A stretch of 64,000 nt of DNA from an uncultured Psychrobacter sp. Lineage in GTDB: Bacteria; Pseudomonadota; Gammaproteobacteria; Pseudomonadales; Moraxellaceae. Shown here one piece after another: positions 1-64,000 of the stretch. The translations under genes and the position numbers were made by a program. The DNA lies in NCBI RefSeq assembly GCF_947500265.1, contig NZ_CANMRN010000005.1:95307-159306 (forward strand). The letters are read 5' to 3'. Every line of letters starts with the position of its first letter. Within the stretch, counting starts at the first letter, position 1. The notes below the pieces were generated by a model. It searched no databases. It was not told where the DNA came from and was given only the letters and a program-made list of their open reading frames with translations.

Positions 1-626
1 GTACTCCATAATCCAACATCCTATAACTTGCATCCTGTCCGCGCCCATCAAGTAATACTTATATTTTTGAGGATGATTTGTACGCAGCATTTTTGCCTGA
101 TGAAAAACCGCTTAGGTACGCTAATATAGACCAGTTTAAGCGGGTGTTTTATGCTACTGGTTTTTCAAAGTCGATGGCGTCAGGCTGGCGTGTCGGTATG
201 CTGGTCAGCCCTGATAAATTTATCAATCAAATCCTTAAGCTTAAAACCCTTAGTAATATGACATCACCAGAGTTTGGCGAGCGCGTAGTTTATCGGTTGT
301 GGACGCAAGGAGAATATCGCCGTCAGCTTAAGAAAGTACATCAGAAACTCTATATAGCCCATCAAGATATGCGAGACTCATTATCTAAAATAGGTATCAC
401 TTACCCTGAACATACCAACCCGGGGATTTTTGTGTGGATAGATACTGGCGTGGATTCTGGTAAGCTGGCCTTGGAGGCTTATAAAGAGGGCTGGCTTGTC
501 GCCCCAGGACAGCTGTTTAATCCAAGTGCTAAGCCTTCAACTTATTTGAGATTGAATGTGGCGACAACGAGTCATAATTTTCTGAAGTGGTTGGATATAT
601 ATTTAAACCAAGTCAATATTTACTAA
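1..626 (+). pseudogene. MocR/GntR-type PLP aminotransferase remnant, frameshifted
   Basis: C-terminal part of a class I/II aminotransferase of the kind fused to GntR regulators; the 5' part lies outside the window. Frame 1 from base 1 reads HNPTSYNLHPVRAHQ, the typical Asn-Pro segment of the fold. The downstream frame (ORF 78-626) starts at IFEDDLYAAFLPDEK and continues with SFSKSMASGWRVG-like sequence (here GFSKSMASGWRVG), which contains the PLP-binding lysine. The two frames meet at about bases 52-66, and roughly ten residues normally found between AHQ and the EDDLY motif are missing. A short out-of-frame deletion therefore explains the break. The ORF-track start (TTG at 78) is internal to the domain and not a real start. 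The call of a dead gene depends on the sequence being correct here. Confidence 0.8.
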
Positions 627-972
627 TAAAGTATTAAAGCTAGCTCAATATTCCTACACGAACCCATTCTATGCGCTAGAATCAAGATTTTATTCAAAGA
701 ATATTAACTGCAGACAATGCTACTTCTATCTAATACTAATTTAAATCCACCTGAGCATTAAATAATTCTTAAATCTTAGGCAATTGTTATTGATTCAGCA
801 TAGTAGCTGATCGATAGCATTTATATGAGCTGCTCCAATTTTTCTCTGCTTTAGAGTTACCTTATAAAGCCATTCATATATTGAAATATAAATCCAAAAA
901 GTATTGTTACTTGATTTACAAAAATCAGACACCATGTACTATATTACAATAATTAAGAAATATGGAATAAAT
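627..972. other. gene-free region upstream of the CBASS operon
   Basis: AT-rich, with no recognisable ORF or RNA. It should contain the CBASS promoter, but I cannot point to a convincing -35/-10 pair. Confidence 0.5.
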
Positions 973-2013
973 ATGGCAGATTTGCAAACTCAATTTAAAG
1001 CATTTAATAGTAATATTTACTTAACTGGTCAAAGTGATGATTTTAAAAGGGCTAAAGAGAAAGATGACAGCATATTGAAAGAGCTAAAGGTGGTTTTCAA
1101 AGAGAAAGGATATCCTATAATAGAATCTTTTAAACAAGGTTCGTTTGCAGTTGATACAGCTATCTACAATTTAGATGGCGACTACGACTTTGATCGCACC
1201 TTAATTATTGATGCAGATTACGCTCCTGATGATCCTGTAGAGCCAAAGCGAGTTATTAAAGAGGTTTTAGAAAAAAGAAACTTTAAAGATCCTAAAATCA
1301 AAAAACCATGTGTTACTGCTGACTACAAATCATTTAATCTGCATATTGATTATACCGTGTATAAGGTTGATCAATCTTATACGACGTTTTTGGCGATTGG
1401 CAAACATGGCTCTAGAGATGAACATAAGGATTGGGCACAATCAGACCAGAAAGGTTTAATTGAATGGATTAATAATGTTGAATGCTATACTGGGAATGGG
1501 TCTAAAAAGCGACATCAATATAAACGTCTCATACGGTTTATGAAGCGCTGGCGAGACGTTAATTTTAGTGATGAGGTCAAAAAGAAAATATTTTCAATTG
1601 GTCTCACTGTAATGATAAAGTCTCAATATACTAACCAACTTTCACATCAAGAACAAGTTGATGATTTAAAGGCTTTAAGCCTTATAGTTGAGGGTATTTT
1701 AAATGGTTCATATTTAAAATACCAGTCAGATGGCAAGTATAGAGTTTCTGTTCAATTACCTACTCTTCCCTATAGAGATATTTTTCAACACAAAACAGAT
1801 GGTTATTCTTCCGAGGGCAGCGATAAGAATATTGGCACTCAATTTAGAAATAAATTAATATATCTGAACGACGAGTTGAAAAAAGCAATTGTGGAGCCAG
1901 ACCCTTACGAAGCGAGTAAATTACTAAGAGCAGTTTTTGGGAATTGTTTTCCCTTAGCAAATATTAAAAAAAATGAGAATACCCCATACTCTCGTACTGG
2001 TACATCTGCGTAA
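973..2013 (+). CDS. CBASS CD-NTase (cyclic oligonucleotide synthase)
   Basis: cGAS/DncV-like nucleotidyltransferase that makes a cyclic nucleotide signal on phage infection. With the ATG at 973 the protein has 346 residues; this start gives MADLQTQF, and the 23 extra residues in the ORF track look like leader. The nucleotidyltransferase signature is clear: QGSFAVDT at about 55-62, then LDGDYDFDRTL with the metal-binding acidic residues D70/D72, and a third acidic residue likely in FNLHIDYTVYK. The C-terminus ends in GTSA, a small-residue tail of the kind that Cap2 conjugates to target proteins in type II CBASS (family knowledge). The stop is 2 nt before the Cap2 start, so the genes are translationally linked. 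Base composition is more AT-rich than the core genes to the right, which suggests acquisition by transfer. The nucleotide product cannot be read from sequence. Confidence 0.93.
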   Translation: MADLQTQFKAFNSNIYLTGQSDDFKRAKEKDDSILKELKVVFKEKGYPIIESFKQGSFAVDTAIYNLDGDYDFDRTLIIDADYAPDDPVEPKRVIKEVLEKRNFKDPKIKKPCVTADYKSFNLHIDYTVYKVDQSYTTFLAIGKHGSRDEHKDWAQSDQKGLIEWINNVECYTGNGSKKRHQYKRLIRFMKRWRDVNFSDEVKKKIFSIGLTVMIKSQYTNQLSHQEQVDDLKALSLIVEGILNGSYLKYQSDGKYRVSVQLPTLPYRDIFQHKTDGYSSEGSDKNIGTQFRNKLIYLNDELKKAIVEPDPYEASKLLRAVFGNCFPLANIKKNENTPYSRTGTSA

Positions 2014-2015
2014 CT

Positions 2016-3647
2016 ATGATTCTAAGTGAAGAAAAACTGGCCAATTTCAAACATATATTAACTACACACCGTGCAGTTAATATATGTTTGGTTAATACTG
2101 GTACAGTATATGTATACGATTTTACTATTCCTAATTTATTCGACTTTCAAATTGAAATTAGAAATGAAACCGAATGGCTTGAATTACCTAAGATTCGTAT
2201 AGTGGCTGATGGTCATACCCCTATTCCTCACGTTAGCAACGACGGTTTAATCTGTGTTACAGATCAACAGGGCGAGCTTTTCGACAGTAACCGAATTGAA
2301 TCATTGTTTGAATATGCACTTGACGAAGCTATCAGAATCGTTCAGCCATACATAACTCAACCTACTAATTTGTATGAAGAGCTTGAAGGGTATGTTGAAA
2401 CGACCTTAGAAACCGGATATAAAATAACTTTATTAGATAAACCTAATGATATAGAAGAGTTCCAAGCCATTACCAAAATCAATAAAGGTAAGCTTAGTGT
2501 CAGTAGTATTCAAAAGTCAAATAGTAAGTCTTTTATATTAGATTATGGTACTTATCGAAATATTACTGTTATCAAATTAGCTGATGTAAAAGATTTCGTA
2601 TTACCTAACATCGGAGGAAACTTCGATAGGGATTGGTGGAGTAGTCAGAAACTTAAATTATCAGCTAAACAGCATAGCAAAATATATAATAATTTTTATC
2701 ACATAACACTAATAATTGTTCCTTACAAAGATCGTGAGACTTATATTGTCATATGTAATGACAATGCATCAAGTATTGTTAAAAATGACTTTTCTGTATA
2801 TTTAACTCAAAGATGTTGGAAGGACTACTTACTAGCCCGTACAGGGGAAGACGACGAGAACACACAGAACAAGACTGTGGTAATAGCTGGCTGTGGCTCA
2901 GTGGGTTCTAAAGTAGCTGGTTTTTTATCTGAATCAGATATTAGCCAACTAAGTCTTATTGATAACGATATCATGTCTCCAGATAATTTGATGCGTCATC
3001 AGTTAGGTGTAAAGAGTATTAATCACAGAAAAGCTTTTGCTCTTAAGGCTAGATTAAGTAGCGATATGCCTTTTATAGATATCAAAGCTTACCATATGGA
3101 AGTTCTTAAATGGTTGAAGATGCAAAATGATGATGACCTACGCGAGATCGACTGTTTGATCTTAACAACGGGACATATACCTACTGAACTTGCTATTTGC
3201 GAATACCTTTATTATAAAGATATTAATATACAAATTATTTCTGGCTGGGTTGAGGCTTATGGCTTAGGCGGACAAGCTTATAGTTTTAGAAATAACTCTA
3301 ATGGTTGCTTAAGATGCTTGTATACTGATGAAAACTCTATCATTAGTAGGTCGCAAGCTCAGCTATTTAACCTAAACCATCAAGTTGTCTCTAAAAATAT
3401 AACAGGGTGTTCAGGTGCTTTTACACCATATTCTTCTTTACACGCTACTAAAACAGCTTCAATTATAACTGAACTAGTACTGGCTCCTAAGTATGGTCTA
3501 TATACATGGGTGAATACAAGTAGAAAGCCCAATGACTACAATTTAGAAGCAACAGAATATTTTAATACTACGCTTGGTAGTGGTGGTTATCAGTTTAATG
3601 ATATTAACAATTATAAAATAGCAGGATGTGAATGTTGCAGTTCATAG
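2016..3647 (+). CDS. cap2: CBASS Cap2, E2-E1 (ThiF) conjugating enzyme
   Basis: A 543-residue ancillary enzyme of type II CBASS that activates the CD-NTase C-terminus and attaches it to a target, priming the synthase. The N-terminal ~150 residues look like an E2/UBC-type domain; IPHVSNDGLICV is consistent with an E2 active-site Cys. The C-terminal E1/ThiF adenylation domain is unmistakable: VVIAGCGSVGSKVAGFL, the ATP-binding glycine loop, then LIDNDIMSPDNLMRHQLG. Cysteines in NGCLRCLY and the terminal GCECCSS could form the structural zinc site usual for ThiF-like E1s. The gene starts 2 nt after the CD-NTase stop and overlaps the next gene by 16 bp. Length and order fit the family. Confidence 0.93.
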   Translation: MILSEEKLANFKHILTTHRAVNICLVNTGTVYVYDFTIPNLFDFQIEIRNETEWLELPKIRIVADGHTPIPHVSNDGLICVTDQQGELFDSNRIESLFEYALDEAIRIVQPYITQPTNLYEELEGYVETTLETGYKITLLDKPNDIEEFQAITKINKGKLSVSSIQKSNSKSFILDYGTYRNITVIKLADVKDFVLPNIGGNFDRDWWSSQKLKLSAKQHSKIYNNFYHITLIIVPYKDRETYIVICNDNASSIVKNDFSVYLTQRCWKDYLLARTGEDDENTQNKTVVIAGCGSVGSKVAGFLSESDISQLSLIDNDIMSPDNLMRHQLGVKSINHRKAFALKARLSSDMPFIDIKAYHMEVLKWLKMQNDDDLREIDCLILTTGHIPTELAICEYLYYKDINIQIISGWVEAYGLGGQAYSFRNNSNGCLRCLYTDENSIISRSQAQLFNLNHQVVSKNITGCSGAFTPYSSLHATKTASIITELVLAPKYGLYTWVNTSRKPNDYNLEATEYFNTTLGSGGYQFNDINNYKIAGCECCSS

Positions 3648-4183
3648 ATACTCGCCTTAAATGGGTAGAAAATAATCAATCAGAAGGTGTGTTTTCAGAG
3701 AAAGTATTATTAACTTGGGTAAAGTATCGTCAATGTCATGTTCAAGACAAAGAGGCAGGTGGCTTATTGATGGGCAGGTTCGCTCAAGACACACAATCAA
3801 TGTTGGTGGATGACTTAACCACTCCAATGTTCTTTGATAAACGTAAAAGAAGAATGTTCTATCGGTCTAAATCTCATAATAGAGAACTAAAAAAGTATTG
3901 GAAAAATACCCAAGGGTATGGGGGTTTACTAGGACTATGGCACACTCATCCAGAAAATATACCAACCCCATCATCAATGGATATTACCGACTTAAAAAAT
4001 CAGATCATGGCCTCTAAATATGTAACTAATAGACTAATTTATATTATTGTAGGTATTACGCATATTGGTGTTTGGACGGGTTACAAGAATGGCAAAGTTC
4101 AGTTTATAGGTCACATTGCCGTCGATAATAAAATTGATCACCACGATTATAACTTCAATCAACATATTGAAAAAAGGCTTTAA
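3632..4183 (+). CDS. cap3: CBASS Cap3, JAMM/Mov34 isopeptidase
   Basis: Zinc metallopeptidase of 183 residues that removes the CD-NTase from its conjugates and so counteracts Cap2. The full JAMM signature is present: catalytic Glu in DKEAGGLLMGR near residue 47, then LWHTHPENIPTPSSMD, matching HxH-x7-SxxD. The ATG at 3632 lies inside the cap2 3' end (16-bp overlap) with AGGA just upstream, so it is probably translationally coupled. The downstream effector ORF in the track overlaps this gene, but its better start at 4188 lies after the cap3 stop. Confidence 0.93.
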   Translation: MLQFIDTRLKWVENNQSEGVFSEKVLLTWVKYRQCHVQDKEAGGLLMGRFAQDTQSMLVDDLTTPMFFDKRKRRMFYRSKSHNRELKKYWKNTQGYGGLLGLWHTHPENIPTPSSMDITDLKNQIMASKYVTNRLIYIIVGITHIGVWTGYKNGKVQFIGHIAVDNKIDHHDYNFNQHIEKRL

Positions 4184-4187
4184 GCTT

Positions 4188-5225
4188 ATGTGGGAAAAAA
4201 TTCAATGGTTAATTATAACTGGACTCAAGTTCAGAACACCATATCCTAAAACAGCATGGGGAGTGCGCTGTTGTCTAACCTCACTAGGTATTAGTTTATA
4301 TTCGTTTCTTAACCTTTATATAAATTTAAAAGATAACCTTATAATAGATGCTATTGAGTTTACTTATAGAGAACCTACTATCTTGTATACATTAATAACT
4401 GTAGGTTTATTCTTAGTAGGTATGGCGTTAATTTATTCAGAATGGGATAAAAAATTCCGTCATATTGCTAAGGTTTTTATTTCAGCAATGCCAGGTGTGG
4501 CTATTTCTTTCCCTATCAATGTATTAGAGCCATCGGAAAGAGTATTGAGTAGAGAGGCTGTAAAACTTGGTGTCAATCAAGACAGTGAAGAAAATATACA
4601 AAAGCAAATAGAAGTATTTAATGCTGAACTTAAAGCAGATGTTGTCAAACGCTTTATACTGCCTCCAGATATAAAAAAAGCGTATGTTGGTGGCTTAGCT
4701 CGTATCCCTTTCCTAGTAGCCTATGGATCTACGTTGCGAAATCAATCAGCACAAATAGTATACTTCGATAAATTTCATCGTAATGGAGAATACGCTTTAC
4801 TTGAAGATTTTAACGAAAAAATAAGTTTAAAAAACTATGACCTCAGTCCTGGCACTAGTAATGATGTTGGGTTAGCTTTAGGCTTTACTACAGCTATATC
4901 AAGAGAACAGTTACCAGAGACCCTGAGAGACTCTGTAACTATTCTTTTTCCTAATAAAGTTGCAGCGAGAAACTTAATAAAAAATCAAGCTAACCTTCAA
5001 GATGTGTCAGATGAAATTACCCGTATAATTGATAACTTATCTTCTATAAGAAATGTTCAGAGAATACATCTTTTCCTATCTGTGCAGTCTTCTCTTGCTA
5101 TTGAAATAGGCAGACGCTATCAAGAAGGAACTCATAAAAATTGGATCATACATAATTTCAACCCTGACAAAGGTTGCTATGATTGGGCATTAGAGTTGTC
5201 AAGCAAAGGGCTTAGAGAGTTTTAA
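4188..5225 (+). CDS. CBASS effector, two-TM SAVED protein
   Basis: Predicted killer protein of the CBASS operon, 345 residues from the ATG at 4188. This start has an AAAAAAGG-like ribosome site about 10 nt upstream and follows the cap3 stop by 4 nt, so it is preferred over the track start at 4116. Two hydrophobic segments lie in the first ~90 residues (around CCLTSLGISLYSFLNLYI and LYTLITVGLFLVGMALIY). The rest is a SAVED sensor domain, recognisable by FLVAYGSTLRNQ and the C-terminal RIHLFLSVQSSLAIEIGRR with the GCYDWALEL end. SAVED domains bind cyclic oligonucleotides; TM-SAVED effectors (called Cap14 in one nomenclature, from memory) are thought to damage the inner membrane on activation. 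Confidence 0.88.
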   Translation: MWEKIQWLIITGLKFRTPYPKTAWGVRCCLTSLGISLYSFLNLYINLKDNLIIDAIEFTYREPTILYTLITVGLFLVGMALIYSEWDKKFRHIAKVFISAMPGVAISFPINVLEPSERVLSREAVKLGVNQDSEENIQKQIEVFNAELKADVVKRFILPPDIKKAYVGGLARIPFLVAYGSTLRNQSAQIVYFDKFHRNGEYALLEDFNEKISLKNYDLSPGTSNDVGLALGFTTAISREQLPETLRDSVTILFPNKVAARNLIKNQANLQDVSDEITRIIDNLSSIRNVQRIHLFLSVQSSLAIEIGRRYQEGTHKNWIIHNFNPDKGCYDWALELSSKGLREF

Positions 5226-5268
5226 ATATAGTCAAGTCTGAGCTATGTGTATTTGATTATACCTATGG

Positions 5269-5325
5269 CGAACCAATCAAGTGCTTGCTCCGGTTCGATA
5301 CCCTAGTGAGGACTTGAACACTAGG
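5269..5325. repeat. two small inverted repeats after the CBASS operon
   Basis: CGAACC (5269-5274) pairs with GGTTCG (5292-5297), and CCTAGTG (5302-5308) pairs with CACTAGG (5319-5325). There is no T-run, so these are not typical intrinsic terminators. The rest of 5226-5419 shows no gene. Confidence 0.4.
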
Positions 5326-5419
5326 CTGTAGACGAAGGATATCAATAGTTTTATTTATTTAGATCATAGTAGTGTACTTCACAGTGTACATAACATTAAT
5401 TTTTTGAGGTTAAACTGAC

Positions 5420-6406
5420 TTAATTTTGATTTAGTTTCCTATAGTTATTACAGCTTTCTTGTTGCCCATTTTCACAAGCCTTACCAAACCAGTTCTTTGC
5501 TTGAACATTATCTTGATTAACACCTACACCATCGCGATACATCGCACCAAGATTGTTTTGAGCAGGAGCATATTCTTGCTCAGCAGCTTTTGTATACCAC
5601 TTAAAGGCTTGAGAGAATTCTCGGCCTACACCGTGACCCATGTAATACATCACACCAAGATTATATTGTGCATTAGCATTTTCTTGATCAGCTGCTTTTT
5701 CAAACCATTTTCGAGCCTGTGAAAAATCTTGTGTTACGCCATTACCCTGATAATATATTGCACCTAAATTAGCTTGCGCAGGAGCATATTCTTGCTCAGC
5801 AGCTTTTGTATACCACTTAAGTGATTGCGACAAGTCTTGCTCTATACCATTGCCTTCGTAATACATTGCGGCTAAGTCATTTTGTGCAATGACATATCCT
5901 TGATTAGCGGCTTTTGTATACCACTTAAGAGCTTGTGAAAGGTCTCGGTCTACGCCATTGCCTTGGGTATACATTAAGCCAAGGTTATACTCCGCTTCAG
6001 GAAAGCCTTGATTGGCTGCTTTCGTATACCATTTAATTGCTTCAGCATAGTTTTGAGGGACTCCTTCGCCTTCACGATACATTACACCAAGATTATACTG
6101 CGCCTCAGGGAAACCTTGATTAGCCGATTTTATATACCACTGCGCAGCTTTGGCATAGTCTTGATGAACGCCCTCTCCTATATCATACATCCAACCCAAA
6201 TCGAATTGTGCTTCTGCATCGCCTTGTTCGGCTAATCCCTGTACGTCTTCAGCTTTAGTTTCTGTCTCTATTTCCTCAATAACTATTTGCCCCTCAGAAG
6301 CTTCGTTTTTGGCTTCACTTTGCATTTTTTGACAGCTCGTAAGCGTAAGAGGTAATAAGGCAGTAGAAAAAAGAAGGGCAACTAATTTAGTTTTTTTGAA
6401 AATCAT
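5420..6406 (-). CDS. Sel1-repeat lipoprotein
   Basis: A 328-residue secreted lipoprotein with a lipobox at LTLTSC (Cys about residue 25), so it is probably anchored to a membrane on the periplasmic side. After an acidic linker come seven near-perfect 36-residue Sel1-like repeats from about residue 56 to 308, each of the form AQxNLGxMYxxGxGVxQDxxxAxKWYxKAAxQ, followed by a half repeat. Such alpha-solenoids are protein-binding scaffolds. The partner is unknown. The gene lies between the CBASS operon and a barstar-like gene in the same accessory stretch. The high identity between repeats suggests recent repeat expansion or homogenisation. Confidence 0.9.
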   Translation of the reverse strand: MIFKKTKLVALLFSTALLPLTLTSCQKMQSEAKNEASEGQIVIEEIETETKAEDVQGLAEQGDAEAQFDLGWMYDIGEGVHQDYAKAAQWYIKSANQGFPEAQYNLGVMYREGEGVPQNYAEAIKWYTKAANQGFPEAEYNLGLMYTQGNGVDRDLSQALKWYTKAANQGYVIAQNDLAAMYYEGNGIEQDLSQSLKWYTKAAEQEYAPAQANLGAIYYQGNGVTQDFSQARKWFEKAADQENANAQYNLGVMYYMGHGVGREFSQAFKWYTKAAEQEYAPAQNNLGAMYRDGVGVNQDNVQAKNWFGKACENGQQESCNNYRKLNQN

Positions 6407-6630
6407 ATATTTGATTCACTGGTAGAAAAAGCGTTGAATAAGTAGATTATCTTAAAGTTTCAAAAGAGCGACTCTCTAAGCAAAAAATATTGATTAATTT
6501 TTTTAATGTATTTTTATTTACTATAACGTTTGTCATGAGAGTATGTTCGGTGCGCTATACAGGCATCGAACTATGCGTTGTATGCCTAATATATATAGTG
6601 TTTTATTAACAACTAAGATAGCTAGCAGAA

Positions 6631-6915
6631 CTAAATTAAGGTATAAGCAAACCTTTCTTCCAAGTTGAATTGCTCGTCCTGGTTTTTAACTTTTTCGAGA
6701 ATAAAAACTATCTCTTCAAAGCAACTCAGCTTTTCTTTTGAAGTAGTTGAATTGAACCATATTAAATTAATTGGTCTCTCTACACCCCCGCTTAATAGAT
6801 CCCATAATGCATCAAGATTCTTACCATAGTAGAGCTCCACAGCAAATTGCCGCGCAATTTCGTTATGAAATTCTAACTCAGTCAATATTTTATCGCCGTG
6901 AATTTCAATATTCAT
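6631..6915 (-). CDS. barstar-family (ribonuclease inhibitor) protein
   Basis: A 94-residue protein matching the barstar fold: YYGKNLDALWDLLSGG is the characteristic segment, and the length fits. Barstar proteins bind and inhibit barnase-like RNases. The ribosome site GGAAA lies just upstream of the ATG. No ribonuclease gene is next to it in the window. It may therefore be an orphan immunity gene against a toxin delivered by other cells, or have another regulatory use. The family call is strong, the function is inferred. Confidence 0.85.
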   Translation of the reverse strand: MNIEIHGDKILTELEFHNEIARQFAVELYYGKNLDALWDLLSGGVERPINLIWFNSTTSKEKLSCFEEIVFILEKVKNQDEQFNLEERFAYTLI

Positions 6916-7330
6916 AATTGTTTCCGATATACGTTACTCGGTAGAGATGTATCATTAAAAAGCTCTCGGCATCTATTATAAGAGTTTTTTTAGTTAGAAT
7001 ATAAGAATGTATAGGCGGTCTATTTCAGGTATACCCTAAAGGAACCAGTTATTTTGCCATCTAAACCTATTAACAGACCACTTAAAACAGACTGGTATAA
7101 TGGAACCACTTACAACGGACTACTGAACTAGCTCGTGTTGCCCCGAAGCCATAGACCTTTGCATCATGCTCTTTTTATTACATCATCTATTTTTTGCATG
7201 CGTTTTAATATTCTGTAGTAGTCATACGCTATTTAAGAGCTTGCGCTGACATATTACAAAATTGCTGGTATTATTGCCGCTTTGCGTTAGCATTCATCTG
7301 CCCTACGTGATACTTTCTAAATTGGTTATT
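6916..7330. other. gene-free region with short direct repeat
   Basis: No gene seen. Around 7037-7115 a degenerate direct repeat occurs (GGTATACCCTAAAGGAACCAG and GGTATAATGGAACCACTTA), and 7104-7180 resembles 25435-25512. It looks like decayed mobile DNA of unknown family. Confidence 0.4.
7104..7180 (+). repeat. dispersed imperfect repeat, copy 1
   Basis: AACCACTTACAACGGACTAC followed by TGAACTAGCT matches 25435-25464 at about 24 of 30 positions. A looser match (TGTTGC, GCATCATG, TTTATTAC in the same order) extends further. The second copy directly follows an IS256-family end, so the pair may be mobile-element debris. Confidence 0.5.
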
Positions 7331-7383
7331 GATCTTCACTGGTGACAACGTTGTCGTTGGTTCGAATCCGATTACGCCTACCA
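7331..7383 (+). pseudogene. tRNA 3'-end remnant
   Basis: The last part reads like a tRNA: a T stem-loop (GTTGG-TTCGAAT-CCGAT), then TACGCCT, A and CCA at the end. It is directly followed by a strong terminator, as tRNA genes often are. The expected 5' acceptor strand (AGGCGTA) is absent, and the D and anticodon arms do not fold in the preceding bases, although spacing to a D-loop-like TTGGTTA is tRNA-like. I read this as a truncated or rearranged tRNA, such as the fragment left at the far end of an integrated element. The amino-acid identity cannot be assigned. Confidence 0.6.
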
Positions 7384-7389
7384 GATTCG

Positions 7390-7422
7390 AAAAGCCCCAA
7401 TCTTAAGATTGGGGCTTTTTTT
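7390..7422. terminator. intrinsic terminator after tRNA remnant
   Basis: A perfect palindrome with 15-base arms (AAAAGCCCCAATCTT and its complement) is followed by a T-run on the plus strand. A-runs on the other side make it usable for the minus-strand receptor gene as well. Confidence 0.85.
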
Positions 7423-7510
7423 GTCCGTGAAATATGGGCTGTAGAGGAAAAGGAAACTATACGTCGATTCAAATTATCTCTTTTCTCACTTTCAGCAAAC
7501 ATCATCGAAA

Positions 7511-9784
7511 CTAAAACTTATAATTCACACCCATGAAGAATGAGCGGCCAACACCTGGTACGGCAGTACCCCAGTTAGACCCTGGTGCTAACTCACCATT
7601 CATTGACATGGTTTTACCTTGACCCATATAAGCACCGCCTAAAGGCAAGGCGTAGTTTCTGTCAAACACATTATCGATACCCACTTCGACACTGATATCT
7701 TTCCACTGATAACCAGTACTTAGATTCAACAAGCCATAGCCTGAGGTTTTCAGCTCATTACGAGGATCTGAGACTTTGTTTTTGGCAGCGACGCCCACTA
7801 CTTCAACTTGGTTTTTCCAACCGCTATTCTCATGATTAAGTGCAATGCTACCATTCAAGGGCATTATGTTATATAGATCAGAGCCAGTTTCTTCGTTCTT
7901 GCCATTGGTGTAGCTCAGTGAACCTGAGAGGCCCCAATAACCCCAAGCATTATTGGCTAAGTCACGATCTGCGGTGATATCGATGCCATATATTCTAGCG
8001 TCTTGATTGGTATAACGTAGCACCTTGTATCGATCTACTGTTTGGGTAGCTGCAGGTGCGTTCGTAGCTGAGTCCCACTGTACAGCATCGACATAGTCGT
8101 CAATTTTTGAATAGTAAGGAGTAGCTTTGATGTTCCAACTATCATTAACAGCATGCCAATCAAAAGTTGCCGATAAAGTATTGGATTTTTCTGGTTGCAG
8201 GCTTGGATCACCAAAATAGCCATTACCATCACCCACAGTATTGTTCATGATAGCCGCCATTGGCCATGTTGACCATGTATATCGCTCATAAAGACTTGGG
8301 GTACGCTCTTTATGGGCAACGCCTAGCTCTATTGAACGTTGTTCATCTATATCATAATGGGCTATCACGGTTGCATCAATATTATTGTCAGTGATGCTTC
8401 GATCACTAGCGTTGAAGTTAGCGCTATCACGAGTTTGATTAGCCATCATGTTATAGCCAATGACTTCATCAGCGCTAGTACGTACGTTTTCGTAACGAGC
8501 ACCAATTTGAGTGGTCCATTTCGGCGTGATTTGCTTTTCCCATTCGCCATAGACGCCAATACGTTGGCGCTGACCATTATTGATATTTTGGAACTCATTT
8601 GGTGACATCATCCCAGTACCAGAAGCTGGCCATAAGTCGTTGAGCGTATAGTCTTGATATTCAGCACCTACGGTCACTGTTCCTTGGTTAGTCAATTCAA
8701 TAATACCTTTGATATTAGCACCGATAGTTTCGCTATCGGTATGCATTGGCATGCCATTGGCGTCATTATAAAAGAACTGTTTATCATCACCAAAGTTCAT
8801 GTAATGATCAACGTCTTCATGATAAGCCTGTGCTTCTAACTGCCCCCAACCCAACTCACCTTTGTAACGTAAGTTGATTCTATCGAGCTGATTGTCAAGC
8901 ATATCCATACGCTGGTTTGGGTATAGCTCCTCTGGTACACGCTGCGATAAATAAGTGCCTTGTAGTAAATGGTCACCGTTTTTATAAGCAAGATCTAGCG
9001 ATTGGTTTTTGCTTTCAAAAGCGGTAGATCCGACTTCATCTTTGGGTAGTTGTTTATCACCATTACCTGTTGCTGTGTAAGACTTAAAGTCGCCACCAGC
9101 AGTATAATTATCAGACTGAGCATAGCTACCTTTATAAGTTAAGCTAAAAGTATCATCCGCTAGCGTCGTTGAAAGGTTGGCACCGTAGCCATTACCATTG
9201 CTGCGATAAAACGCTCCAACTTCACCTGAGCTGACCAAAGTGCTGTCTGCAGAAAATACTGGCTCTGCAGTTTCAACAACGATAGTGCCGCCGATACTAT
9301 TACCGCCAACACTCACTGGTGTGACGCCAGCATAGACAGTAGCGTCTGCCACTGCGCTAGGTGCGATATAAGATAGCGGTGAATTCATGCTATTTGGACA
9401 AGAAGCAATTGAGTCCACACCGTCTACCAAAATACGTAAACGGTTGTCGGCCAAACCTCTAACAACAGGTAAGCTTGAGATACCGCCAGCACTCTGTACA
9501 TTGATACCAGGGATTTTGGTCAATATGGTAGCGGTATCACTGGTCGCAACTTGTTTGCTATTGATATCATTGCGATCGAGCGTTGCAGCTGTGCCTAGAA
9601 TATTGGTACTTGCTACGGGGGCATAAACGGTGATTGTCGGTAAGGTTGCAGTTGGAAGCGCTTCGCTATGACCATAACTATTTATGTTGGCAGTGTCAGC
9701 ATAGGCGCTACTGATTTGAAATAAAGCTATAGATAAAACACTGAGTTTTAAGGTAGGTACAGCATTCATTGGTGAAATTAACAT
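7511..9784 (-). CDS. TonB-dependent outer-membrane copper receptor (OprC/NosA-like)
   Basis: A 757-residue TonB-dependent receptor with an N-terminal signal peptide (cleavage near SSAYA-D), a plug domain (about 60-175; PVVRGLADNRLRILVDG) and a C-terminal beta-barrel ending in YKF. In Pseudomonas OprC copper is bound by a CxxxM-HxM set. Here CPNSM (C129, M133) and HYM (H327, M329) are both present at matching places, which supports copper import rather than siderophore uptake. A DUF2946-like gene lies upstream on the same strand, an arrangement common with copper receptors. The MNAVPT start (M6) is a possible alternative. Regulation by copper is expected from the family but no operator was identified. 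Confidence 0.88.
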   Translation of the reverse strand: MLISPMNAVPTLKLSVLSIALFQISSAYADTANINSYGHSEALPTATLPTITVYAPVASTNILGTAATLDRNDINSKQVATSDTATILTKIPGINVQSAGGISSLPVVRGLADNRLRILVDGVDSIASCPNSMNSPLSYIAPSAVADATVYAGVTPVSVGGNSIGGTIVVETAEPVFSADSTLVSSGEVGAFYRSNGNGYGANLSTTLADDTFSLTYKGSYAQSDNYTAGGDFKSYTATGNGDKQLPKDEVGSTAFESKNQSLDLAYKNGDHLLQGTYLSQRVPEELYPNQRMDMLDNQLDRINLRYKGELGWGQLEAQAYHEDVDHYMNFGDDKQFFYNDANGMPMHTDSETIGANIKGIIELTNQGTVTVGAEYQDYTLNDLWPASGTGMMSPNEFQNINNGQRQRIGVYGEWEKQITPKWTTQIGARYENVRTSADEVIGYNMMANQTRDSANFNASDRSITDNNIDATVIAHYDIDEQRSIELGVAHKERTPSLYERYTWSTWPMAAIMNNTVGDGNGYFGDPSLQPEKSNTLSATFDWHAVNDSWNIKATPYYSKIDDYVDAVQWDSATNAPAATQTVDRYKVLRYTNQDARIYGIDITADRDLANNAWGYWGLSGSLSYTNGKNEETGSDLYNIMPLNGSIALNHENSGWKNQVEVVGVAAKNKVSDPRNELKTSGYGLLNLSTGYQWKDISVEVGIDNVFDRNYALPLGGAYMGQGKTMSMNGELAPGSNWGTAVPGVGRSFFMGVNYKF

Positions 9785-10061
9785 CTTATTTTCCTAGAAA
9801 TTCTTAAACGTTTTAAACGTCTTTTATAAAATCGGTTATTCAGTTTTTTGTCCCAAGATGCCATTTAGGCCAAGTAATTGTGGGTTTAGACTAGGTGCTT
9901 ACTGAGCATGTTCCGATATAAATAGACGGTATTTTCAGCACAATATTGTGAGTGCAGTATTTTGAGTGCAGTGTTTTAGGCAAACGCATACAAACGCGTC
10001 AATCAAAGCTTCAAATAAGCTCATTGATTGATAGCAACTACCTGCCTTTAAATATCACTGA

Positions 10062-10649
10062 TTATATGAGTATAGATTGTGGAGGAGCGCGTGTAAGAGG
10101 TTGTAAGAAATTACTAGGATAGTAGGCATTTGAGCGATACAAAAGCGTAACTAAGACAGTAGACAGCTCTATCAAAGCTGAATCAGTATGTGTAAAAGCG
10201 ACTGGTAATAGTGCTGCAGACATGGCAGTGCAAAAGTCGCAGCCATTGTATTTTACGGAGTCAGGGTCAGAGCTTCTAACCTTATCTTCGGTATATAAGA
10301 CTTCCTGTGAAGGTGCGGCGACAACCGTTACGACTGGCTTAACAGTCGCAGGCGATGCTAAAGATAAGGATGCATTATGATGAGGTAAATGACGAGCGGC
10401 ACTATCAATGGGTATGTTGTGATTCGTTTGAGTAATATCAGCCTGTATTTTCTCATACTGCTTAGCTGCCGATACAATCGGTGCAAGCTCAGCACAGATA
10501 CCATGACCTAAGTGGGTATTGTCATCCCATAGAGGTGTCAGCAATAGAGAGATGTGCATGATCCAAGCAAAACATGCAACCACCGTGCCCAACCACATTG
10601 TTACGGGTGATGAATATCGTAAAACAAGCTTGCGATGCTTAGTAGACAT
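10062..10649 (-). CDS. DUF2946-like membrane protein next to copper receptor
   Basis: A 195-residue protein with one N-terminal hydrophobic segment (about 17-38, MWLGTVVACFAWIMHISLLL) and a CDFC motif near residue 137, which resembles the CxxC of DUF2946 proteins. These occur beside copper receptors or in copper operons and have no settled function. It lies upstream of the OprC-like gene on the same strand, 277 bp away, so the two may be co-transcribed. The intervening region shows no ORF. Family assignment rests on the N-terminal helix, the CxxC and context. Confidence 0.6.
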   Translation of the reverse strand: MSTKHRKLVLRYSSPVTMWLGTVVACFAWIMHISLLLTPLWDDNTHLGHGICAELAPIVSAAKQYEKIQADITQTNHNIPIDSAARHLPHHNASLSLASPATVKPVVTVVAAPSQEVLYTEDKVRSSDPDSVKYNGCDFCTAMSAALLPVAFTHTDSALIELSTVLVTLLYRSNAYYPSNFLQPLTRAPPQSILI

Positions 10650-11238
10650 GATAGGGTCATCTTATTACCTAGCTGTTAATCATGCATAGGTAATATTAGT
10701 AACATTTATAGTTAGGGAGGCTTGATATTTTGAAAAATCAGTTTGAAGCATTCAAGAAAAGATACTTAACAAAATATACATGACCGCAAGTAATGCCATT
10801 CTAAGGTAATGGGTATTCTTTTTACAAGCTTTATTTAAGCAAGTAGATATCATTTTTTACGGTAAAATCCTTAAATATTAATTAAGCAGCTTAATTGTAA
10901 ATAATAGAGTGCAGTAGTTTACCTCTAAACCCTTAATATTACTAAGGATATTTATCAAAGAGATGTAAATGTTATATCTTATTGATTCTTTGAGTGTTTT
11001 TTTGTTTGCAAACCCCAATCGATGTTGCTATATTATTATTGAATATATAAATTTGTATATTAATAAAATAGAATTTCAACAGCACTAATATTAAGCCGCA
11101 TCAAACCTATAAAAGTCATACTGAATAGGCTTTTGTAGCTGGAATGAACTGATGATAAAAGTTGTTTGTATTTTTTCATCACATGTTTTTATTGATAGTA
11201 ATAGCTAGTCAAATAACATATAGGTTGGGGAGTACAAA
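10650..11238. other. gene-free AT-rich intergenic region
   Basis: It lies between divergent genes (DUF2946-like on minus, autotransporter on plus) and so should hold both promoters. No ORF, RNA gene or clear hairpin was seen. Confidence 0.5.
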
Positions 11239-13530
11239 ATGAAGATTCAAAAATACTTGTTAGTGTCGGTTGCACCGGTGGCACTGGTAGTTCCATTGAC
11301 TATTGCACATGCAGATACTTTCGATACTGATGCTTTCATTGGAACGTCAGGTGGTGGCTTTGTCTATGTCGATGAAAAAGAAAATGTCGTAGAGCCAGGT
11401 ATTAAGGCGATAACCTTTACCGCGTCTAGGGACGATGAGTATACGAATGAAAATCCGGTTATTGTTGAACCTTATGATAGATTCACCACTAGCTTCTCAG
11501 ATCTTGACTCACGCGGTATCGTTACCAATTGTCTGATGGCGAGTAATGAAGCGCTGTGTGATTCAATATCTGGGTCTGGCAAACGTATAAAAAACTATCT
11601 AACAGGAATGGATCCATTTGATACGCATTTTCGTACTTCAACAAAAGAATATATAAATACAGAAACAGATGAACCTATCGATACTTCATCAGTGGATTAT
11701 TTCACGTTTGGAAAAATGTCTAATTTTACAGGTGCGCGTATTACTGGTTTCAATATTGAGCTATTGGATAAAGATGGTAATCTAATGGATGAGTTGGATC
11801 CTGATAACACTGCTTTATTTAACCTCGATGCTACAGATATTGGTTTAGGTGCTGGATTGACCGATGGTTTATTTGGTGGCGGTGGTCAAGAAGGTGAAAT
11901 TGGATTTTTCTCTCCTGAAAAAACAAAATTTAATCTTGTCACAAAGTCAAGGAATACTTTGACGTTCGATGGTCTCTCCAACGATGAATACAATGCACTT
12001 TTCGGTACAGGCTATCTAGACAACACTATGGTACCAGACGGTATATTCTGGGACGATAATGAAGATCCCGATGATGAGGGTGCACTAATCGCGTGGAATA
12101 ATCCTTCTAAAGGTGGCTGGACATACGGCACACTAGATACTGAAGACAATATTGCCGCCAGACTTACTGATTTAGCAACTTCATTAGGCGTTAGTGTAGA
12201 GGACCTTGGTTATGAGTCAGGCAGCTTAGTACCTGAGACTATTGTGGCTGCGGCAACAGCGAATGGTTTATTTGAAGTTGAACCAGTCGAAGATCTACGT
12301 AATGCCAATCTGAATTACACAATGACGGTCGGTACTATTGACGGTGGTGAAGTAACAGTGCGCATTGCTCCAAAGTTTGCACCTATCGTCGCGAGTGCAA
12401 CATCTGATTATCAGTTGCGAAATGCAATTTATGTGGATACGTTGGCCGAAGTTCCTTATCTAAACCTTCTAGGTAATAACGAAACTTATCAAGATGCCAT
12501 CTCTGGTATTGAAGAGATGAGTGCAACTGAAAAATCGAAGTTCCTAAATAGTATCGGATTTGGTTACGCAGCAGCATTCACTAATATTGGCTTCGAGGCA
12601 TCGCGTGATCAGTTAAGAGCCGTTACTAGATCTGTACCTTGGGATAGCATGAGTAATAATCAGGATGCTAATTCAAATAATGATAGTTGGTTAATGCAGG
12701 ATGGTCTGTATGGTTTTGCTTCGCAAAGTGGCTCACGTTCATCATATGATCCAGTGAGTAATTCTCTAGGTTATGATATTGATGTTTATTCACTTTCTGC
12801 AGGTATAGAGAAGCGTCTAAACGGTACTAATTCCTCGCTAGGTTTGGCAGTAGGTTATACAGATTCAGAGGCAGAAGCGTATCAGAATCAAGGCAAGATA
12901 GATGCTGATGGTTACTCAGTAACAGCCTTTACACGAACTCGTTTTGGTGCGGGCGGCTTAGTGCAAGCCTCAGTCGGCTATCAAGATCTATCATATGACT
13001 CGTCACGGGAAGCACCGGATCAGTCCACCGCAACTGCAAATACCGACGGCTCACAGGTTTTCGCAGCATTAAATGTTGATTATTTGAAAGACATGGGCGG
13101 CTTTAAAGTAGGTCCTACGGCATCAATTGAATATTATGATGTTTCAGTTGACGGATTTACTGAAAATAGCGCAGGTATTTGGAATCTAGAAGTTGGAGAT
13201 CAAGACTCTGATATCCTTCTAGCTTCTATCGGTGCCCGTGGTGAATATCAACTCCCTACTAGTAATACTCGTCTAACAGGTAGTGTTAAATACACAAACG
13301 CATCTGGCGATGATCTTGCTATCAAGAGCGGTTTCATAGACCAAAATGGTTTAGCACCTTACACAGTGAAAGGTATGGATGAAGACTTGATAGATGTGAG
13401 TGTTGGCGTTGATCATGTTATTAGAACTAATGCCTCTACTCAAGTTGCTGTATACGGTGGTTATAATGGAACATTTGGTAGTGACTATGATAGTCAAGGC
13501 CTACAAATTGGCTTAAACACTACTTTTTAG
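11239..13530 (+). CDS. autotransporter with C-terminal beta-barrel
   Basis: A 763-residue type Va-like autotransporter. A Sec signal peptide ends near IAHADT (about residue 26). The passenger (about 27-460) is acidic and rich in Asp/Gly/Asn, and contains FGKMSNFTGARITGFNIELLD, which resembles the 'choice-of-anchor F' type of surface domain. The barrel starts near SWLMQDGLYGFASQSG (about 488) and ends in GLQIGLNTTF with the terminal Phe needed for outer-membrane insertion. A GGGGAG ribosome site precedes the ATG and a strong terminator follows, so it is likely monocistronic. No catalytic triad is evident in the passenger, so an adhesin-like role is guessed rather than shown. Confidence 0.85.
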   Translation: MKIQKYLLVSVAPVALVVPLTIAHADTFDTDAFIGTSGGGFVYVDEKENVVEPGIKAITFTASRDDEYTNENPVIVEPYDRFTTSFSDLDSRGIVTNCLMASNEALCDSISGSGKRIKNYLTGMDPFDTHFRTSTKEYINTETDEPIDTSSVDYFTFGKMSNFTGARITGFNIELLDKDGNLMDELDPDNTALFNLDATDIGLGAGLTDGLFGGGGQEGEIGFFSPEKTKFNLVTKSRNTLTFDGLSNDEYNALFGTGYLDNTMVPDGIFWDDNEDPDDEGALIAWNNPSKGGWTYGTLDTEDNIAARLTDLATSLGVSVEDLGYESGSLVPETIVAAATANGLFEVEPVEDLRNANLNYTMTVGTIDGGEVTVRIAPKFAPIVASATSDYQLRNAIYVDTLAEVPYLNLLGNNETYQDAISGIEEMSATEKSKFLNSIGFGYAAAFTNIGFEASRDQLRAVTRSVPWDSMSNNQDANSNNDSWLMQDGLYGFASQSGSRSSYDPVSNSLGYDIDVYSLSAGIEKRLNGTNSSLGLAVGYTDSEAEAYQNQGKIDADGYSVTAFTRTRFGAGGLVQASVGYQDLSYDSSREAPDQSTATANTDGSQVFAALNVDYLKDMGGFKVGPTASIEYYDVSVDGFTENSAGIWNLEVGDQDSDILLASIGARGEYQLPTSNTRLTGSVKYTNASGDDLAIKSGFIDQNGLAPYTVKGMDEDLIDVSVGVDHVIRTNASTQVAVYGGYNGTFGSDYDSQGLQIGLNTTF

Positions 13531-13576
13531 ATAGATAAAATACTCACCTCTTCCTATTAAGGATTAAGATTTTATG

Positions 13577-13608
13577 AAAAGCCAGATACTAGATTATCTG
13601 GCTTTTTT
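13577..13608 (+). terminator. intrinsic terminator of the autotransporter gene
   Basis: AAAAGCCAGATA pairs with TATCTGGCTTTT across a short loop, followed by more T. Confidence 0.85.
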
Positions 13609-13737
13609 ATAAGTATGTATTGCGGTAAAGGCATTAATAGCAATCCCAAAAAGTACGATTTCTTTTATCTCTTGTGCCTTTGTAGCGATTTATAATTTCT
13701 CTAAATAGCGCTTTCTAAAACAACGCTCCTAGTATTT

Positions 13738-13930
13738 AGCACGATAGTAGTTTGATGAGGCAATCAGCATTACTCGACAGATTGGCTCGATCCCGTGATT
13801 ATTTTTGTAGTCATCGATAAACTGACTAATTATCCAGTTTGCGGTCGAGCTCTGCCTGTGCGAAAAAGTCGTATTCTTGTGCATGACTTCATTCGCTTGT
13901 TTGAGCTCTTTAATACGCTGCCCCTATCTT
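13738..13930 (-). pseudogene. IS3-family transposase remnant
   Basis: Read on the minus strand, the OrfA end (QRIKELKQANEVMHK, then in the next frame FFAQAELDRKLDN) is followed in a third frame by FIDDYKNNHGIEPICRVMLI, the usual start of an IS3 OrfB. OrfA frame breaks and loss of most of OrfB show a dead fragment. The plus-strand ORF 13795-14037 in the track is its shadow. Confidence 0.8.
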
Positions 13931-14496
13931 CGTACTTGCACATTTTCAGGTATGGTTTTATTTATATGCTTTTATACCATTATGTCCGATCTTCAAGCCT
14001 ACAGCCCCTGGTTACAATCTCTGACGCTATTACTTAGATAGCTAACCATGTGAATGTAAAGAAGTAAACGCCTAACGTTTTAATCAGCATATGAACGACA
14101 CGTTCTTTTGTCTAAAGCATAGTAACTGACTGACTAAATGCAATTAATATATATATTTGTATACTATACAATAGTATATCGTGTATTATTACTACAGATT
14201 TATTTAAATATATTACTAATAACTATCAACAAGAACAGTTGAATATTAATTATCTTTTTGATCTTTATTTCATAGTATTTTTTATATCATCGATAATTAT
14301 CTAACGACTACTATATATAGCAATCCATTCGTACAACAGATAGATGACTGTTAATTTTTAAGAGCTTATATTGATAATTTTAGCTAAATAACTATTGGCT
14401 ATTACCCGTAATATTTTTTACTTTTATGGACGAACAGTTGCTTAAACATATCATGGAAGGTTGCGCCACTCAGTTAACAAACAAAGGTAACCATTT
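13931..14496. other. gene-free AT-rich region upstream of cydA
   Basis: Very AT-rich with many TATA-like stretches. It should carry the cytochrome bd promoter. I looked for an Anr/Fnr palindrome (TTGAT-N4-ATCAA) and saw no good match. Confidence 0.5.
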
Positions 14497-16005
14497 ATGT
14501 TCGCTGCATTTGTGATCGATCAGATGGATGCGTTGATGCTCGCACGTATCCAATTTGCTTTTGTCATTTCATGGCATATTGTTTTCCCCGCTTTTTCTAT
14601 CGGACTTGCCAGTTTTTTAACGGTACTAGAGTTTCGTTGGCTTAGAACGGGTAACCCTATCTATGCTGAAGTCTATAAGCATTGGGTCAAGATCTTTGCT
14701 GTAGTCTTTGGTCTTGGTGTCGTATCAGGCGTTGTAATGTCCTATCAGTTCGGCACTAACTGGGCGGTGTTCTCAGATAAAGCCGGTAACGTCATAGGTC
14801 CATTATTAGCTTATGAAGTATTGACGGCGTTTTTCTTAGAAGCGTCCTTCTTAGGTATCATGCTCTTTGGTTGGGGCCGCGTTAGCAAACGTATGCACTT
14901 TGCCTCAACTGCGATTGTCGCTATTGGTACACTGATATCAGCTACTTGGATTTTGTCGGCTAATAGCTTTATGCAAACGCCACAAGGTTTTATGATAGGC
15001 GCTGATGGTCTTCTCTATCCTACCAATTGGCTTGAGATTATATTTAACCCCTCCTTCCCCTACCGTTTTGCACATATGGTAACGGCTGCCTACTTAACGA
15101 CTGCTTTTGTCATCGGCGGCGTTGGCGCTTATTATATTCAATCAAAAAAACACACTGAAAATCGCAAGCACGGTCAAGTCATGCTCGGTATGGCGATGAT
15201 TATGGCTATCTTTGTTGCGCCAGCTCAAGTGTTGATCGGTGATGAGCATGGTCTAAACACTTTAGAGCATCAGCCGGCTAAAGTTGCCGCAATGGAAGGT
15301 ATTTGGGAAGATGAGCGCGGTGCAGCTTTGCGTCTATTCGCTATCCCAGATCAAGAAAATCAGACTAATAAGTATGAAGTAAGTATTCCCTATGTCTCAG
15401 GGTTAATTCTGACTCATTCACTAGATGGTGAGGTCAAAGGACTTAAAAACTGGGCGCCAGAAGATCAACCACCTGTCGCCATTGTATTCTGGGCATTCCG
15501 GATTATGGTTGCTATTGGTACATTGATGGTACTTGTCGGCCTATTCAGTATCTATAAATACTTCAAAAAACAACATTACAACCCTGAAAGCAAATGGTTT
15601 CACCGGGCATGGATGGTCATGACCCCGATGGGTTTTATTGCAGTGCTTTCAGGTTGGTTCGTTACTGAAGTAGGACGCCAGCCTTGGACTGTATATGGTG
15701 TCATTCGTACCGCTGAGAGTATTTCACCAGTAGCTGCTCAACAAGTCGCCACTACCTTGATTGGCTTTATCGTACTATATATCTTTGTCTTTGGCGCGGG
15801 TAGCTTCTACATTTTAAAATTGATTGCTAAAGGCCCACAACCTTATGAAGATCCTGCGGAAGATAATTTCTATGAGCACTCTGTGACTGAAGGTCAGGGT
15901 CGTACATTAAGTGGAGATAGTAACCCTACTGAAAATCTCAAACGTGATAATACAGAGGACTTGGATACGCATGCAAACGATAAAGATGATGAGGGGTTAC
16001 GCTAA
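14497..16005 (+). CDS. cydA: cytochrome bd-type (CIO) quinol oxidase subunit I
   Basis: A 502-residue inner-membrane subunit that oxidises quinol and carries haems b558, b595 and d. Haem ligands are recognisable: His in SWHIVFP (H27), His in FAHMVTAAY and Met in FRIMVAIGTL. The acidic pair in LLAYEVLTAFFLEASFLG serves the proton path. The quinol loop (GDEHGLNTLEHQPAKVAAMEG onward) lacks the long insert of E. coli CydA, so it belongs to the short-loop CIO/CioA type often insensitive to cyanide. An AAAGG site precedes the ATG. The stop overlaps the cydB start by one base (TAATG). Confidence 0.95.
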   Translation: MFAAFVIDQMDALMLARIQFAFVISWHIVFPAFSIGLASFLTVLEFRWLRTGNPIYAEVYKHWVKIFAVVFGLGVVSGVVMSYQFGTNWAVFSDKAGNVIGPLLAYEVLTAFFLEASFLGIMLFGWGRVSKRMHFASTAIVAIGTLISATWILSANSFMQTPQGFMIGADGLLYPTNWLEIIFNPSFPYRFAHMVTAAYLTTAFVIGGVGAYYIQSKKHTENRKHGQVMLGMAMIMAIFVAPAQVLIGDEHGLNTLEHQPAKVAAMEGIWEDERGAALRLFAIPDQENQTNKYEVSIPYVSGLILTHSLDGEVKGLKNWAPEDQPPVAIVFWAFRIMVAIGTLMVLVGLFSIYKYFKKQHYNPESKWFHRAWMVMTPMGFIAVLSGWFVTEVGRQPWTVYGVIRTAESISPVAAQQVATTLIGFIVLYIFVFGAGSFYILKLIAKGPQPYEDPAEDNFYEHSVTEGQGRTLSGDSNPTENLKRDNTEDLDTHANDKDDEGLR

Positions 16006-17021
16006 TGTTTAACTTTGGTGATGTATTAGATTTACCTCTAATTTGGGGCGGTTTAGTTGCCTTATCTGTCTTCATATACGTTTTGCTTGATGGTTTTGAT
16101 TTGGGCTGTGGTATTTTATTTCCTTTTGCTGGCTCTGACAAAAATCGTAGCCGCATCATGAACTCTATTGCTCCATTTTGGGATGGTAACGAGACGTGGC
16201 TCGTACTTGGTGGCGGCGGTTTATTTGCCGCATTCCCTGTCGCTTATGGCATTGTTATGAGTGGCTTGTACCTACCAGTTATCTTTATGCTATTCGGTCT
16301 AATTATGCGCGGTGTCGCGTTTGAGTTTCGATTTAAATCCTCAACACGTCGTCATGTATGGGACAGTTTCTTCTTTGTGGGCTCGGTGTTAGCGACTTTT
16401 TGTCAAGGGCTAATGTTGGGTGCTTTAATACAAGGTCTAGAAGCCAGTAATCGTTTATATAGTGGTGGTCCATTCGACTGGTTAACACCTTTCTCTATCG
16501 TCTGCGGCTTTGCGATGATTATTGGTTATGCCTTACTTGGCTCTACGTGGCTAATCATTAAGACAGAACACAACCTACAAGTATGGGCGCGTAAAGTTTC
16601 TGAGTGGCTGCTTTTTGCTTTGGTCGCAGCGATGATAGTGGTAACGGTGTTTATGTACCTCTCAGATATCGTGGCCATTGAAAGCTGGTTCAGTTTACCA
16701 GGTATCCTCTACCTAGCTCCGATGCCAATCATTGTGTTACTGCTATTCTTCTTGATGCGTAAAGACTTGACAGGTGAGCGAGAGTACCGTCCCTTTCTAC
16801 TAACGGTCGCGTTATTTTTGATGGGTTATATCGGTGTTTGTTTTGCTATTTTCCCTTACATTGTTCCCTATCAGATGACTGTTTATGAAGCGGCGGCGGC
16901 GGATACGTCGTTATCCTTTATGCTTATTGGTGCGGTCATCATGCTACCGATTATCCTAAGTTATACTGCTTTTGCCTATTACACCTTTAAGGGAAAAACA
17001 GATCATGAGCATATGTATTAA
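16005..17021 (+). CDS. cydB: cytochrome bd-type (CIO) quinol oxidase subunit II
   Basis: A 338-residue multi-pass subunit paired with CydA. The N-terminal VFIYVLLDGFDLGCGILFPF and NSIAPFWDGNETWLVLGGGGLFAAFP segments are hallmark CydB sequences. Start overlaps the cydA stop by one base, so the two are translationally coupled. Length fits the family. Confidence 0.95.
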   Translation: MFNFGDVLDLPLIWGGLVALSVFIYVLLDGFDLGCGILFPFAGSDKNRSRIMNSIAPFWDGNETWLVLGGGGLFAAFPVAYGIVMSGLYLPVIFMLFGLIMRGVAFEFRFKSSTRRHVWDSFFFVGSVLATFCQGLMLGALIQGLEASNRLYSGGPFDWLTPFSIVCGFAMIIGYALLGSTWLIIKTEHNLQVWARKVSEWLLFALVAAMIVVTVFMYLSDIVAIESWFSLPGILYLAPMPIIVLLLFFLMRKDLTGEREYRPFLLTVALFLMGYIGVCFAIFPYIVPYQMTVYEAAAADTSLSFMLIGAVIMLPIILSYTAFAYYTFKGKTDHEHMY

Positions 17022-17109
17022 TCATGATTATCAATAACTGACAGTTGCTGTAAGTCATTATGGCAGCTGGGCCTAACAAGCTGACTAATACGCTAACTAG
17101 GAAGTCATT

Positions 17110-17226
17110 ATGAAAAATTTTAGTAAAAAAGAAACACAATGGGCATGGTTCATTGGATTGTATATAGCAGGGTTTTTGACTATTTTTATTATTGCGCAAT
17201 TAATCAAGCTGGCAATGGGCTTGTAA
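17110..17226 (+). CDS. small DUF2474-type cytochrome bd accessory subunit
   Basis: A 38-residue single-helix protein missed by the ORF track: MKNFSKKETQWAWFIGLYIA then a hydrophobic helix ending KLAMGL. A good AGGAAG ribosome site lies 6 nt upstream of the ATG. It sits 88 bp after cydB on the same strand, the usual position for DUF2474 or CydX/CioS-like subunits that stabilise the oxidase. Size, single TM and context support it; sequence similarity to DUF2474 is by eye. Confidence 0.75.
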   Translation: MKNFSKKETQWAWFIGLYIAGFLTIFIIAQLIKLAMGL

Positions 17227-17270
17227 TTACTTTAAACATATGATGAACTCACCTATTCTAAGGCATTAAT

Positions 17271-17654
17271 ATGAAAACCTCACATGACCTAGTTAGCGCT
17301 GCGAAAGCGCAAATTACTGAAATACCTGTAGCACAGGCTCAAGTTGCTTGTCATAAAGCAGATATCATTATTGATGTCAGAGAGCCTGCTGAGTATGCTG
17401 CAGGCCATATCAAAGGTGCAGTATCAGTACCTCGTGGCATACTAGAATTTAGAATTTCTGACCTGCCAGCTATTAAGGGTGCTGATACTGAAATCCTACT
17501 ATATTGTCAAAGCAGTGGACGCGCGGCGCTAGCAGCTCAGTCACTAGCAGAACTTGGCTATACGCAAGTGGCCTCAATTGCTGGTGGTTATGAGGCATGT
17601 CTTGAAACGGACATACCAATAACTATGGCAAATGAAGGTATTGATTTTTATTAG
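17271..17654 (+). CDS. rhodanese-domain sulfurtransferase (cytoplasmic)
   Basis: A single rhodanese domain of 127 residues with no signal peptide. IIDVREPAEYAAGHIKGAVSVP is the typical N-terminal half, and YCQSSGRAALAAQSL holds the active-site Cys (about residue 84) that carries persulfide sulfur. It lies convergently next to the persulfide dioxygenase gene, with which it shares chemistry: moving sulfane sulfur from glutathione persulfide to other acceptors. A truncated copy lies at 22974-23163. Confidence 0.9.
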   Translation: MKTSHDLVSAAKAQITEIPVAQAQVACHKADIIIDVREPAEYAAGHIKGAVSVPRGILEFRISDLPAIKGADTEILLYCQSSGRAALAAQSLAELGYTQVASIAGGYEACLETDIPITMANEGIDFY

Positions 17655-17949
17655 CTACTTATTTTCAATAGGAACGTATTGTATATGCGATTAGGTGGGT
17701 CGACTGATATGTTAGGTCTAATGGTTGGTTTAACTGCTTCTAGCACTGACCATGACTTAAATCTAACTGTTTTAAAACTTTAGGCCATTATCAGTTTATT
17801 GTGCGACTGGGGTTGTTATGAGTAGCATGCGATGATTAACGGTTCTAATCTATTTATCCATAAAAAAGTTCTAGCACTTTATCTAGGGGTAAAGGTATTA
17901 CAGCGCTTAACTAAAAGAAGCGCTGAATACCTCTCTAAAATAAGACCTA

Positions 17950-18699
17950 TTAGCCTTGAGGGCTTTGAGCCATCTGACGACAGTATGCTGCTAGGTTATC
18001 AGGTAAGTCATTTGGACAGACACCGCACTGCTGATTGCCAGGTACTGCATGATCTATAAATTTGGGATATGGCAGATTTAAGTTATTCATAATAACTCTA
18101 AATTCCTCGAGAGTTGTATCACTACCAAGCCTTGGATTGCGCTTTTTTTCCTGAGCGATTGAAGAGACAAAGCGTTCTTTATAGTCATGTGCAGGGTAAA
18201 CTAGCGTCTCATCTGGTAAAGAAAATAGCTTTTGACGCACAGAGTGGTACAATGCATCGGAATCACCATGCTGAAAGTCAGTTCGGCCACACCCTTCAAT
18301 GAGAAGAGCATCACCAGTAAATACGCGCTCATTGAAGAGATAAGCAAAATGTCCTGCGGTATGACCTGGTGTATGCAATGGGTGCAAAGTAATACCAGCA
18401 ACCTGAAACGGTATACCTTCTTCTAGCCCAACATCCGCACATGCCAGTCGGTCGTAGGCAGGTGCAGCGATCTTACTACCAACGGCCCGCTTCATCTCCA
18501 AAGCTGCCGTGATGTGATCCGCATGAATATGTGTATCAACAGTGTAAGCCAGCTTCAGGCCTAACTTATGCACCTCAGCTAAATCACGCTCCATCGTCGC
18601 AATGACAGGATCGATTAATACTGCCTGTCCTGTATTGATATCTCCTATAAGATAGGTATAAGTACTAGAGAGTGGCTCATATAGTTGTCGAAAGATCAT
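17950..18699 (-). CDS. persulfide dioxygenase (ETHE1-like metallo-beta-lactamase fold)
   Basis: A 249-residue cytoplasmic non-haem iron enzyme that oxidises glutathione persulfide to sulfite. Metal ligands of the ETHE1 type are visible: THIHADH, HTPGHTAGH, the Asp in FTGDALLIEGCGRTDF, and YPAHDY. The GCGRTDFQ stretch is typical of the dioxygenases rather than glyoxalase II. A Cys-containing tail (QQCGVCPNDL) follows the catalytic core. It sits among rhodaneses, a peroxiredoxin and a sulfide:quinone reductase. Plus-strand ORFs in this span are shadows. Confidence 0.92.
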   Translation of the reverse strand: MIFRQLYEPLSSTYTYLIGDINTGQAVLIDPVIATMERDLAEVHKLGLKLAYTVDTHIHADHITAALEMKRAVGSKIAAPAYDRLACADVGLEEGIPFQVAGITLHPLHTPGHTAGHFAYLFNERVFTGDALLIEGCGRTDFQHGDSDALYHSVRQKLFSLPDETLVYPAHDYKERFVSSIAQEKKRNPRLGSDTTLEEFRVIMNNLNLPYPKFIDHAVPGNQQCGVCPNDLPDNLAAYCRQMAQSPQG

Positions 18700-18797
18700 A
18701 ATAAAACCTCGTTTAGTGATTTAACATTAACAGTAGTAGAAGTCATTCAAAATAAATGCCGTGCTAATAACCATCTATATATAGCACTTAGCAAGGC

Positions 18798-19343
18798 TCA
18801 AGGTTTACTAATCTTGTTTGCATTAATCGTTGATGACCAAGGTAGACCAGCATTTTGCCAACCGTTCACTATGCGGAATCCCTTCATCTTACCCTCTTTT
18901 ACTGCACTTCCTTGAAAACCATGATCGATATACTTCACATTTGAAAACCCTTGCGAAAGTAGATAATCTGCACTTGGTTTACCACGTTCTGAGCCAGAAC
19001 GGCACATCGTCACAATGAGAGAATCCTTATCAAGTCCTTTAGCTTCTAGTGCCTTTTCAATCTCATTGACAAATTCTGGATTACTTTGCATAGCAAAGCT
19101 GCCTTTACTTTCATTGAACTGAGTGCGATTAGCTACCTTAAAAGGGATATTAATATCCACAGCATCTGTAAAGCCAACAAACATGATTTCTATAGGGTCT
19201 CTTATATCAACAAATAACAACTCATCAGGATGCTCCTGCACAAAGCTCCAGACCTCCTGTGGTGGCACAGATAACGCATCTTCCGCGCTGGCAGAAAAAA
19301 TCATACCAAACATAAGGAATAACGACAAAATAATGGTTTTCAT
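18798..19343 (-). CDS. periplasmic rhodanese-family protein
   Basis: A 181-residue protein with a clear Sec signal peptide (cleavage near SASAE, residue 20-21). The rhodanese domain follows: LFVDIRDPIEIMFVGF, then the active-site loop VTMCRSGSERGKPSA with Cys about residue 115. It is therefore probably a periplasmic sulfur carrier. It lies 98 bp upstream of the persulfide dioxygenase on the same strand and may form an operon with it. Confidence 0.9.
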   Translation of the reverse strand: MKTIILSLFLMFGMIFSASAEDALSVPPQEVWSFVQEHPDELLFVDIRDPIEIMFVGFTDAVDINIPFKVANRTQFNESKGSFAMQSNPEFVNEIEKALEAKGLDKDSLIVTMCRSGSERGKPSADYLLSQGFSNVKYIDHGFQGSAVKEGKMKGFRIVNGWQNAGLPWSSTINANKISKP

Positions 19344-19512
19344 GCTCTCTCCATAGATACATACGAGTCTTTTATGCCAGCTGGTTGACGCTAAAACCCA
19401 CTTTTGGCGGCATAAATATAGGTAATGGTATTTGAGAAAGCCAAGGCATATTAGTTAATTAATAAGGCTTAACTTTCTCAAAATTAATCGCTAATTCACA
19501 AATTCATATTTG

Positions 19513-20205
19513 TTACAGTGACTTCTTACTAAAATACCAATCCTTATACTCATAGCCTTCGTCAGCACGTCTTTCAGCTTCTGCAGCGGTACGAGGTGAC
19601 GGCACAATTACCTGATCACCCACTTTCCAGTTTTCTGGAGTAGCAACTTTGTTGCCATCACTGGTTTGCAACGCATCAAGTAAACGCAAGAACTCATCAA
19701 CGGAGCGGCCATTACTCATTGGGTAATAGACCATCGCTCTTAATATACCTTCAGGGTCAATGATAAAAGTGGCACGTACTGCTGAGGTATCACTGGCACC
19801 GGGCTGAATCATGCCATAGGACTTTGCAACCTGCATCGACAAATCAGCAATAATAGGAAAGGTAATCTCTACATCAAAATTTTCTTTGATGTTACGCATC
19901 CAAGCAATATGCGAATGCACACTATCAATAGATAATCCTAGCAATTCACAGTTTCTAGCACGAAAATCTTCAGCTTTATTAGCAAAGGCTATGAACTCCG
20001 TAGTACATACAGGCGTAAAATCTGCTGGATGAGAAAATAGTACTAACCATTTACCTTTGTAGTCAGCTAATGACTTCATACCATCAGTGGTTAACGCATT
20101 GAAGTCTGGTGAGGGTTGGTTGAGTTGAGGGAATTGAATGACGTTAGTTGGTTCCATGTCATCTTGGCATGAACAGTTTTCGCGTGAATGTTGACGGTTT
20201 CTCAT
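19513..20205 (-). CDS. 1-Cys (Prx6-type) peroxiredoxin
   Basis: A 230-residue peroxiredoxin that reduces peroxides. Peroxidatic Cys lies in HPADFTPVCTTEF, and the C-terminal SPRTAAEAERRADEGYEYKDWYF extension is typical of the Prx6 group. AGGAT precedes the ATG at 20205. The extra N-terminal stretch with CSC (RENCSCQDD) is unusual, and an internal Met (MEPTNV) would give the standard family start. Context suggests a role in coping with persulfide or peroxide stress. Confidence 0.88.
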   Translation of the reverse strand: MRNRQHSRENCSCQDDMEPTNVIQFPQLNQPSPDFNALTTDGMKSLADYKGKWLVLFSHPADFTPVCTTEFIAFANKAEDFRARNCELLGLSIDSVHSHIAWMRNIKENFDVEITFPIIADLSMQVAKSYGMIQPGASDTSAVRATFIIDPEGILRAMVYYPMSNGRSVDEFLRLLDALQTSDGNKVATPENWKVGDQVIVPSPRTAAEAERRADEGYEYKDWYFSKKSL

Positions 20206-20449
20206 TTGTTTATCCTTAGTTAGATAGTTATTAAATCATTGCAACGATGCAATAGATTAAATATAGCATAGTAATATACTAAAAAATATTATATAGTTTA
20301 ATATAACTATTAGTTTTTCTAAATGTACCTTGTAACTTATTATCTAATAGCATGTCTTAAACTTATATGATTAAAATTACTATCCAGCGGCTGTTCGCCA
20401 TATAAACAAATATAGCAGCCGATAACTTCGTGAGAAACTGAGAGATATT

Positions 20450-20914
20450 ATGAAACGAATCTTTATTCCTATCCTTACTGCAGTTGCCACTTTTTTAGCA
20501 GTTAGTTCTGCTTCTGCTGAAGAAACTCGTCATATCAAGATAGCAAAACCATCGTTATTGGTTATTGTCACATCGGACGATGCTCAGGTACAGCTAATGT
20601 CCATGGTGCTCACCATGCAATCAGCGAAGCAAGGAGCAGAAACCAACGTATTGCTCTGCGGTGCAGCTGGTGACATGGCAATACGTGATGCGCCTAGCAG
20701 TGTAACTACAGGGCAACCTCCAATGAATATGAGTGCACAAGGGTTAATGAAGACAGTGATGGAAAAAACCGAGACTACAGTCGAAGTTTGCGCCATTTAT
20801 CTTCCGGGTAAAGGGCTTGATAAGTCTGCGCTAATTGATGGTGTTACCGTAGCAGACCCTGCCGCCATTGCTAAATTGATGGTTGATAAAGATACAAAAA
20901 TAGCCAGTTTTTAA
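20450..20914 (+). CDS. periplasmic DsrE-like sulfur protein
   Basis: A 154-residue protein with a Sec signal peptide (cleavage near SASAE). The mature part resembles the DsrE/DsrF fold: LVIVTSDDAQVQLMSMVLTMQSAKQG followed by TNVLLCGAAGDMAI, with a conserved-looking Cys, and a second Cys in VEVCAIYLPGKGLD. DsrE proteins handle protein-bound sulfur. The sulfur gene neighbours support this, but the catalytic role is inferred. Confidence 0.72.
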   Translation: MKRIFIPILTAVATFLAVSSASAEETRHIKIAKPSLLVIVTSDDAQVQLMSMVLTMQSAKQGAETNVLLCGAAGDMAIRDAPSSVTTGQPPMNMSAQGLMKTVMEKTETTVEVCAIYLPGKGLDKSALIDGVTVADPAAIAKLMVDKDTKIASF

Positions 20915-21064
20915 TGCTGCTTTTAATGAAAAATCAGTAGCTTAACAGCTGATTAACTTAAGAGTTTCATAGAAAGGACAAAAAACTCACTCTTATGTCC
21001 TTGGTTTATATCAATAACTTTAATTAACTATTCTTAATGGTATAGAAGGACATAGGAGATCATT

Positions 21065-22465
21065 ATGAAACGACATTCAAGTAATCAAACCCGTATATCG
21101 AATCAAGACGCTTTGGCAGCGTATCCCAATCGCGCTGACGATAACAAACAACCAATAGTTTCAAGATTATTCAATCGTCGTCAATTTATTGGTGCAGGCA
21201 TTGCAACTGGAGCGGTTATAGGTAGCATGTCACTAAATGGCTGTGTGTCATCACCCACGGCTCAAGAAAAAGTTAATATCGTTATTGTCGGGGCTGGTAT
21301 TGCAGGGTTAGCGGTTGCCAACAGGTTGAGTCGTCAACTTCCCAATGCCACCTTGACTATACTAGATAGTCGGCAATCTCACTATTATCAACCTGGCTAC
21401 ACCTTGTTAGCCACAGGCGTTTGGAATACTACTGATAAGGTTATAGATAGTAACGCCAACCTTCTTCCTTCAGGAATAAATTGGATACAAGAAAATGCTC
21501 GTGAATTTTTACCAGATAACAATCAGGTAATCACTGAGAGCGGCAAAAAAATTGGCTATGACTATCTAGTGGTAGCCACTGGCTTAAGATTGGGTTTTGA
21601 GAAAATAGAAGGTCTTAACATTCAAGACTTAGGCACTGAGGGCATTGGTAGTGTTTATCATAGTCCAGACATTGCTATAAAAACATGGCAACAAATAGAC
21701 GCCTTTCGTCAAAAAGGGGGGCGCGCCGTAATGACGCTAGCACATACGGACATGAAGTGTGCAGGTGCGCCATTGAAAATGACTTTTATGCTGCATGACA
21801 GACTCATACAAACAGGTACACGACAAAACAGTGATATTCAATTTTTTAGTCCACATCAGACGGTATTTAGCGTGCCTGTTGTAAACGAAAATATATTATC
21901 ACGCTGGGCATCTTATGACCCACCAATTGGCGCAAACTTTGAGCAACGATTAACTGGCATCGATAAATCAGCAAAAGCTGCCTATTTCACGGATTCAGAG
22001 GGCAATCAAAATCGACAAGACTATGATTTCATTCATGTTGTACCACCCATGTTTGCAGTAGACAGTATACTAAACAGCCCCTTAGCCAATAAAAATGGTT
22101 GGCTTGACGTCGATAAATATACGCTACAACACAAGCGCTATGAAAATATTTTTGGGGTCGGTGATATCAATGGAACGCCAAAAGGTAAAACAGCCGCAAC
22201 CGTTAAACTGTCTGCACCTATAGTGACGAATAATCTTATTGAGGTGATACAAGGCAAGACACCTAGTCAAAAATTTGATGGATACACCTCGTGTCCGTTG
22301 TTAATCAAAAAAGGTGAGGCGATGCTTGTTGAGTTCGATTATGAAAATAATTTAACCCCAAGTGTGCCTTTTGTTAACCCGTTAAAAGAAAGCTATTTTG
22401 CATGGTTTCTAGAAGAAATGATGCTAAAACCTGCTTATATGGCTGTTGCCAAAGGTCGAGTTTAA
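21065..22465 (+). CDS. Tat-exported sulfide:quinone reductase-like flavoprotein
   Basis: A 466-residue FAD protein. The N-terminus carries a twin-arginine signal (FNRRQFIGAG, residues 37-46) followed by a hydrophobic stretch ending SLNGC, possibly a lipid-anchored Cys60. The FAD-binding GAGIAGLAVANRL motif follows at about 76. SQR-type cysteines are seen at C232 (DMKCAGAPLK) and about C406 (YTSCPLLIK). It would oxidise sulfide to sulfane sulfur and feed electrons to quinone. The Tat signal implies a periplasmic location, unlike the usual cytoplasmic-face SQR. Confidence 0.85.
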   Translation: MKRHSSNQTRISNQDALAAYPNRADDNKQPIVSRLFNRRQFIGAGIATGAVIGSMSLNGCVSSPTAQEKVNIVIVGAGIAGLAVANRLSRQLPNATLTILDSRQSHYYQPGYTLLATGVWNTTDKVIDSNANLLPSGINWIQENAREFLPDNNQVITESGKKIGYDYLVVATGLRLGFEKIEGLNIQDLGTEGIGSVYHSPDIAIKTWQQIDAFRQKGGRAVMTLAHTDMKCAGAPLKMTFMLHDRLIQTGTRQNSDIQFFSPHQTVFSVPVVNENILSRWASYDPPIGANFEQRLTGIDKSAKAAYFTDSEGNQNRQDYDFIHVVPPMFAVDSILNSPLANKNGWLDVDKYTLQHKRYENIFGVGDINGTPKGKTAATVKLSAPIVTNNLIEVIQGKTPSQKFDGYTSCPLLIKKGEAMLVEFDYENNLTPSVPFVNPLKESYFAWFLEEMMLKPAYMAVAKGRV

Positions 22466-22575
22466 CCTCGTATAGTACAGATAGTCGGTATCTTTGTGGA
22501 TTTCAATGATCTGGCTACCATTTATATAAGTGGGGACTTTTACTAAGTTTCGCGAACATTTGTAAGGGAGCTGTC

Positions 22576-22932
22576 ATGTTACTTTTAAATCAAGCATTTA
22601 TGATGTTGTGGGAAGCTATATTAGAAAATGCGATGCTGGTCAGTGCATTATTTCTATTATTATTGATCACATGGAGTTATTGGGGCATTGCAGGTAGGCA
22701 TCAAAAGCTAGCATATCGTTTTACCACTGTACTAGCGGCTATTACGGCAGGAATTGGCTTTTTTACTTTGCCATTATTTTTTAATTCTAGTCTAGGAAGT
22801 CTCAATTATTGGGTAGATTGGGTCTTCCATCTGGCAATGGTGGCAGCATTGTTTGTTTATGCTTATGTGGTTATATTGCCACTGATAACCGGACTGTCGG
22901 GGTTAACCAAGCATAGCGCCTCATATCCATAA
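22576..22932 (+). CDS. small three-TM membrane protein, unknown
   Basis: I do not recognise the family. The 118-residue protein has hydrophobic segments at about 18-38, 50-70 and 85-110 and a short C-terminal tail. A GGGAG ribosome site precedes the ATG. It lies between the SQR gene and the TsdA-like cytochrome gene on the same strand, so a membrane role in the sulfur electron chain is possible but not shown. Confidence 0.7.
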   Translation: MLLLNQAFMMLWEAILENAMLVSALFLLLLITWSYWGIAGRHQKLAYRFTTVLAAITAGIGFFTLPLFFNSSLGSLNYWVDWVFHLAMVAALFVYAYVVILPLITGLSGLTKHSASYP

Positions 22933-22973
22933 GAAAAAATGCTAAATAATCTAAATTGGATCGTTTAACAATA

Positions 22974-23163
22974 CAAATTACTGAAATACCTGTAGCACAG
23001 GCTCAAGTTGCTTGTCATAAAGCAGTGGACGCGCGGCGCTAGCAGCTCAGTCACTAGCAGAACTTGGCTATACGCAAGTGGCCTCAATTGCTGGAGTTTA
23101 TGAGACATGTCTTGAAGCGGACATACCAATAACTATGGCAAATGAAGGTATTGATTTCTATTA
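22974..23163 (+). pseudogene. truncated copy of the rhodanese gene
   Basis: Near-identical to 17310-17654 but missing the start and 155 bp of the middle. The junction is one AAAGCAG; the intact gene has two AAAGCAG copies, at 17355 and 17510. This fits a deletion by slippage between 7-bp direct repeats. The loss is not a multiple of three, so the frame is broken. A few point differences follow (GGAGTTTATGAGACATG in place of GGTGGTTATGAGGCATG), showing some age. Confidence 0.9.
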
Positions 23164-23165
23164 AT

Positions 23166-23199
23166 TCATTTGGACAGATACCGCATGGCTGACTATAGG
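23166..23199 (-). pseudogene. fragment of the persulfide dioxygenase 3' end
   Basis: TCATTTGGACAGATACCGCA matches 18008-18027 with one change, and similarity continues to about 18042. The minus-strand translation still reads QPCGICPNELI like the tail of the intact enzyme (QQCGVCPNDL). It directly follows the rhodanese fragment, so both derive from one duplicated block with internal deletions. Confidence 0.8.
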
Positions 23200-23319
23200 T
23201 TAAGAAGTTTTTAACTAATTGACTTATCCCTAAAATTAGACACAATACTATCAGTATGTTCGGCAATTTAACATATAGATATAAAATCGGATATTATATT
23301 TTATAATAAGGATATTCCA

Positions 23320-24267
23320 GTGAAGAAATTATTTAAAATTAATCATACTTCTTATTTGATGGCTACCGCTTTAACTATTAGTGCAGTAAGCATAACAGCA
23401 TGTAGTGAAACAGAGGTTAAAGCGGTTGACAGAGTGGAAGAAGCTGAAGCTTTAGCACGAGTTAAATCACTTGAGTCACAAGCTGCAGCAATTAAGGAAG
23501 ATATGGCCTCAAATCCAAGCGCTAAATTGACTGTTAGTATGCCTGACGAGTCTACTATTCCAGATGACGAGTTTGGCGCAGCTGTGCGTCGCGGCTTGCA
23601 AATTGCTAATCATACTTATAAAGAGTTGCCCGACAATGTTGGCAACCAATTAAATTGTACTAGCTGTCATTTAGGTAATGGCTCAGAAGCTTACGCTGCT
23701 CCTTGGAATGGTATGCCAGGTATCTATCCTATTTACCGTAGTCGTGGTGGTCGTGTCAACTCAATTCAAGAGCGTATTAACGGATGTTTTGAACGCTCAA
23801 TGAACGGCAAAGCGCTTGATCTAGGTTCAGATGATATGAATGCAATGGTGTCTTATATGAGCTGGCTATCACAAGACTTGCCATACGGTGTCTCACCCGA
23901 AGGTCGCGGCTTTGTAAAAATAGATAAAAATTTGGAGCCTGACACAGATAATGGCAAAAAATTATTCGCTGAAAAATGTAGTGTTTGTCATGGTGAGAAT
24001 GGTGAAGGTCAATATAATGACGATGGTTCTTACGTTTATCCAGCGGTAGCTGGAGAAAAGTCTTTTAACGATGGCGCAGGTATGGCACGAACATACACAG
24101 CAGCTGCTTTTATCAAAGGTAAGATGCCTTTTGGACAAGGTAACTCTCTTAGCGATCAAGAAGCAGTCGATATTGCTAGTTACTTTACTCACTTACCACG
24201 CCCTGTAAAAGCTAATAAAGATAAAGACTGGCCCAATGGAGATGCGCCTAAAGACGTACGTCGATAA
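23320..24267 (+). CDS. tsdA: TsdA-like dihaem cytochrome c (thiosulfate dehydrogenase)
   Basis: A 315-residue exported cytochrome with a lipoprotein signal (lipobox SITAC, Cys about 28). Two haem sites are visible, CTSCH (about 113-117) and CSVCH (about 222-226). The TsdA core is recognisable by LNCTSCHLGNG, PWNGMPGIYPIYRSR and ERINGCFERSMNGKAL. TsdA enzymes couple two thiosulfates to tetrathionate. The start is GTG at 23320, supported by an AAGGA site. It closes the sulfur cluster; lipidation would tether it in the periplasm. Confidence 0.88.
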   Translation: MKKLFKINHTSYLMATALTISAVSITACSETEVKAVDRVEEAEALARVKSLESQAAAIKEDMASNPSAKLTVSMPDESTIPDDEFGAAVRRGLQIANHTYKELPDNVGNQLNCTSCHLGNGSEAYAAPWNGMPGIYPIYRSRGGRVNSIQERINGCFERSMNGKALDLGSDDMNAMVSYMSWLSQDLPYGVSPEGRGFVKIDKNLEPDTDNGKKLFAEKCSVCHGENGEGQYNDDGSYVYPAVAGEKSFNDGAGMARTYTAAAFIKGKMPFGQGNSLSDQEAVDIASYFTHLPRPVKANKDKDWPNGDAPKDVRR

Positions 24268-24529
24268 TAAGGTTTGAGCTATGCTGAAGAAACCGTAGAG
24301 ATAAACTTGAGAGACTTCAATTACATATTTCAATGATCAAGGCCAAGCCATCTCTATTACAGTCTTTTCAATATAGCTCATTTTTTACACGTCTATAATT
24401 TCACAGTAATCATTAGGCTATCTAAGAATCCTACGCTTACATACTATAAAGATGCTGGGCTCTACTATAGCTTTGCATTAATACTCTCTCTGTCATAGCA
24501 AGTCAGGTAAATCTCCCATTAGCATCATC
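24268..24529. other. gene-free region, start of a decayed stretch
   Basis: No intact gene. The last part may include more of the Fic remnant, too degraded to align by eye. Confidence 0.4.
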
Positions 24530-24866
24530 GAATCAATAGATCTCACGAGTAGTCGTTGGCATACTGGCCTTATCTAACCATAAGTGCCGCACAACTGAGG
24601 AACGAACCTGCTCATCATTTAGAGTCTCACCTTCTATCTCAGATAGTTTTAATAATCTCTAAAGTCACCGCATCTAATTGTGCCTCAACATTCAGATCGA
24701 ATCCTAGTGTTAGCAGCTTTCCTAGTAAACGACCTTGTAATATCCGTACTCGACTGAAGATTGGCAATAGCTTTTTGTCCGACCATTGCCATTCAGTCCA
24801 ATTTGAATGCTCATGAATATAGGCAATATGCTTTATATTTTCCTCAAAGATATGCAGAGATAAAGC
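24530..24866 (-). pseudogene. Fic-family (DUF4172) protein remnant
   Basis: The minus strand reads HIFEENIKHIAYIHEHSNWT, EWQWSDKKLLPIFSRVRILQ and GRLLGKLLTLGFDLNVEAQL, which matches the N-terminal domain of Fic proteins. After LEIIK the frame is lost at a TTTT run (24647-24650 on plus). The next frame continues LSEIEGETLNDEQVRSSVVR with the SxxIEGE inhibitory-type motif and stops at TTTREIY. The Fic catalytic domain is missing. A GGAGG-like ribosome site remains upstream, but no clear start codon. The plus ORF 24556-24816 is its shadow. Confidence 0.8.
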
Positions 24867-25175
24867 TATTAACCTCCTTATATTATGCAGAGAATAAGCA
24901 ATAGAAACAGCACCCGCGAACTTTAAAACTAGAGAAGTGATATTAATAATAGACGCAATAAAGAGAAATTTTCAATAAGAATACGCGGCTTTTTATTATA
25001 AGCAATGATTGAGTAGAGGTAAAAATACTATAAAAGTATAGTGCCTAAATACGAGTTAAATTTTATTGTATAATAATTTACATCTTAATTATTTATCTCT
25101 ATAGTATCTTAAAGTCAATGAAATCAGTGTATACAAGATAATGTAATTTCTTACAGGTTCGTTGACCTACCTTGA

Positions 25176-25434
25176 CATGGTAGAGGTTATACCACCAATG
25201 CTATTGAATCATTGAACAGTGTGATTCGGACAGCGGTGAATAAGAGTAAGGTGTTCCCCTCTGATCAAGCCGCCTTCAAGGTAGTCTATCTAGCCACCCA
25301 GCAAGCATCCAAAAAATGGTCGATGCCCATTCGTAACTGGACGTCTGCTTTAAATCGCTTTATGATTATGTTTGATGATCGTATCAGCAAGCATTTAATC
25401 TAAATGGCAGTTACACAGAATCTGGGATGGGCTC
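25176..25434 (+). pseudogene. IS256-family transposase C-terminus with right end
   Basis: Reads GYTTNAIESLNSVIRTAVNK, then FPSDQAAFKVVYLATQQASK and KWSMPIRNWTSALNRFMIMF, the standard C-terminus of IS256-type transposases. A stop lies in frame at 25173, and everything upstream is lost. Just after the stop codon, TTACACAGAATCTGGGATGG (25411-25430) looks like the terminal inverted repeat of this family. ORF 25212-25403 in the track is part of it. Confidence 0.85.
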
Positions 25435-25512
25435 AACTACTTATAACAAACTGCTGAACTAGCTTATCTGTTGCGTTACGCATCATGGAACTATGTGATC
25501 TTTATTACAAAG
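25435..25512 (+). repeat. dispersed imperfect repeat, copy 2
   Basis: Matches 7104-7180 as described there. It begins directly after the IS256-family end. Confidence 0.5.
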
Positions 25513-27190
25513 CTAACTAATAGCTTGTACTACATTCCTAAAATAATTATGGGATTTTTTATAAGTAATTGAATCTATTGAAATTAATATATGTAACATG
25601 TAAGAATAGCGGACTCATTCGATTTAATATGTAATGTATATGGATGCTTTACATATTGTAGAATCCAAGACTTGAAAAGTATAGGAGCCCTACAATCAAT
25701 CATGTATAGAGTCTAAACCTTCTCATTAGTGGTTCAGTTCATCCTATATTTGGCTCAATATAGCTTGAATACAAGAAAACTGAATGAAGTCCCTATGAAT
25801 ATTAGGGTAAAAAAGTTTTAGTCCAGACCTTATTTACAGAATATCGACTATATCAAAGGTGCTGACTATCGTTCATATCTCTAATATGTAAAAATATCGG
25901 ACTAATTATGAATATGCGCCATAGCACTGACTCGTCTCATCATGAGCTACTCTAATCATTAATCAAATCTAATTACGATGGGACTACTGCTCACTAATGT
26001 GACGATTTGTCCAGTCGTAGTAGCTTGATGATTTTACTTTTAATACTAAAACCTATAGGTGTCTCAGTTAAGAATCCCAACAGTTTAAATGAAGGTTGTT
26101 GCACTTAGGATATGTTACACATTAAGGTTCATGAACCATTTGTTTTTCTCTGAACTACAGGGTATTGTTTTTACTACACAATTACCTATTCTAACTCGTG
26201 AACCTAACTTTAGGTACGCATAAGTTAAATGAAGGCTATTAGGTTGTAGGTTTAAGCCTTACTAACTATAGAATTATGACGATCATGGATTTCTGATACT
26301 GCTAGGTATAAACATTCTATTAAACTGTTTAGCTCTCACCGACTAACTCTGTCCTGTTAATTAAACCGAATCTTTTGGGTGATATTTTACGCTTGATCAG
26401 TTTTACTTCTAAGCATCTCTCACAGGCATATTATTACATCGGTCACCTAACGATTTATTAGCCATTAATGTTCTATGCTTCGCTAAAATACTAATGGCTA
26501 TGTCCAAATGCGTCATTAGTTTTTTATTCGATATGATCATGGCTATTCGTCTGCGATAGCTTATCTATTATCTATGCCCGCTGGTTAAATCCTTAATATA
26601 GATATGCTAATCGCCTATTTCTGATAACCATCATTTGTATGGTTAGATACCCTCTAATATCACCAACCCAGATTTAATTGCAAAAACTCAGCCAAACGGT
26701 ATAACTCCTTCGAATATTTCTAATCTTATCTAGCCTTCAAACGCTATACCCAAGTCATCACGTATAACCTTTTAAATTTAGATTGATAGTAAAATTGTCT
26801 ATGTATTAAAGCTGACGCTATTTTCTTTTGCGCCGCGATAAATTTTATCTACCCACAAACAGCAGTCCTCTGTTTATTGTTACCAAGCCATTTTTAAGAT
26901 GAATAAGCTATCTATTGATATTTTTTAATATATTCAGCCTTTCGTTATATATTTTCTATATCTCCCTCAAAATTAGTGCATTCTAAATTTGCACAGAACA
27001 GTACTATGACCCTGATTTTTATATTCTGTGCGAGTACAGGAGCATGTATTTGGTGGAAAACATGCTTAACTCCTTGCCGAATCACTCATGGACACCATAA
27101 TCGCATTTAATTATGTATCGAAATAACTGGTAAAAATGCCGTGTAACCCTCTCTGCGTATGGCCTACTCAATATTTGGTCACTATGCTAT
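25513..27190. other. long gene-free, decayed stretch
   Basis: About 1.7 kb without a credible ORF on either strand. Visible structure: a 12-bp palindrome GGTTCATGAACC (26126-26137), two loose copies of GTTAAATGAAGG about 140 bp apart (26090 and 26225), a 9-bp inverted repeat TAGCCATTA/TAATGGCTA (26459-26500), and GCACAGAA/TTCTGTGC around 26993-27033. It looks like former coding or mobile DNA worn down by mutation. Confidence 0.5.
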
Positions 27191-27221
27191 AATTATCCCC
27201 AAGTGAACCTTGGGGATAATT
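27191..27221. repeat. perfect 13-bp inverted repeat upstream of integrase
   Basis: AATTATCCCCAAG and its exact complement flank the 5-nt loop TGAAC. No T-run follows on either strand, so it is not an ordinary terminator. It could be a protein-binding site or recombination-associated hairpin of the integrase region. Confidence 0.75.
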
Positions 27222-27273
27222 AAGTGTTAAAACTATTACTCTATAAGGTTTTACTAAAAACACTAATGAATAC

Positions 27274-27294
27274 CAGTGTCCATGACAGTGTCCA
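27274..27294 (+). repeat. tandem CAGTGTCCA pair before the integrase
   Basis: CAGTGTCCA occurs at 27274 and 27286, 12 bp apart, about 95 bp upstream of the integrase start. The spacing of about one helical turn suggests arm-type or regulator-binding sites; this is inference. Confidence 0.45.
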
Positions 27295-27387
27295 ATACTT
27301 CTATGTTTTTCTACAGAATAGACTTTTTATAAGTCATCAATCATAAACCTATCATTAACCTTAATTATCATATGACGGATATACATT

Positions 27388-28653
27388 ATGGCTATCGACA
27401 CTGCAAACGATATCAATAAGCTCGAATGCCGAGACAAAGATTATTTTGTCAGTATCTCAGGTGTGGCTGGCCTAAGTCTGCGTATTTATCCAAATGGCAA
27501 AAAGGAATACTACTTACGTTATTCCCATCCGCATATCGAGGGCAAACGCCCTAGGATGATGTTGGGTAAGATTGAGGATATCAGTCTCCATGAGGTTAAG
27601 TATAAAGCAGACACCATTCTTGATATGGTTGCCAAAGGCTCTGACCCAAAAGCTATCCAGCAAAAAGAACAAACCAATAAATATACTCATCTAAAAAATG
27701 CACCATTTTCTGAGATTGCTCAAGCATGGCGAGAACACAAAACAGCAGGTCGCAATCAAAGTAAATCTAAAAAACCGTCATACAGTGAGTCAACCCTCAA
27801 GTTTTGGGATTTATGTCTAGGATATATGTGCCAAGAAATTGGTGATTTAAGAATGGACGATATCACCAGCGAGATGATACTGAGTGTGTGTGAGTCGATT
27901 CAGAATAATGATAATCAAGCGACTTTCGTTGGTGCGAGCACTCGTTTATATACTGAAAAAGTGTTTTCATTCGCTGTTGCTCGAGGGTTGTGCGATAGAA
28001 ATGTGGCAATTGATACCCGTGGTGAGCTTGCACCTGCCAATTCAGGCAATCACTTGCCAGCCATCACCAAACCAGATCAATTTGCGACCCTCTTAAAGGA
28101 TATGTCTGATTTTAGAGGTGCAAGTAAGATCACATTAGAGGCAATGAACTTATTACCTTACGTGTTTGTACGTAGCATCGATCTGCGCTCAATGCGTTGG
28201 AATGACATCGATTGGGACAATAATACATGGGCATTCTCCCCGACCAAAGGCGAAGGTCGTGACGATATGGTCTCGCACTTAGTTGTTCCTTTAGCCACGC
28301 AAGTAATTTCGCGATTACGAAACATCCAGTCAATTACTGGGCATAAGGAATATGTATTTGCCTCGATACGCGGTTCAAGCAATGCTTATATTAGTAAAGC
28401 GACGTTGGTACAGATATTCCACCGGCTTGGATACAAAGATGTGCAGTGTGCGCATGGATTTCGAGCATCCGCTAAAACTTTGCTCATGGAGCAGCCTGAG
28501 CTACGCTATTCTGACATCGTCACAGAGTTACAGCTAGGTCATCGAATCAAAGACACACATGGCGGGGCTTACAACAGACTCGATGAAATCGATACTAGGG
28601 TACAGATGATGCAAGATTGGGCAGATCATATAGATAATCTTCGGAGTCGTTAG
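27388..28653 (+). CDS. P4-type tyrosine integrase
   Basis: A 421-residue site-specific recombinase. The N-terminal DUF4102-like arm-binding region contains LSLRIYPNGKKEYYLRYSHP, followed by a SAM-like core-binding domain (about 110-200) and the catalytic domain. Active-site residues are seen in VRSIDLRSMRW (Arg), HGFRASAKTLL (HxxR), LGHRIKDTHGGAYNR (His and the nucleophile Tyr). Length and catalytic motifs look complete, so it may be functional. No tRNA lies beside it; decayed DNA precedes it and ppc follows. Confidence 0.92.
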   Translation: MAIDTANDINKLECRDKDYFVSISGVAGLSLRIYPNGKKEYYLRYSHPHIEGKRPRMMLGKIEDISLHEVKYKADTILDMVAKGSDPKAIQQKEQTNKYTHLKNAPFSEIAQAWREHKTAGRNQSKSKKPSYSESTLKFWDLCLGYMCQEIGDLRMDDITSEMILSVCESIQNNDNQATFVGASTRLYTEKVFSFAVARGLCDRNVAIDTRGELAPANSGNHLPAITKPDQFATLLKDMSDFRGASKITLEAMNLLPYVFVRSIDLRSMRWNDIDWDNNTWAFSPTKGEGRDDMVSHLVVPLATQVISRLRNIQSITGHKEYVFASIRGSSNAYISKATLVQIFHRLGYKDVQCAHGFRASAKTLLMEQPELRYSDIVTELQLGHRIKDTHGGAYNRLDEIDTRVQMMQDWADHIDNLRSR

Positions 28654-28866
28654 AGAAATAATCTATATAAGTTTTGTCTAATAACTGCTGAAAAACAGAA
28701 TAAGCCAAACATAAGCAATAGCGTCATAAAGGTTAATTAGCAAAAAAAGTTGCTATCAACATCAAGCAGGCCTCACCTATTTATGTTAAATTGCAAAAAA
28801 CCATAAGGATATTACGTATAAGATAACCATAGTATTGTATCCACTCATTTGATAGGAAGGTTGAAG

Positions 28867-31647
28867 ATGACACTAGATAACAACGTACTACGTAAACGCA
28901 CCAGCTTGTTGGGTTCATTATTAGGTGATGCTATTTCTCGCCAATCTGGTGAGCAGACGCTAGATACGATTGAGAAGCTGCGTAAAGGCTTTATTCAACA
29001 GCGCCGTGAGCCGAATGAGGTACATAAACAGCAGCTTATCGATTTTATTGCTTCTTTGGATAATCAAACCTTAAAAAACGTCATACGCGGCTTTTCTATC
29101 TATTTTTTCCTAGCCAATCTAAGCGAAGAGAATTACTTGCGTGAGCAGCGTCATGAGCTGCGTATGCAGTCTGAGCAAAGCTGGGAAGGATCATTTCGTC
29201 GTACCTTACTTGAATGCCGCGAGCGCAATATTGAACCTGCCCAAATGCAAGAGCTGATTGATCAGCTAAAGTTTACACCTGTATTTACGGCGCATCCTAC
29301 CGAAGCGCGTCGCCGTACTACGATGAATATCTTACAAAGTCTATTCACACATAGTGATGCTTTAAATAACGTGTCTGAAAACAGCTTCGCCTACGAGCAA
29401 GCTAAAGAACAAACTGCGCAAACGATTGATCTATTATGGTCGTCTGACGAAGTGCGCACCCGTAAGCCGTTGGTATATGATGAGATTAACAATGGCTTGC
29501 ATTACTTTAATGCCAGTTTGTTCAATGCCATTCCTAAAGTGTATCGTAATATCAAAAAAGCCATTGTCGACATCTATCCAGAGCTCACAGACTATCCACT
29601 GCCTGCGTTTATGAGCTTTGGGTCATGGATTGGTGGTGATAGAGATGGCAATCCTTTTGTGACTTTTGAGACCACAGAACTTGCCGTATTGATGCATGCT
29701 GATACCGTGCTGCGTCACTATCAAGTGCTACTCAAAAAACTGCGCCGCCAGCTGATTCATAGTGACACTATTGTCACCGTTTCACCTGACGTATATGCCA
29801 AAATCAAAAGTTATGATGAGCTCGATCAGCGTGTGTTTGACTATAACCTCGATGACTATGGCAATGAGCCATATCGTCGCCTGCTCTCTATCATCCTGAC
29901 TAAAGTCAAAGCCACCAATCGCCGCATCCAAAGTAAAGGTACGGATATCGAAGCTGAAAAAGATGCCTATGCCAATCCAGAAGAATTACTAGAAGACCTG
30001 CGCATTATCCGTCAAAGTGTCAATACACACGATACGGCACACAGCGATGGGTTACTACTCGATGTGATTCGTTTGGTCAAAACTTGCGGCTTTCATTTGG
30101 CAGCGCTCGATATCCGTCAAGAGTCGTCATACCATGGCGAAGTGATTGCCGATATCTTTGCTAGTGCCTCCAACCTGCCTGATTATCAGACGCTAAGCGA
30201 AACCGAACGTCAAGAGTGGTTGACGCGCTTGCTAGAAAAACCAGGCACGCCGCTTATCTATACTGATAACCTGACAGACAAAACGCGTGAGCAATTGTCA
30301 CTGATGAATTCGGTCGCTACTCTACGCAAACTGGTGGGTCAGGCTACTTTTGGTAGCTATGTGATCTCGATGACCAATAATGCTAGCCAGCTACTAGAAG
30401 TATTGCTGCTTATGCGGTTTGCAGGCTTATGCAGAATTGATGACGAAGGTCAGTTGTCTGCTGACTTACCTGTCGCACCGTTATTTGAGACCATCGAAGA
30501 TCTCAAAAATATCGATAAAATCTTGCCTGCTGTATTGGACAATCCGCTGTATCGTGGACTGCTACAGAATACTGATAATACGCAAGAGATCATGCTGGGT
30601 TATTCGGACTCATCGAAAGATGGCGGTATCATCACCTCGGCGTGGCAGCTTTATAGTGCACAGCAAACCATCAACCATATCGCTGAGCAATATGGCATTA
30701 AGACACGACTGTTCCATGGTCGCGGTGGATCTGTGAGCCGTGGTGGTGGATCAACGCACAAAGCCATTGCGGCACAGCCAGCAGGCACGCTGCATGGGCA
30801 GATTAAGGTAACTGAGCAAGGAGAAGTGCTCTATGCCAAGTATGCCAATACAGATACCGCTGTGTTTGAGCTGACCATGGCGATCACGGGTACGCTAAAA
30901 GCCTGCTCTACAAGGTTTGTGGTACAACCGACTGAGTTGCCAGAGTATGAAGCGCTGTTTGCACGCTTAGCAGACGCGGGTGAACAACGTTATCGCGAGC
31001 TGACCGATCATACCGAAGGGTTTTATAAATTCTACTCCGAGGTCACCCCAGTACAAGAAATATCTCTGTTAAACATTGGCTCACGTCCAGCCCATCGCAA
31101 AAAAGGCCTACCAAGTAAGACCACCTTGCGAGCGATTCCTTGGGTATTTGGCTGGTCACTGGCACGCTTTACCTTACCTGCTTGGTATGGCGTCGGTAGT
31201 GCGCTAGATAGCGTCAAAAAAAACGAAGCATTAATGAAAGAGATGAATAAGCACTGGCCTTTCTTTAGCGTATTTATCAGTAATATCGAGATGGCTTTTA
31301 CCAAAGCCAATATGAATATTGCCGAGGCCTATAGCCAACTATGTGACGATGAGGCTCTGCGTGAGCAGATCATGACAGCGGTCACCGATGAATACACGCT
31401 GACCAATTCGGGTCTCAACTCTCTGCTTGAGCAAGACTCTTTATTATCCAATCAGCAAAACCTTGCCTCATCCCTGCAGTGGCGAGACGCTTATCTAGAT
31501 CCTATTAACTATATCCAGATTGAACTGTTAAAGCGTGCCAGACAACAGGACACCCCGAACGATTCGGCACATGGCGACCTTAATGTAGAAGATCCATTGA
31601 TCCGTAGTATCAATGCGCTGGCTGCAGGGTTACGAAATACTGGTTAG
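28867..31647 (+). CDS. ppc: phosphoenolpyruvate carboxylase
   Basis: Makes oxaloacetate from phosphoenolpyruvate and bicarbonate to refill the citric acid cycle. ATG at 28867 gives 926 residues and has GGAAGG upstream, so it is preferred to the TTG at 28849. Signature motifs are present: FTAHPTEARRRT (catalytic His), GGDRDGNPFVT, GYSDSSKDGGI and FHGRGGSVSRGGG. The C-terminus ends in the usual SINALAAGLRNTG. A hairpin with a UUCG loop lies 60 bp downstream. Confidence 0.96.
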   Translation: MTLDNNVLRKRTSLLGSLLGDAISRQSGEQTLDTIEKLRKGFIQQRREPNEVHKQQLIDFIASLDNQTLKNVIRGFSIYFFLANLSEENYLREQRHELRMQSEQSWEGSFRRTLLECRERNIEPAQMQELIDQLKFTPVFTAHPTEARRRTTMNILQSLFTHSDALNNVSENSFAYEQAKEQTAQTIDLLWSSDEVRTRKPLVYDEINNGLHYFNASLFNAIPKVYRNIKKAIVDIYPELTDYPLPAFMSFGSWIGGDRDGNPFVTFETTELAVLMHADTVLRHYQVLLKKLRRQLIHSDTIVTVSPDVYAKIKSYDELDQRVFDYNLDDYGNEPYRRLLSIILTKVKATNRRIQSKGTDIEAEKDAYANPEELLEDLRIIRQSVNTHDTAHSDGLLLDVIRLVKTCGFHLAALDIRQESSYHGEVIADIFASASNLPDYQTLSETERQEWLTRLLEKPGTPLIYTDNLTDKTREQLSLMNSVATLRKLVGQATFGSYVISMTNNASQLLEVLLLMRFAGLCRIDDEGQLSADLPVAPLFETIEDLKNIDKILPAVLDNPLYRGLLQNTDNTQEIMLGYSDSSKDGGIITSAWQLYSAQQTINHIAEQYGIKTRLFHGRGGSVSRGGGSTHKAIAAQPAGTLHGQIKVTEQGEVLYAKYANTDTAVFELTMAITGTLKACSTRFVVQPTELPEYEALFARLADAGEQRYRELTDHTEGFYKFYSEVTPVQEISLLNIGSRPAHRKKGLPSKTTLRAIPWVFGWSLARFTLPAWYGVGSALDSVKKNEALMKEMNKHWPFFSVFISNIEMAFTKANMNIAEAYSQLCDDEALREQIMTAVTDEYTLTNSGLNSLLEQDSLLSNQQNLASSLQWRDAYLDPINYIQIELLKRARQQDTPNDSAHGDLNVEDPLIRSINALAAGLRNTG

Positions 31648-31704
31648 GGTAGATTTTCGATAATTAGCTTTCGGATAAATAAAAAGCTTATACCAATTGT
31701 CGCA

Positions 31705-31738
31705 AATATTAGGGCTTCGTTCGCGAAGCCTTAATATT
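31705..31738. terminator. UUCG-loop hairpin downstream of ppc
   Basis: A 15-bp stem with one G-T pair (AATATTAGGGCTTCG against CGAAGCCTTAATATT) closes a TTCG loop, in the very stable C(UUCG)G context. No clear T-run follows, so it may act as a weak terminator, an mRNA 3' stabiliser or a dispersed repeat. Confidence 0.6.
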
Positions 31739-31904
31739 ATTCAAAACCCTTAAAAAAATATCTCGCCAGATATCAATCGCAGTTTAGTACTGCGTTGATT
31801 GATATTGCCTATTAGGTGATTCGTAATTCATTGTTTGAATAACCGATCCGAACAAGATACCGTAAAATATATTTTTACTTCATGTATATGTAGGGTCTGC
31901 TCCA

Positions 31905-33071
31905 ATGGAAACGCCTCAATCAACACCATCTCTAGACATCGCAGTAGCAACTGACTATCAAATAGAATCCGTTGCGCTCATTGATCGCGCCATTCAAATA
32001 TGCTGGAATGATGGTATCGACAGTACGTATCACTATATCTGGCTGCGTGATAACTGCCCATCGGCTTTTCATCCGCACACTGGCGAGCGTAGCTTTGATT
32101 TGCTGAGTGTCTCAAAAGATATCCATCCACTCTCTGTCTCTTTTGATGAGACAACGCTAACGATTGAATGGTCAGAACAGGCGCATATCAGCCACTTTGA
32201 TCAGAGTTGGTTACGTGAGTTTGGGTATTCTAGTGCATTGGCCAAGGATCATAGCAGTCCTTATGAAAGCTGGGATAGCACGTTTATTGTCCACATTCCC
32301 ATGTATGACCAGCAGAGCATCATGACCAGTGACAGCGCTTTATATGAGTGGATGAGTGCGCTAGATAAATATGGGCTTACCATCATTGATAATATGCCAG
32401 ACGACTCTGATGCTGGCATACAGACCGCCATGCGAGTTGATTATCTGCGGCAGACTAATTTCGGTATGACCTTTGATGTGATATCAGAGAAGTCGCCGAT
32501 CAATTTAGCTTATACCTCGCTCTCATTACCGTTGCATACCGACTTGCCCAATCAGGAACTGCCTCCAGGCTATCAATTTTTGCATTTTTTGAGTAATGAA
32601 AGCATAGGTGGCGAATCTACTTTCGTGGATGGATTAAAGGTGTTAGAAGGTTTACGAGAAGAGCAGCCGGAGTATTTTCGCTTGCTGGCCGAATATGCCA
32701 TCCCCTTTCGTTTTCATGACAGCGCCCATGATATCCGTGAGCACCACCCTGTCATCAATCTAGACAACTTTGGCAATATTGTGGAAATCAAATACAACGC
32801 GCATCTTGCAGATGTTTTTGATTTGCCAAGTGACGTTATGTACGACTACTACCTTGCTTATCGAGAGCTGATGGCTCGACTAAAAGACGCTCGCTATAAG
32901 ATTGAGTTAAAACTAGCAGCGGGTCAAATGGTCGTTTTTGATAACCGCCGAGTCCTGCATGGGCGTAACGCATTTGATGAAAACGTCGGTGAGCGTCGTC
33001 TCAAAGGCTGTTATGTTGACCGCTCAGAGTTCAAAAGCCGTTTGCAAACGCTCAAAAAGCAACTGGCTTAA
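31905..33071 (+). CDS. gamma-butyrobetaine dioxygenase-like 2-oxoglutarate oxygenase
   Basis: A 388-residue Fe(II)/2-oxoglutarate enzyme. The N-terminal domain (about 20-110; HYIWLRDNCPSAFHPHTGER) is the DUF971-type zinc domain of gamma-butyrobetaine and trimethyllysine hydroxylases. The TauD-type catalytic domain has the iron ligands HTD (LPLHTDLPNQELPPGYQ) and a distal His in RRVLHGRNAF with the 2-oxoglutarate Arg nearby. It would hydroxylate gamma-butyrobetaine to carnitine or a related betaine. It is followed by a convergent MFS gene. Confidence 0.85.
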   Translation: METPQSTPSLDIAVATDYQIESVALIDRAIQICWNDGIDSTYHYIWLRDNCPSAFHPHTGERSFDLLSVSKDIHPLSVSFDETTLTIEWSEQAHISHFDQSWLREFGYSSALAKDHSSPYESWDSTFIVHIPMYDQQSIMTSDSALYEWMSALDKYGLTIIDNMPDDSDAGIQTAMRVDYLRQTNFGMTFDVISEKSPINLAYTSLSLPLHTDLPNQELPPGYQFLHFLSNESIGGESTFVDGLKVLEGLREEQPEYFRLLAEYAIPFRFHDSAHDIREHHPVINLDNFGNIVEIKYNAHLADVFDLPSDVMYDYYLAYRELMARLKDARYKIELKLAAGQMVVFDNRRVLHGRNAFDENVGERRLKGCYVDRSEFKSRLQTLKKQLA

Positions 33072-33159
33072 CACGACCCACAGTACTTGGCCTCGGTGTC
33101 TGTTGATGACTCTAAGCTGCTTCCCTTCATGTTCCCTTATGAAAAATACAAGCGCTCTA

Positions 33160-34299
33160 TCAAGCAGCTTTACGACCTTTCACAAATAACACCAAGCTGA
33201 TGATGACGCTGAACACGCTACACATAATAAACACGTTGTGCGCGCCGCCTGGCATGTACTCCATAAATGATGTGAAGAACTGACCCGAAAACACTGCCAT
33301 CGTAAAGTAGGATAAGTTACGGCCACGTACGTTAGCAGCACTTAGCTCGACGGTCATATGGTTCAACAGCGGAATACTAAAACCAAAGCCAATGCCGATC
33401 AATAGCGCGCCTAATGCTAATAGCAAGGCACTGGTTTGCGTAAAGCAAATATACGACAACGCAAACGCTAAAAATGCCAGTGCTAATACTTTGGGTTCAT
33501 TTAACCATTTGATGATTTTTGGCATAAAGCCTGCGGTAACGACCGCCACCAAAGAGATAAAGGCCAGCAGTTGACCAATTTGCGATTCGTTATAGCTCAA
33601 CTCATGCATAGTAATAGGCAATAATACAGTTGAGGTGAAAAATATGGTCATCGCTAAAGTTGAGATAAGATACACATTTTTTAGAGATAGACCACTAATA
33701 ATAGTTTTACTATCGTCCTCATTAATCTGCTCATGGCTTACAGCAGTTGCATGATGCCGTGGTACAAACAGTAGTAGCATGGCTAAGAATACCCACGCAA
33801 TCAAATAAATCGATAGCGGTAATGCCCAAAACTGTGAGGCCAGCAAGCCACCTAAAAATAAGAATATAACCCCGCCCAGCTCAATGGACATGCCTTGCTT
33901 GGCAATCATCTTCAAGCGAGCCTCCCCTTGATACCATGTAGAGATTAGTACCGTACAGCTCGCCATGACGACTGCCGTTATACCGCCCAATAGAAACCGA
34001 TTGCTAAACACCTGTGCGGGCCCATGTAAAAGATAAGCACTGGCACCTGCAAGTCCGTATAAAAACAAACCAATCATCAAGAGTTTATACGCACCATATT
34101 TATCAATTAACTTGCCAGCCAGTGGCGCAAATACCACCGCGCCTAGTGACGGCAAAGTGATTAATAACACGCTGTTGTCGGTAATGCCCAAGCCTGCTGA
34201 AATACTGACCAAACCGGGTGCCAGTAACGTGCCGACCATAATGGTCAAACTGGCAATACACAGTAAGGTAAAACTACCTGCGGTTTTTAATTGGTTCAT
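33160..34299 (-). CDS. MFS transporter
   Basis: A 379-residue permease with about 11-12 hydrophobic segments. The loop GKLIDKYGAYKLL matches the MFS signature G-x-L-x-D-R/K-x-G between helices 2 and 3. Substrate unknown. It is transcribed divergently from the LysR gene at 34494, whose protein may control it through the shared 195-bp region. Confidence 0.85.
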   Translation of the reverse strand: MNQLKTAGSFTLLCIASLTIMVGTLLAPGLVSISAGLGITDNSVLLITLPSLGAVVFAPLAGKLIDKYGAYKLLMIGLFLYGLAGASAYLLHGPAQVFSNRFLLGGITAVVMASCTVLISTWYQGEARLKMIAKQGMSIELGGVIFLFLGGLLASQFWALPLSIYLIAWVFLAMLLLFVPRHHATAVSHEQINEDDSKTIISGLSLKNVYLISTLAMTIFFTSTVLLPITMHELSYNESQIGQLLAFISLVAVVTAGFMPKIIKWLNEPKVLALAFLAFALSYICFTQTSALLLALGALLIGIGFGFSIPLLNHMTVELSAANVRGRNLSYFTMAVFSGQFFTSFMEYMPGGAHNVFIMCSVFSVIISLVLFVKGRKAA

Positions 34300-34493
34300 A
34301 TGTGTCCCTAGTCGATTCGATATCTATTACGGATATAACTGTTCGGCTTAGTAAATCATGCCGCAAGTATAGAATCTATTAAACCATAACAAAAATGATA
34401 GTATATGATTGAATCCATACAAATAACGTATAGATTAAAAATCAAGACTGAGCAAGATTTTGATGAAAGACATTAATAAAAGGAATTAATGAT

Positions 34494-35405
34494 ATGGATA
34501 TAAAAACACTCAAAAGCTTTATGGCAGTGGCCAAGCACCAGAGCTTTTCGGAAGCGGCGCGTGAACTGTATACCGTACAACCTGCCATCAGTCGCCATAT
34601 CTCATCGTTAGAGACAGAGTTAGGCGTTGTGCTGTTTAACCGTACTTCTCGTGAGGTGACTATTACACCCGCTGGCGAGCAACTATTGAAAGACGCTGCT
34701 GTTATTTTGAGCTTAGCAGAACAAGCAAAAACACAAGTTAAACGGGCACATGACGGACAAGTAGGCACGCTCAATATTGCGCATCTAAGCTCAGCTTGTT
34801 TGACCTTTATGGCCACGTTGGTACGCAGTTATAAAGCCCAATTTCCGCACGTACATGTGTCATTGTTTGAGATGACGGTGACCGAACAGATAGAAGCGTT
34901 TAACAATGATCGCATCGATATTGCTTTCTCAAGACCGTTGCCGAGCGCTATTGCTAATGACTTTGTTAGCCACAGTATTTATATCGACAAATTGGTGGCG
35001 ATTGTGAACCAGAGCCATGCATTAGCCAATCAGACAACCATTGATTTGGCGCAGATGAAAGATGATAAGTTTATTATTTTTAACCGTGATGAAGCGGTTG
35101 GTCTATTTGATGAAACCATCATGCTATGCAGACAAGCTGGGTTTTCGCCCAATATCATCAGTCAACCCAAGCACATGCAGACCTTGGTGACCGAAGTGGC
35201 AACAGGATTGGGCGTGGCGATTGCGCCTTACTGCGTACGCAAGCTATATAGCGAGGGCTGTCACTTTATGATGCTAAACAACGTTAGCACACACATACCC
35301 GTGCATATTCAATACAAGCAAACCAATCACAGTGCAACGGTTGCCGCTTTCGTGGATGTAGCGTTAAGCGCAACAGATGACATACAACAAAGCATGGAGC
35401 ACTGA
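34494..35405 (+). CDS. LysR-family regulator
   Basis: A 303-residue LysR protein with the winged-helix at the N-terminus (TLKSFMAVAKHQSFSEAARELYTVQPAISRHISSLE) and the effector-binding domain from about 90. It is divergent to the MFS gene, a typical pairing of regulator and target. Inducer unknown. A strong terminator follows. Confidence 0.92.
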   Translation: MDIKTLKSFMAVAKHQSFSEAARELYTVQPAISRHISSLETELGVVLFNRTSREVTITPAGEQLLKDAAVILSLAEQAKTQVKRAHDGQVGTLNIAHLSSACLTFMATLVRSYKAQFPHVHVSLFEMTVTEQIEAFNNDRIDIAFSRPLPSAIANDFVSHSIYIDKLVAIVNQSHALANQTTIDLAQMKDDKFIIFNRDEAVGLFDETIMLCRQAGFSPNIISQPKHMQTLVTEVATGLGVAIAPYCVRKLYSEGCHFMMLNNVSTHIPVHIQYKQTNHSATVAAFVDVALSATDDIQQSMEH

Positions 35406-35416
35406 GCCCACAAAAA

Positions 35417-35463
35417 AAGCCCTATTTCTCCTCTCTAAACATGAGAGAAGAGAAATGGGGCTT
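35417..35463. terminator. bidirectional terminator
   Basis: AAGCCCTATTTCTC and GAGAAATGGGGCTT form a long stem with inner CTCTC/GAGAG pairing. An A-run precedes it and T-rich sequence follows. It lies between the convergent LysR and hypothetical gene. Confidence 0.75.
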
Positions 35464-35520
35464 AATATTATTCACTTACTGACTTATAGTTATCATAATC
35501 TTATAGTACTAATAGCAGCC

Positions 35521-35973
35521 CTAATAACTGGATTCACGATATAAGGTTTTATGTGCTTCTATTCTAAAGTCTTCAGCGCTGACAGCAGGCGTTATACCAT
35601 GTGCACTGTACTTGGCTTGTATGATCTTTTCTTCCTCACGAAATAGCACATTTTGCGCTTCTTGCTTGAAGTCATGATAGCTAATGGCGGTGTCATCTTC
35701 ATGACCGTCAATAACTATAGGTTCGCTAGGTTGATTTTGGCTATTCGAATGCTGTTGTACAGTCTGATTAGCATTAGCCTCTTTAGTCATGTTGCTGACT
35801 TTTAAACCGTTATTAGTCGTCGACGCTTGAGAGAGCGTGGAAGAAATACGGTTAGACATATAGAAGGCAGATAGTAGAACAATACAAATGACACTGATAA
35901 TAGCAAAAACAAGACTACGGGGTCTGATGCTTTTTGGCTCGATATCATTATTCACGTTTTCTGATTCATTCAT
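35521..35973 (-). CDS. single-TM protein with two C-terminal DFxxE..LYRE motifs
   Basis: Family not recognised. The 150-residue protein has a short N-terminal cytoplasmic part, one TM helix (about 20-41, LVFAIISVICIVLLSAFYM), a Asn/Gln/Ser-rich linker, and two copies of a motif: ISYHDFKQEAQNVLFREEE (about 95-113) and AEDFRIEAHKTLYRESSY at the very end. The neighbour upstream on the same strand ends with the same motif, so the two are related and may be co-transcribed. Predicted topology puts the motifs outside the inner membrane. Confidence 0.75.
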   Translation of the reverse strand: MNESENVNNDIEPKSIRPRSLVFAIISVICIVLLSAFYMSNRISSTLSQASTTNNGLKVSNMTKEANANQTVQQHSNSQNQPSEPIVIDGHEDDTAISYHDFKQEAQNVLFREEEKIIQAKYSAHGITPAVSAEDFRIEAHKTLYRESSY

Positions 35974-36135
35974 AGTTACGTACCATCTAATTTATATCAT
36001 CAACGGCAAACAACCATGCCTTTTACATAATGATACGAATTTTATATTGTGTTGCAATAATTTCTAGTACGAACGTCTCGAATAAATTGATAGACGGTTA
36101 TCTAACTGTTAAAAATGGTATAAAACGTAGCCCCT

Positions 36136-37155
36136 TTAGTCATTGGTTTCGCGGTACAAGGTAGTCTGTGACTCTTGTCTAAAGTCCTCATAAGTTATAG
36201 CAGCTTTCTCAGTAGCTATAACAGTGGCATCATTTTCTGGTGTAGGAGCTTCAGAAGTTGACTCTGATTCACTAACAGCTGGCAGGTCTTGTTTATTGTT
36301 GTCCAAAGTATCTTGCTGAGTAGTGGCTGGTTGTGTACTTACAGGGTCAACGCCATCTGTAGTTGTTTGATTATCAGTAGACAGTACTGGATCAGCACTA
36401 ACAGCTGGTGTACTTTCTGTCTCTACATGACTATCAGTACTATTGTCTATACTATCAACCGCAGAAGTAGATAAGACTCCTGAAAACACGAGCATTAATA
36501 TAATAGCAATCAATACTACTGAACCAATCGCCATAGCCATCATGATTGGTTTCTTGCTTTTGATCCCTTTATTGTCTATGACTGGCCCTTCGATAGCTGA
36601 TTCAGACACATTCTCAATTTTTAAAGGGATGTTTAAAGAATCATCATCCGATATATCATTTATGTTAGATTCACTATGGTCAATCGTAGAGGGTGACTCT
36701 GTTTGATTGCTACTATCTATATTGTTGCGTTCTATATACTCTGAGGCTTCTGTATTTGAACTGACATCATTGACATCAATACTAATACTGTTGCTATCAT
36801 TAGTGATATTCAGCACATGATTTTCAGATATATTTTCAAATACTACATTTGTATTTGATACTTTAGAAGTGGTGTTTTCTGCTGTAGCATCTTCTGTTTC
36901 TAGCAATAACTCTTGCTCACTGCTTTGATCTTCAAACAGTTGCAACTCTTCTGTGCTCAAGGGTTCGAAAGCGGCAAGGTTTTTTGCACTTTCTAGTGTT
37001 TCAAATTCAGCCTGATCGTTCTCTTCTGAGCCATGGACTCGATTAATAAAGCGTTCATAGATATCATTGTTATTACGCTTACGCGACTTTTGGTCAATAA
37101 TTCTAGCCAATTTTTCTTCAAAATCGGTGCCAGCGTCTTCTTTTTCGTCGCTCAT
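36136..37155 (-). CDS. acidic single-TM protein ending in the same DFRQE..LYRE motif
   Basis: Family not recognised. The 339-residue protein has a long acidic, Ser/Asn-rich N-terminal region (1-200, probably disordered and cytoplasmic). Its start DFEEKLARIIDQKSRKRNNN looks helical and charged. A TM helix follows (about 203-227, PIMMAMAIGSVVLIAIILML), then a Thr/Ser/Pro-poor acidic linker, and the terminal motif ITYEDFRQESQTTLYRETND. The pattern matches the downstream neighbour (162 bp away). It is divergent to a LysR gene. Confidence 0.75.
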   Translation of the reverse strand: MSDEKEDAGTDFEEKLARIIDQKSRKRNNNDIYERFINRVHGSEENDQAEFETLESAKNLAAFEPLSTEELQLFEDQSSEQELLLETEDATAENTTSKVSNTNVVFENISENHVLNITNDSNSISIDVNDVSSNTEASEYIERNNIDSSNQTESPSTIDHSESNINDISDDDSLNIPLKIENVSESAIEGPVIDNKGIKSKKPIMMAMAIGSVVLIAIILMLVFSGVLSTSAVDSIDNSTDSHVETESTPAVSADPVLSTDNQTTTDGVDPVSTQPATTQQDTLDNNKQDLPAVSESESTSEAPTPENDATVIATEKAAITYEDFRQESQTTLYRETND

Positions 37156-37388
37156 AGAACAATACCAAACCAGTTTTTCTACTGGTGTTAAATGATTGCT
37201 AGAATGAATTTTCTTACTATAGTGTAACAGTGTTATTAGCCAACAATATAGTTGCTCGACCTATTATCTTCAAGCACAATTTATGGGATAACGCTAATAT
37301 TGATAAGAACTATTCTAAATAATATGATAAACCAACCCTAAGAACTGATCTATGTAGAGATAGCATAGACTATGACAGGCTCGATAGT

Positions 37389-38414
37389 ATGGATTTAAAA
37401 CAGCTTAATGCGTTTATCGCGGTTGCCGACTTGCGCAGCTTTAGCGCGGCCGCCACCAAAACAGGACTGTCACAGCCAAGCCTGAGTCGATTGCTAAAAC
37501 AGTTAGAGACTGACATGGGCGTGGTGCTTATTGATCGCTACCACAGGCCACTACATCTGACTGAAGCTGGCAGTTTTTTCTACGATAAAATAAGCACTAT
37601 CCTGACCGAGATTGATACGGTGACCAGTATGACTCAGCGTCTATCAGCACCAAGCAGCGTTTTAAATATAGGTTTTGTGCCCTCAGTGCTATATGGCCTA
37701 CTGCCTGAAATCATTGCCACGCTTAAACAGTTCAGCCCTGATATCGATGTTAATTTAAAAGACATTAGCTCATATCAACAAATGGATGCCCTCAAGTCCG
37801 GTGAGATTGATATTGGTTTTGGCCGATTTGCCCATCAAGACCCATGGATTCAGCAGATTCTGCTACGTCATGAACGCTACGTGGTGGCATTGCCAAAATC
37901 ACACCCGCTTGCCAATGTACGTAAGCAGCGCTTGATAGACCTAGCGAACAATCGCTTAATTTTATACCATCAAACACATTTGCCAGTCTCGTCCACGGTG
38001 ACGACAGAGGCAGTGACCCAAGCGAACGACAAGCTGTCTACAAGTAGAGTCAACCGTGCTGCTACTCATGAAGCAGCATCTAGCGAGCCTATTACTGAGC
38101 CTTTACTACATCTTTTTGCCCAGTATGGTATCTCGCCTTTTATGACCACGACAGTCAGCGATTTGCAGGTCGCATTGGGACTGGTCGCGGCAGGCGAAGG
38201 CATTACATTGGTGCCTGCCAGCTTGCAAACTGTACGTACGGAACAGATCAGCTACCAACGTTTGGTTCATGAAAATGTCACCTCCCCTATTTATTTACAC
38301 ACCCTCAAAGACTTTGTACATCCCAAAATACCTGACTTGCTCACAGCCATTTATCACGTCTACGAGCAGCGCGGCATCACTTATCGGCAGCAAAATTTTG
38401 TGTCACAGGCCTAA
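37389..38414 (+). CDS. LysR-family regulator beside the methylcitrate locus
   Basis: A 341-residue LysR protein. DNA-binding helix-turn-helix: RSFSAAATKTGLSQPSLSRL in the first 40 residues; the effector domain contains LNIGFVPSVLYGLLPEI. An insert of about 30 residues around 205-235 (TTEAVTQANDKLSTSRVNRA) lengthens it beyond the usual ~300. It precedes the Nramp-like gene and prpB on the same strand and could regulate them, though many prp loci use GntR or Fis-type regulators. Confidence 0.88.
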   Translation: MDLKQLNAFIAVADLRSFSAAATKTGLSQPSLSRLLKQLETDMGVVLIDRYHRPLHLTEAGSFFYDKISTILTEIDTVTSMTQRLSAPSSVLNIGFVPSVLYGLLPEIIATLKQFSPDIDVNLKDISSYQQMDALKSGEIDIGFGRFAHQDPWIQQILLRHERYVVALPKSHPLANVRKQRLIDLANNRLILYHQTHLPVSSTVTTEAVTQANDKLSTSRVNRAATHEAASSEPITEPLLHLFAQYGISPFMTTTVSDLQVALGLVAAGEGITLVPASLQTVRTEQISYQRLVHENVTSPIYLHTLKDFVHPKIPDLLTAIYHVYEQRGITYRQQNFVSQA

Positions 38415-38698
38415 ATGGGCAGATATCCGTTGAATATTGTGTTATAAAGAACCGCCAAAAATAATTCATTTTAAATATTGATATTATTTTATAAGTATGC
38501 TAACTAACAAGAATAGCAATGCAAACAAATAGTAATAATAACTAGAATAATCATTCTCCTAGACAGTGTTGGTGTGATAAAGTCGATACGATGTAAATCG
38601 TTTTATATTTAGACGATTTATAGGACGTTCTTTTCTGATCATTGGCAAGCTGACACAGGTAAGTGATAATTTGCTGTTTTAACCATTTCGAGGTATTC

Positions 38699-39985
38699 AT
38701 GTCCACACAACAACTCAACAACCCAAGTGCCCCTAACGATAGCGTTGCCTCGCAACAAGAGGGCTTTAGCTGGCGCATCTTTGGCCCAGGAATTTTGATG
38801 GCGACTGCTGCCATTGGTGGTTCGCATTTGATTTCGTCAACACAGGCGGGTGCTATCTATGGCTGGCAATTGGCTATTATGATTGTATTGGCCAACGTGT
38901 TTAAGTACCCGTTTTTTCGCTTTGCAACTGACTACGTCTACGATACTGGCGAGAGTTTGATTGCAGGCTATGCCAAACGCTCAAAGGTATATCTTTGGGT
39001 ATATTTTATTCTTTCTATCTTGTCAGCGGTTATTAGTACGGGTGCGGTTTCACTCATCGCCGCCGTGATCTTGGGCTTTATGTTGCCAGCCTCACTTGGT
39101 CTGTCGACAATGGCGTTATCTCTCATTATCGTCGCGGTCTCTTGGTTCTTTTTGATTGCAGGGCATTATAAATTGCTCGATGGTGTGACTAAGTGGATTA
39201 TGATTGCGCTTACCACGGCCACCGTCGCTGCAGTTATCATTGCAGCTGGCAAGCCAACCGTTATGGCAGTAGATTTTGTGGCGGCCTCTCCTTGGAACCT
39301 GGCCACGTTGGGCTTCATCGTAGCACTCATGGGCTGGATGCCAGCACCGCTTGAGTTTGCTGCGATTACCTCTATGTGGACCTCTGCCAAAGTCAAAGCA
39401 GATCACACCACGCATAGTCAAGGCTTGTTAGATTTTAATGTTGGCTATGCAGTTTCAGCGATATTAGCATTGTTCTTCTTATCGTTAGGTGTGTTTGTCC
39501 AGTACGGATCAGGACAAGAGATTGAATTGGTTGGCGGTGCTTATATCAACCAGTTGATCAATATGTATACCGCAACCATTGGTGAATGGTCGAGATTGCT
39601 GGTCGCTTTCGTCGCCTTTATGTGTATGTTCGGCACGACCATCACCTGTGCTGATGGCTACGGACGTGCTAATGCTGAATGCTGGCGCCTGCTAAAAGGT
39701 GAAAACGAAATCAATAAAAAGCAGATCGCTTTTTGGACGACCTATGCCATCGGTGGTGGGCTAGTAATTATCACTTTCTTCACAGGACAATTAGGCGCTA
39801 TGCTTAAGTTTGCCATGATATCGGCGTTCGTCTCTGCACCTATTTTTGGTTGGTTAAACTACTCATTGGTTAAAAAGCATAAGAAACTGTCAGCAGGTAT
39901 GAATGCTCTGTCTATCGCAGGCTTGATATTCTTGGCAGGCTTCGCGTTATTGTTCTTGGCCAATATGGCAGGTTTATTTGCTTAA
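38699..39985 (+). CDS. Nramp-like membrane transporter lacking the metal-site motif
   Basis: ATG at 38699 with GAGGT upstream gives 428 residues. About 11 hydrophobic segments and the framework GPGILMATAAIGGSHLIS then TQAGAIYGW align with helix 1 of Nramp carriers. Where metal carriers have DPGN, this protein has GGSH. In helix 6 the MPH motif reads MPAP. The metal-coordinating Asp and Asn are thus replaced, so the substrate may be something other than Mn/Fe. The location next to prpB raises the possibility of an organic acid, which is only inference. Confidence 0.82.
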   Translation: MSTQQLNNPSAPNDSVASQQEGFSWRIFGPGILMATAAIGGSHLISSTQAGAIYGWQLAIMIVLANVFKYPFFRFATDYVYDTGESLIAGYAKRSKVYLWVYFILSILSAVISTGAVSLIAAVILGFMLPASLGLSTMALSLIIVAVSWFFLIAGHYKLLDGVTKWIMIALTTATVAAVIIAAGKPTVMAVDFVAASPWNLATLGFIVALMGWMPAPLEFAAITSMWTSAKVKADHTTHSQGLLDFNVGYAVSAILALFFLSLGVFVQYGSGQEIELVGGAYINQLINMYTATIGEWSRLLVAFVAFMCMFGTTITCADGYGRANAECWRLLKGENEINKKQIAFWTTYAIGGGLVIITFFTGQLGAMLKFAMISAFVSAPIFGWLNYSLVKKHKKLSAGMNALSIAGLIFLAGFALLFLANMAGLFA

Positions 39986-40039
39986 GCTTTTTGCTTAATT
40001 TAAGACTCAGCACTTAACAATCTTATTCAAGCGAAACAT

Positions 40040-40071
40040 AAGCCCTAATAGCCTAGCTGTTGGGGCTTTTT
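40040..40071 (+). terminator. intrinsic terminator of the Nramp-like gene
   Basis: AAGCCCTAATAG pairs with CTGTTGGGGCTT and is followed by a T-run. It separates the carrier from prpB. Confidence 0.8.
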
Positions 40072-40358
40072 AATGAGTGTAATTATACTAATAAGACAAT
40101 ACACTTTTAGTAATTGTAACTAAATGTAAAAAATAGAAGATTCTAAAAGCTGTGATTTTAAGCAATATGAATACTTATTGTGAGAAATTACCAATAATTG
40201 CATAATGCTATTTGAATTATGAATACTGTTAAAAATACTACATTTAGTTATTATTATTTTTAACTACTGATTAAGAACCCAAACTTTTCAGGCATGAATA
40301 ATTGAGTATAATCAGCTACAACAATTAGAATATTTTCCCTCCATGTAAGGACAATCAT
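40072..40358. promoter_or_regulatory. AT-rich region upstream of prpB
   Basis: About 290 bp without ORF, very AT-rich, between a terminator and prpB, so the prp promoter should lie here. No operator was recognised. AAGGA at 40347 is the prpB ribosome site. Confidence 0.45.
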
Positions 40359-41252
40359 ATGACTTCATCTTCAGCAGGCGCGCGCTTTCGCAGTGCCCTC
40401 ACTCAAAAAAATGATAACAACCAACCATTACAGATTGCAGGCGCTATCAATGCCTACACAGCGATGATGGCGACCCAAGTTGGTCATCAAGCGTTGTATC
40501 TCTCTGGTGCTGGCGTGGCCAATGCGTCATTTGGCTTGCCTGATCTCGGTATGACCAGCCTTGATAACGTACTAGAAGATGCTCGCCGTATCACCGATGC
40601 CGTTGATACCCCGCTGCTTGTCGATATCGATACGGGCTTTGGTGGCGCGTTTAACATCGCCCAAACCATCAGAAAAATGGAAAAAGCAGGCGTCGCGGCA
40701 GTACATATTGAAGATCAAGTGGCACAAAAACGTTGTGGTCATCGCCCTAACAAAGAAATTGTTAGTATATCAGAGATGGTAGATCGTCTAAAAGCGGCAT
40801 TGGACGCAAAAACTGACCCTGACTTTGTAGTGATGGCTCGTACAGATGCCCTATCAGTAGAAGGTTTGGACGCTGCTGTTGAACGTGCCGTCGCATTCCA
40901 AGAAGCTGGCGCAGATATGATCTTTGCAGAAGCGCTAACCGATATCGAGATGTATCGTAAGTTCACTGATGTACTCGATATTCCAGTACTGGCAAACATG
41001 ACAGAGTTTGGTCAGACAGATCTATATACCACTGACCAGTTGTATAGTGTGGGTGTCGAGATGGTGCTATATCCACTATCTGCTTTCCGCGCTATGAACA
41101 AAGCGGCATTGAACGTTTATCAGCATTTATTAGATGATGGCACTCAAGACAAAGTCGTCGATACTATGCAGACCCGTATGGAGCTCTACGATTTCTTGAA
41201 TTATCATGAGTTTGAGCAGACACTAGACAAGCTATTTGCTGATAATAAGTAG
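40359..41252 (+). CDS. prpB: 2-methylisocitrate lyase
   Basis: Cleaves 2-methylisocitrate to pyruvate and succinate in the methylcitrate cycle. The 297-residue length fits. Diagnostic segments: [19 protein letters not shown] (metal-binding Asp), [18 protein letters not shown] with the catalytic Cys in KRCGH, and [15 protein letters not shown]. It is the first enzyme gene of the propionate cluster. Confidence 0.96.
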
Positions 41253-41284
41253 TTAACAACTAATAATTGCCAATTAGCAACGCC

Positions 41285-41320
41285 GAAACGATAAACCACC
41301 TCTGTGGACTTTATCGTTTC
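41285..41320. repeat. hairpin after prpB
   Basis: GAAACGATAAA pairs perfectly with TTTATCGTTTC; the loop itself can fold (CCAC/GTGG). An A-rather than T-run follows, so it is at most a weak terminator or a processing/stability hairpin. Confidence 0.6.
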
Positions 41321-41352
41321 AAAACCCGTCTTTATTTACCTTTAGGTTATTT

Positions 41353-42009
41353 ATGCCATTTTTTACTGCTCATACGGTTGTCAAATCCTCACTACTTAGT
41401 AGCACGCTTGCGGCGCTGTTATTCATGACGGGCTGTGATAAAACACCAGAAACCGTTGACGATACTGCCAGTGATACGAGCGAAACTGTGGTTAGCGAAA
41501 GCGAAGCTGCACCATCAGAGACTGATGCTCAAAACGACTTGATCATGACGACGATTACGTTAGATACCGTCAACAGCTTATTGTTTGCACCAATTATCAA
41601 TAGCGGTGCGCTCAGCGAAGAGCAAGTCAGCTGCCTTGAGTCACGCGACAAAGACTTGGGCAAAGCGGAAGTCGATCGTTTCTATAAAAGTCAGTTTACT
41701 GATGCAGAGTTAAAAGAATTAGATGACTTTTATACGTCAGATGTGGGTAAAAAATTACTTGCTTTTGGCAATGAGCAATTGCGCGTTATGAATGGTGAAG
41801 AAATTGCAACGCCAATGGCTGACCCTACCCCAGAAGAAATGACTGAAATTCAGACATTTATGGAGTCACCACTGGGTGCCAAATATATGAAGATCAACAA
41901 TGCAGAAGGCGAAGGCAGCGCGATGGAAGTCTTAAATGGCCCTATCGAAGCTGAATTTGAGCGCTGTAAGGTCGATTTAGATGGCCCACAGCCTGAACAG
42001 CCTGCATAA
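41353..42009 (+). CDS. lipoprotein, unknown, inside the prp cluster
   Basis: A 218-residue protein with a lipobox at LLFMTGC (Cys about 28) and an acidic Ser/Thr/Glu-rich linker. The folded part from about 60 (FYKSQFTDAELKELDDFYTS, DVGKKLLAFGNEQ) resembles helical DUF2059-type proteins, where 'aeldelaaFYaSpvGkk' is typical; this is by eye. Two Cys (about 96 and 207) could pair. A periplasmic or envelope role is likely, with no known link to propionate. Confidence 0.75.
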   Translation: MPFFTAHTVVKSSLLSSTLAALLFMTGCDKTPETVDDTASDTSETVVSESEAAPSETDAQNDLIMTTITLDTVNSLLFAPIINSGALSEEQVSCLESRDKDLGKAEVDRFYKSQFTDAELKELDDFYTSDVGKKLLAFGNEQLRVMNGEEIATPMADPTPEEMTEIQTFMESPLGAKYMKINNAEGEGSAMEVLNGPIEAEFERCKVDLDGPQPEQPA

Positions 42010-42105
42010 CGCTAAACTGGCGCTATAGTCAGTCATCAACCAATAAATTTATTATCAGAAACACCGTTTTCACTCAAAAAAGCTACCAACAAAAGGAATG
42101 TAAAC

Positions 42106-43233
42106 ATGGCAGCACAAAAAGAACTTTCAGGCGCAGGTCTACGTGGACAAGTCGCTGGTAAAACCTCTCTATCTACCGTTGGCAAATCAGGCTCTGGTCT
42201 GACCTATCGCGGTTATGATGTATCAGAGCTGGCAGATAAATGTATTTTTGAAGAAGTGGCGTATTTGCTGTTATACGGCAATTTGCCTACTCAAAGCGAG
42301 CTTGATGCCTATCAAGCCAAGCTCAAAAGCTTACGTGGCCTACCACAAGCGTTAAAAGACGTGCTTGAACGTATCCCAGCTGATGCGCATCCAATGGATG
42401 TGCTACGTACTGGCTGCTCTATGCTTGGTAACCTTGAGACCGAAACTGATTTTGCTCAGCAAAACGATCAAACTGACCGTATGCTGGCGGCCTTCCCATC
42501 GATTATCAACTATTGGTATCGCTTTACCCACGACAATGTACGTATCGAGACCGATACAGATGATGCCACTATCGGCGGTCATTTCTTACACTTGCTCAAA
42601 GGCGAAAAACCAAACGAGCTACATGAAAAAGTGATGAACGTCTCGCTTATCCTTTATGCAGAGCATGAGTTTAACGCGTCGACCTTTACCGCTCGTGTGT
42701 GTGCATCTACCTTATCTGACATTCATTCTTGTATCACTGGTGCAATCGGTTCACTACGCGGTCCATTGCATGGCGGAGCGAATGAAGCAGCGATGGATAT
42801 GATTGAAGGCTTTAGCTCACCTGATGAAGCTGAAGAAGAGATGATGGGTATGTTGGCTCGCAAAGACAAAATCATGGGCTTTGGTCATGCGATCTATAGC
42901 GAGTCAGATCCACGTAACGTCGTGATTAAAGGCTGGGCTGAGAAGCTAGCTGCGGACGTTGGTGATGAAGTGCTATATCCAGTATCAGTACGCTGTGAAG
43001 AAGTGATGTGGCGCGAGAAGAAACTGTTCTGTAATGCTGACTTTTTCCATGCTTCTGCCTATCACTTCATGGGTATCCCAACCAAACTATTCACTCCTAT
43101 CTTTGTCTGTTCACGTTTGACTGGCTGGGCCGCTCACGTATTTGAGCAACGTGCCAATAACCGTATCATTCGTCCAAGTGCGGAATACACTGGTGAAGAT
43201 CTACGCCCTGTACCAGATATGAGTGCGCGTTAA
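42106..43233 (+). CDS. prpC: 2-methylcitrate synthase
   Basis: Condenses propionyl-CoA with oxaloacetate. The 375-residue length matches short type-II citrate synthases. GLRGQVAGKTSLSTVGKSGS and LTYRGYDVSELA are typical of PrpC. Catalytic His/Asp: GPLHGGANEAAMDM, MGFGHAIYSESDPR and FFHASAYHFMGIP. An AAAAGGAATG ribosome region precedes the ATG. Confidence 0.96.
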   Translation: MAAQKELSGAGLRGQVAGKTSLSTVGKSGSGLTYRGYDVSELADKCIFEEVAYLLLYGNLPTQSELDAYQAKLKSLRGLPQALKDVLERIPADAHPMDVLRTGCSMLGNLETETDFAQQNDQTDRMLAAFPSIINYWYRFTHDNVRIETDTDDATIGGHFLHLLKGEKPNELHEKVMNVSLILYAEHEFNASTFTARVCASTLSDIHSCITGAIGSLRGPLHGGANEAAMDMIEGFSSPDEAEEEMMGMLARKDKIMGFGHAIYSESDPRNVVIKGWAEKLAADVGDEVLYPVSVRCEEVMWREKKLFCNADFFHASAYHFMGIPTKLFTPIFVCSRLTGWAAHVFEQRANNRIIRPSAEYTGEDLRPVPDMSAR

Positions 43234-43270
43234 GTTGATTCCTTTTAAATAGCTATTGTTACGTACTTAC

Positions 43271-43298
43271 TATCAGCTAGCGGCAGTGCTAGCTGATA
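43271..43298. repeat. 11-bp perfect inverted repeat between prpC and acnD
   Basis: TATCAGCTAGC and GCTAGCTGATA flank the loop GGCAGT. No T-run follows. Possible operator or RNA hairpin affecting acnD expression. Confidence 0.6.
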
Positions 43299-43506
43299 CA
43301 GGTATGATGATTGAGCCTTGCTATGAGTTTTTCAGGTTTAATCGTCATACACTATCTTTTTTATAGACCACGCCCTTTAAACTTCCAATATCGCTTCTTT
43401 AGCAAAGCCTATGAGAACGAACGATGATTTTGCTAAAGGAATGAATTTTTACCCAGTATCAACGCTTAACTACTTATTATAATTAGCCAACAGCCAAAGG
43501 TGACTT

Positions 43507-46164
43507 ATGGACAACGCCCTAGTACAACCAATGAACGATGAATTTAAAAAGCCACTTCCCGGTACTGACCTTTATTACTTTGACACCCGCGAGGCTGTCG
43601 AGAGTATCGAAGCTGGCGCTTATGACAAACTACCATTTTGCTCAAAAGTATTGTGTGAAAACCTAGTACGCCGTTGCCCACCAGAAGAGTTAACCGATGC
43701 GCTGAAGCAGCATATCGAAGGCAAGCAAGATCTAGACTTTCCTTGGTACCCTGCCCGCGTCGTTTGTCATGATATCTTGGGTCAGACAGCCTTTGTTGAT
43801 TTGGCAGGTTTGCGTGATGCTATCGCTGAGCAAGGCGGTGATCCGTCTAAGGTAAACCCTATCGTGCCAACTCAGCTCATCGTAGATCATTCATTGGCCG
43901 TTGAGCACGCAGGCTTTGAAGATGACGCGTTTGAGAAGAACCGCGCGATTGAAGAGCGTCGCAACGATGACCGTTTTCACTTCATCAACTGGTGCCAGTA
44001 TGCCTTTGACAATGTGAATGTCGTACCGCCTGGTAACGGCATCATGCATCAGATTAACCTAGAGAAAATGTCACCTGTCGTACAGGTCGTGCACAATAAA
44101 GCGGGTGAAGAAGTCGCGTTTGCCGATACGCTAGTTGGTACTGATAGCCACACGCCGATGGTCGATGCACTAGGTGTAATCTCGATCGGTGTGGGCGGAT
44201 TAGAAGCTGAAAGCGTCATGCTGGGCAATCCATCCTATATGCGTCTGCCAGATTACGTCGGTGTCAAGCTCACTGGCAAATTGCAAAAAGGCATCACTGG
44301 TACGGATCTCGTACTGGCGATGACTGAGTTCTTACGTGACGCAGGTGTGGTCTCTACCTATATCGAATTCTTTGGTGACGGTGCACGCCAGCTAAGTGTC
44401 GGTGACCGCGCTTCTATCTCCAATATGACGCCTGAATATGGTGCCACTGCCGCGATGTTCTATATCGATGAGCAAACGACTGACTATCTACGTTTGACTG
44501 GTCGCTCCGAGGAACAGATTAAACTGGTTGAGCAATACGCTAAGCAAACGGGCCTATGGGCTGACGGCATGGAAAAAGCCGAATACGCACGCGTCCTTGA
44601 GTTTGATTTGTCATCAGTTGGTCGTAATATGGCAGGCCCATCGCGTCCACATGCCCGTGTATCGACTACTGACTTGGTTGCCAAAGGTATCGCTCATGGC
44701 GCTGACGAAAAATTGCCTGAACCAAAAGACGGTCTCATGCCAGATGGCGCGGTTATTATCGCTGCTATCACCAGCTGTACCAATACTTCAAACCCACGCA
44801 ACATGGTAGCCGCAGGCCTTGTTGCTCGTAATGCGAATGCCAAAGGCCTATTACGTAAACCTTGGGTGAAGTCATCCTTAGCACCTGGCTCAAAAACGGT
44901 CAAGATGTACCTAGAAGAAGCAGGGCTGATGCCAGAGTTGCAAGAAATTGGCTTTGATGTAGTCGGCTTCGCTTGTACGACGTGTAACGGTATGAGCGGT
45001 GCGCTAGACCCTGATATCGAAAAAGAAATCATCGATAATGATTTATTTACCACGGCAGTGCTGTCTGGTAACCGTAACTTCGACGGTCGTATCCATCCGT
45101 ATGCCAAGCAAGCATTTTTGGCATCACCGCCATTGGTTATTGCTTATGCCATCGCTGGTAACATCCGTTTTGATATCGAAAAAGACTCATTGGGTAAAGA
45201 CCAAGGCGGTAATGACGTCTATCTAAAAGACATCTGGTTTGATGATGAAGAAGTAGATGCCATTGTTGCTGCGGCTGTTAAGCCTGAGCAATTCAATGCC
45301 GTATATATCCCAATGTTTGATGAAGCCAAAAAAGACACAGGTAAGGCATTAAGCCCATTATATGACTGGCGTGAAATGACTACTTATATCCGCCGTCCGC
45401 CGTATTGGGAAGGTAAAATGGCCAAGAAAAATAAACTGACAGGCCTACGCCCGCTCGCAGTCCTTGGTGATAACATCACAACCGACCATATGTCACCATC
45501 AAACGCTATTCTTGGCTCATCAGCAGCTGGCGAGTATCTTGATACTATGGGCTTGCCTGCTGAGGACTATAACTCATACGCAACCCATCGCGGCGACCAT
45601 TTAACCGCGCAACGTGCCACCTTTGCCAACCCTAAGCTATTGAACGAAATGGTACGCGATGAAGATGGCGAAGTTGTCCAAGGCTCACTGGCGCGCGTCG
45701 AACCAGAAGGTCAAGTCATGCGCATGTGGGAAGCGATTGAAACCTACATGAACCGTGAGCAGCCGCTCATCATCATCGCAGGTGATGGCTATGGTCAAGG
45801 CTCAAGCCGTGACTGGGCTGCCAAAGGCGTGCGTCTCGCTGGCGTAGAAGCAGTCGTCGCTGAAGACTTTGAGCGTATTCATCGTCAAAACTTAGTTGGC
45901 ATGGGCGCTCTACCTCTACAGTTTGAGGAAGGCACGACTCGCCATACGCTAAATATCGATGGTACAGAAACCTTTGATGTCACAGGTGAAGTCTCTGCTG
46001 GCGGGTTGATGACTTTAGTGATCCATCGTGCCGATGGTAGTACCACTGAGACGCCGATTATCTGCCGCTTAGATACGGCTGATGAAGTCAAAATGTACAA
46101 CGCAGGTGGTATGCTACAGCGTTTTGCTAAAGAGTTTATCGAAGGTACGCTTGATATTGTCTAA
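43507..46164 (+). CDS. acnD: Fe/S-dependent 2-methylcitrate dehydratase
   Basis: An 885-residue aconitase-family enzyme that dehydrates 2-methylcitrate together with PrpF. Three cluster cysteines are visible: AAITSCTNTSNP and VGFACTTCNGMSG. Active-site segments VGTDSHTPMVDALGV and GDGYGQGSSRDWAAKGVRL also fit. The length and the prpB-prpC-acnD order identify AcnD rather than AcnA. A terminator follows, which would place the downstream toxin-antitoxin pair in its own unit. Confidence 0.95.
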   Translation: MDNALVQPMNDEFKKPLPGTDLYYFDTREAVESIEAGAYDKLPFCSKVLCENLVRRCPPEELTDALKQHIEGKQDLDFPWYPARVVCHDILGQTAFVDLAGLRDAIAEQGGDPSKVNPIVPTQLIVDHSLAVEHAGFEDDAFEKNRAIEERRNDDRFHFINWCQYAFDNVNVVPPGNGIMHQINLEKMSPVVQVVHNKAGEEVAFADTLVGTDSHTPMVDALGVISIGVGGLEAESVMLGNPSYMRLPDYVGVKLTGKLQKGITGTDLVLAMTEFLRDAGVVSTYIEFFGDGARQLSVGDRASISNMTPEYGATAAMFYIDEQTTDYLRLTGRSEEQIKLVEQYAKQTGLWADGMEKAEYARVLEFDLSSVGRNMAGPSRPHARVSTTDLVAKGIAHGADEKLPEPKDGLMPDGAVIIAAITSCTNTSNPRNMVAAGLVARNANAKGLLRKPWVKSSLAPGSKTVKMYLEEAGLMPELQEIGFDVVGFACTTCNGMSGALDPDIEKEIIDNDLFTTAVLSGNRNFDGRIHPYAKQAFLASPPLVIAYAIAGNIRFDIEKDSLGKDQGGNDVYLKDIWFDDEEVDAIVAAAVKPEQFNAVYIPMFDEAKKDTGKALSPLYDWREMTTYIRRPPYWEGKMAKKNKLTGLRPLAVLGDNITTDHMSPSNAILGSSAAGEYLDTMGLPAEDYNSYATHRGDHLTAQRATFANPKLLNEMVRDEDGEVVQGSLARVEPEGQVMRMWEAIETYMNREQPLIIIAGDGYGQGSSRDWAAKGVRLAGVEAVVAEDFERIHRQNLVGMGALPLQFEEGTTRHTLNIDGTETFDVTGEVSAGGLMTLVIHRADGSTTETPIICRLDTADEVKMYNAGGMLQRFAKEFIEGTLDIV

Positions 46165-46212
46165 AGGCTATCCTGTAGTTTTTAGCCCGATAAGCAATAA
46201 AGTATAAAATTT

Positions 46213-46250
46213 GCCGATGTTGTATAACTTCATATGACATCGGCTTTTAT
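46213..46250 (+). terminator. intrinsic terminator after acnD
   Basis: GCCGATGT pairs with ACATCGGC across a 16-nt loop, followed by TTTTATTT. Confidence 0.8.
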
Positions 46251-46343
46251 TTGCTTTTGCGTTCTATACACTGAGTTTTGTCACTTACTCCTAAGTACTA
46301 GATATTAGCTAAATATTGAGTTTACTTAACCAATGGCGTAATA

Positions 46344-46361
46344 TGTACTATATATTGTACA
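46344..46361. promoter_or_regulatory. putative YefM-YoeB operator
   Basis: TGTACT and TGTACA spaced by six bases (46344-46361), about 35 bp before yefM. YefM is known to bind TGTACA-core palindromes, so this fits autoregulation of the toxin-antitoxin pair. Confidence 0.65.
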
Positions 46362-46393
46362 AGTCATGCAGAATATCATGAAGGGAGTAATCC

Positions 46394-46720
46394 ATGAGAG
46401 TCGTTAGTTTTTCAGAAGCCAGAAAGCACCTAAAGTCCGTTCTAGACATGGTAAACGATGATGCCAGCGCCACTATCGTGACCCGCCGTGACGCTGATGA
46501 TGCTGTTGTGATGTCACTTGATTATTACAATAGCCTGATGGAAACCGTTTATCTATTAAAATCTCCTGCCAATGCGGCGCACTTAGCGGACTCTATTGCC
46601 CAATATAAAGCTGGCAAGACTGTTACACGTGAGCTAATTGATACGGCAGAAGATAGTGATAAAGGTGATGGTAGCAGCGATAATAATGAGTATACGGATA
46701 GCGATATTGAAAGTGCTTGA
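46394..46720 (+). CDS. yefM: YefM-type antitoxin
   Basis: A 108-residue antitoxin that binds DNA with its N-terminus and neutralises YoeB with its C-terminus. MRVVSFSEARKHLKSVLDMV and VVMSLDYYNSLMETVYLLKS are typical of the YefM/Phd fold. The acidic tail after about 80 (DSDKGDGSSDNNEYTDSDIE) is longer than usual. GGGAG lies upstream, and the toxin start follows 41 bp after the stop. Confidence 0.92.
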   Translation: MRVVSFSEARKHLKSVLDMVNDDASATIVTRRDADDAVVMSLDYYNSLMETVYLLKSPANAAHLADSIAQYKAGKTVTRELIDTAEDSDKGDGSSDNNEYTDSDIESA

Positions 46721-46761
46721 ACTCAAAGACTGTAATCCATCCAAAGGAAAAGGGTCTAACA

Positions 46762-47022
46762 ATGAGTGAGCAACTAGCATGGACAGATGCTGCGTGGAAA
46801 GACTATCTGTACTGGCAAACGCAAGACAAAAAAACACTCAAGCGTATTAACAAACTCATCACCGAATGTAAGCGTAATCCGTTTGAAGGCATTGGCAAAC
46901 CTGAACCCCTAAAAGAAAACCTATCTGGATTTTGGTCAAGACGCATCGATGATGCCAATCGATTGGTATATGCCGTCGATGATAATTATCTGACTATTAT
47001 CTCTTGTCGCTATCATTATTAA
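46762..47022 (+). CDS. yoeB: YoeB-type mRNA interferase toxin
   Basis: A ribosome-dependent RNase that cleaves mRNA in the A site. ATG at 46762 with AAAGGAAAAGGG upstream gives 86 residues, the normal YoeB size; the track start at 46717 is too early. Features: NPFEGIGKPEPLKENLSGFW, RRIDDANRLVYAV with the catalytic Arg, and the terminal CRYHY with catalytic His and Tyr. All key residues are present, so it is probably active. It interrupts the prp cluster between acnD and prpF. Confidence 0.93.
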   Translation: MSEQLAWTDAAWKDYLYWQTQDKKTLKRINKLITECKRNPFEGIGKPEPLKENLSGFWSRRIDDANRLVYAVDDNYLTIISCRYHY

Positions 47023-47102
47023 CGAGCGTTTTTAATCGTACATGTTTACTTGCTGATGGCACCATACCCAATCTTATAACAATATAAAAAGGACTTAATA
47101 TA

Positions 47103-48356
47103 GTGGCCCAAACTAATTCTAAATCAAAACCCTCTTTTGCCCCGCAAATATCCGTTCCTGCTACCTACATGCGCGGTGGTACCTCAAAAGGCACTTTCTT
47201 TAAATTATCTGATTTACCTGAGCGTTGCCAAGTCGCTGGCGAGTCACGTGATAACTTCCTATTACGGGTCATCGGTAGTCCAGATCCTTACGGCAAGCAG
47301 ATTGATGGTTTGGGCAATGGTAGCTCTAGCACGTCAAAAACGGTTATTTTATCGGCCTCTGACAGACCAGACCATGATGTGAATTATCTGTTCGGACAAG
47401 TTAATATTGCCAAGCCTATGATTGATTGGGCGGGTAACTGTGGCAACTTAACCGCGGCCGTCGGTGCCTGTTCCATTAATATGGGTTTGGTCGATGCTAA
47501 CAAGATTGCTCATAGCATCGATGACAATGCTGAAAGCGGTATTTGTGAAGTACGCATTTGGCAAGAAAATATCGGTAAAACGATTATTGCCCATGTCCCA
47601 GTCTATAAAGATGCAAATGACAAAGTACAGGTTCAAGAGACGGGCGATTTTGAATTAGATGGTGTGACCTTCCCAGCAGCTGAAGTCAAAATTGAGTTTA
47701 TCGACCCTGTAGATGCTACCAGCGACATGTTCCCTACTGGCAAATTGGTCGATGACTTCGATGTAACGGACTGCGGTTTAAATGCCGATAGCGTCAAAGC
47801 GACCTTTATTAGCGCAGGTATCCCAACCATCTTTATGAAAGCTGAAGATTTAGGTTTTACTGGTACTGAATTACAAGGCGACATCAATAGCGACAGCGAG
47901 TTACTTGCCAAGCTTGAGAAAATTCGTGCTACAGGCGGTGTTGCGATGGGACTATTTAAAGACGTGAGCGAGGCACAGACCAGCCAACACATTCCTAAGG
48001 TCGCTTGGGTAGGTGCAGCACAGAGCTATGCGGCCTCTAGTGGTAAGTTGGTCGATACAGACGAGATTGATTTGGTTGTACGTGCCATGAGTATGGGTCA
48101 ACTGCATCACGCTATGATGGGTACAGCAGCAGTTGCCATTGCAGCCGCGGCAACCACACAAGGCACGCTTGTTAACGAAGCTGCTGGCGCCGGCGAGCTG
48201 ACAGAGGTGCGTTTTGGCCATCCATCAGGTACATTGCTCGTTGGCGGAAAAACTGAACTGGTCGATGGGCGCTGGCAAGCCAAAAAAGTGTCGATGAGCC
48301 GCTCAGCAAGGCGTATCATGGTTGGTGAAGTTTTTGTGCCAGCGGATGCGTTTTAA
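47103..48356 (+). CDS. prpF: PrpF, AcnD-associated isomerase
   Basis: A 417-residue protein of the PrpF family (diaminopimelate epimerase fold) needed for AcnD-dependent methylcitrate dehydration, proposed to isomerise the aconitate product. VPATYMRGGTSKGTFFKLSDLP is the signature N-terminus, and MIDWAGNCGNLTAAVGA fits the second half-site. The start is GTG at 47103 with AAAAGGA upstream. Confidence 0.95.
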   Translation: MAQTNSKSKPSFAPQISVPATYMRGGTSKGTFFKLSDLPERCQVAGESRDNFLLRVIGSPDPYGKQIDGLGNGSSSTSKTVILSASDRPDHDVNYLFGQVNIAKPMIDWAGNCGNLTAAVGACSINMGLVDANKIAHSIDDNAESGICEVRIWQENIGKTIIAHVPVYKDANDKVQVQETGDFELDGVTFPAAEVKIEFIDPVDATSDMFPTGKLVDDFDVTDCGLNADSVKATFISAGIPTIFMKAEDLGFTGTELQGDINSDSELLAKLEKIRATGGVAMGLFKDVSEAQTSQHIPKVAWVGAAQSYAASSGKLVDTDEIDLVVRAMSMGQLHHAMMGTAAVAIAAAATTQGTLVNEAAGAGELTEVRFGHPSGTLLVGGKTELVDGRWQAKKVSMSRSARRIMVGEVFVPADAF

Positions 48357-48394
48357 ACGTAGTCATGGCTTATTTTAATTTGCGATAGAGTTTT

Positions 48395-50248
48395 ATGCCA
48401 ACATCTCCCCAACCCCGCCGTGTACAGTTAGACAAAAAGCCTCCAGTCGAAAAGAAAGAAAGGCGGGCACTGCTGTGGGATATTCTAAAAAAACTGGCGG
48501 TATTTGCTAAACCTTATCGTCTGCTTATCATCGCTACCTTAGCGCTGACCGTCTTAGGCTCCTTTACCGCTCAGGTTAATGCATTTGTACTACGTTATAC
48601 CGTCGATACCTTGACCGAAATTGCCACGCTTGCGGATCCATGGCAGGCAGGTCTGCGAATGCTAGGGATTATTAGTGCTGTATTGCTGACCAAAGAGATC
48701 CTGTCGATATTCATCTCTTTTGGTCAGCGTTTTTTTGGTGAAAAGATTCGTATCAACTTGTCTCGCGACCTGTCTCAAAAAATCATTGAGCGCATCCTCA
48801 CCTATCGCATGGCGTTTTATACCAGCAGTGAAAACGACAGTGGCAAACTGCAAACCCGTATCGATTACGGTGTCAGCAGTTTAACCAGCCTTGTGCAAAA
48901 CTTCTTTATCGACATGCTACCGCTATTTACCAATGCGATTGTGGCACTTATCATCATGTTTTCGACCAATTTTTGGGTGGGTATGGTCGGTCTCATTATC
49001 ATACCCATTTACTTCTTTATCAGCCAAAAACAAGCACGTCGTCTGCAAGGTTTTCGTCGGCAGATGCGCGGGTTTCGAGAAGCCAAAAGCGGTTTGGTGA
49101 TCTCTTTGATTAATTCGATCAGCGTGGTGAAATCCTTTGTCCGTGAATCTATCGAGGCTGAAAAGCACTTAGCCATTCAAAAGGAAATGACCGACAATCA
49201 ACTGCGTATTCGTAGTATTGGCTTTATTTATGATGCCATCAAAACCTTTATCGAGCAGATTGGTGTGGTGGTTATCATCCTTCTCACCGCTTATTTTGTC
49301 CTACAAGGTGAGATGACCATTGGCATGATTTTATTTCATGTCATGCTGTTTCAGAACGTCGCCGCCCCTATCCGTCAATTACACCGCATCTACGACCAGA
49401 TCAATAATGCATTGACCTATGCCGAAGGGTTTTTTGATATTTTAGAAGATGATAAACAAGTCGAAAACATCGATGGTATCAGTAGCGAAAACCTAAAGGG
49501 TCATATCGAGCTTAAAAATGTCGATTTTACCTATCCTAATGGTACGCAAGCGTTAAAAAACGTCAGCTTTACCATCAAGCCCAACCGTATCACTGCACTG
49601 GTCGGCCTCTCTGGCGCAGGCAAGAGCACGATTATCAATCTATTAGTCAAGTTTTACGCGCCAGACGCTGGTACGATTTGTCTAGATGGGCATGATTTGG
49701 CTGACTGTGATACCCACGAATTGCGTCAGCGCATCGGCCTAGTACTACAGAGTAATCATATTTTTTCGGGTACGATCAGTGAAAACATCCGTTATGGCGA
49801 TATGAATGCTAGCGAAGATGACATCATCGTGGCTGCAAAAAAAGCCTCTATCCACGAGCAGATTATAGGGTTAGCTGATGGCTATGAGAGCACTGCTAAG
49901 TCCTTATCAGGCGGTCAACAGCAGCGTATTGCGCTGGCAAGGATGTTTTTAAAAGACCCACCTATTGTATTTTTGGACGAGCCGACAGCCAGCCTCGATG
50001 CTATCGCAAGTCAACAGGTCAAAAAAAGCCTAGATCTGATCAAAAAAGACCGTACCGTCATTATGGTCTCGCACAATATCGCCCAAATTATCGATGCCGA
50101 CGATCTCGTGGTGATAGAAAATGGCGAAGTGGTTGAGACAGGTACACATGAGGTACTTTATGCCCAACGCGGCAAATACTTTGAAATCTTTAGCGCTATG
50201 TCTGATAGCCTAAACTTAGATAAAATCAGCCAGACCCTAAACGGTTAG
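48395..50248 (+). CDS. ABC exporter (fused permease-ATPase)
   Basis: A 617-residue half-transporter. The TM domain (about 40-330) is followed by the nucleotide-binding domain, with Walker A GLSGAGKST, the Q-loop LVLQSN, signature SGGQQQRIALARMF, Walker B IVFLDEPTAS and the H-loop MVSHN. It probably works as a dimer in the inner membrane. Substrate unknown. It lies 38 bp after prpF in the same direction and may be co-transcribed with it. Confidence 0.92.
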   Translation: MPTSPQPRRVQLDKKPPVEKKERRALLWDILKKLAVFAKPYRLLIIATLALTVLGSFTAQVNAFVLRYTVDTLTEIATLADPWQAGLRMLGIISAVLLTKEILSIFISFGQRFFGEKIRINLSRDLSQKIIERILTYRMAFYTSSENDSGKLQTRIDYGVSSLTSLVQNFFIDMLPLFTNAIVALIIMFSTNFWVGMVGLIIIPIYFFISQKQARRLQGFRRQMRGFREAKSGLVISLINSISVVKSFVRESIEAEKHLAIQKEMTDNQLRIRSIGFIYDAIKTFIEQIGVVVIILLTAYFVLQGEMTIGMILFHVMLFQNVAAPIRQLHRIYDQINNALTYAEGFFDILEDDKQVENIDGISSENLKGHIELKNVDFTYPNGTQALKNVSFTIKPNRITALVGLSGAGKSTIINLLVKFYAPDAGTICLDGHDLADCDTHELRQRIGLVLQSNHIFSGTISENIRYGDMNASEDDIIVAAKKASIHEQIIGLADGYESTAKSLSGGQQQRIALARMFLKDPPIVFLDEPTASLDAIASQQVKKSLDLIKKDRTVIMVSHNIAQIIDADDLVVIENGEVVETGTHEVLYAQRGKYFEIFSAMSDSLNLDKISQTLNG

Positions 50249-50319
50249 GAATGGTTAATGCCAGCCTAAATCGTTATAATGCCAATCTTTTACTGCCTAT
50301 TGCCAGAAGCTAGCCCACT

Positions 50320-50946
50320 ATGACTTGTGAATTTTCTTTAAAAACCTTTGACGAGCTGACCTCAGTTGACCTTTATCATATTTTAAAGGCGCGCTCGCAA
50401 GTGTTTGTCGTCGAACAAAACTGTGCCTATCAAGATATGGATGAAGTGGATTTCGATTGCTTGCACCTAATCGCTCATCAAAATGCAGCATTGGTGGGCT
50501 ATTGCCGTATCATTCCACCTGAGTTTAATAAGCTAAAATCCAACCTATCGGTTGCTGATCCTAGGATTAAGACCAACCACACCGCGATGCCAGCCATCGG
50601 TAGAGTGCTTGTACTATCAGAGCATAGAGGTGATGGTCTAGCACGGCAGATGATGAATCAGGCTATTGCACAGTGCCGAAAAAAGTACGGTAAAAAGCGT
50701 CCGATTATCATCTCGGCACAGGTTTACTTACTTAGTTTTTATGAGTCATTAGGTTTTGTGCCTGAAGGCGAGCACTACCTCGAGGACAATATCGAGCATG
50801 TGAAAATGGTGCTATACGTTGCTAAGAAAAACAAGATCAAAAAAGAGAGTACGGATACTGCGTCAACCACGACTAAAGTTTTAAGTTTCCTGCTGTTTAT
50901 CATGGCCGCTTTGTTTGTTTTAGGCCTGTTGTACTTAATGATTTAG
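50320..50946 (+). CDS. ElaA-like GNAT acetyltransferase with C-terminal TM tail
   Basis: The first ~155 residues are an ElaA-type GNAT: LYHILKARSQVFVVEQNCAY, then IGRVLVLSEHRGDGLARQMM (acetyl-CoA loop) and FYESLGFVPEGEHYLEDNIEHVKM. ElaA proteins usually stop here. This one continues with a basic linker (KKNKIKKES) and a hydrophobic helix near 183-208 (FLLFIMAALFVLGLLYLMI), suggesting tail anchoring in the membrane. The substrate is unknown. Confidence 0.85.
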   Translation: MTCEFSLKTFDELTSVDLYHILKARSQVFVVEQNCAYQDMDEVDFDCLHLIAHQNAALVGYCRIIPPEFNKLKSNLSVADPRIKTNHTAMPAIGRVLVLSEHRGDGLARQMMNQAIAQCRKKYGKKRPIIISAQVYLLSFYESLGFVPEGEHYLEDNIEHVKMVLYVAKKNKIKKESTDTASTTTKVLSFLLFIMAALFVLGLLYLMI

Positions 50947-50984
50947 ATCACTGCTAACGTCTTAATTCTTAACATAATTCAAAT

Positions 50985-51087
50985 TGGTTGTTCCATATTG
51001 AGTGTGCTACTTTTAAATGATGATTCCTTTAAAAGGACGGCTGAGATAATCAGTCAAGGAAGTAGCACACTCAATATGGAACAACCA
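50985..51087. repeat. 28-bp perfect inverted repeat overlapping the prpD start
   Basis: The arm 50985-51012 (beginning TGGTTGTTCCATATTGAGTG) is the exact complement of 51060-51087 (ending CAATATGGAACAACCA), with a 47-nt loop. The last base of the right arm is the A of the prpD ATG. In mRNA the prpD start region would sit in a very stable stem. The nearest AAGGA lies at the foot of the right arm, about 27 nt before the ATG. It could be a regulatory hairpin, a miniature inverted-repeat element or an inverted duplication. Confidence 0.9.
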
Positions 51088-52640
51088 TGTCAAATAATCA
51101 CTTAGATAACCATTCAAATAAAGCCAATTCAAATACAAACGATGCGACGGTAGAGAGTAATGTCCGTCCAGAATATGACAATGAAATTCAAAAAATCGCC
51201 GATTACGTTCTTAATTATTCAATAGACGGGCAGTCACCAAACCCTACTGATGCGTGGAATACCGCGCGCCACTGTCTAATGGACACGCTTGGCTGTGGCT
51301 TACTTGCGCTGCGCTTCCCTGAATGCACCAAGCACTTAGGGCCTGATTGCCCCGATCAAATAACGCCGCATGGCGCTCGCGTCCCTGGCACCTCCTATAG
51401 GCTAGACCCCATCAAGGCTGCTTTTGACATTGGCTGTATGGTGCGCTGGCTTGACTATAACGATACGTGGCTTGCTGCTGAATGGGGCCATCCTTCTGAT
51501 AACTTGGGTGGTATCTTGGCGGTCGCGGACTATATCAGTCAGAAAAATATCAGCCAAGGACAAGCACCACTGACCATGAGAGCAGTGCTTGAAGCCATGA
51601 TCATGGCGCATGAAATTCAAGGCGTACTGGCACTCGAAAACTCATTCAACCGTGTGGGGCTCGATCATGTGTTTTTGGTCAAGTTAGCATCAACAGCCGT
51701 CGTCGCCAAACTTTATCAGCTACCACGTGAGCGCATCATGGCAGCGATCTCACAAGCCATCGTTGATGGTCAGGCACTGCGCACCTATCGTCATGCACCC
51801 AATGCTGGCAGCCGAAAATCATGGGCAGCAGGCGATGCAACCAGTCGTGCAGTACGTCTGGTCGATATAACGGTACGTGGTGAAATGGGTATCCCTGGCG
51901 CATTAACTGCACCGCAGTGGGGATTCTATGATGTGCTATTTAGCCATACCAATAAGGATCTAGCGACAAAGCCTGAAGGCGAACGTTGCTTTAAATTCCA
52001 GCGGGATTTTGGTAGTTACGTGATGGAAAATATCTTATTTAAAATAAGCTTTCCAGCTGAATTTCATGCGCAGACTGCTTGTGAAGCCGCTGTGATTCTG
52101 CACCCGCACATCGAAGACAGAATCGACGATATCGAGAGAATTGTCCTGACCACCCATGACTCAGCGATTCGAATCATTTCAAAAGAAGGCGCGCTTGCCA
52201 ATCCAGCAGATAGAGATCACTGTTTGCAGTATATGGTGGCTGTGCCGCTGCTGACAGGCGATCTGATGGCAGAGAACTACGAGGATGACTATCACGAACA
52301 GCATTTGTCAATCGATGAACTGCGCAGCAAGATGGTCGTAGAAGAAAACGCGCAGTATTCAAAAGATTACCATGACCCAAGCAAGCGCTCTATTGCCAAC
52401 GCCATTCAAGTATTTTTTAACGATGGCAGCAGTACAGAAAAAGTGGCTGTTGAATACCCTATCGGGCATAAACGCCGCCGCGCTGAGGGCATCCCTGTGC
52501 TGGAAGCCAAGTTCCGCGCCAGTCTGGTCACTCGTTTTATCGAAAGTCGTTGTCAGCAGATCGTTGAGCTGTGCGACGATCAAGAAAGACTAGAACAAAC
52601 ACCCGTTAATGAGTTTATGTCACTGTTTGAAGCGTATTAA
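51087..52640 (+). CDS. prpD: 2-methylcitrate dehydratase, MmgE/PrpD family
   Basis: A 517-residue enzyme that dehydrates 2-methylcitrate without an Fe/S cluster. PrpD features: [45 protein letters not shown] (PrpD-type active-site loop), [24 protein letters not shown] (quoted in part: [12 protein letters not shown]). The N-terminal ~30 residues are Asn-rich and variable. Since acnD and prpF are also in the locus, the cell seems to have two alternative dehydratases. The start lies in the long hairpin described separately, with no good ribosome site at normal distance. Confidence 0.93.
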
Positions 52641-52728
52641 ATTTATGCTTTACTAGTACGATAGCGTCAGTTTCTTAATGCATTTATCTAGCCACTTATC
52701 GCCGTACTATATGTTATTGATTTGAAGA

Positions 52729-53508
52729 CTACCAAGGTATCGACTCTCCTGCCCAATCGACAAAACTGCCTGACTGAGTAGCAGTCATACCTGAAAGCAC
52801 TTCCAATAAGCACTCCGCGCTATACGCTGGCGAGAATAGATGTCCTTCAGCGACATTGCCTTGGAACGGTGCAGACAGCTGAGTATTCACGGTGCCTGGT
52901 TGCATGACCACCACGCACACATCTTTAAGTGATCTGCCCCATTCAATACTCAGGTTTTTCATCCCCATATTGAGCGCCGCCTTACTCATTCTATAGCTAT
53001 ACCAACCGCCTAGCTGGTTATCAGTGATACTACCGACGCGGGCTGATACGGTCGCAAAAACAGCAGGATGATTGGCGCTGCGATTAGCCTTGGCGAGCAA
53101 CGGCTTGATGTGTTTGGCTATCAGCAAACTGGCTAGGGCATTGATTTTCATATTTTGCAAAAAGAACTCCGTTTCCATCTGTCGCAAGGCCTTTTCTGGC
53201 TGCGCTGTCTCTGTATGTAATAATCCCACGCAGTTGATTACCCAATCCACATGACTGACTGTCTGTTTGATGGTATCGGCAGCTTTCTTAATACTTTCCT
53301 CATCACTGACGTCCATTGGCAGCCAGTGCAGGTTTTCTGCTTCAATGTTTGGCTCATTTCTATGATAAGTAGCAAATACTTGTGTGCGATGGCTTTGATT
53401 AGATTGACTGTCCGTTGTCTGTTGTACCAGCTGCTGTACCATGGCTTGACCAATGCCGCCTGTTCCACCGATGATAAGATAGGTTTTATTATTCATTTCG
53501 TTATTCAT
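52729..53508 (-). CDS. short-chain dehydrogenase/reductase (CsgA-like)
   Basis: A 259-residue SDR. NAD(P)-binding loop IIGGTGGIGQAMV at the N-terminus, NCVGLLHTE in place of NNAG, and catalytic YSYRMSKAALNMGMKNLSIE (YxxxK). The C-factor/CsgA-like group often shows this pattern. GGAAGG precedes the ATG at 53508 by 6 nt. Substrate unknown; it lies opposite to prpD and the DUF2868 gene. Confidence 0.88.
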   Translation of the reverse strand: MNNEMNNKTYLIIGGTGGIGQAMVQQLVQQTTDSQSNQSHRTQVFATYHRNEPNIEAENLHWLPMDVSDEESIKKAADTIKQTVSHVDWVINCVGLLHTETAQPEKALRQMETEFFLQNMKINALASLLIAKHIKPLLAKANRSANHPAVFATVSARVGSITDNQLGGWYSYRMSKAALNMGMKNLSIEWGRSLKDVCVVVMQPGTVNTQLSAPFQGNVAEGHLFSPAYSAECLLEVLSGMTATQSGSFVDWAGESIPW

Positions 53509-53727
53509 ATGGCACCTTCCTTTTTTTGATATGTCTCTTTGATACGCTTTTTGACAAGATTGGGTTTCATTTATTCATTTTGGCTGACTTTATAAGCGTT
53601 TACTATGATAAAAATAATACAAGTCATCCTCATTCTATATACGCTACAATAATCTATAACGATTAGAACGCCTGTTTTCGGATTGCTATTTATTATATTG
53701 ACGCCTTCATACGGATATTATCGCATT

Positions 53728-55128
53728 ATGCTATCACCCCAAGATCAACTGACCGAGCTGGTACGTGCTTTAGAGACCGATCAGCACGTCTTTGCCACTG
53801 ACCCGTTATTAATCACGGAAAAGCTACAGGGCGAGGACGGTACGCCTATTCAAAAGTTGCATCGACGGGCATCACGTATAGATAGTAACGGGGCGCTTGC
53901 GCGTGTGCTAGGCAAGATTGACGGCCGTATAAAAGGCATTATGATCGTTATGAGCGTGGTGTGGTGTATCTCAGGGTTTTTGGGGTTATTTACGCTATTG
54001 CAGTCTAATGTTGTGAACTTCTTTTATGTGTTGGTCTGCCTACTTGGTTTTCATACCATTATGCTTGGTGGGTGGCTCGTCATAACCCTTATCAATCGAG
54101 ATCAGCAATCGCCCAGTTGGTTTGCGAGCTTTGTCAGTCCAAGTTATCTCATACGTGGTAAGGATGATGTGACCAAGGCGGCCGTCGATCTGTATGAGCA
54201 CCAGTTGCAGCATAGCGGTATGCGTTGGTATTTGGGGCGGTTTAGCCATCAGTTGTGGCTCGCGACATTGACCGGTATGCTGCTTGCGATTATATTCTTG
54301 TTGGTTGTACGTCAGTATAGCTTTAGCTGGGAGTCAACCTTACTCTCTGATCAGGCGCTGGTGAGCTTGACTCAAGTATTAGGTTGGCTACCTAGTATGG
54401 TGGGATTTGGTGTGCCAGACAGCACAGCGATCGCACAGAGCAGGCTTGTCACCGAAGCGATGCCGCTGTCTGTTGCACGGCAGTGGGCAGGGTTACTGGT
54501 TGGTAGCTTGCTGATGTACGGTATTGTACCGCGAGCGATAGCATGGGCATTCTGTGCATTGATGTTCCGCCGCAAAAAAATGCGTTTGGATATCAAACAA
54601 CCGTATTATCAAAAAATCCTAAACTTTTGGCAGCGGCACGTGGTGGATGCTGATGACTTTACAGAGGCACCAGCCCCTATCGCTCCAAAAGCGACGGTCA
54701 GTGCGGGCAAGAAGTTAGTTGCGCTACTTGAATACCCTGCAGATCAGAACAAATGGTGGCAGTCAGGGCTTGATGACAGCCATCATGGTTTTGGACAATC
54801 AAGCGAAGTTGAGGATTTTGGTATCGTTGATGACCGTGATGATATGACACGGCTAAAAAACTACTTAGATGCGCATCCTGTGCAAGTCTTGCTTGGCATT
54901 CATAGCAACGCACTGCCCGACCGCGGTACGCTACGCAAACTCGATCAAATTGCTGCTCACGCCAAAGATGGACTTATCGTACAACTGCTTAGCGATACCA
55001 ACTCTGCTGCTGACTTAACTGACGCACGTACCGATGATGAGCCACTAGACAAACAAACGGTTCGCTATCAACAGTGGCAAACGGCTCTTTCTGCACGAAA
55101 GATTGGCTTGGTTGATATTGATGCTTAA
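53728..55128 (+). CDS. DUF2868 membrane protein
   Basis: ATG at 53728 (MLSPQDQLTELVRAL) gives 466 residues and is likelier than the track start at 53683. The N-terminal region LLITEKLQGEDGTPIQKLHR leads to four TM helices (about 80-100, 110-130, 190-215, 275-295). The C-terminal soluble domain (ALLEYPADQNKWWQ, VQVLLGIHSNALPDRGTLRK) is typical of DUF2868. In many proteobacteria this gene is next to the DUF3482 GTPase gene; here a hydroxylase gene lies between them. Function unknown. Confidence 0.82.
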   Translation: MLSPQDQLTELVRALETDQHVFATDPLLITEKLQGEDGTPIQKLHRRASRIDSNGALARVLGKIDGRIKGIMIVMSVVWCISGFLGLFTLLQSNVVNFFYVLVCLLGFHTIMLGGWLVITLINRDQQSPSWFASFVSPSYLIRGKDDVTKAAVDLYEHQLQHSGMRWYLGRFSHQLWLATLTGMLLAIIFLLVVRQYSFSWESTLLSDQALVSLTQVLGWLPSMVGFGVPDSTAIAQSRLVTEAMPLSVARQWAGLLVGSLLMYGIVPRAIAWAFCALMFRRKKMRLDIKQPYYQKILNFWQRHVVDADDFTEAPAPIAPKATVSAGKKLVALLEYPADQNKWWQSGLDDSHHGFGQSSEVEDFGIVDDRDDMTRLKNYLDAHPVQVLLGIHSNALPDRGTLRKLDQIAAHAKDGLIVQLLSDTNSAADLTDARTDDEPLDKQTVRYQQWQTALSARKIGLVDIDA

Positions 55129-55325
55129 TAAATTTTAAGGTGTAATCCTATAATATTTCATAAACTTATCATTATGACTAGCATGATATACAATAAATAA
55201 ATATTATAGGTCTTTAACCTCAGACAGGCCTAAAGACTTATTGATATAACAGTTAAGATATATTTTGATAGCTGTGACGTCATATCAAGATGACAAGGAT
55301 GTTTTATAGTGGCTAGGAGCCCAAG

Positions 55326-56309
55326 ATGGCAGCATATATCTCTTTAGACAGCCCCCTTATGACTCTAGGTCAGTATGGTCAACTATTGGATGGTTACCGA
55401 GAGGCATTAAACCAAAGTATCTTAACGGCTGCGCCAGAGTCATGGCAGCCAATGCTAGAGAGCATTCTACCCGCGTATTGGCAAGAGTGGCTACTACCGC
55501 TGGCTGGTGGTCCATTTTTCTTGTTATTTTTGGCAGAATGGTTCTATCAGTCCAAGCGTGGCAATAGTAAAAGCTTTAGCTTGCGCCGTGCGATGACCAA
55601 TTTTAGCTTGGGCGGCTCTTATTTAGGGTTTGAATTGATTGTCCAAGCGCTTATCGTCATACCTATCTGCTTATGGTTATATCAATATCGCTTATTTACT
55701 ATTGAGGTGACATGGCTTACCGCCATCCCTATATTCGTTGCGGTTGAGTTTAGCTATTACTGGTTCCATCGCGCGTCACACCGTATGAATTGGTTTTGGT
55801 CAGCGCATGTCGTGCACCATTCAGATGACCATATGAATCTGTCCACTGCCATGCGTCAAAGCCTGCTGTACTCAGTGACGGGATGGTGGCTATTCTTTGT
55901 CCCGCTGATGATGTTGGGCGTACATCCTGTCTGGGTATTCTTCTTTTATGCGTTAGATTTGATTTATCAATTCTTTATCCATACCGAAACAGTAGGAAAA
56001 TTTCCAAAATGGATTGAGTATGTTTTTGATACCCCATCCAATCACCGCGCCCACCATGGCACCAATAATGAATATATTGACCAAAATTACGGCGGCGTGC
56101 TCATTATTTTTGATCGCTGGTTTGGCACTTATGTAGAAGAAGATACCGCCAATAACCCCGTCCAATATGGTGCCGTTGGTGAAGCCAGTCATGACAATAT
56201 CGTCAGCCTGATATTTGGGGTTTTTTACCGTATGTGGCAGCGGTTTTTTCGTGCCAAAGGGCTTAAGAAAAAGCTAAAGGTACTGCTGCGTCCACCAAGT
56301 GCTGTCTAA
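55326..56309 (+). CDS. sterol desaturase/fatty acid hydroxylase-family membrane enzyme
   Basis: A 327-residue integral membrane di-iron oxygenase. The histidine clusters are clear: HRASH, HVVHH and HRAHH, plus a His in FIHTE. Hydrophobic segments around 55-75 and 95-130 flank them. The substrate may be a fatty acid, sterol or carotenoid-type lipid; it cannot be told from sequence. It separates the DUF2868 and DUF3482 genes. Confidence 0.9.
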   Translation: MAAYISLDSPLMTLGQYGQLLDGYREALNQSILTAAPESWQPMLESILPAYWQEWLLPLAGGPFFLLFLAEWFYQSKRGNSKSFSLRRAMTNFSLGGSYLGFELIVQALIVIPICLWLYQYRLFTIEVTWLTAIPIFVAVEFSYYWFHRASHRMNWFWSAHVVHHSDDHMNLSTAMRQSLLYSVTGWWLFFVPLMMLGVHPVWVFFFYALDLIYQFFIHTETVGKFPKWIEYVFDTPSNHRAHHGTNNEYIDQNYGGVLIIFDRWFGTYVEEDTANNPVQYGAVGEASHDNIVSLIFGVFYRMWQRFFRAKGLKKKLKVLLRPPSAV

Positions 56310-56548
56310 TATAGTCAATTCTCTATACATTGGATACGATGTCAGTCTCGCTTAGCCTACTATTTGTAGTGCTTTCACTCGTCTTCCTTGTATCTAATGT
56401 ATATTGAACCGACTAGAGCATGATTACAAATGCGTGGACTACGATTTATGATATGACAATACGCATTCATAACCGATACCCAGTCAGATTTGTTTTACAA
56501 TAAATGGCTACTATGTGTTTTTGCCATCAATAAATATAAGACGTTACT

Positions 56549-58225
56549 ATGAATAATGACAATAAAAATAATCATGAGAGTAATAAGCCTGCAGGTCTCT
56601 TTGCAGACAAGGCTTATGAGCCAACTCCTGATGTCTCAAGCATTCCTTCAGAAAACACCTCAAAATCCACAGTAGCTCAGTCAATAGCTACTCAGGATAA
56701 TCAACCTGTATCAACCGATACATCAGCAACGACAGCACCAGCGTCAAGGGTAACAAAGAAAACGATTGCCAGTGGTGAACCGCTTAAATTAGCCGTTGTT
56801 GGTCATACCAATACGGGTAAAACCTCTATACTGCGCACGTTATTGCGAGACGTATATTTCGGTGAAGTCAAAAACGAAGCGGCGACCACGCGTCACGTCG
56901 AGCAAGCACAGCTGACAGACAGTCGCACTGGTGAGGTGCTAGTGGCATTATACGACACACCTGGTCTGGAAGATGCTTCAGGGCTTATGGACTGGCTAGA
57001 GGATAATACTGCCAGTCGCCGTGATGGTATTGAACGTCTGCAACAGTTTTTGGCGGCGGATGTCGCTCAAGGTGCAGACAGTTATGACTTGCCCTATGAT
57101 TATAGCCAAGAAGCCAAAGTGATTCGTCAGCTGCTGACAAGTGATATGGCCATTTACGTGGTAGATGCTCGTGAGCCTGTATTGGGTAAATATAAAGATG
57201 AGCTAGCGATTTTGTCTTGGGCTGCGATTCCTGTGATGCCTGTTTTTAATTTTACCGACAGTCAGAATGCCAATATCGACGACTGGCAAACGATGCTGGC
57301 AAGACGCAATCTGCATATTTCAACGCGTTTCGATTCGGTCGCGTTTGAGTTTGAAGATGAGATGCGTCTATGGAAAAACCTAGCCACCATGCTTACTCAC
57401 TCTGAAATGCTTGAGCAGTTGATGCAACGTCGAACGGAAGACTGGGCGCAGCTGTATGATGAGGCCAATATCATCATCGCTGATTTTTTATTGAATGTTG
57501 CTGCCTTTGTGCGCGAGATCAATGAAGATGACGACCCATTGCCTGTGTTACAGCAAATGCAAGAAGCCGTTAGGCAAAGTGAACGTGCGATGCAGCACAA
57601 CCTACTTAACCTTTATAAGTTTTATGACAACGCGGTCGCAGCAACGCCGCTTGAATTACAAGCCTATCAACAAGACCCTTTTAACCCTGAACTTCTCAAG
57701 AGCTACGGTATTCGTACCACTTCTGGTGCAGCAGCTGGCGCGCTTCTAGGACTAGGTATCGATGCCGCAGCCCTAGGTACCACACTGGGATTGGGTGCTG
57801 CAATAGGCGGTATCGCAGGCGGGTTGCTATCGAATACCAGCAGTATTGCCGATAGGATTACTGGGGTAAAACGCTTATATATCGATCCTGCTACGTTGAC
57901 GCTATTAGCAACGCGAGCATTAGACTTACTTACTGCATTACGTCATCGTGGTCATGCTGCTACAGATGCCACTCAGTTATTATATAAAGGCGAAAACAGC
58001 AGTCTTGGAACGTCGCTAACTGACGACAGTGACCATGCAGATGAAGACAATAATCCAATTACTGTATGGCCGGCTCATAAATTACCAAGTGAGCTTAAAA
58101 AAGCCCGAGGTAAACCGCAATGGTCGTCGCTTAGCAGCGGCAAGTCCGAACAAGCTCAGTTATTACGCACAGACATGGCATGGTCGCTGTCAGGTAAACT
58201 ACAGTCGTATAAACGTGAGTCATAA
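56549..58225 (+). CDS. Era/TrmE-like GTPase with DUF3482 domain
   Basis: A 558-residue protein. After a disordered N-terminal ~70 residues comes a G domain: G1 GHTNTGKTS, G3 DTPGLEDASG, and NFTD where NKxD is expected at G4, so guanine specificity may be altered. The C-terminal DUF3482 part has a Gly/Ala-rich hydrophobic segment (GAALGTTLGLGAAIGG-type, about 390-425) that could insert in the membrane. Partner of DUF2868 by family association. Process unknown. Confidence 0.85.
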   Translation: MNNDNKNNHESNKPAGLFADKAYEPTPDVSSIPSENTSKSTVAQSIATQDNQPVSTDTSATTAPASRVTKKTIASGEPLKLAVVGHTNTGKTSILRTLLRDVYFGEVKNEAATTRHVEQAQLTDSRTGEVLVALYDTPGLEDASGLMDWLEDNTASRRDGIERLQQFLAADVAQGADSYDLPYDYSQEAKVIRQLLTSDMAIYVVDAREPVLGKYKDELAILSWAAIPVMPVFNFTDSQNANIDDWQTMLARRNLHISTRFDSVAFEFEDEMRLWKNLATMLTHSEMLEQLMQRRTEDWAQLYDEANIIIADFLLNVAAFVREINEDDDPLPVLQQMQEAVRQSERAMQHNLLNLYKFYDNAVAATPLELQAYQQDPFNPELLKSYGIRTTSGAAAGALLGLGIDAAALGTTLGLGAAIGGIAGGLLSNTSSIADRITGVKRLYIDPATLTLLATRALDLLTALRHRGHAATDATQLLYKGENSSLGTSLTDDSDHADEDNNPITVWPAHKLPSELKKARGKPQWSSLSSGKSEQAQLLRTDMAWSLSGKLQSYKRES

Positions 58226-58261
58226 ATTACTAGCGAACTATCAGCGAACTATCTATGCACC

Positions 58262-59272
58262 CTATGCACTTAACAACACACTCAATGCATCTGTGCCGCG
58301 TACATCTGTCTGTTGCAGATAGATCGGATACAGCGGGTACTTGGTAAAGTTTTGTTCGATATCCTGCAGCAAATGCTGCTGACGCTCAGCACGGCGTCGC
58401 CAAAAATCATCCAACTGCGTGGTTGATATCAGCTGATTAATGACGATTGCTGCTGGCATGAGCTTACTATCTTCCAATTGCTCGATTGCGCGCTTGGTCT
58501 CAGCCAATGGTAAAACATCAGCGGTCATCACCAATACAATCGCTGTTTGTGTACGGTCATGTAGTAGCAACCCTGCTTGGCGGAACAATTGCTTACGTCT
58601 TTCTAATACGGATACAGCTTGTTCCCAGCGATCTGATTTTTTGGCTGCAAACGGATTGGCCACATCGTTTTTATCATTTTTTTGATTGTGACTGTCCAAG
58701 TGTGTCGCCACCGAACGTAATTTGGCCTGTCGTCGCTGCTGTGCAAGCAGCCCATCCGTCCATGCTCCCATCATTTCTGGTAATACCAATAATCGCAAAG
58801 TATGACCTGTCGGTGCGGTATCAAAGATGATGTGCTCATACCCAGCATCTGCCGCTTCGACTAAATGGTGACACATAGATTCGAGCATCGCGGCTTCTTG
58901 GGCGCCAGGTGCCGACTTAGATAGCTTCAGATGCTCACGAATTTTTGGCATCATATCTGGGTTGGCATAAGCTTTAATTGTACGTTCAACTTGAGCAAAA
59001 TGTTCATCGACAATCACGTCAGGATTTAACTCAATCGCATCTAGATAAGGTGATATCACCGTTTTCTCATTATTGAGTCGTACATTCAATACATCGCCCA
59101 AACTATGTGCCGGATCGGTTGAGACAATTAAGGTTTTTTGCTGCTGGCTTGCATAGTAGCTGGCTAGGGCTGCAGCAGTTGTGGTCTTCCCTACACCGCC
59201 TTTGCCGCCGATAAATATAATCGGCTGTGTCTCCAACTGCTCTACCAATCCATGTAAAGGGTGTAATGCCAT
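58262..59272 (-). CDS. ArsA/Get3-like ATPase
   Basis: A 336-residue ATPase of the anion-transporting family with the deviant Walker A GGKGGVGKTTTAA, switch I region DPAHSLGDVL, and FDTAPTGHTLRLL (switch II). There is no arsenite cysteine set evident and no ars genes nearby, so the arsenical role is doubtful. It lies 73 bp after a cory-CC-star gene and near cstA on the same strand, a recurring neighbourhood. Confidence 0.88.
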   Translation of the reverse strand: MALHPLHGLVEQLETQPIIFIGGKGGVGKTTTAAALASYYASQQQKTLIVSTDPAHSLGDVLNVRLNNEKTVISPYLDAIELNPDVIVDEHFAQVERTIKAYANPDMMPKIREHLKLSKSAPGAQEAAMLESMCHHLVEAADAGYEHIIFDTAPTGHTLRLLVLPEMMGAWTDGLLAQQRRQAKLRSVATHLDSHNQKNDKNDVANPFAAKKSDRWEQAVSVLERRKQLFRQAGLLLHDRTQTAIVLVMTADVLPLAETKRAIEQLEDSKLMPAAIVINQLISTTQLDDFWRRRAERQQHLLQDIEQNFTKYPLYPIYLQQTDVRGTDALSVLLSA

Positions 59273-59345
59273 ATTGTTATCTCGTATTTTGTCTCATTAT
59301 CTAATAAATGCTTAGCTACTTTTTTATATAGTCAATCCACTACGG

Positions 59346-59657
59346 TTAGCAGCACCCAACGTGGTCAAATGGACATCTATCCATTCCCATACGTGTATGC
59401 CACTCATGAAAGTTTTCTAAAAATAATGGCTGTAGCTCTAATGTATAAAAGCTGGCGGGATTATCAATCCCCAAACTCTCAGCAAACATGAGCAACATAA
59501 AAAAATCTTCTTCATCACGTGCGGCGCGTGCCATCGTCTGACGATAAGGCGCATGATAAAACTCATTTAATCCACTCTTAAACCGTTGCCACCATGGTTG
59601 AGTGTTCTCTAGTGGTTGAACATTTTCTATATCATTCGATGTGTTTTTATTTTCCAT
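59346..59657 (-). CDS. cory-CC-star family protein
   Basis: A 103-residue protein with a conserved helical region (FYHAPYRQTMARAARDEEDF) and a terminal RCPFDHVGCC, whose two last cysteines give the family its name. It is typically encoded beside cstA and an ArsA-like ATPase, as here. The Cys pair may bind metal or undergo redox; role unknown. Confidence 0.85.
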   Translation of the reverse strand: MENKNTSNDIENVQPLENTQPWWQRFKSGLNEFYHAPYRQTMARAARDEEDFFMLLMFAESLGIDNPASFYTLELQPLFLENFHEWHTRMGMDRCPFDHVGCC

Positions 59658-59709
59658 AATGTGCTCGTATTTTACTTAATTCTTATGACCTATCATGCCT
59701 ATATGATAC

Positions 59710-59742
59710 AAAAAACGCCAACAATTGCTGCTAGCGTTTTTT
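59710..59742. terminator. terminator between cstA and the cory-CC-star gene
   Basis: AAAAAACGC and GCGTTTTTT flank an imperfectly pairing centre. The symmetric A- and T-runs would let it work in either direction. Confidence 0.65.
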
Positions 59743-59772
59743 ATTAAACAGACACTCAATATGGTTTAACGT

Positions 59773-61455
59773 TTAAACCTCGCCGTTTTTACCTTTATGT
59801 AGTGACCACTCTTTGCGTAGTACAGACAAACTCTCAAACGTCACCAAAATGGTCGCGATTAAGATAATAATATCCATAATAATAAGTAGCCAATTACCAT
59901 CAGTAAAGAAGGTTTTGAGCTGAATCAATAGTGCAAAGACAGTCATAACCAACAAGAACGACAATGGTGCTAAGGTGTACCAAACTGGCTTGCCCTTACG
60001 TAACAAGATAATGGTAACGATCATCAAGGTTAAGGCAGCCATTAACTGGTTGGTTGTACCAAATAGCGGCCAAATAATCATACCACCCGCGCCATCGATA
60101 CCACCAGCACCGAACGCTAATAACAAACAGCTTCCGACAGCAAGTAACGTTGCAACGACACTCTTATTGAGTACGGGCAAATTATAAAATTCACCAAATT
60201 CTTGGAAGATATAACGTTGTAAACGTACGCCAGTATCCATCGTCGTACCAGCAAACAATGCGGCCATTACCGTAAGCATCGTCTGTGATAGCACCATATC
60301 GATACCAACGCCGGCATTCAAGATGGTCGCACCGCCATCGATGAACGCACCGATAGAACCATCACCAAACTTTTGATAGACCGCTTGCCAATCACCAAGA
60401 GTCGCAAAACCTGCGGTTGCTGCAAGGATTGCCCCAAGTGCTAGCATACCCTCGCCCAATGCACCAAAGTAACCAACGAAACGAACGTCTTCTTCTTTAT
60501 CAATCTGCTTAGAAGTGGTACCTGTTGCGACCAAACCATGAAATCCTGATATGGCACCACAAGCAATCGTCACAAACAACAATGGTAGAAGTGACGGTGT
60601 ATCCGCTGGTAATGCAGTGTTAACCGCTGGCGCGACAATATTAGGCGTGCCAATAAAAATAGCAGCATATAATAAAATCAAACCGACAAATAACTGTAAG
60701 CCATTAATATAATCACGAGGTTGAAGCAGCATCCATACAGGCAACAACGACGCAATCGCCGCATAGGCGAACAAAATCAAGATCCATACTGCGTTATCAG
60801 GCAAACCCATAACGGTCTCAGGTAACACAATCGGGAACATAGGGCCAAGATAGATAAGCCCGTACAGGGCCGTTACCCCGATAATGGACACCCAGACCAG
60901 ATTCATATTGTAGCGATAGATACACTGTCCGATGATAAAGGCAACCACTAAGGCACCCCACACTGGCAATACCGCAGATGGCGTCTTAATCATCATATTG
61001 GCAATAGCTACACCAAATACAGCATTAACCATCAGTAGTAATAAGAAGATGACAACCATCATCAAGCTGCGGACACGTGTGCCCATGACAGTACCAGCGA
61101 TAGAGCCAATCGACTGACCTCTATTGCGCATACTTGCCCAAATAGCAGACATATCATGTACACCAGCCATAAAGATAGTACCTACCACTACCCAAATAAT
61201 GGCAGGCACCCAGCCCCAAATAACTGCAATTGCAGGACCGATAATTGGTGCAGCCCCTGCCACTGACGTGAAGTGATGCCCCCACAATACATACTTATTG
61301 GTGGGAACATAATCGATCCCATCTTTCATCGTATGTGCGGGTGTAGGACGGCTGTTGTCCAATGCTAAAATTTTGGTGGCGATAAATTTTGAATAAAACA
61401 CGTAGCCGCAGAGCATAGCGGCAACGGCGAATAGTAGTACGATAGCACTATTCAT
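59773..61455 (-). CDS. cstA: CstA-type peptide/pyruvate transporter
   Basis: Carbon-starvation protein, an inner-membrane carrier with about 14-16 TM helices. ATG at 61455 (MNSAIVLLFAVAAM) with GGGAGAG upstream gives 560 residues and is preferred over the track start at 61482. Typical segments: NKYVLWGHHFTSVAGAAPIIGPAIAV and GLVATGTTSKQI, cited in part (GHHFTSVAGAAPIIGP). CstA proteins import pyruvate or peptides. Confidence 0.93.
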   Translation of the reverse strand: MNSAIVLLFAVAAMLCGYVFYSKFIATKILALDNSRPTPAHTMKDGIDYVPTNKYVLWGHHFTSVAGAAPIIGPAIAVIWGWVPAIIWVVVGTIFMAGVHDMSAIWASMRNRGQSIGSIAGTVMGTRVRSLMMVVIFLLLLMVNAVFGVAIANMMIKTPSAVLPVWGALVVAFIIGQCIYRYNMNLVWVSIIGVTALYGLIYLGPMFPIVLPETVMGLPDNAVWILILFAYAAIASLLPVWMLLQPRDYINGLQLFVGLILLYAAIFIGTPNIVAPAVNTALPADTPSLLPLLFVTIACGAISGFHGLVATGTTSKQIDKEEDVRFVGYFGALGEGMLALGAILAATAGFATLGDWQAVYQKFGDGSIGAFIDGGATILNAGVGIDMVLSQTMLTVMAALFAGTTMDTGVRLQRYIFQEFGEFYNLPVLNKSVVATLLAVGSCLLLAFGAGGIDGAGGMIIWPLFGTTNQLMAALTLMIVTIILLRKGKPVWYTLAPLSFLLVMTVFALLIQLKTFFTDGNWLLIIMDIIILIATILVTFESLSVLRKEWSLHKGKNGEV

Positions 61456-61757
61456 CTCATCTCTCCCTAGACAAGTAGTCAATAGCCTTATAAGTTCAAG
61501 CTTTTTGAATTAAAATATGAAAAATATGCTAAATTAGTGTGCGATGAGTGACTCAGCTCATCTATCGTTTAGGTAAATTCTAGCAATTTGCAAAATTATT
61601 ACCAATCAACAAAGTCATTTATCTTATAACTAGGGCATGTCACTAATCAGCATTTGGTTTGATGAGCCTGAGACTAAAACTTTGTTTGAATAATAACTGA
61701 TTTGGTGATAAATGTAACGCAAGTAAGACATAAAAAACAACAAATAAAGGAAGTGCA

Positions 61758-62426
61758 ATGGCACATTATTTTGGATTCGTACCCTCAGATAAACTAAAAG
61801 CTTTAATCAGTGAGGCCGAACAAGTCGTTGCTTCAAATGAGAATGTAGAGTACTACCCTTATCGCGATGCCCTTACGCATCAGACAGCGCGCGATCTTAC
61901 TGATAATTTATTGGTTGGTTTGGTAGAGATTATTCCTAACCCTGAGCGCCAAGCCTCTATGCGTAAAATTGTTGGAACGATTGAACGCGCGACAGACACT
62001 CTGCTCAATATCTTACTAGGTAAAGAAAACAACAAAGACGTGTTACCAAGTTTTCATTTTCTAAGGGATCACGCAACCTTTATTGATAACGAAGGCGTTA
62101 AACGTGTCGGCTTTAAACTGTCAGAAAAAGATGCCAATACCATCACTGAAGGGTTTGCTGCTATCACGCCTGAACATGTAGATAGAGCCAAATTCAAAAC
62201 AGCACTCGAAACCATGAACGAAGAAACATTGACTCACTTTATCAGTCGCTATGCCGAGACATTAAAGCTAGGCATGATCAAACGTAAGTCAGTTCCAGTT
62301 GCCAAATCGGCAATTGATAAAGGCATGAGTATGGCACTTAATAAGCTATTACCTGACCTACCAAATGACTCATTGAATAGATTGGCCAATTATTACCGTC
62401 CATTTATTATAGAAAAGCCAGAATAA
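61758..62426 (+). CDS. hypothetical protein, unknown family
   Basis: Not recognised. A 222-residue soluble, mostly helical protein without signal peptide or TM. It starts MAHYFGFVPSDKLKAL after AAGGAAG, and shows ERATDTLLNILLGKENNKDV and FISRYAETLKLGMIKRKSVP. It lies 102 bp before hpt on the same strand, which says little about function. Confidence 0.75.
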   Translation: MAHYFGFVPSDKLKALISEAEQVVASNENVEYYPYRDALTHQTARDLTDNLLVGLVEIIPNPERQASMRKIVGTIERATDTLLNILLGKENNKDVLPSFHFLRDHATFIDNEGVKRVGFKLSEKDANTITEGFAAITPEHVDRAKFKTALETMNEETLTHFISRYAETLKLGMIKRKSVPVAKSAIDKGMSMALNKLLPDLPNDSLNRLANYYRPFIIEKPE

Positions 62427-62528
62427 TCCCAAAATTTGGATTAATTTTGTCCCAAAAGTCATATGACGTTGGGCAAATTCACTAAAATTTGCTAAAATAA
62501 GCGGCACTTTTTACCAAAGGCGCACCCG

Positions 62529-63092
62529 ATGACCCAAATCAGTAACCAAGAAATTGAAAAAACCTTACGCAACTCAGAGTGCCTTATTAGCAGTATCGAA
62601 GTAGCTGCTGCTTATGAGCGTTTGGCCGCTCAGCTCAATCTACATTATGCTGGTCTAAACCCAATTGTTATGGTCGTGATGAACGGCGGCCTGATCCCAG
62701 CTGGTCAACTATTGACACACCTTACGTTCTACCATCGTATGCATTATATCCATGCGACTCGTTATCGTGATAACGAAGGTACTAATGAGCTTGATTGGAA
62801 ATTCAAGCCTGATGTTAGTATCGAAGGTGAGCACGTATTGTTAATCGACGACATCTTTGACGAAGGTATTACTCTAAAAGCAGTTGTTGAAGAATTAAGT
62901 AAAGAAAAGCCTCTATCACTTGAGTCTTGTGTCTTGCTTAACAAGCAACATGATCGCAAAGTTGCAGATTTTGACGTAGATTTTGTGGGTATTGATGTTG
63001 CAGATCGTTATGTTTACGGTTGTGGTATGGATTTCCATGGTTACTTGCGTCACCTGCCAGGTATCTATGCAATCAAAGAAGACAAAGTTTAA
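62529..63092 (+). CDS. hpt: hypoxanthine-guanine phosphoribosyltransferase
   Basis: Salvages hypoxanthine and guanine to IMP and GMP. The 187-residue protein has the PRPP-binding motif VLLIDDIFDEGITLKAVVEE and the upstream PIVMVVMNGGLIPAGQLL loop. The C-terminal VGIDVADRYVYGCGMDFHGY supports purine binding. A strong terminator follows. Confidence 0.92.
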   Translation: MTQISNQEIEKTLRNSECLISSIEVAAAYERLAAQLNLHYAGLNPIVMVVMNGGLIPAGQLLTHLTFYHRMHYIHATRYRDNEGTNELDWKFKPDVSIEGEHVLLIDDIFDEGITLKAVVEELSKEKPLSLESCVLLNKQHDRKVADFDVDFVGIDVADRYVYGCGMDFHGYLRHLPGIYAIKEDKV

Positions 63093-63127
63093 TTCTTAGA
63101 CTTGATTGATTAAAATAGTTAAGTCCT

Positions 63128-63157
63128 AAAAAAGCATCCAATTTGGATGCTTTTTTA
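63128..63157. terminator. bidirectional terminator between hpt and recD
   Basis: AAAAAAGCATCC pairs with GGATGCTTTTTT around AATTT. Serves both convergent genes. Confidence 0.9.
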
Positions 63158-63198
63158 TTGCGCTGATTTATTGTGCCGACAACAACTTGAATGAATCG

Positions 63199-64000
63199 TT
63201 AAAACTGTAATGCCAAACCAGTATGGCGTTCAGTCGGTGTTTGAACTGCTTTTTCTAAAGCGTGCTTGGTACTATATATCGTTACCTGCTTCTTAGCACG
63301 AGTCACTGCCGTATAGATAAGCTCTTTGCTCAGCAATCTTGCATGACTATTATCGAAAGTAATGGCAACATGATCAAATTCGGATCCTTGTGACTTATGA
63401 ATGGTCATTGCATATGCCGTGGCTATCACCTCTTCATTTAGCAAATTAACAGCTATCCCTTGTGTCTTATTTTCAAAGAATACCTCTAATTGGCTCCTTT
63501 CATCTGATGTTTGTAAGCAGAAACCAATATCCCCATTAAATAGCCCAAGCTCATAGTTATTTTGTAGCATCATAACAGGACGTCCATGGAACCATGTGTT
63601 TTGACCCAATGGTAACTTTAACTCAGCTAGATGCCATTGAGTGAGGTATTTATTGATATAGTGGTTGCCCCACTCACCATTGTGACCAGCAGTTAGGATT
63701 CTAAATTGATTAAATACTTCCATTAACGAAGTGGTAGTATTTTTAACTGATTCTGGCACGGATTTCTCCATTGGATTCTCTAGTAAATTGCTAACTTTAT
63801 CTATGTATGATTGGTAATTACTGGAAACTTCTGAAATGATTTTTTCTTTGCTTAGGCTATTTTCTATCTTGTTATTTAACACCGACTCTGCTTGTAACGT
63901 ATTAACATATTGAAAACTCAAAGCAGCGTCTTGCCTTAATAATTGCCAAATAGCTTGAAGATTTGTCTCTGCTTTATTAATTTGAGTGGCCAGTTTACCG
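63199..64000 (-). CDS. recD: RecD, exonuclease V alpha subunit (3' part)
   Basis: The C-terminal ~267 residues of the RecBCD helicase subunit; the 5' part lies beyond the right edge. The open frame continues to the window end (upstream codons read GKLATQINKAETNLQAIWQL), so the track start at 63921 is internal. The C-terminal helicase motif AYAMTIHKSQGSEFDHVAIT (motif V) and YTAVTRAKKQVTIY (motif VI, catalytic Arg) are typical, as is the end TERHTGLAL. Confidence 0.92.
   Translation of the reverse strand, partial: GKLATQINKAETNLQAIWQLLRQDAALSFQYVNTLQAESVLNNKIENSLSKEKIISEVSSNYQSYIDKVSNLLENPMEKSVPESVKNTTTSLMEVFNQFRILTAGHNGEWGNHYINKYLTQWHLAELKLPLGQNTWFHGRPVMMLQNNYELGLFNGDIGFCLQTSDERSQLEVFFENKTQGIAVNLLNEEVIATAYAMTIHKSQGSEFDHVAITFDNSHARLLSKELIYTAVTRAKKQVTIYSTKHALEKAVQTPTERHTGLALQF

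Follow-up and report, generated by a model that had tools for sequence, protein, structure and literature searches.

Why two neighbouring membrane proteins of different size should end in the same short sequence was the question raised by one gene pair in a 64,000-nucleotide stretch of DNA from an uncultured Psychrobacter sp. (hereafter the window). Both genes were recovered as open reading frames on the reverse strand, in agreement with the initial annotation, which had described two adjacent same-strand genes for single-TM proteins. The large gene (36136..37155, - strand; 339 aa) was the upstream member and the small gene (35521..35973, - strand; 150 aa) the downstream one. A single hydrophobic segment, flanked N-terminally by K/R, was present in each protein, at residues 203-228 of the large protein (36472..36549, -; KSKK) and residues 20-40 of the small protein (35854..35916, -; RPR). 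The large protein, whose predicted cytoplasmic part was acidic and about 200 aa long, was assigned an N-in orientation, a periplasmic linker and one tail, and the small protein an N-in orientation and two tails, without a cytoplasmic box. The conserved box in the large protein (IYERFIxRV; KSRKRNNNDIYERFINRV, residues 23-40, 37036..37089, -) is absent from the initial annotation; a second one (FEPLSTEELQLFE, residues 63-75, 36931..36969, -) was retained in many relatives (e.g. YEPLSEAELGLFA in L086). Based on consensus matching only, no terminator was found between the two genes on their strand, while a promoter-like site was placed between them (36066-36039, -) and a terminator-like hairpin 3' of the small gene (35424..35456, -). 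The neighbourhood included a divergent LysR regulator (37389..38414, +), a homologue of which flanks tail genes, and an NRAMP-like transporter (38699..39985, +), marker of a conserved LysR-NRAMP-prpB-prpC-acnD locus in which we take the last three genes to be prpB, prpC and acnD from our own reading of their sequences.

The shared motif, DF[KR]xE[AS]xxxL[FY]RE, occurred three times in the six-frame translation of the window, always within these two genes: once in the large protein (AITYEDFRQESQTTLYRET, residues 319-337, 36145..36201, -) and twice in the small protein, as copy 1 (ISYHDFKQEAQNVLFRE, residues 97-113, 35635..35685, -) and, 34 residues further on at the C-terminus, copy 2 (VSAEDFRIEAHKTLYRE, residues 131-147, 35533..35583, -). 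When the small protein was shuffled 200,000 times, the strict motif never appeared. Across the whole 3.31 Mb genome, a looser DNA pattern retrieved the three copies and one unrelated chance site, with no matches in the reversed control, so that the distribution noticed at first, once in the longer protein and twice in the shorter, accounts for the genome's only copies. Searches of Pfam and NCBIfam returned no family above cut-off for the window proteins, consistent with the earlier remark that no named family was known. A Psychrobacter tail-protein family was defined here by one TM, an N-in orientation and a C-terminal [ST]xxDFxxE[AS]xxx[LI][FY]R tail, all of which the window proteins possessed. 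Among 108 distinct family proteins, 28 had two tail copies, and the motif core stopped 3-4 residues short of the C-terminus in 100. This position does not match C-terminal sorting signals such as LPXTG and PEP-CTERM, where a hydrophobic helix and basic residues come after the motif; neither a second hydrophobic stretch nor a basic stop followed the tail, which was also found internally, and the sorting tag suggested in the initial annotation was therefore abandoned. The tail could also be the element by which a periplasmic protease or a quality-control factor recognises these proteins, with regulation by turnover as for anti-sigma factors; a short motif that is strongly conserved and lies near the end of a domain otherwise disordered would suit this role. 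However, the internal copies, the variable and polar last residues (TND, TKD, SSY), which are unlike the C-terminal residues of Prc/DegS substrates, and the lack of any linked protease or sigma factor seen at the locus make this explanation quite improbable.

Selection on the two proteins was concentrated in the tails. Based on Nei-Gojobori counts from 15 genomes for the large gene and 16 for the small gene, the dN/dS of the tail was 0.02 in the large protein and 0.06 (copy 1) and 0.30 (copy 2) in the small protein. Residues 1-45 of the large protein had a value of 0.14, and values of 0.46-0.60 were obtained for its acidic part, TM and linker; in the small protein, the TM, the linker and the tail spacer gave 0.42-0.48. 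As the tail values were low compared to the 0.4-0.6 of the TMs and linkers, the tail is what selection retains, and it is under extreme purifying selection. Conservation in homologues had been set as a test of the motif, which proved to be their best-conserved part. In one genome (G162, L061), the small protein stopped early past its first tail (...TPAISAIRLY) and had lost the second copy, the one with the lower constraint.

The tail-only profile had matches in 90 of the 105 sampled Psychrobacter genomes; at E 1e-4, the 392 genomes searched in the order gave no match outside this genus, and the profile search proposed earlier thus placed the tight form of the tail in Psychrobacter. All close relatives of the small gene came from Psychrobacter, and the large and small genes were neighbours in nearly all close relatives, as a co-occurrence check had been meant to establish. 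A single gene with a single tail was found in G070, G156 and G102, and loci L091, L086 and L196 had one tail gene only. Thirteen weak matches in another Moraxellaceae genus (g15; E 0.02-0.09) were partial, many of them in 48-71-aa frames, and were attributed to chance, and matches of the large-protein profile in g15 and g10 corresponded to an efflux-adaptor TM or to a doubtful frame. A plasmid origin of the tail genes was also rejected, with no tblastn match in PLSDB.

The two proteins had been described as otherwise dissimilar, which holds in direct comparison but not when homologues from elsewhere are included. With the tails removed, BLAST matches formed a chain from the small protein of the window to the L016 small protein (E 0.024, the weakest link), from there to L091 (1e-5), from L091 to the L089 small protein (5e-13) and to L086 (6e-7), and from L086 to the large protein of the window (7e-4). 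With the tails included, the small protein matched L086 and L087 over ~146 aa (E 0.007-0.008). Since this chain joins the tail-free proteins, the large and small proteins are, as judged from their sequences, diverged tandem paralogues, which argues against the spread of a tail between unrelated proteins. The small protein of L088/L089 still possessed a cytoplasmic VYEQYLK box and one tail; in the clade of the window, the small protein has lost the box and carries two tails. The N-box HMM gave no significant match, even iterated, between the IYERF and VYEQY paralogues, whose likeness is visual only, or to the N-terminus of the DUF805 protein described below.

According to the charge rule, 92 of 102 single-TM family proteins were N-in, so that the tail is most likely periplasmic, on the outer side of the inner membrane as expected from the positive-inside rule; most of the other ten, which were N-out or tied, had been translated from a start within the TM. 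The 102-protein count and the charge-rule topology, together with the conservation of the tail, favour the proposal of the initial annotation that a functional tail was duplicated and faces outwards from the inner membrane. In the low-confidence AF2 monomer model of the small protein, the only three helices were 19-67, containing the TM, and 99-110 and 133-144, corresponding to the tails (pLDDT about 71-76 within a disordered linker); the model of the DUF805-tail protein, likewise a low-confidence monomer prediction, had a tail helix at 336-345, itself of low confidence. From these models we infer that the tail forms a short helix, with an S/T-x-x-D/E start followed by F, A/S, L and Y/F; its [ST]xx[DE] start would fit a helix capping box. 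The hydrophobic moment of the tail was not above that of shuffles, and the case for a 'docking helix' consequently consists of the AF2 models and conservation. The helices could instead bind each other, between the large and small proteins or between the two tails of the small one, giving periplasmic homo- or hetero-oligomers with no outside receptor. Such self-association would agree with a tail common to exactly the proteins that co-occur, with the two copies in 28/108 family proteins and with the maintained adjacency of the pair, but it is unlikely given the genomes with a lone single-tail gene and the 12 residues of the helix, few for a coiled coil to be stable; in the AF2 monomer, the two tails of the small protein were not confidently paired, which is not a strong test.

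A possible origin of the tail was found at the same locus in other genomes. In G244, G258, G262 and G138, a DUF805 protein with a C-terminal tail adjoined the same NRAMP/LysR/prpB genes; the tail of G244 (ISFEEFKQEAQTTIYRE) matched the tail profile at E 3.5e-8, and those of the other three were decayed forms, as were the tails of the DUF805 form in L193, L194 and L189. Past the DUF805-tail gene, the operon contained genes for RDD, SpoIIM, two unnamed membrane proteins, a DUF4350-like protein, MoxR and DUF58, and G250 was organised in a comparable way, with a tail that had decayed further. The operon-bearing genomes were early-branching Psychrobacter. In L209-L213 and L199, the order was DUF805-(DUF805)-RDD-SpoIIM-X-Y-DUF4350-MoxR-DUF58, where X ('NMKVxxRPMSTxQAxDLG...') had no Pfam match and Y only a sub-cut-off match, both being conserved in 6/6 genomes read. 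The window proteins shared with these operon heads (L202, L209-L213) the locus, defined by LysR/NRAMP/prpB, a similar tail, an N-terminal basic stretch and the inner membrane location; unlike them, they had no DUF805 domain and one TM instead of about four, and DUF805 (PF05656) scored above gathering in the L202/L199 relatives and not in the window proteins. For the DUF805 form, charge counts fitted a periplasmic tail only if the third hydrophobic segment stops short of spanning the membrane; a full TM at this place would put the tail in the cytoplasm, contrary to the single-pass form. In another genus, G006 and G022 possessed DUF805 proteins with SYEDFVKASEQQIF-like C-terminal tails, and in G006 the gene adjoined a LysR gene of 51% identity. 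The Tol-Pal neighbourhood of the G006 gene (L240) was not shared by G022 (L241) and was dropped.

The genome G182 encoded two single-pass tail proteins, one at either end of the whole operon, and beyond its last tail gene lay an MtfA-like gene with 85-87% identity to the one that neighbours the tail genes in G192, G023 and G276. SpoIIM was undetectable in the genome of the window (G000) and in eight others, and present in six; with LysR and NRAMP/prp as neighbours, the pair in G000 is not part of a MoxR-DUF58-SpoIIM-RDD operon. In the NRAMP tree, the operon genomes fell outside the single clade (97/97) of single-pass-tail genomes. In the simplest history, the tail would first have been the C-terminus of a DUF805 subunit heading a MoxR-type operon; single-pass derivatives carrying it would then have stood at both operon ends, the state seen in G182, and loss of the intervening operon by deletion would have produced the adjacent pair, still under selection. 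That an operon deletion left the pair is the best reading, and its polarity (deletion rather than insertion) is what we infer from one neighbour-gene tree that did not contain G182. This origin beside, or within, a MoxR-DUF58-SpoIIM-RDD-DUF805 locus did not figure in the initial annotation. The tail thus seems to have persisted longer than the machinery to which it first belonged. Whether the pair are now functionless, decaying relics of the lost operon has to be considered, given the loss itself, the fast-evolving linkers, the truncated second tail in G162 and the tail genes missing beside an integrase in G080 and G174; against dN/dS values of 0.02 and 0.06 in the tails and 0.14 around the N-terminal box, and retention in 90 of 105 genomes, this is most improbable.

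Overall, the tail is best guessed to be a putative binding tag. In the model proposed here, which we judge slightly more probable than not, it would be a helical motif through which bitopic adaptors, disordered over most of their length, dock in the periplasm, and its history would have passed through operon deletion. With its N-terminus in the cytoplasm, each protein would span the membrane by one TM helix and present, on a disordered periplasmic linker, a ~17-residue tail that docks as a short helix onto a periplasmic-side partner. The cytoplasmic boxes of the large protein would hold a partner in the cytosol or the membrane, which would make this protein a tether between the two sides of the membrane. 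The small protein, which lacks a cytoplasmic box but has two tails, would serve as a bivalent bridge or compete for the same site. At the sequence level, the model draws on conservation, selection and charge-rule topology, on the paralogy of the pair and on its connection with the DUF805/MoxR/DUF58/SpoIIM/RDD locus. It can be extended, tentatively, to a hitherto unrecognised, portable periplasmic docking helix that had its origin in the DUF805 subunit of a MoxR-type AAA+ membrane machine. Copies of it would have passed to bitopic carriers and, once the machine was deleted, have been kept by near-absolute selection; such retention would imply a second, conserved envelope receptor, also addressed by the MoxR-type machine. 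The tail pair is real and conserved, and its origin is more informative than the initial annotation supposed. To our knowledge, MoxR-DUF58-SpoIIM-RDD membrane operons, present in many bacteria, have no known job. A tail common to one operon subunit and to stand-alone proteins in genomes without detectable SpoIIM offers a handle on the contacts of this machine, and as it is shared with a machine subunit, its binding partner in Psychrobacter would be a candidate receptor. The tail would also be a defined periplasmic short linear motif, a class seldom described in bacteria.

FtsN and RodZ possess a cytoplasmic N-terminus, one TM and a periplasmic linker with a short functional element, and the window proteins shared the N-in, one-TM, periplasmic-linker plan of these bitopic divisome and elongasome proteins. 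Matches of the small protein to their models were sub-threshold (FtsN, 16.8 bits vs a cut-off of 107.65; RodZ, 17.9 vs 375), and with a score below the TIGR02223 cut-off and no SPOR or other named domain, they were not assigned to FtsN. AdvA and Aeg1, division proteins of the related genus Acinetobacter, are likewise membrane proteins (PMC7481262, PMC11449484). AdvA, with a DUF4175 domain and two predicted TM helices (PMC7481262), resembles hardly any other sequence, but was rejected as a homologue, the window proteins having one TM and no DUF4175 match. The operon of the early-branching relatives resembled RavA-ViaA, a MoxR/VWA membrane system (PMC9489729), in holding a MoxR AAA+ ATPase and a DUF58/VWA protein; unlike such systems, the window genes encoded neither ATPase nor VWA, and the tail proteins alone persisted.

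Other features of the locus and of the window were also recorded. A Psychrobacter subclade (G111, G240, G105, G130, G210, G008; L183-L188) had two tandem NRAMP-like genes at the locus, without tail genes. An integrase-like gene (MAIDTANDINKLECRDKDY...) was located at 27388-28653 (+) of the window and also in L190 (2560-3837) and L191 (1703-2980). Its close relative adjoined LysR in G080 and G174, where tail genes were missing, and an integrating element may therefore have replaced them. Finally, PADLOC models identified a complete-looking type II CBASS operon (934-5225, +), comprising genes for an oligonucleotide cyclase (934-2013, +), E1-E2 (2016-3647, +), JAB (3632-4183, +) and a 2TM effector with SAVED-type matches (4188-5225, +).
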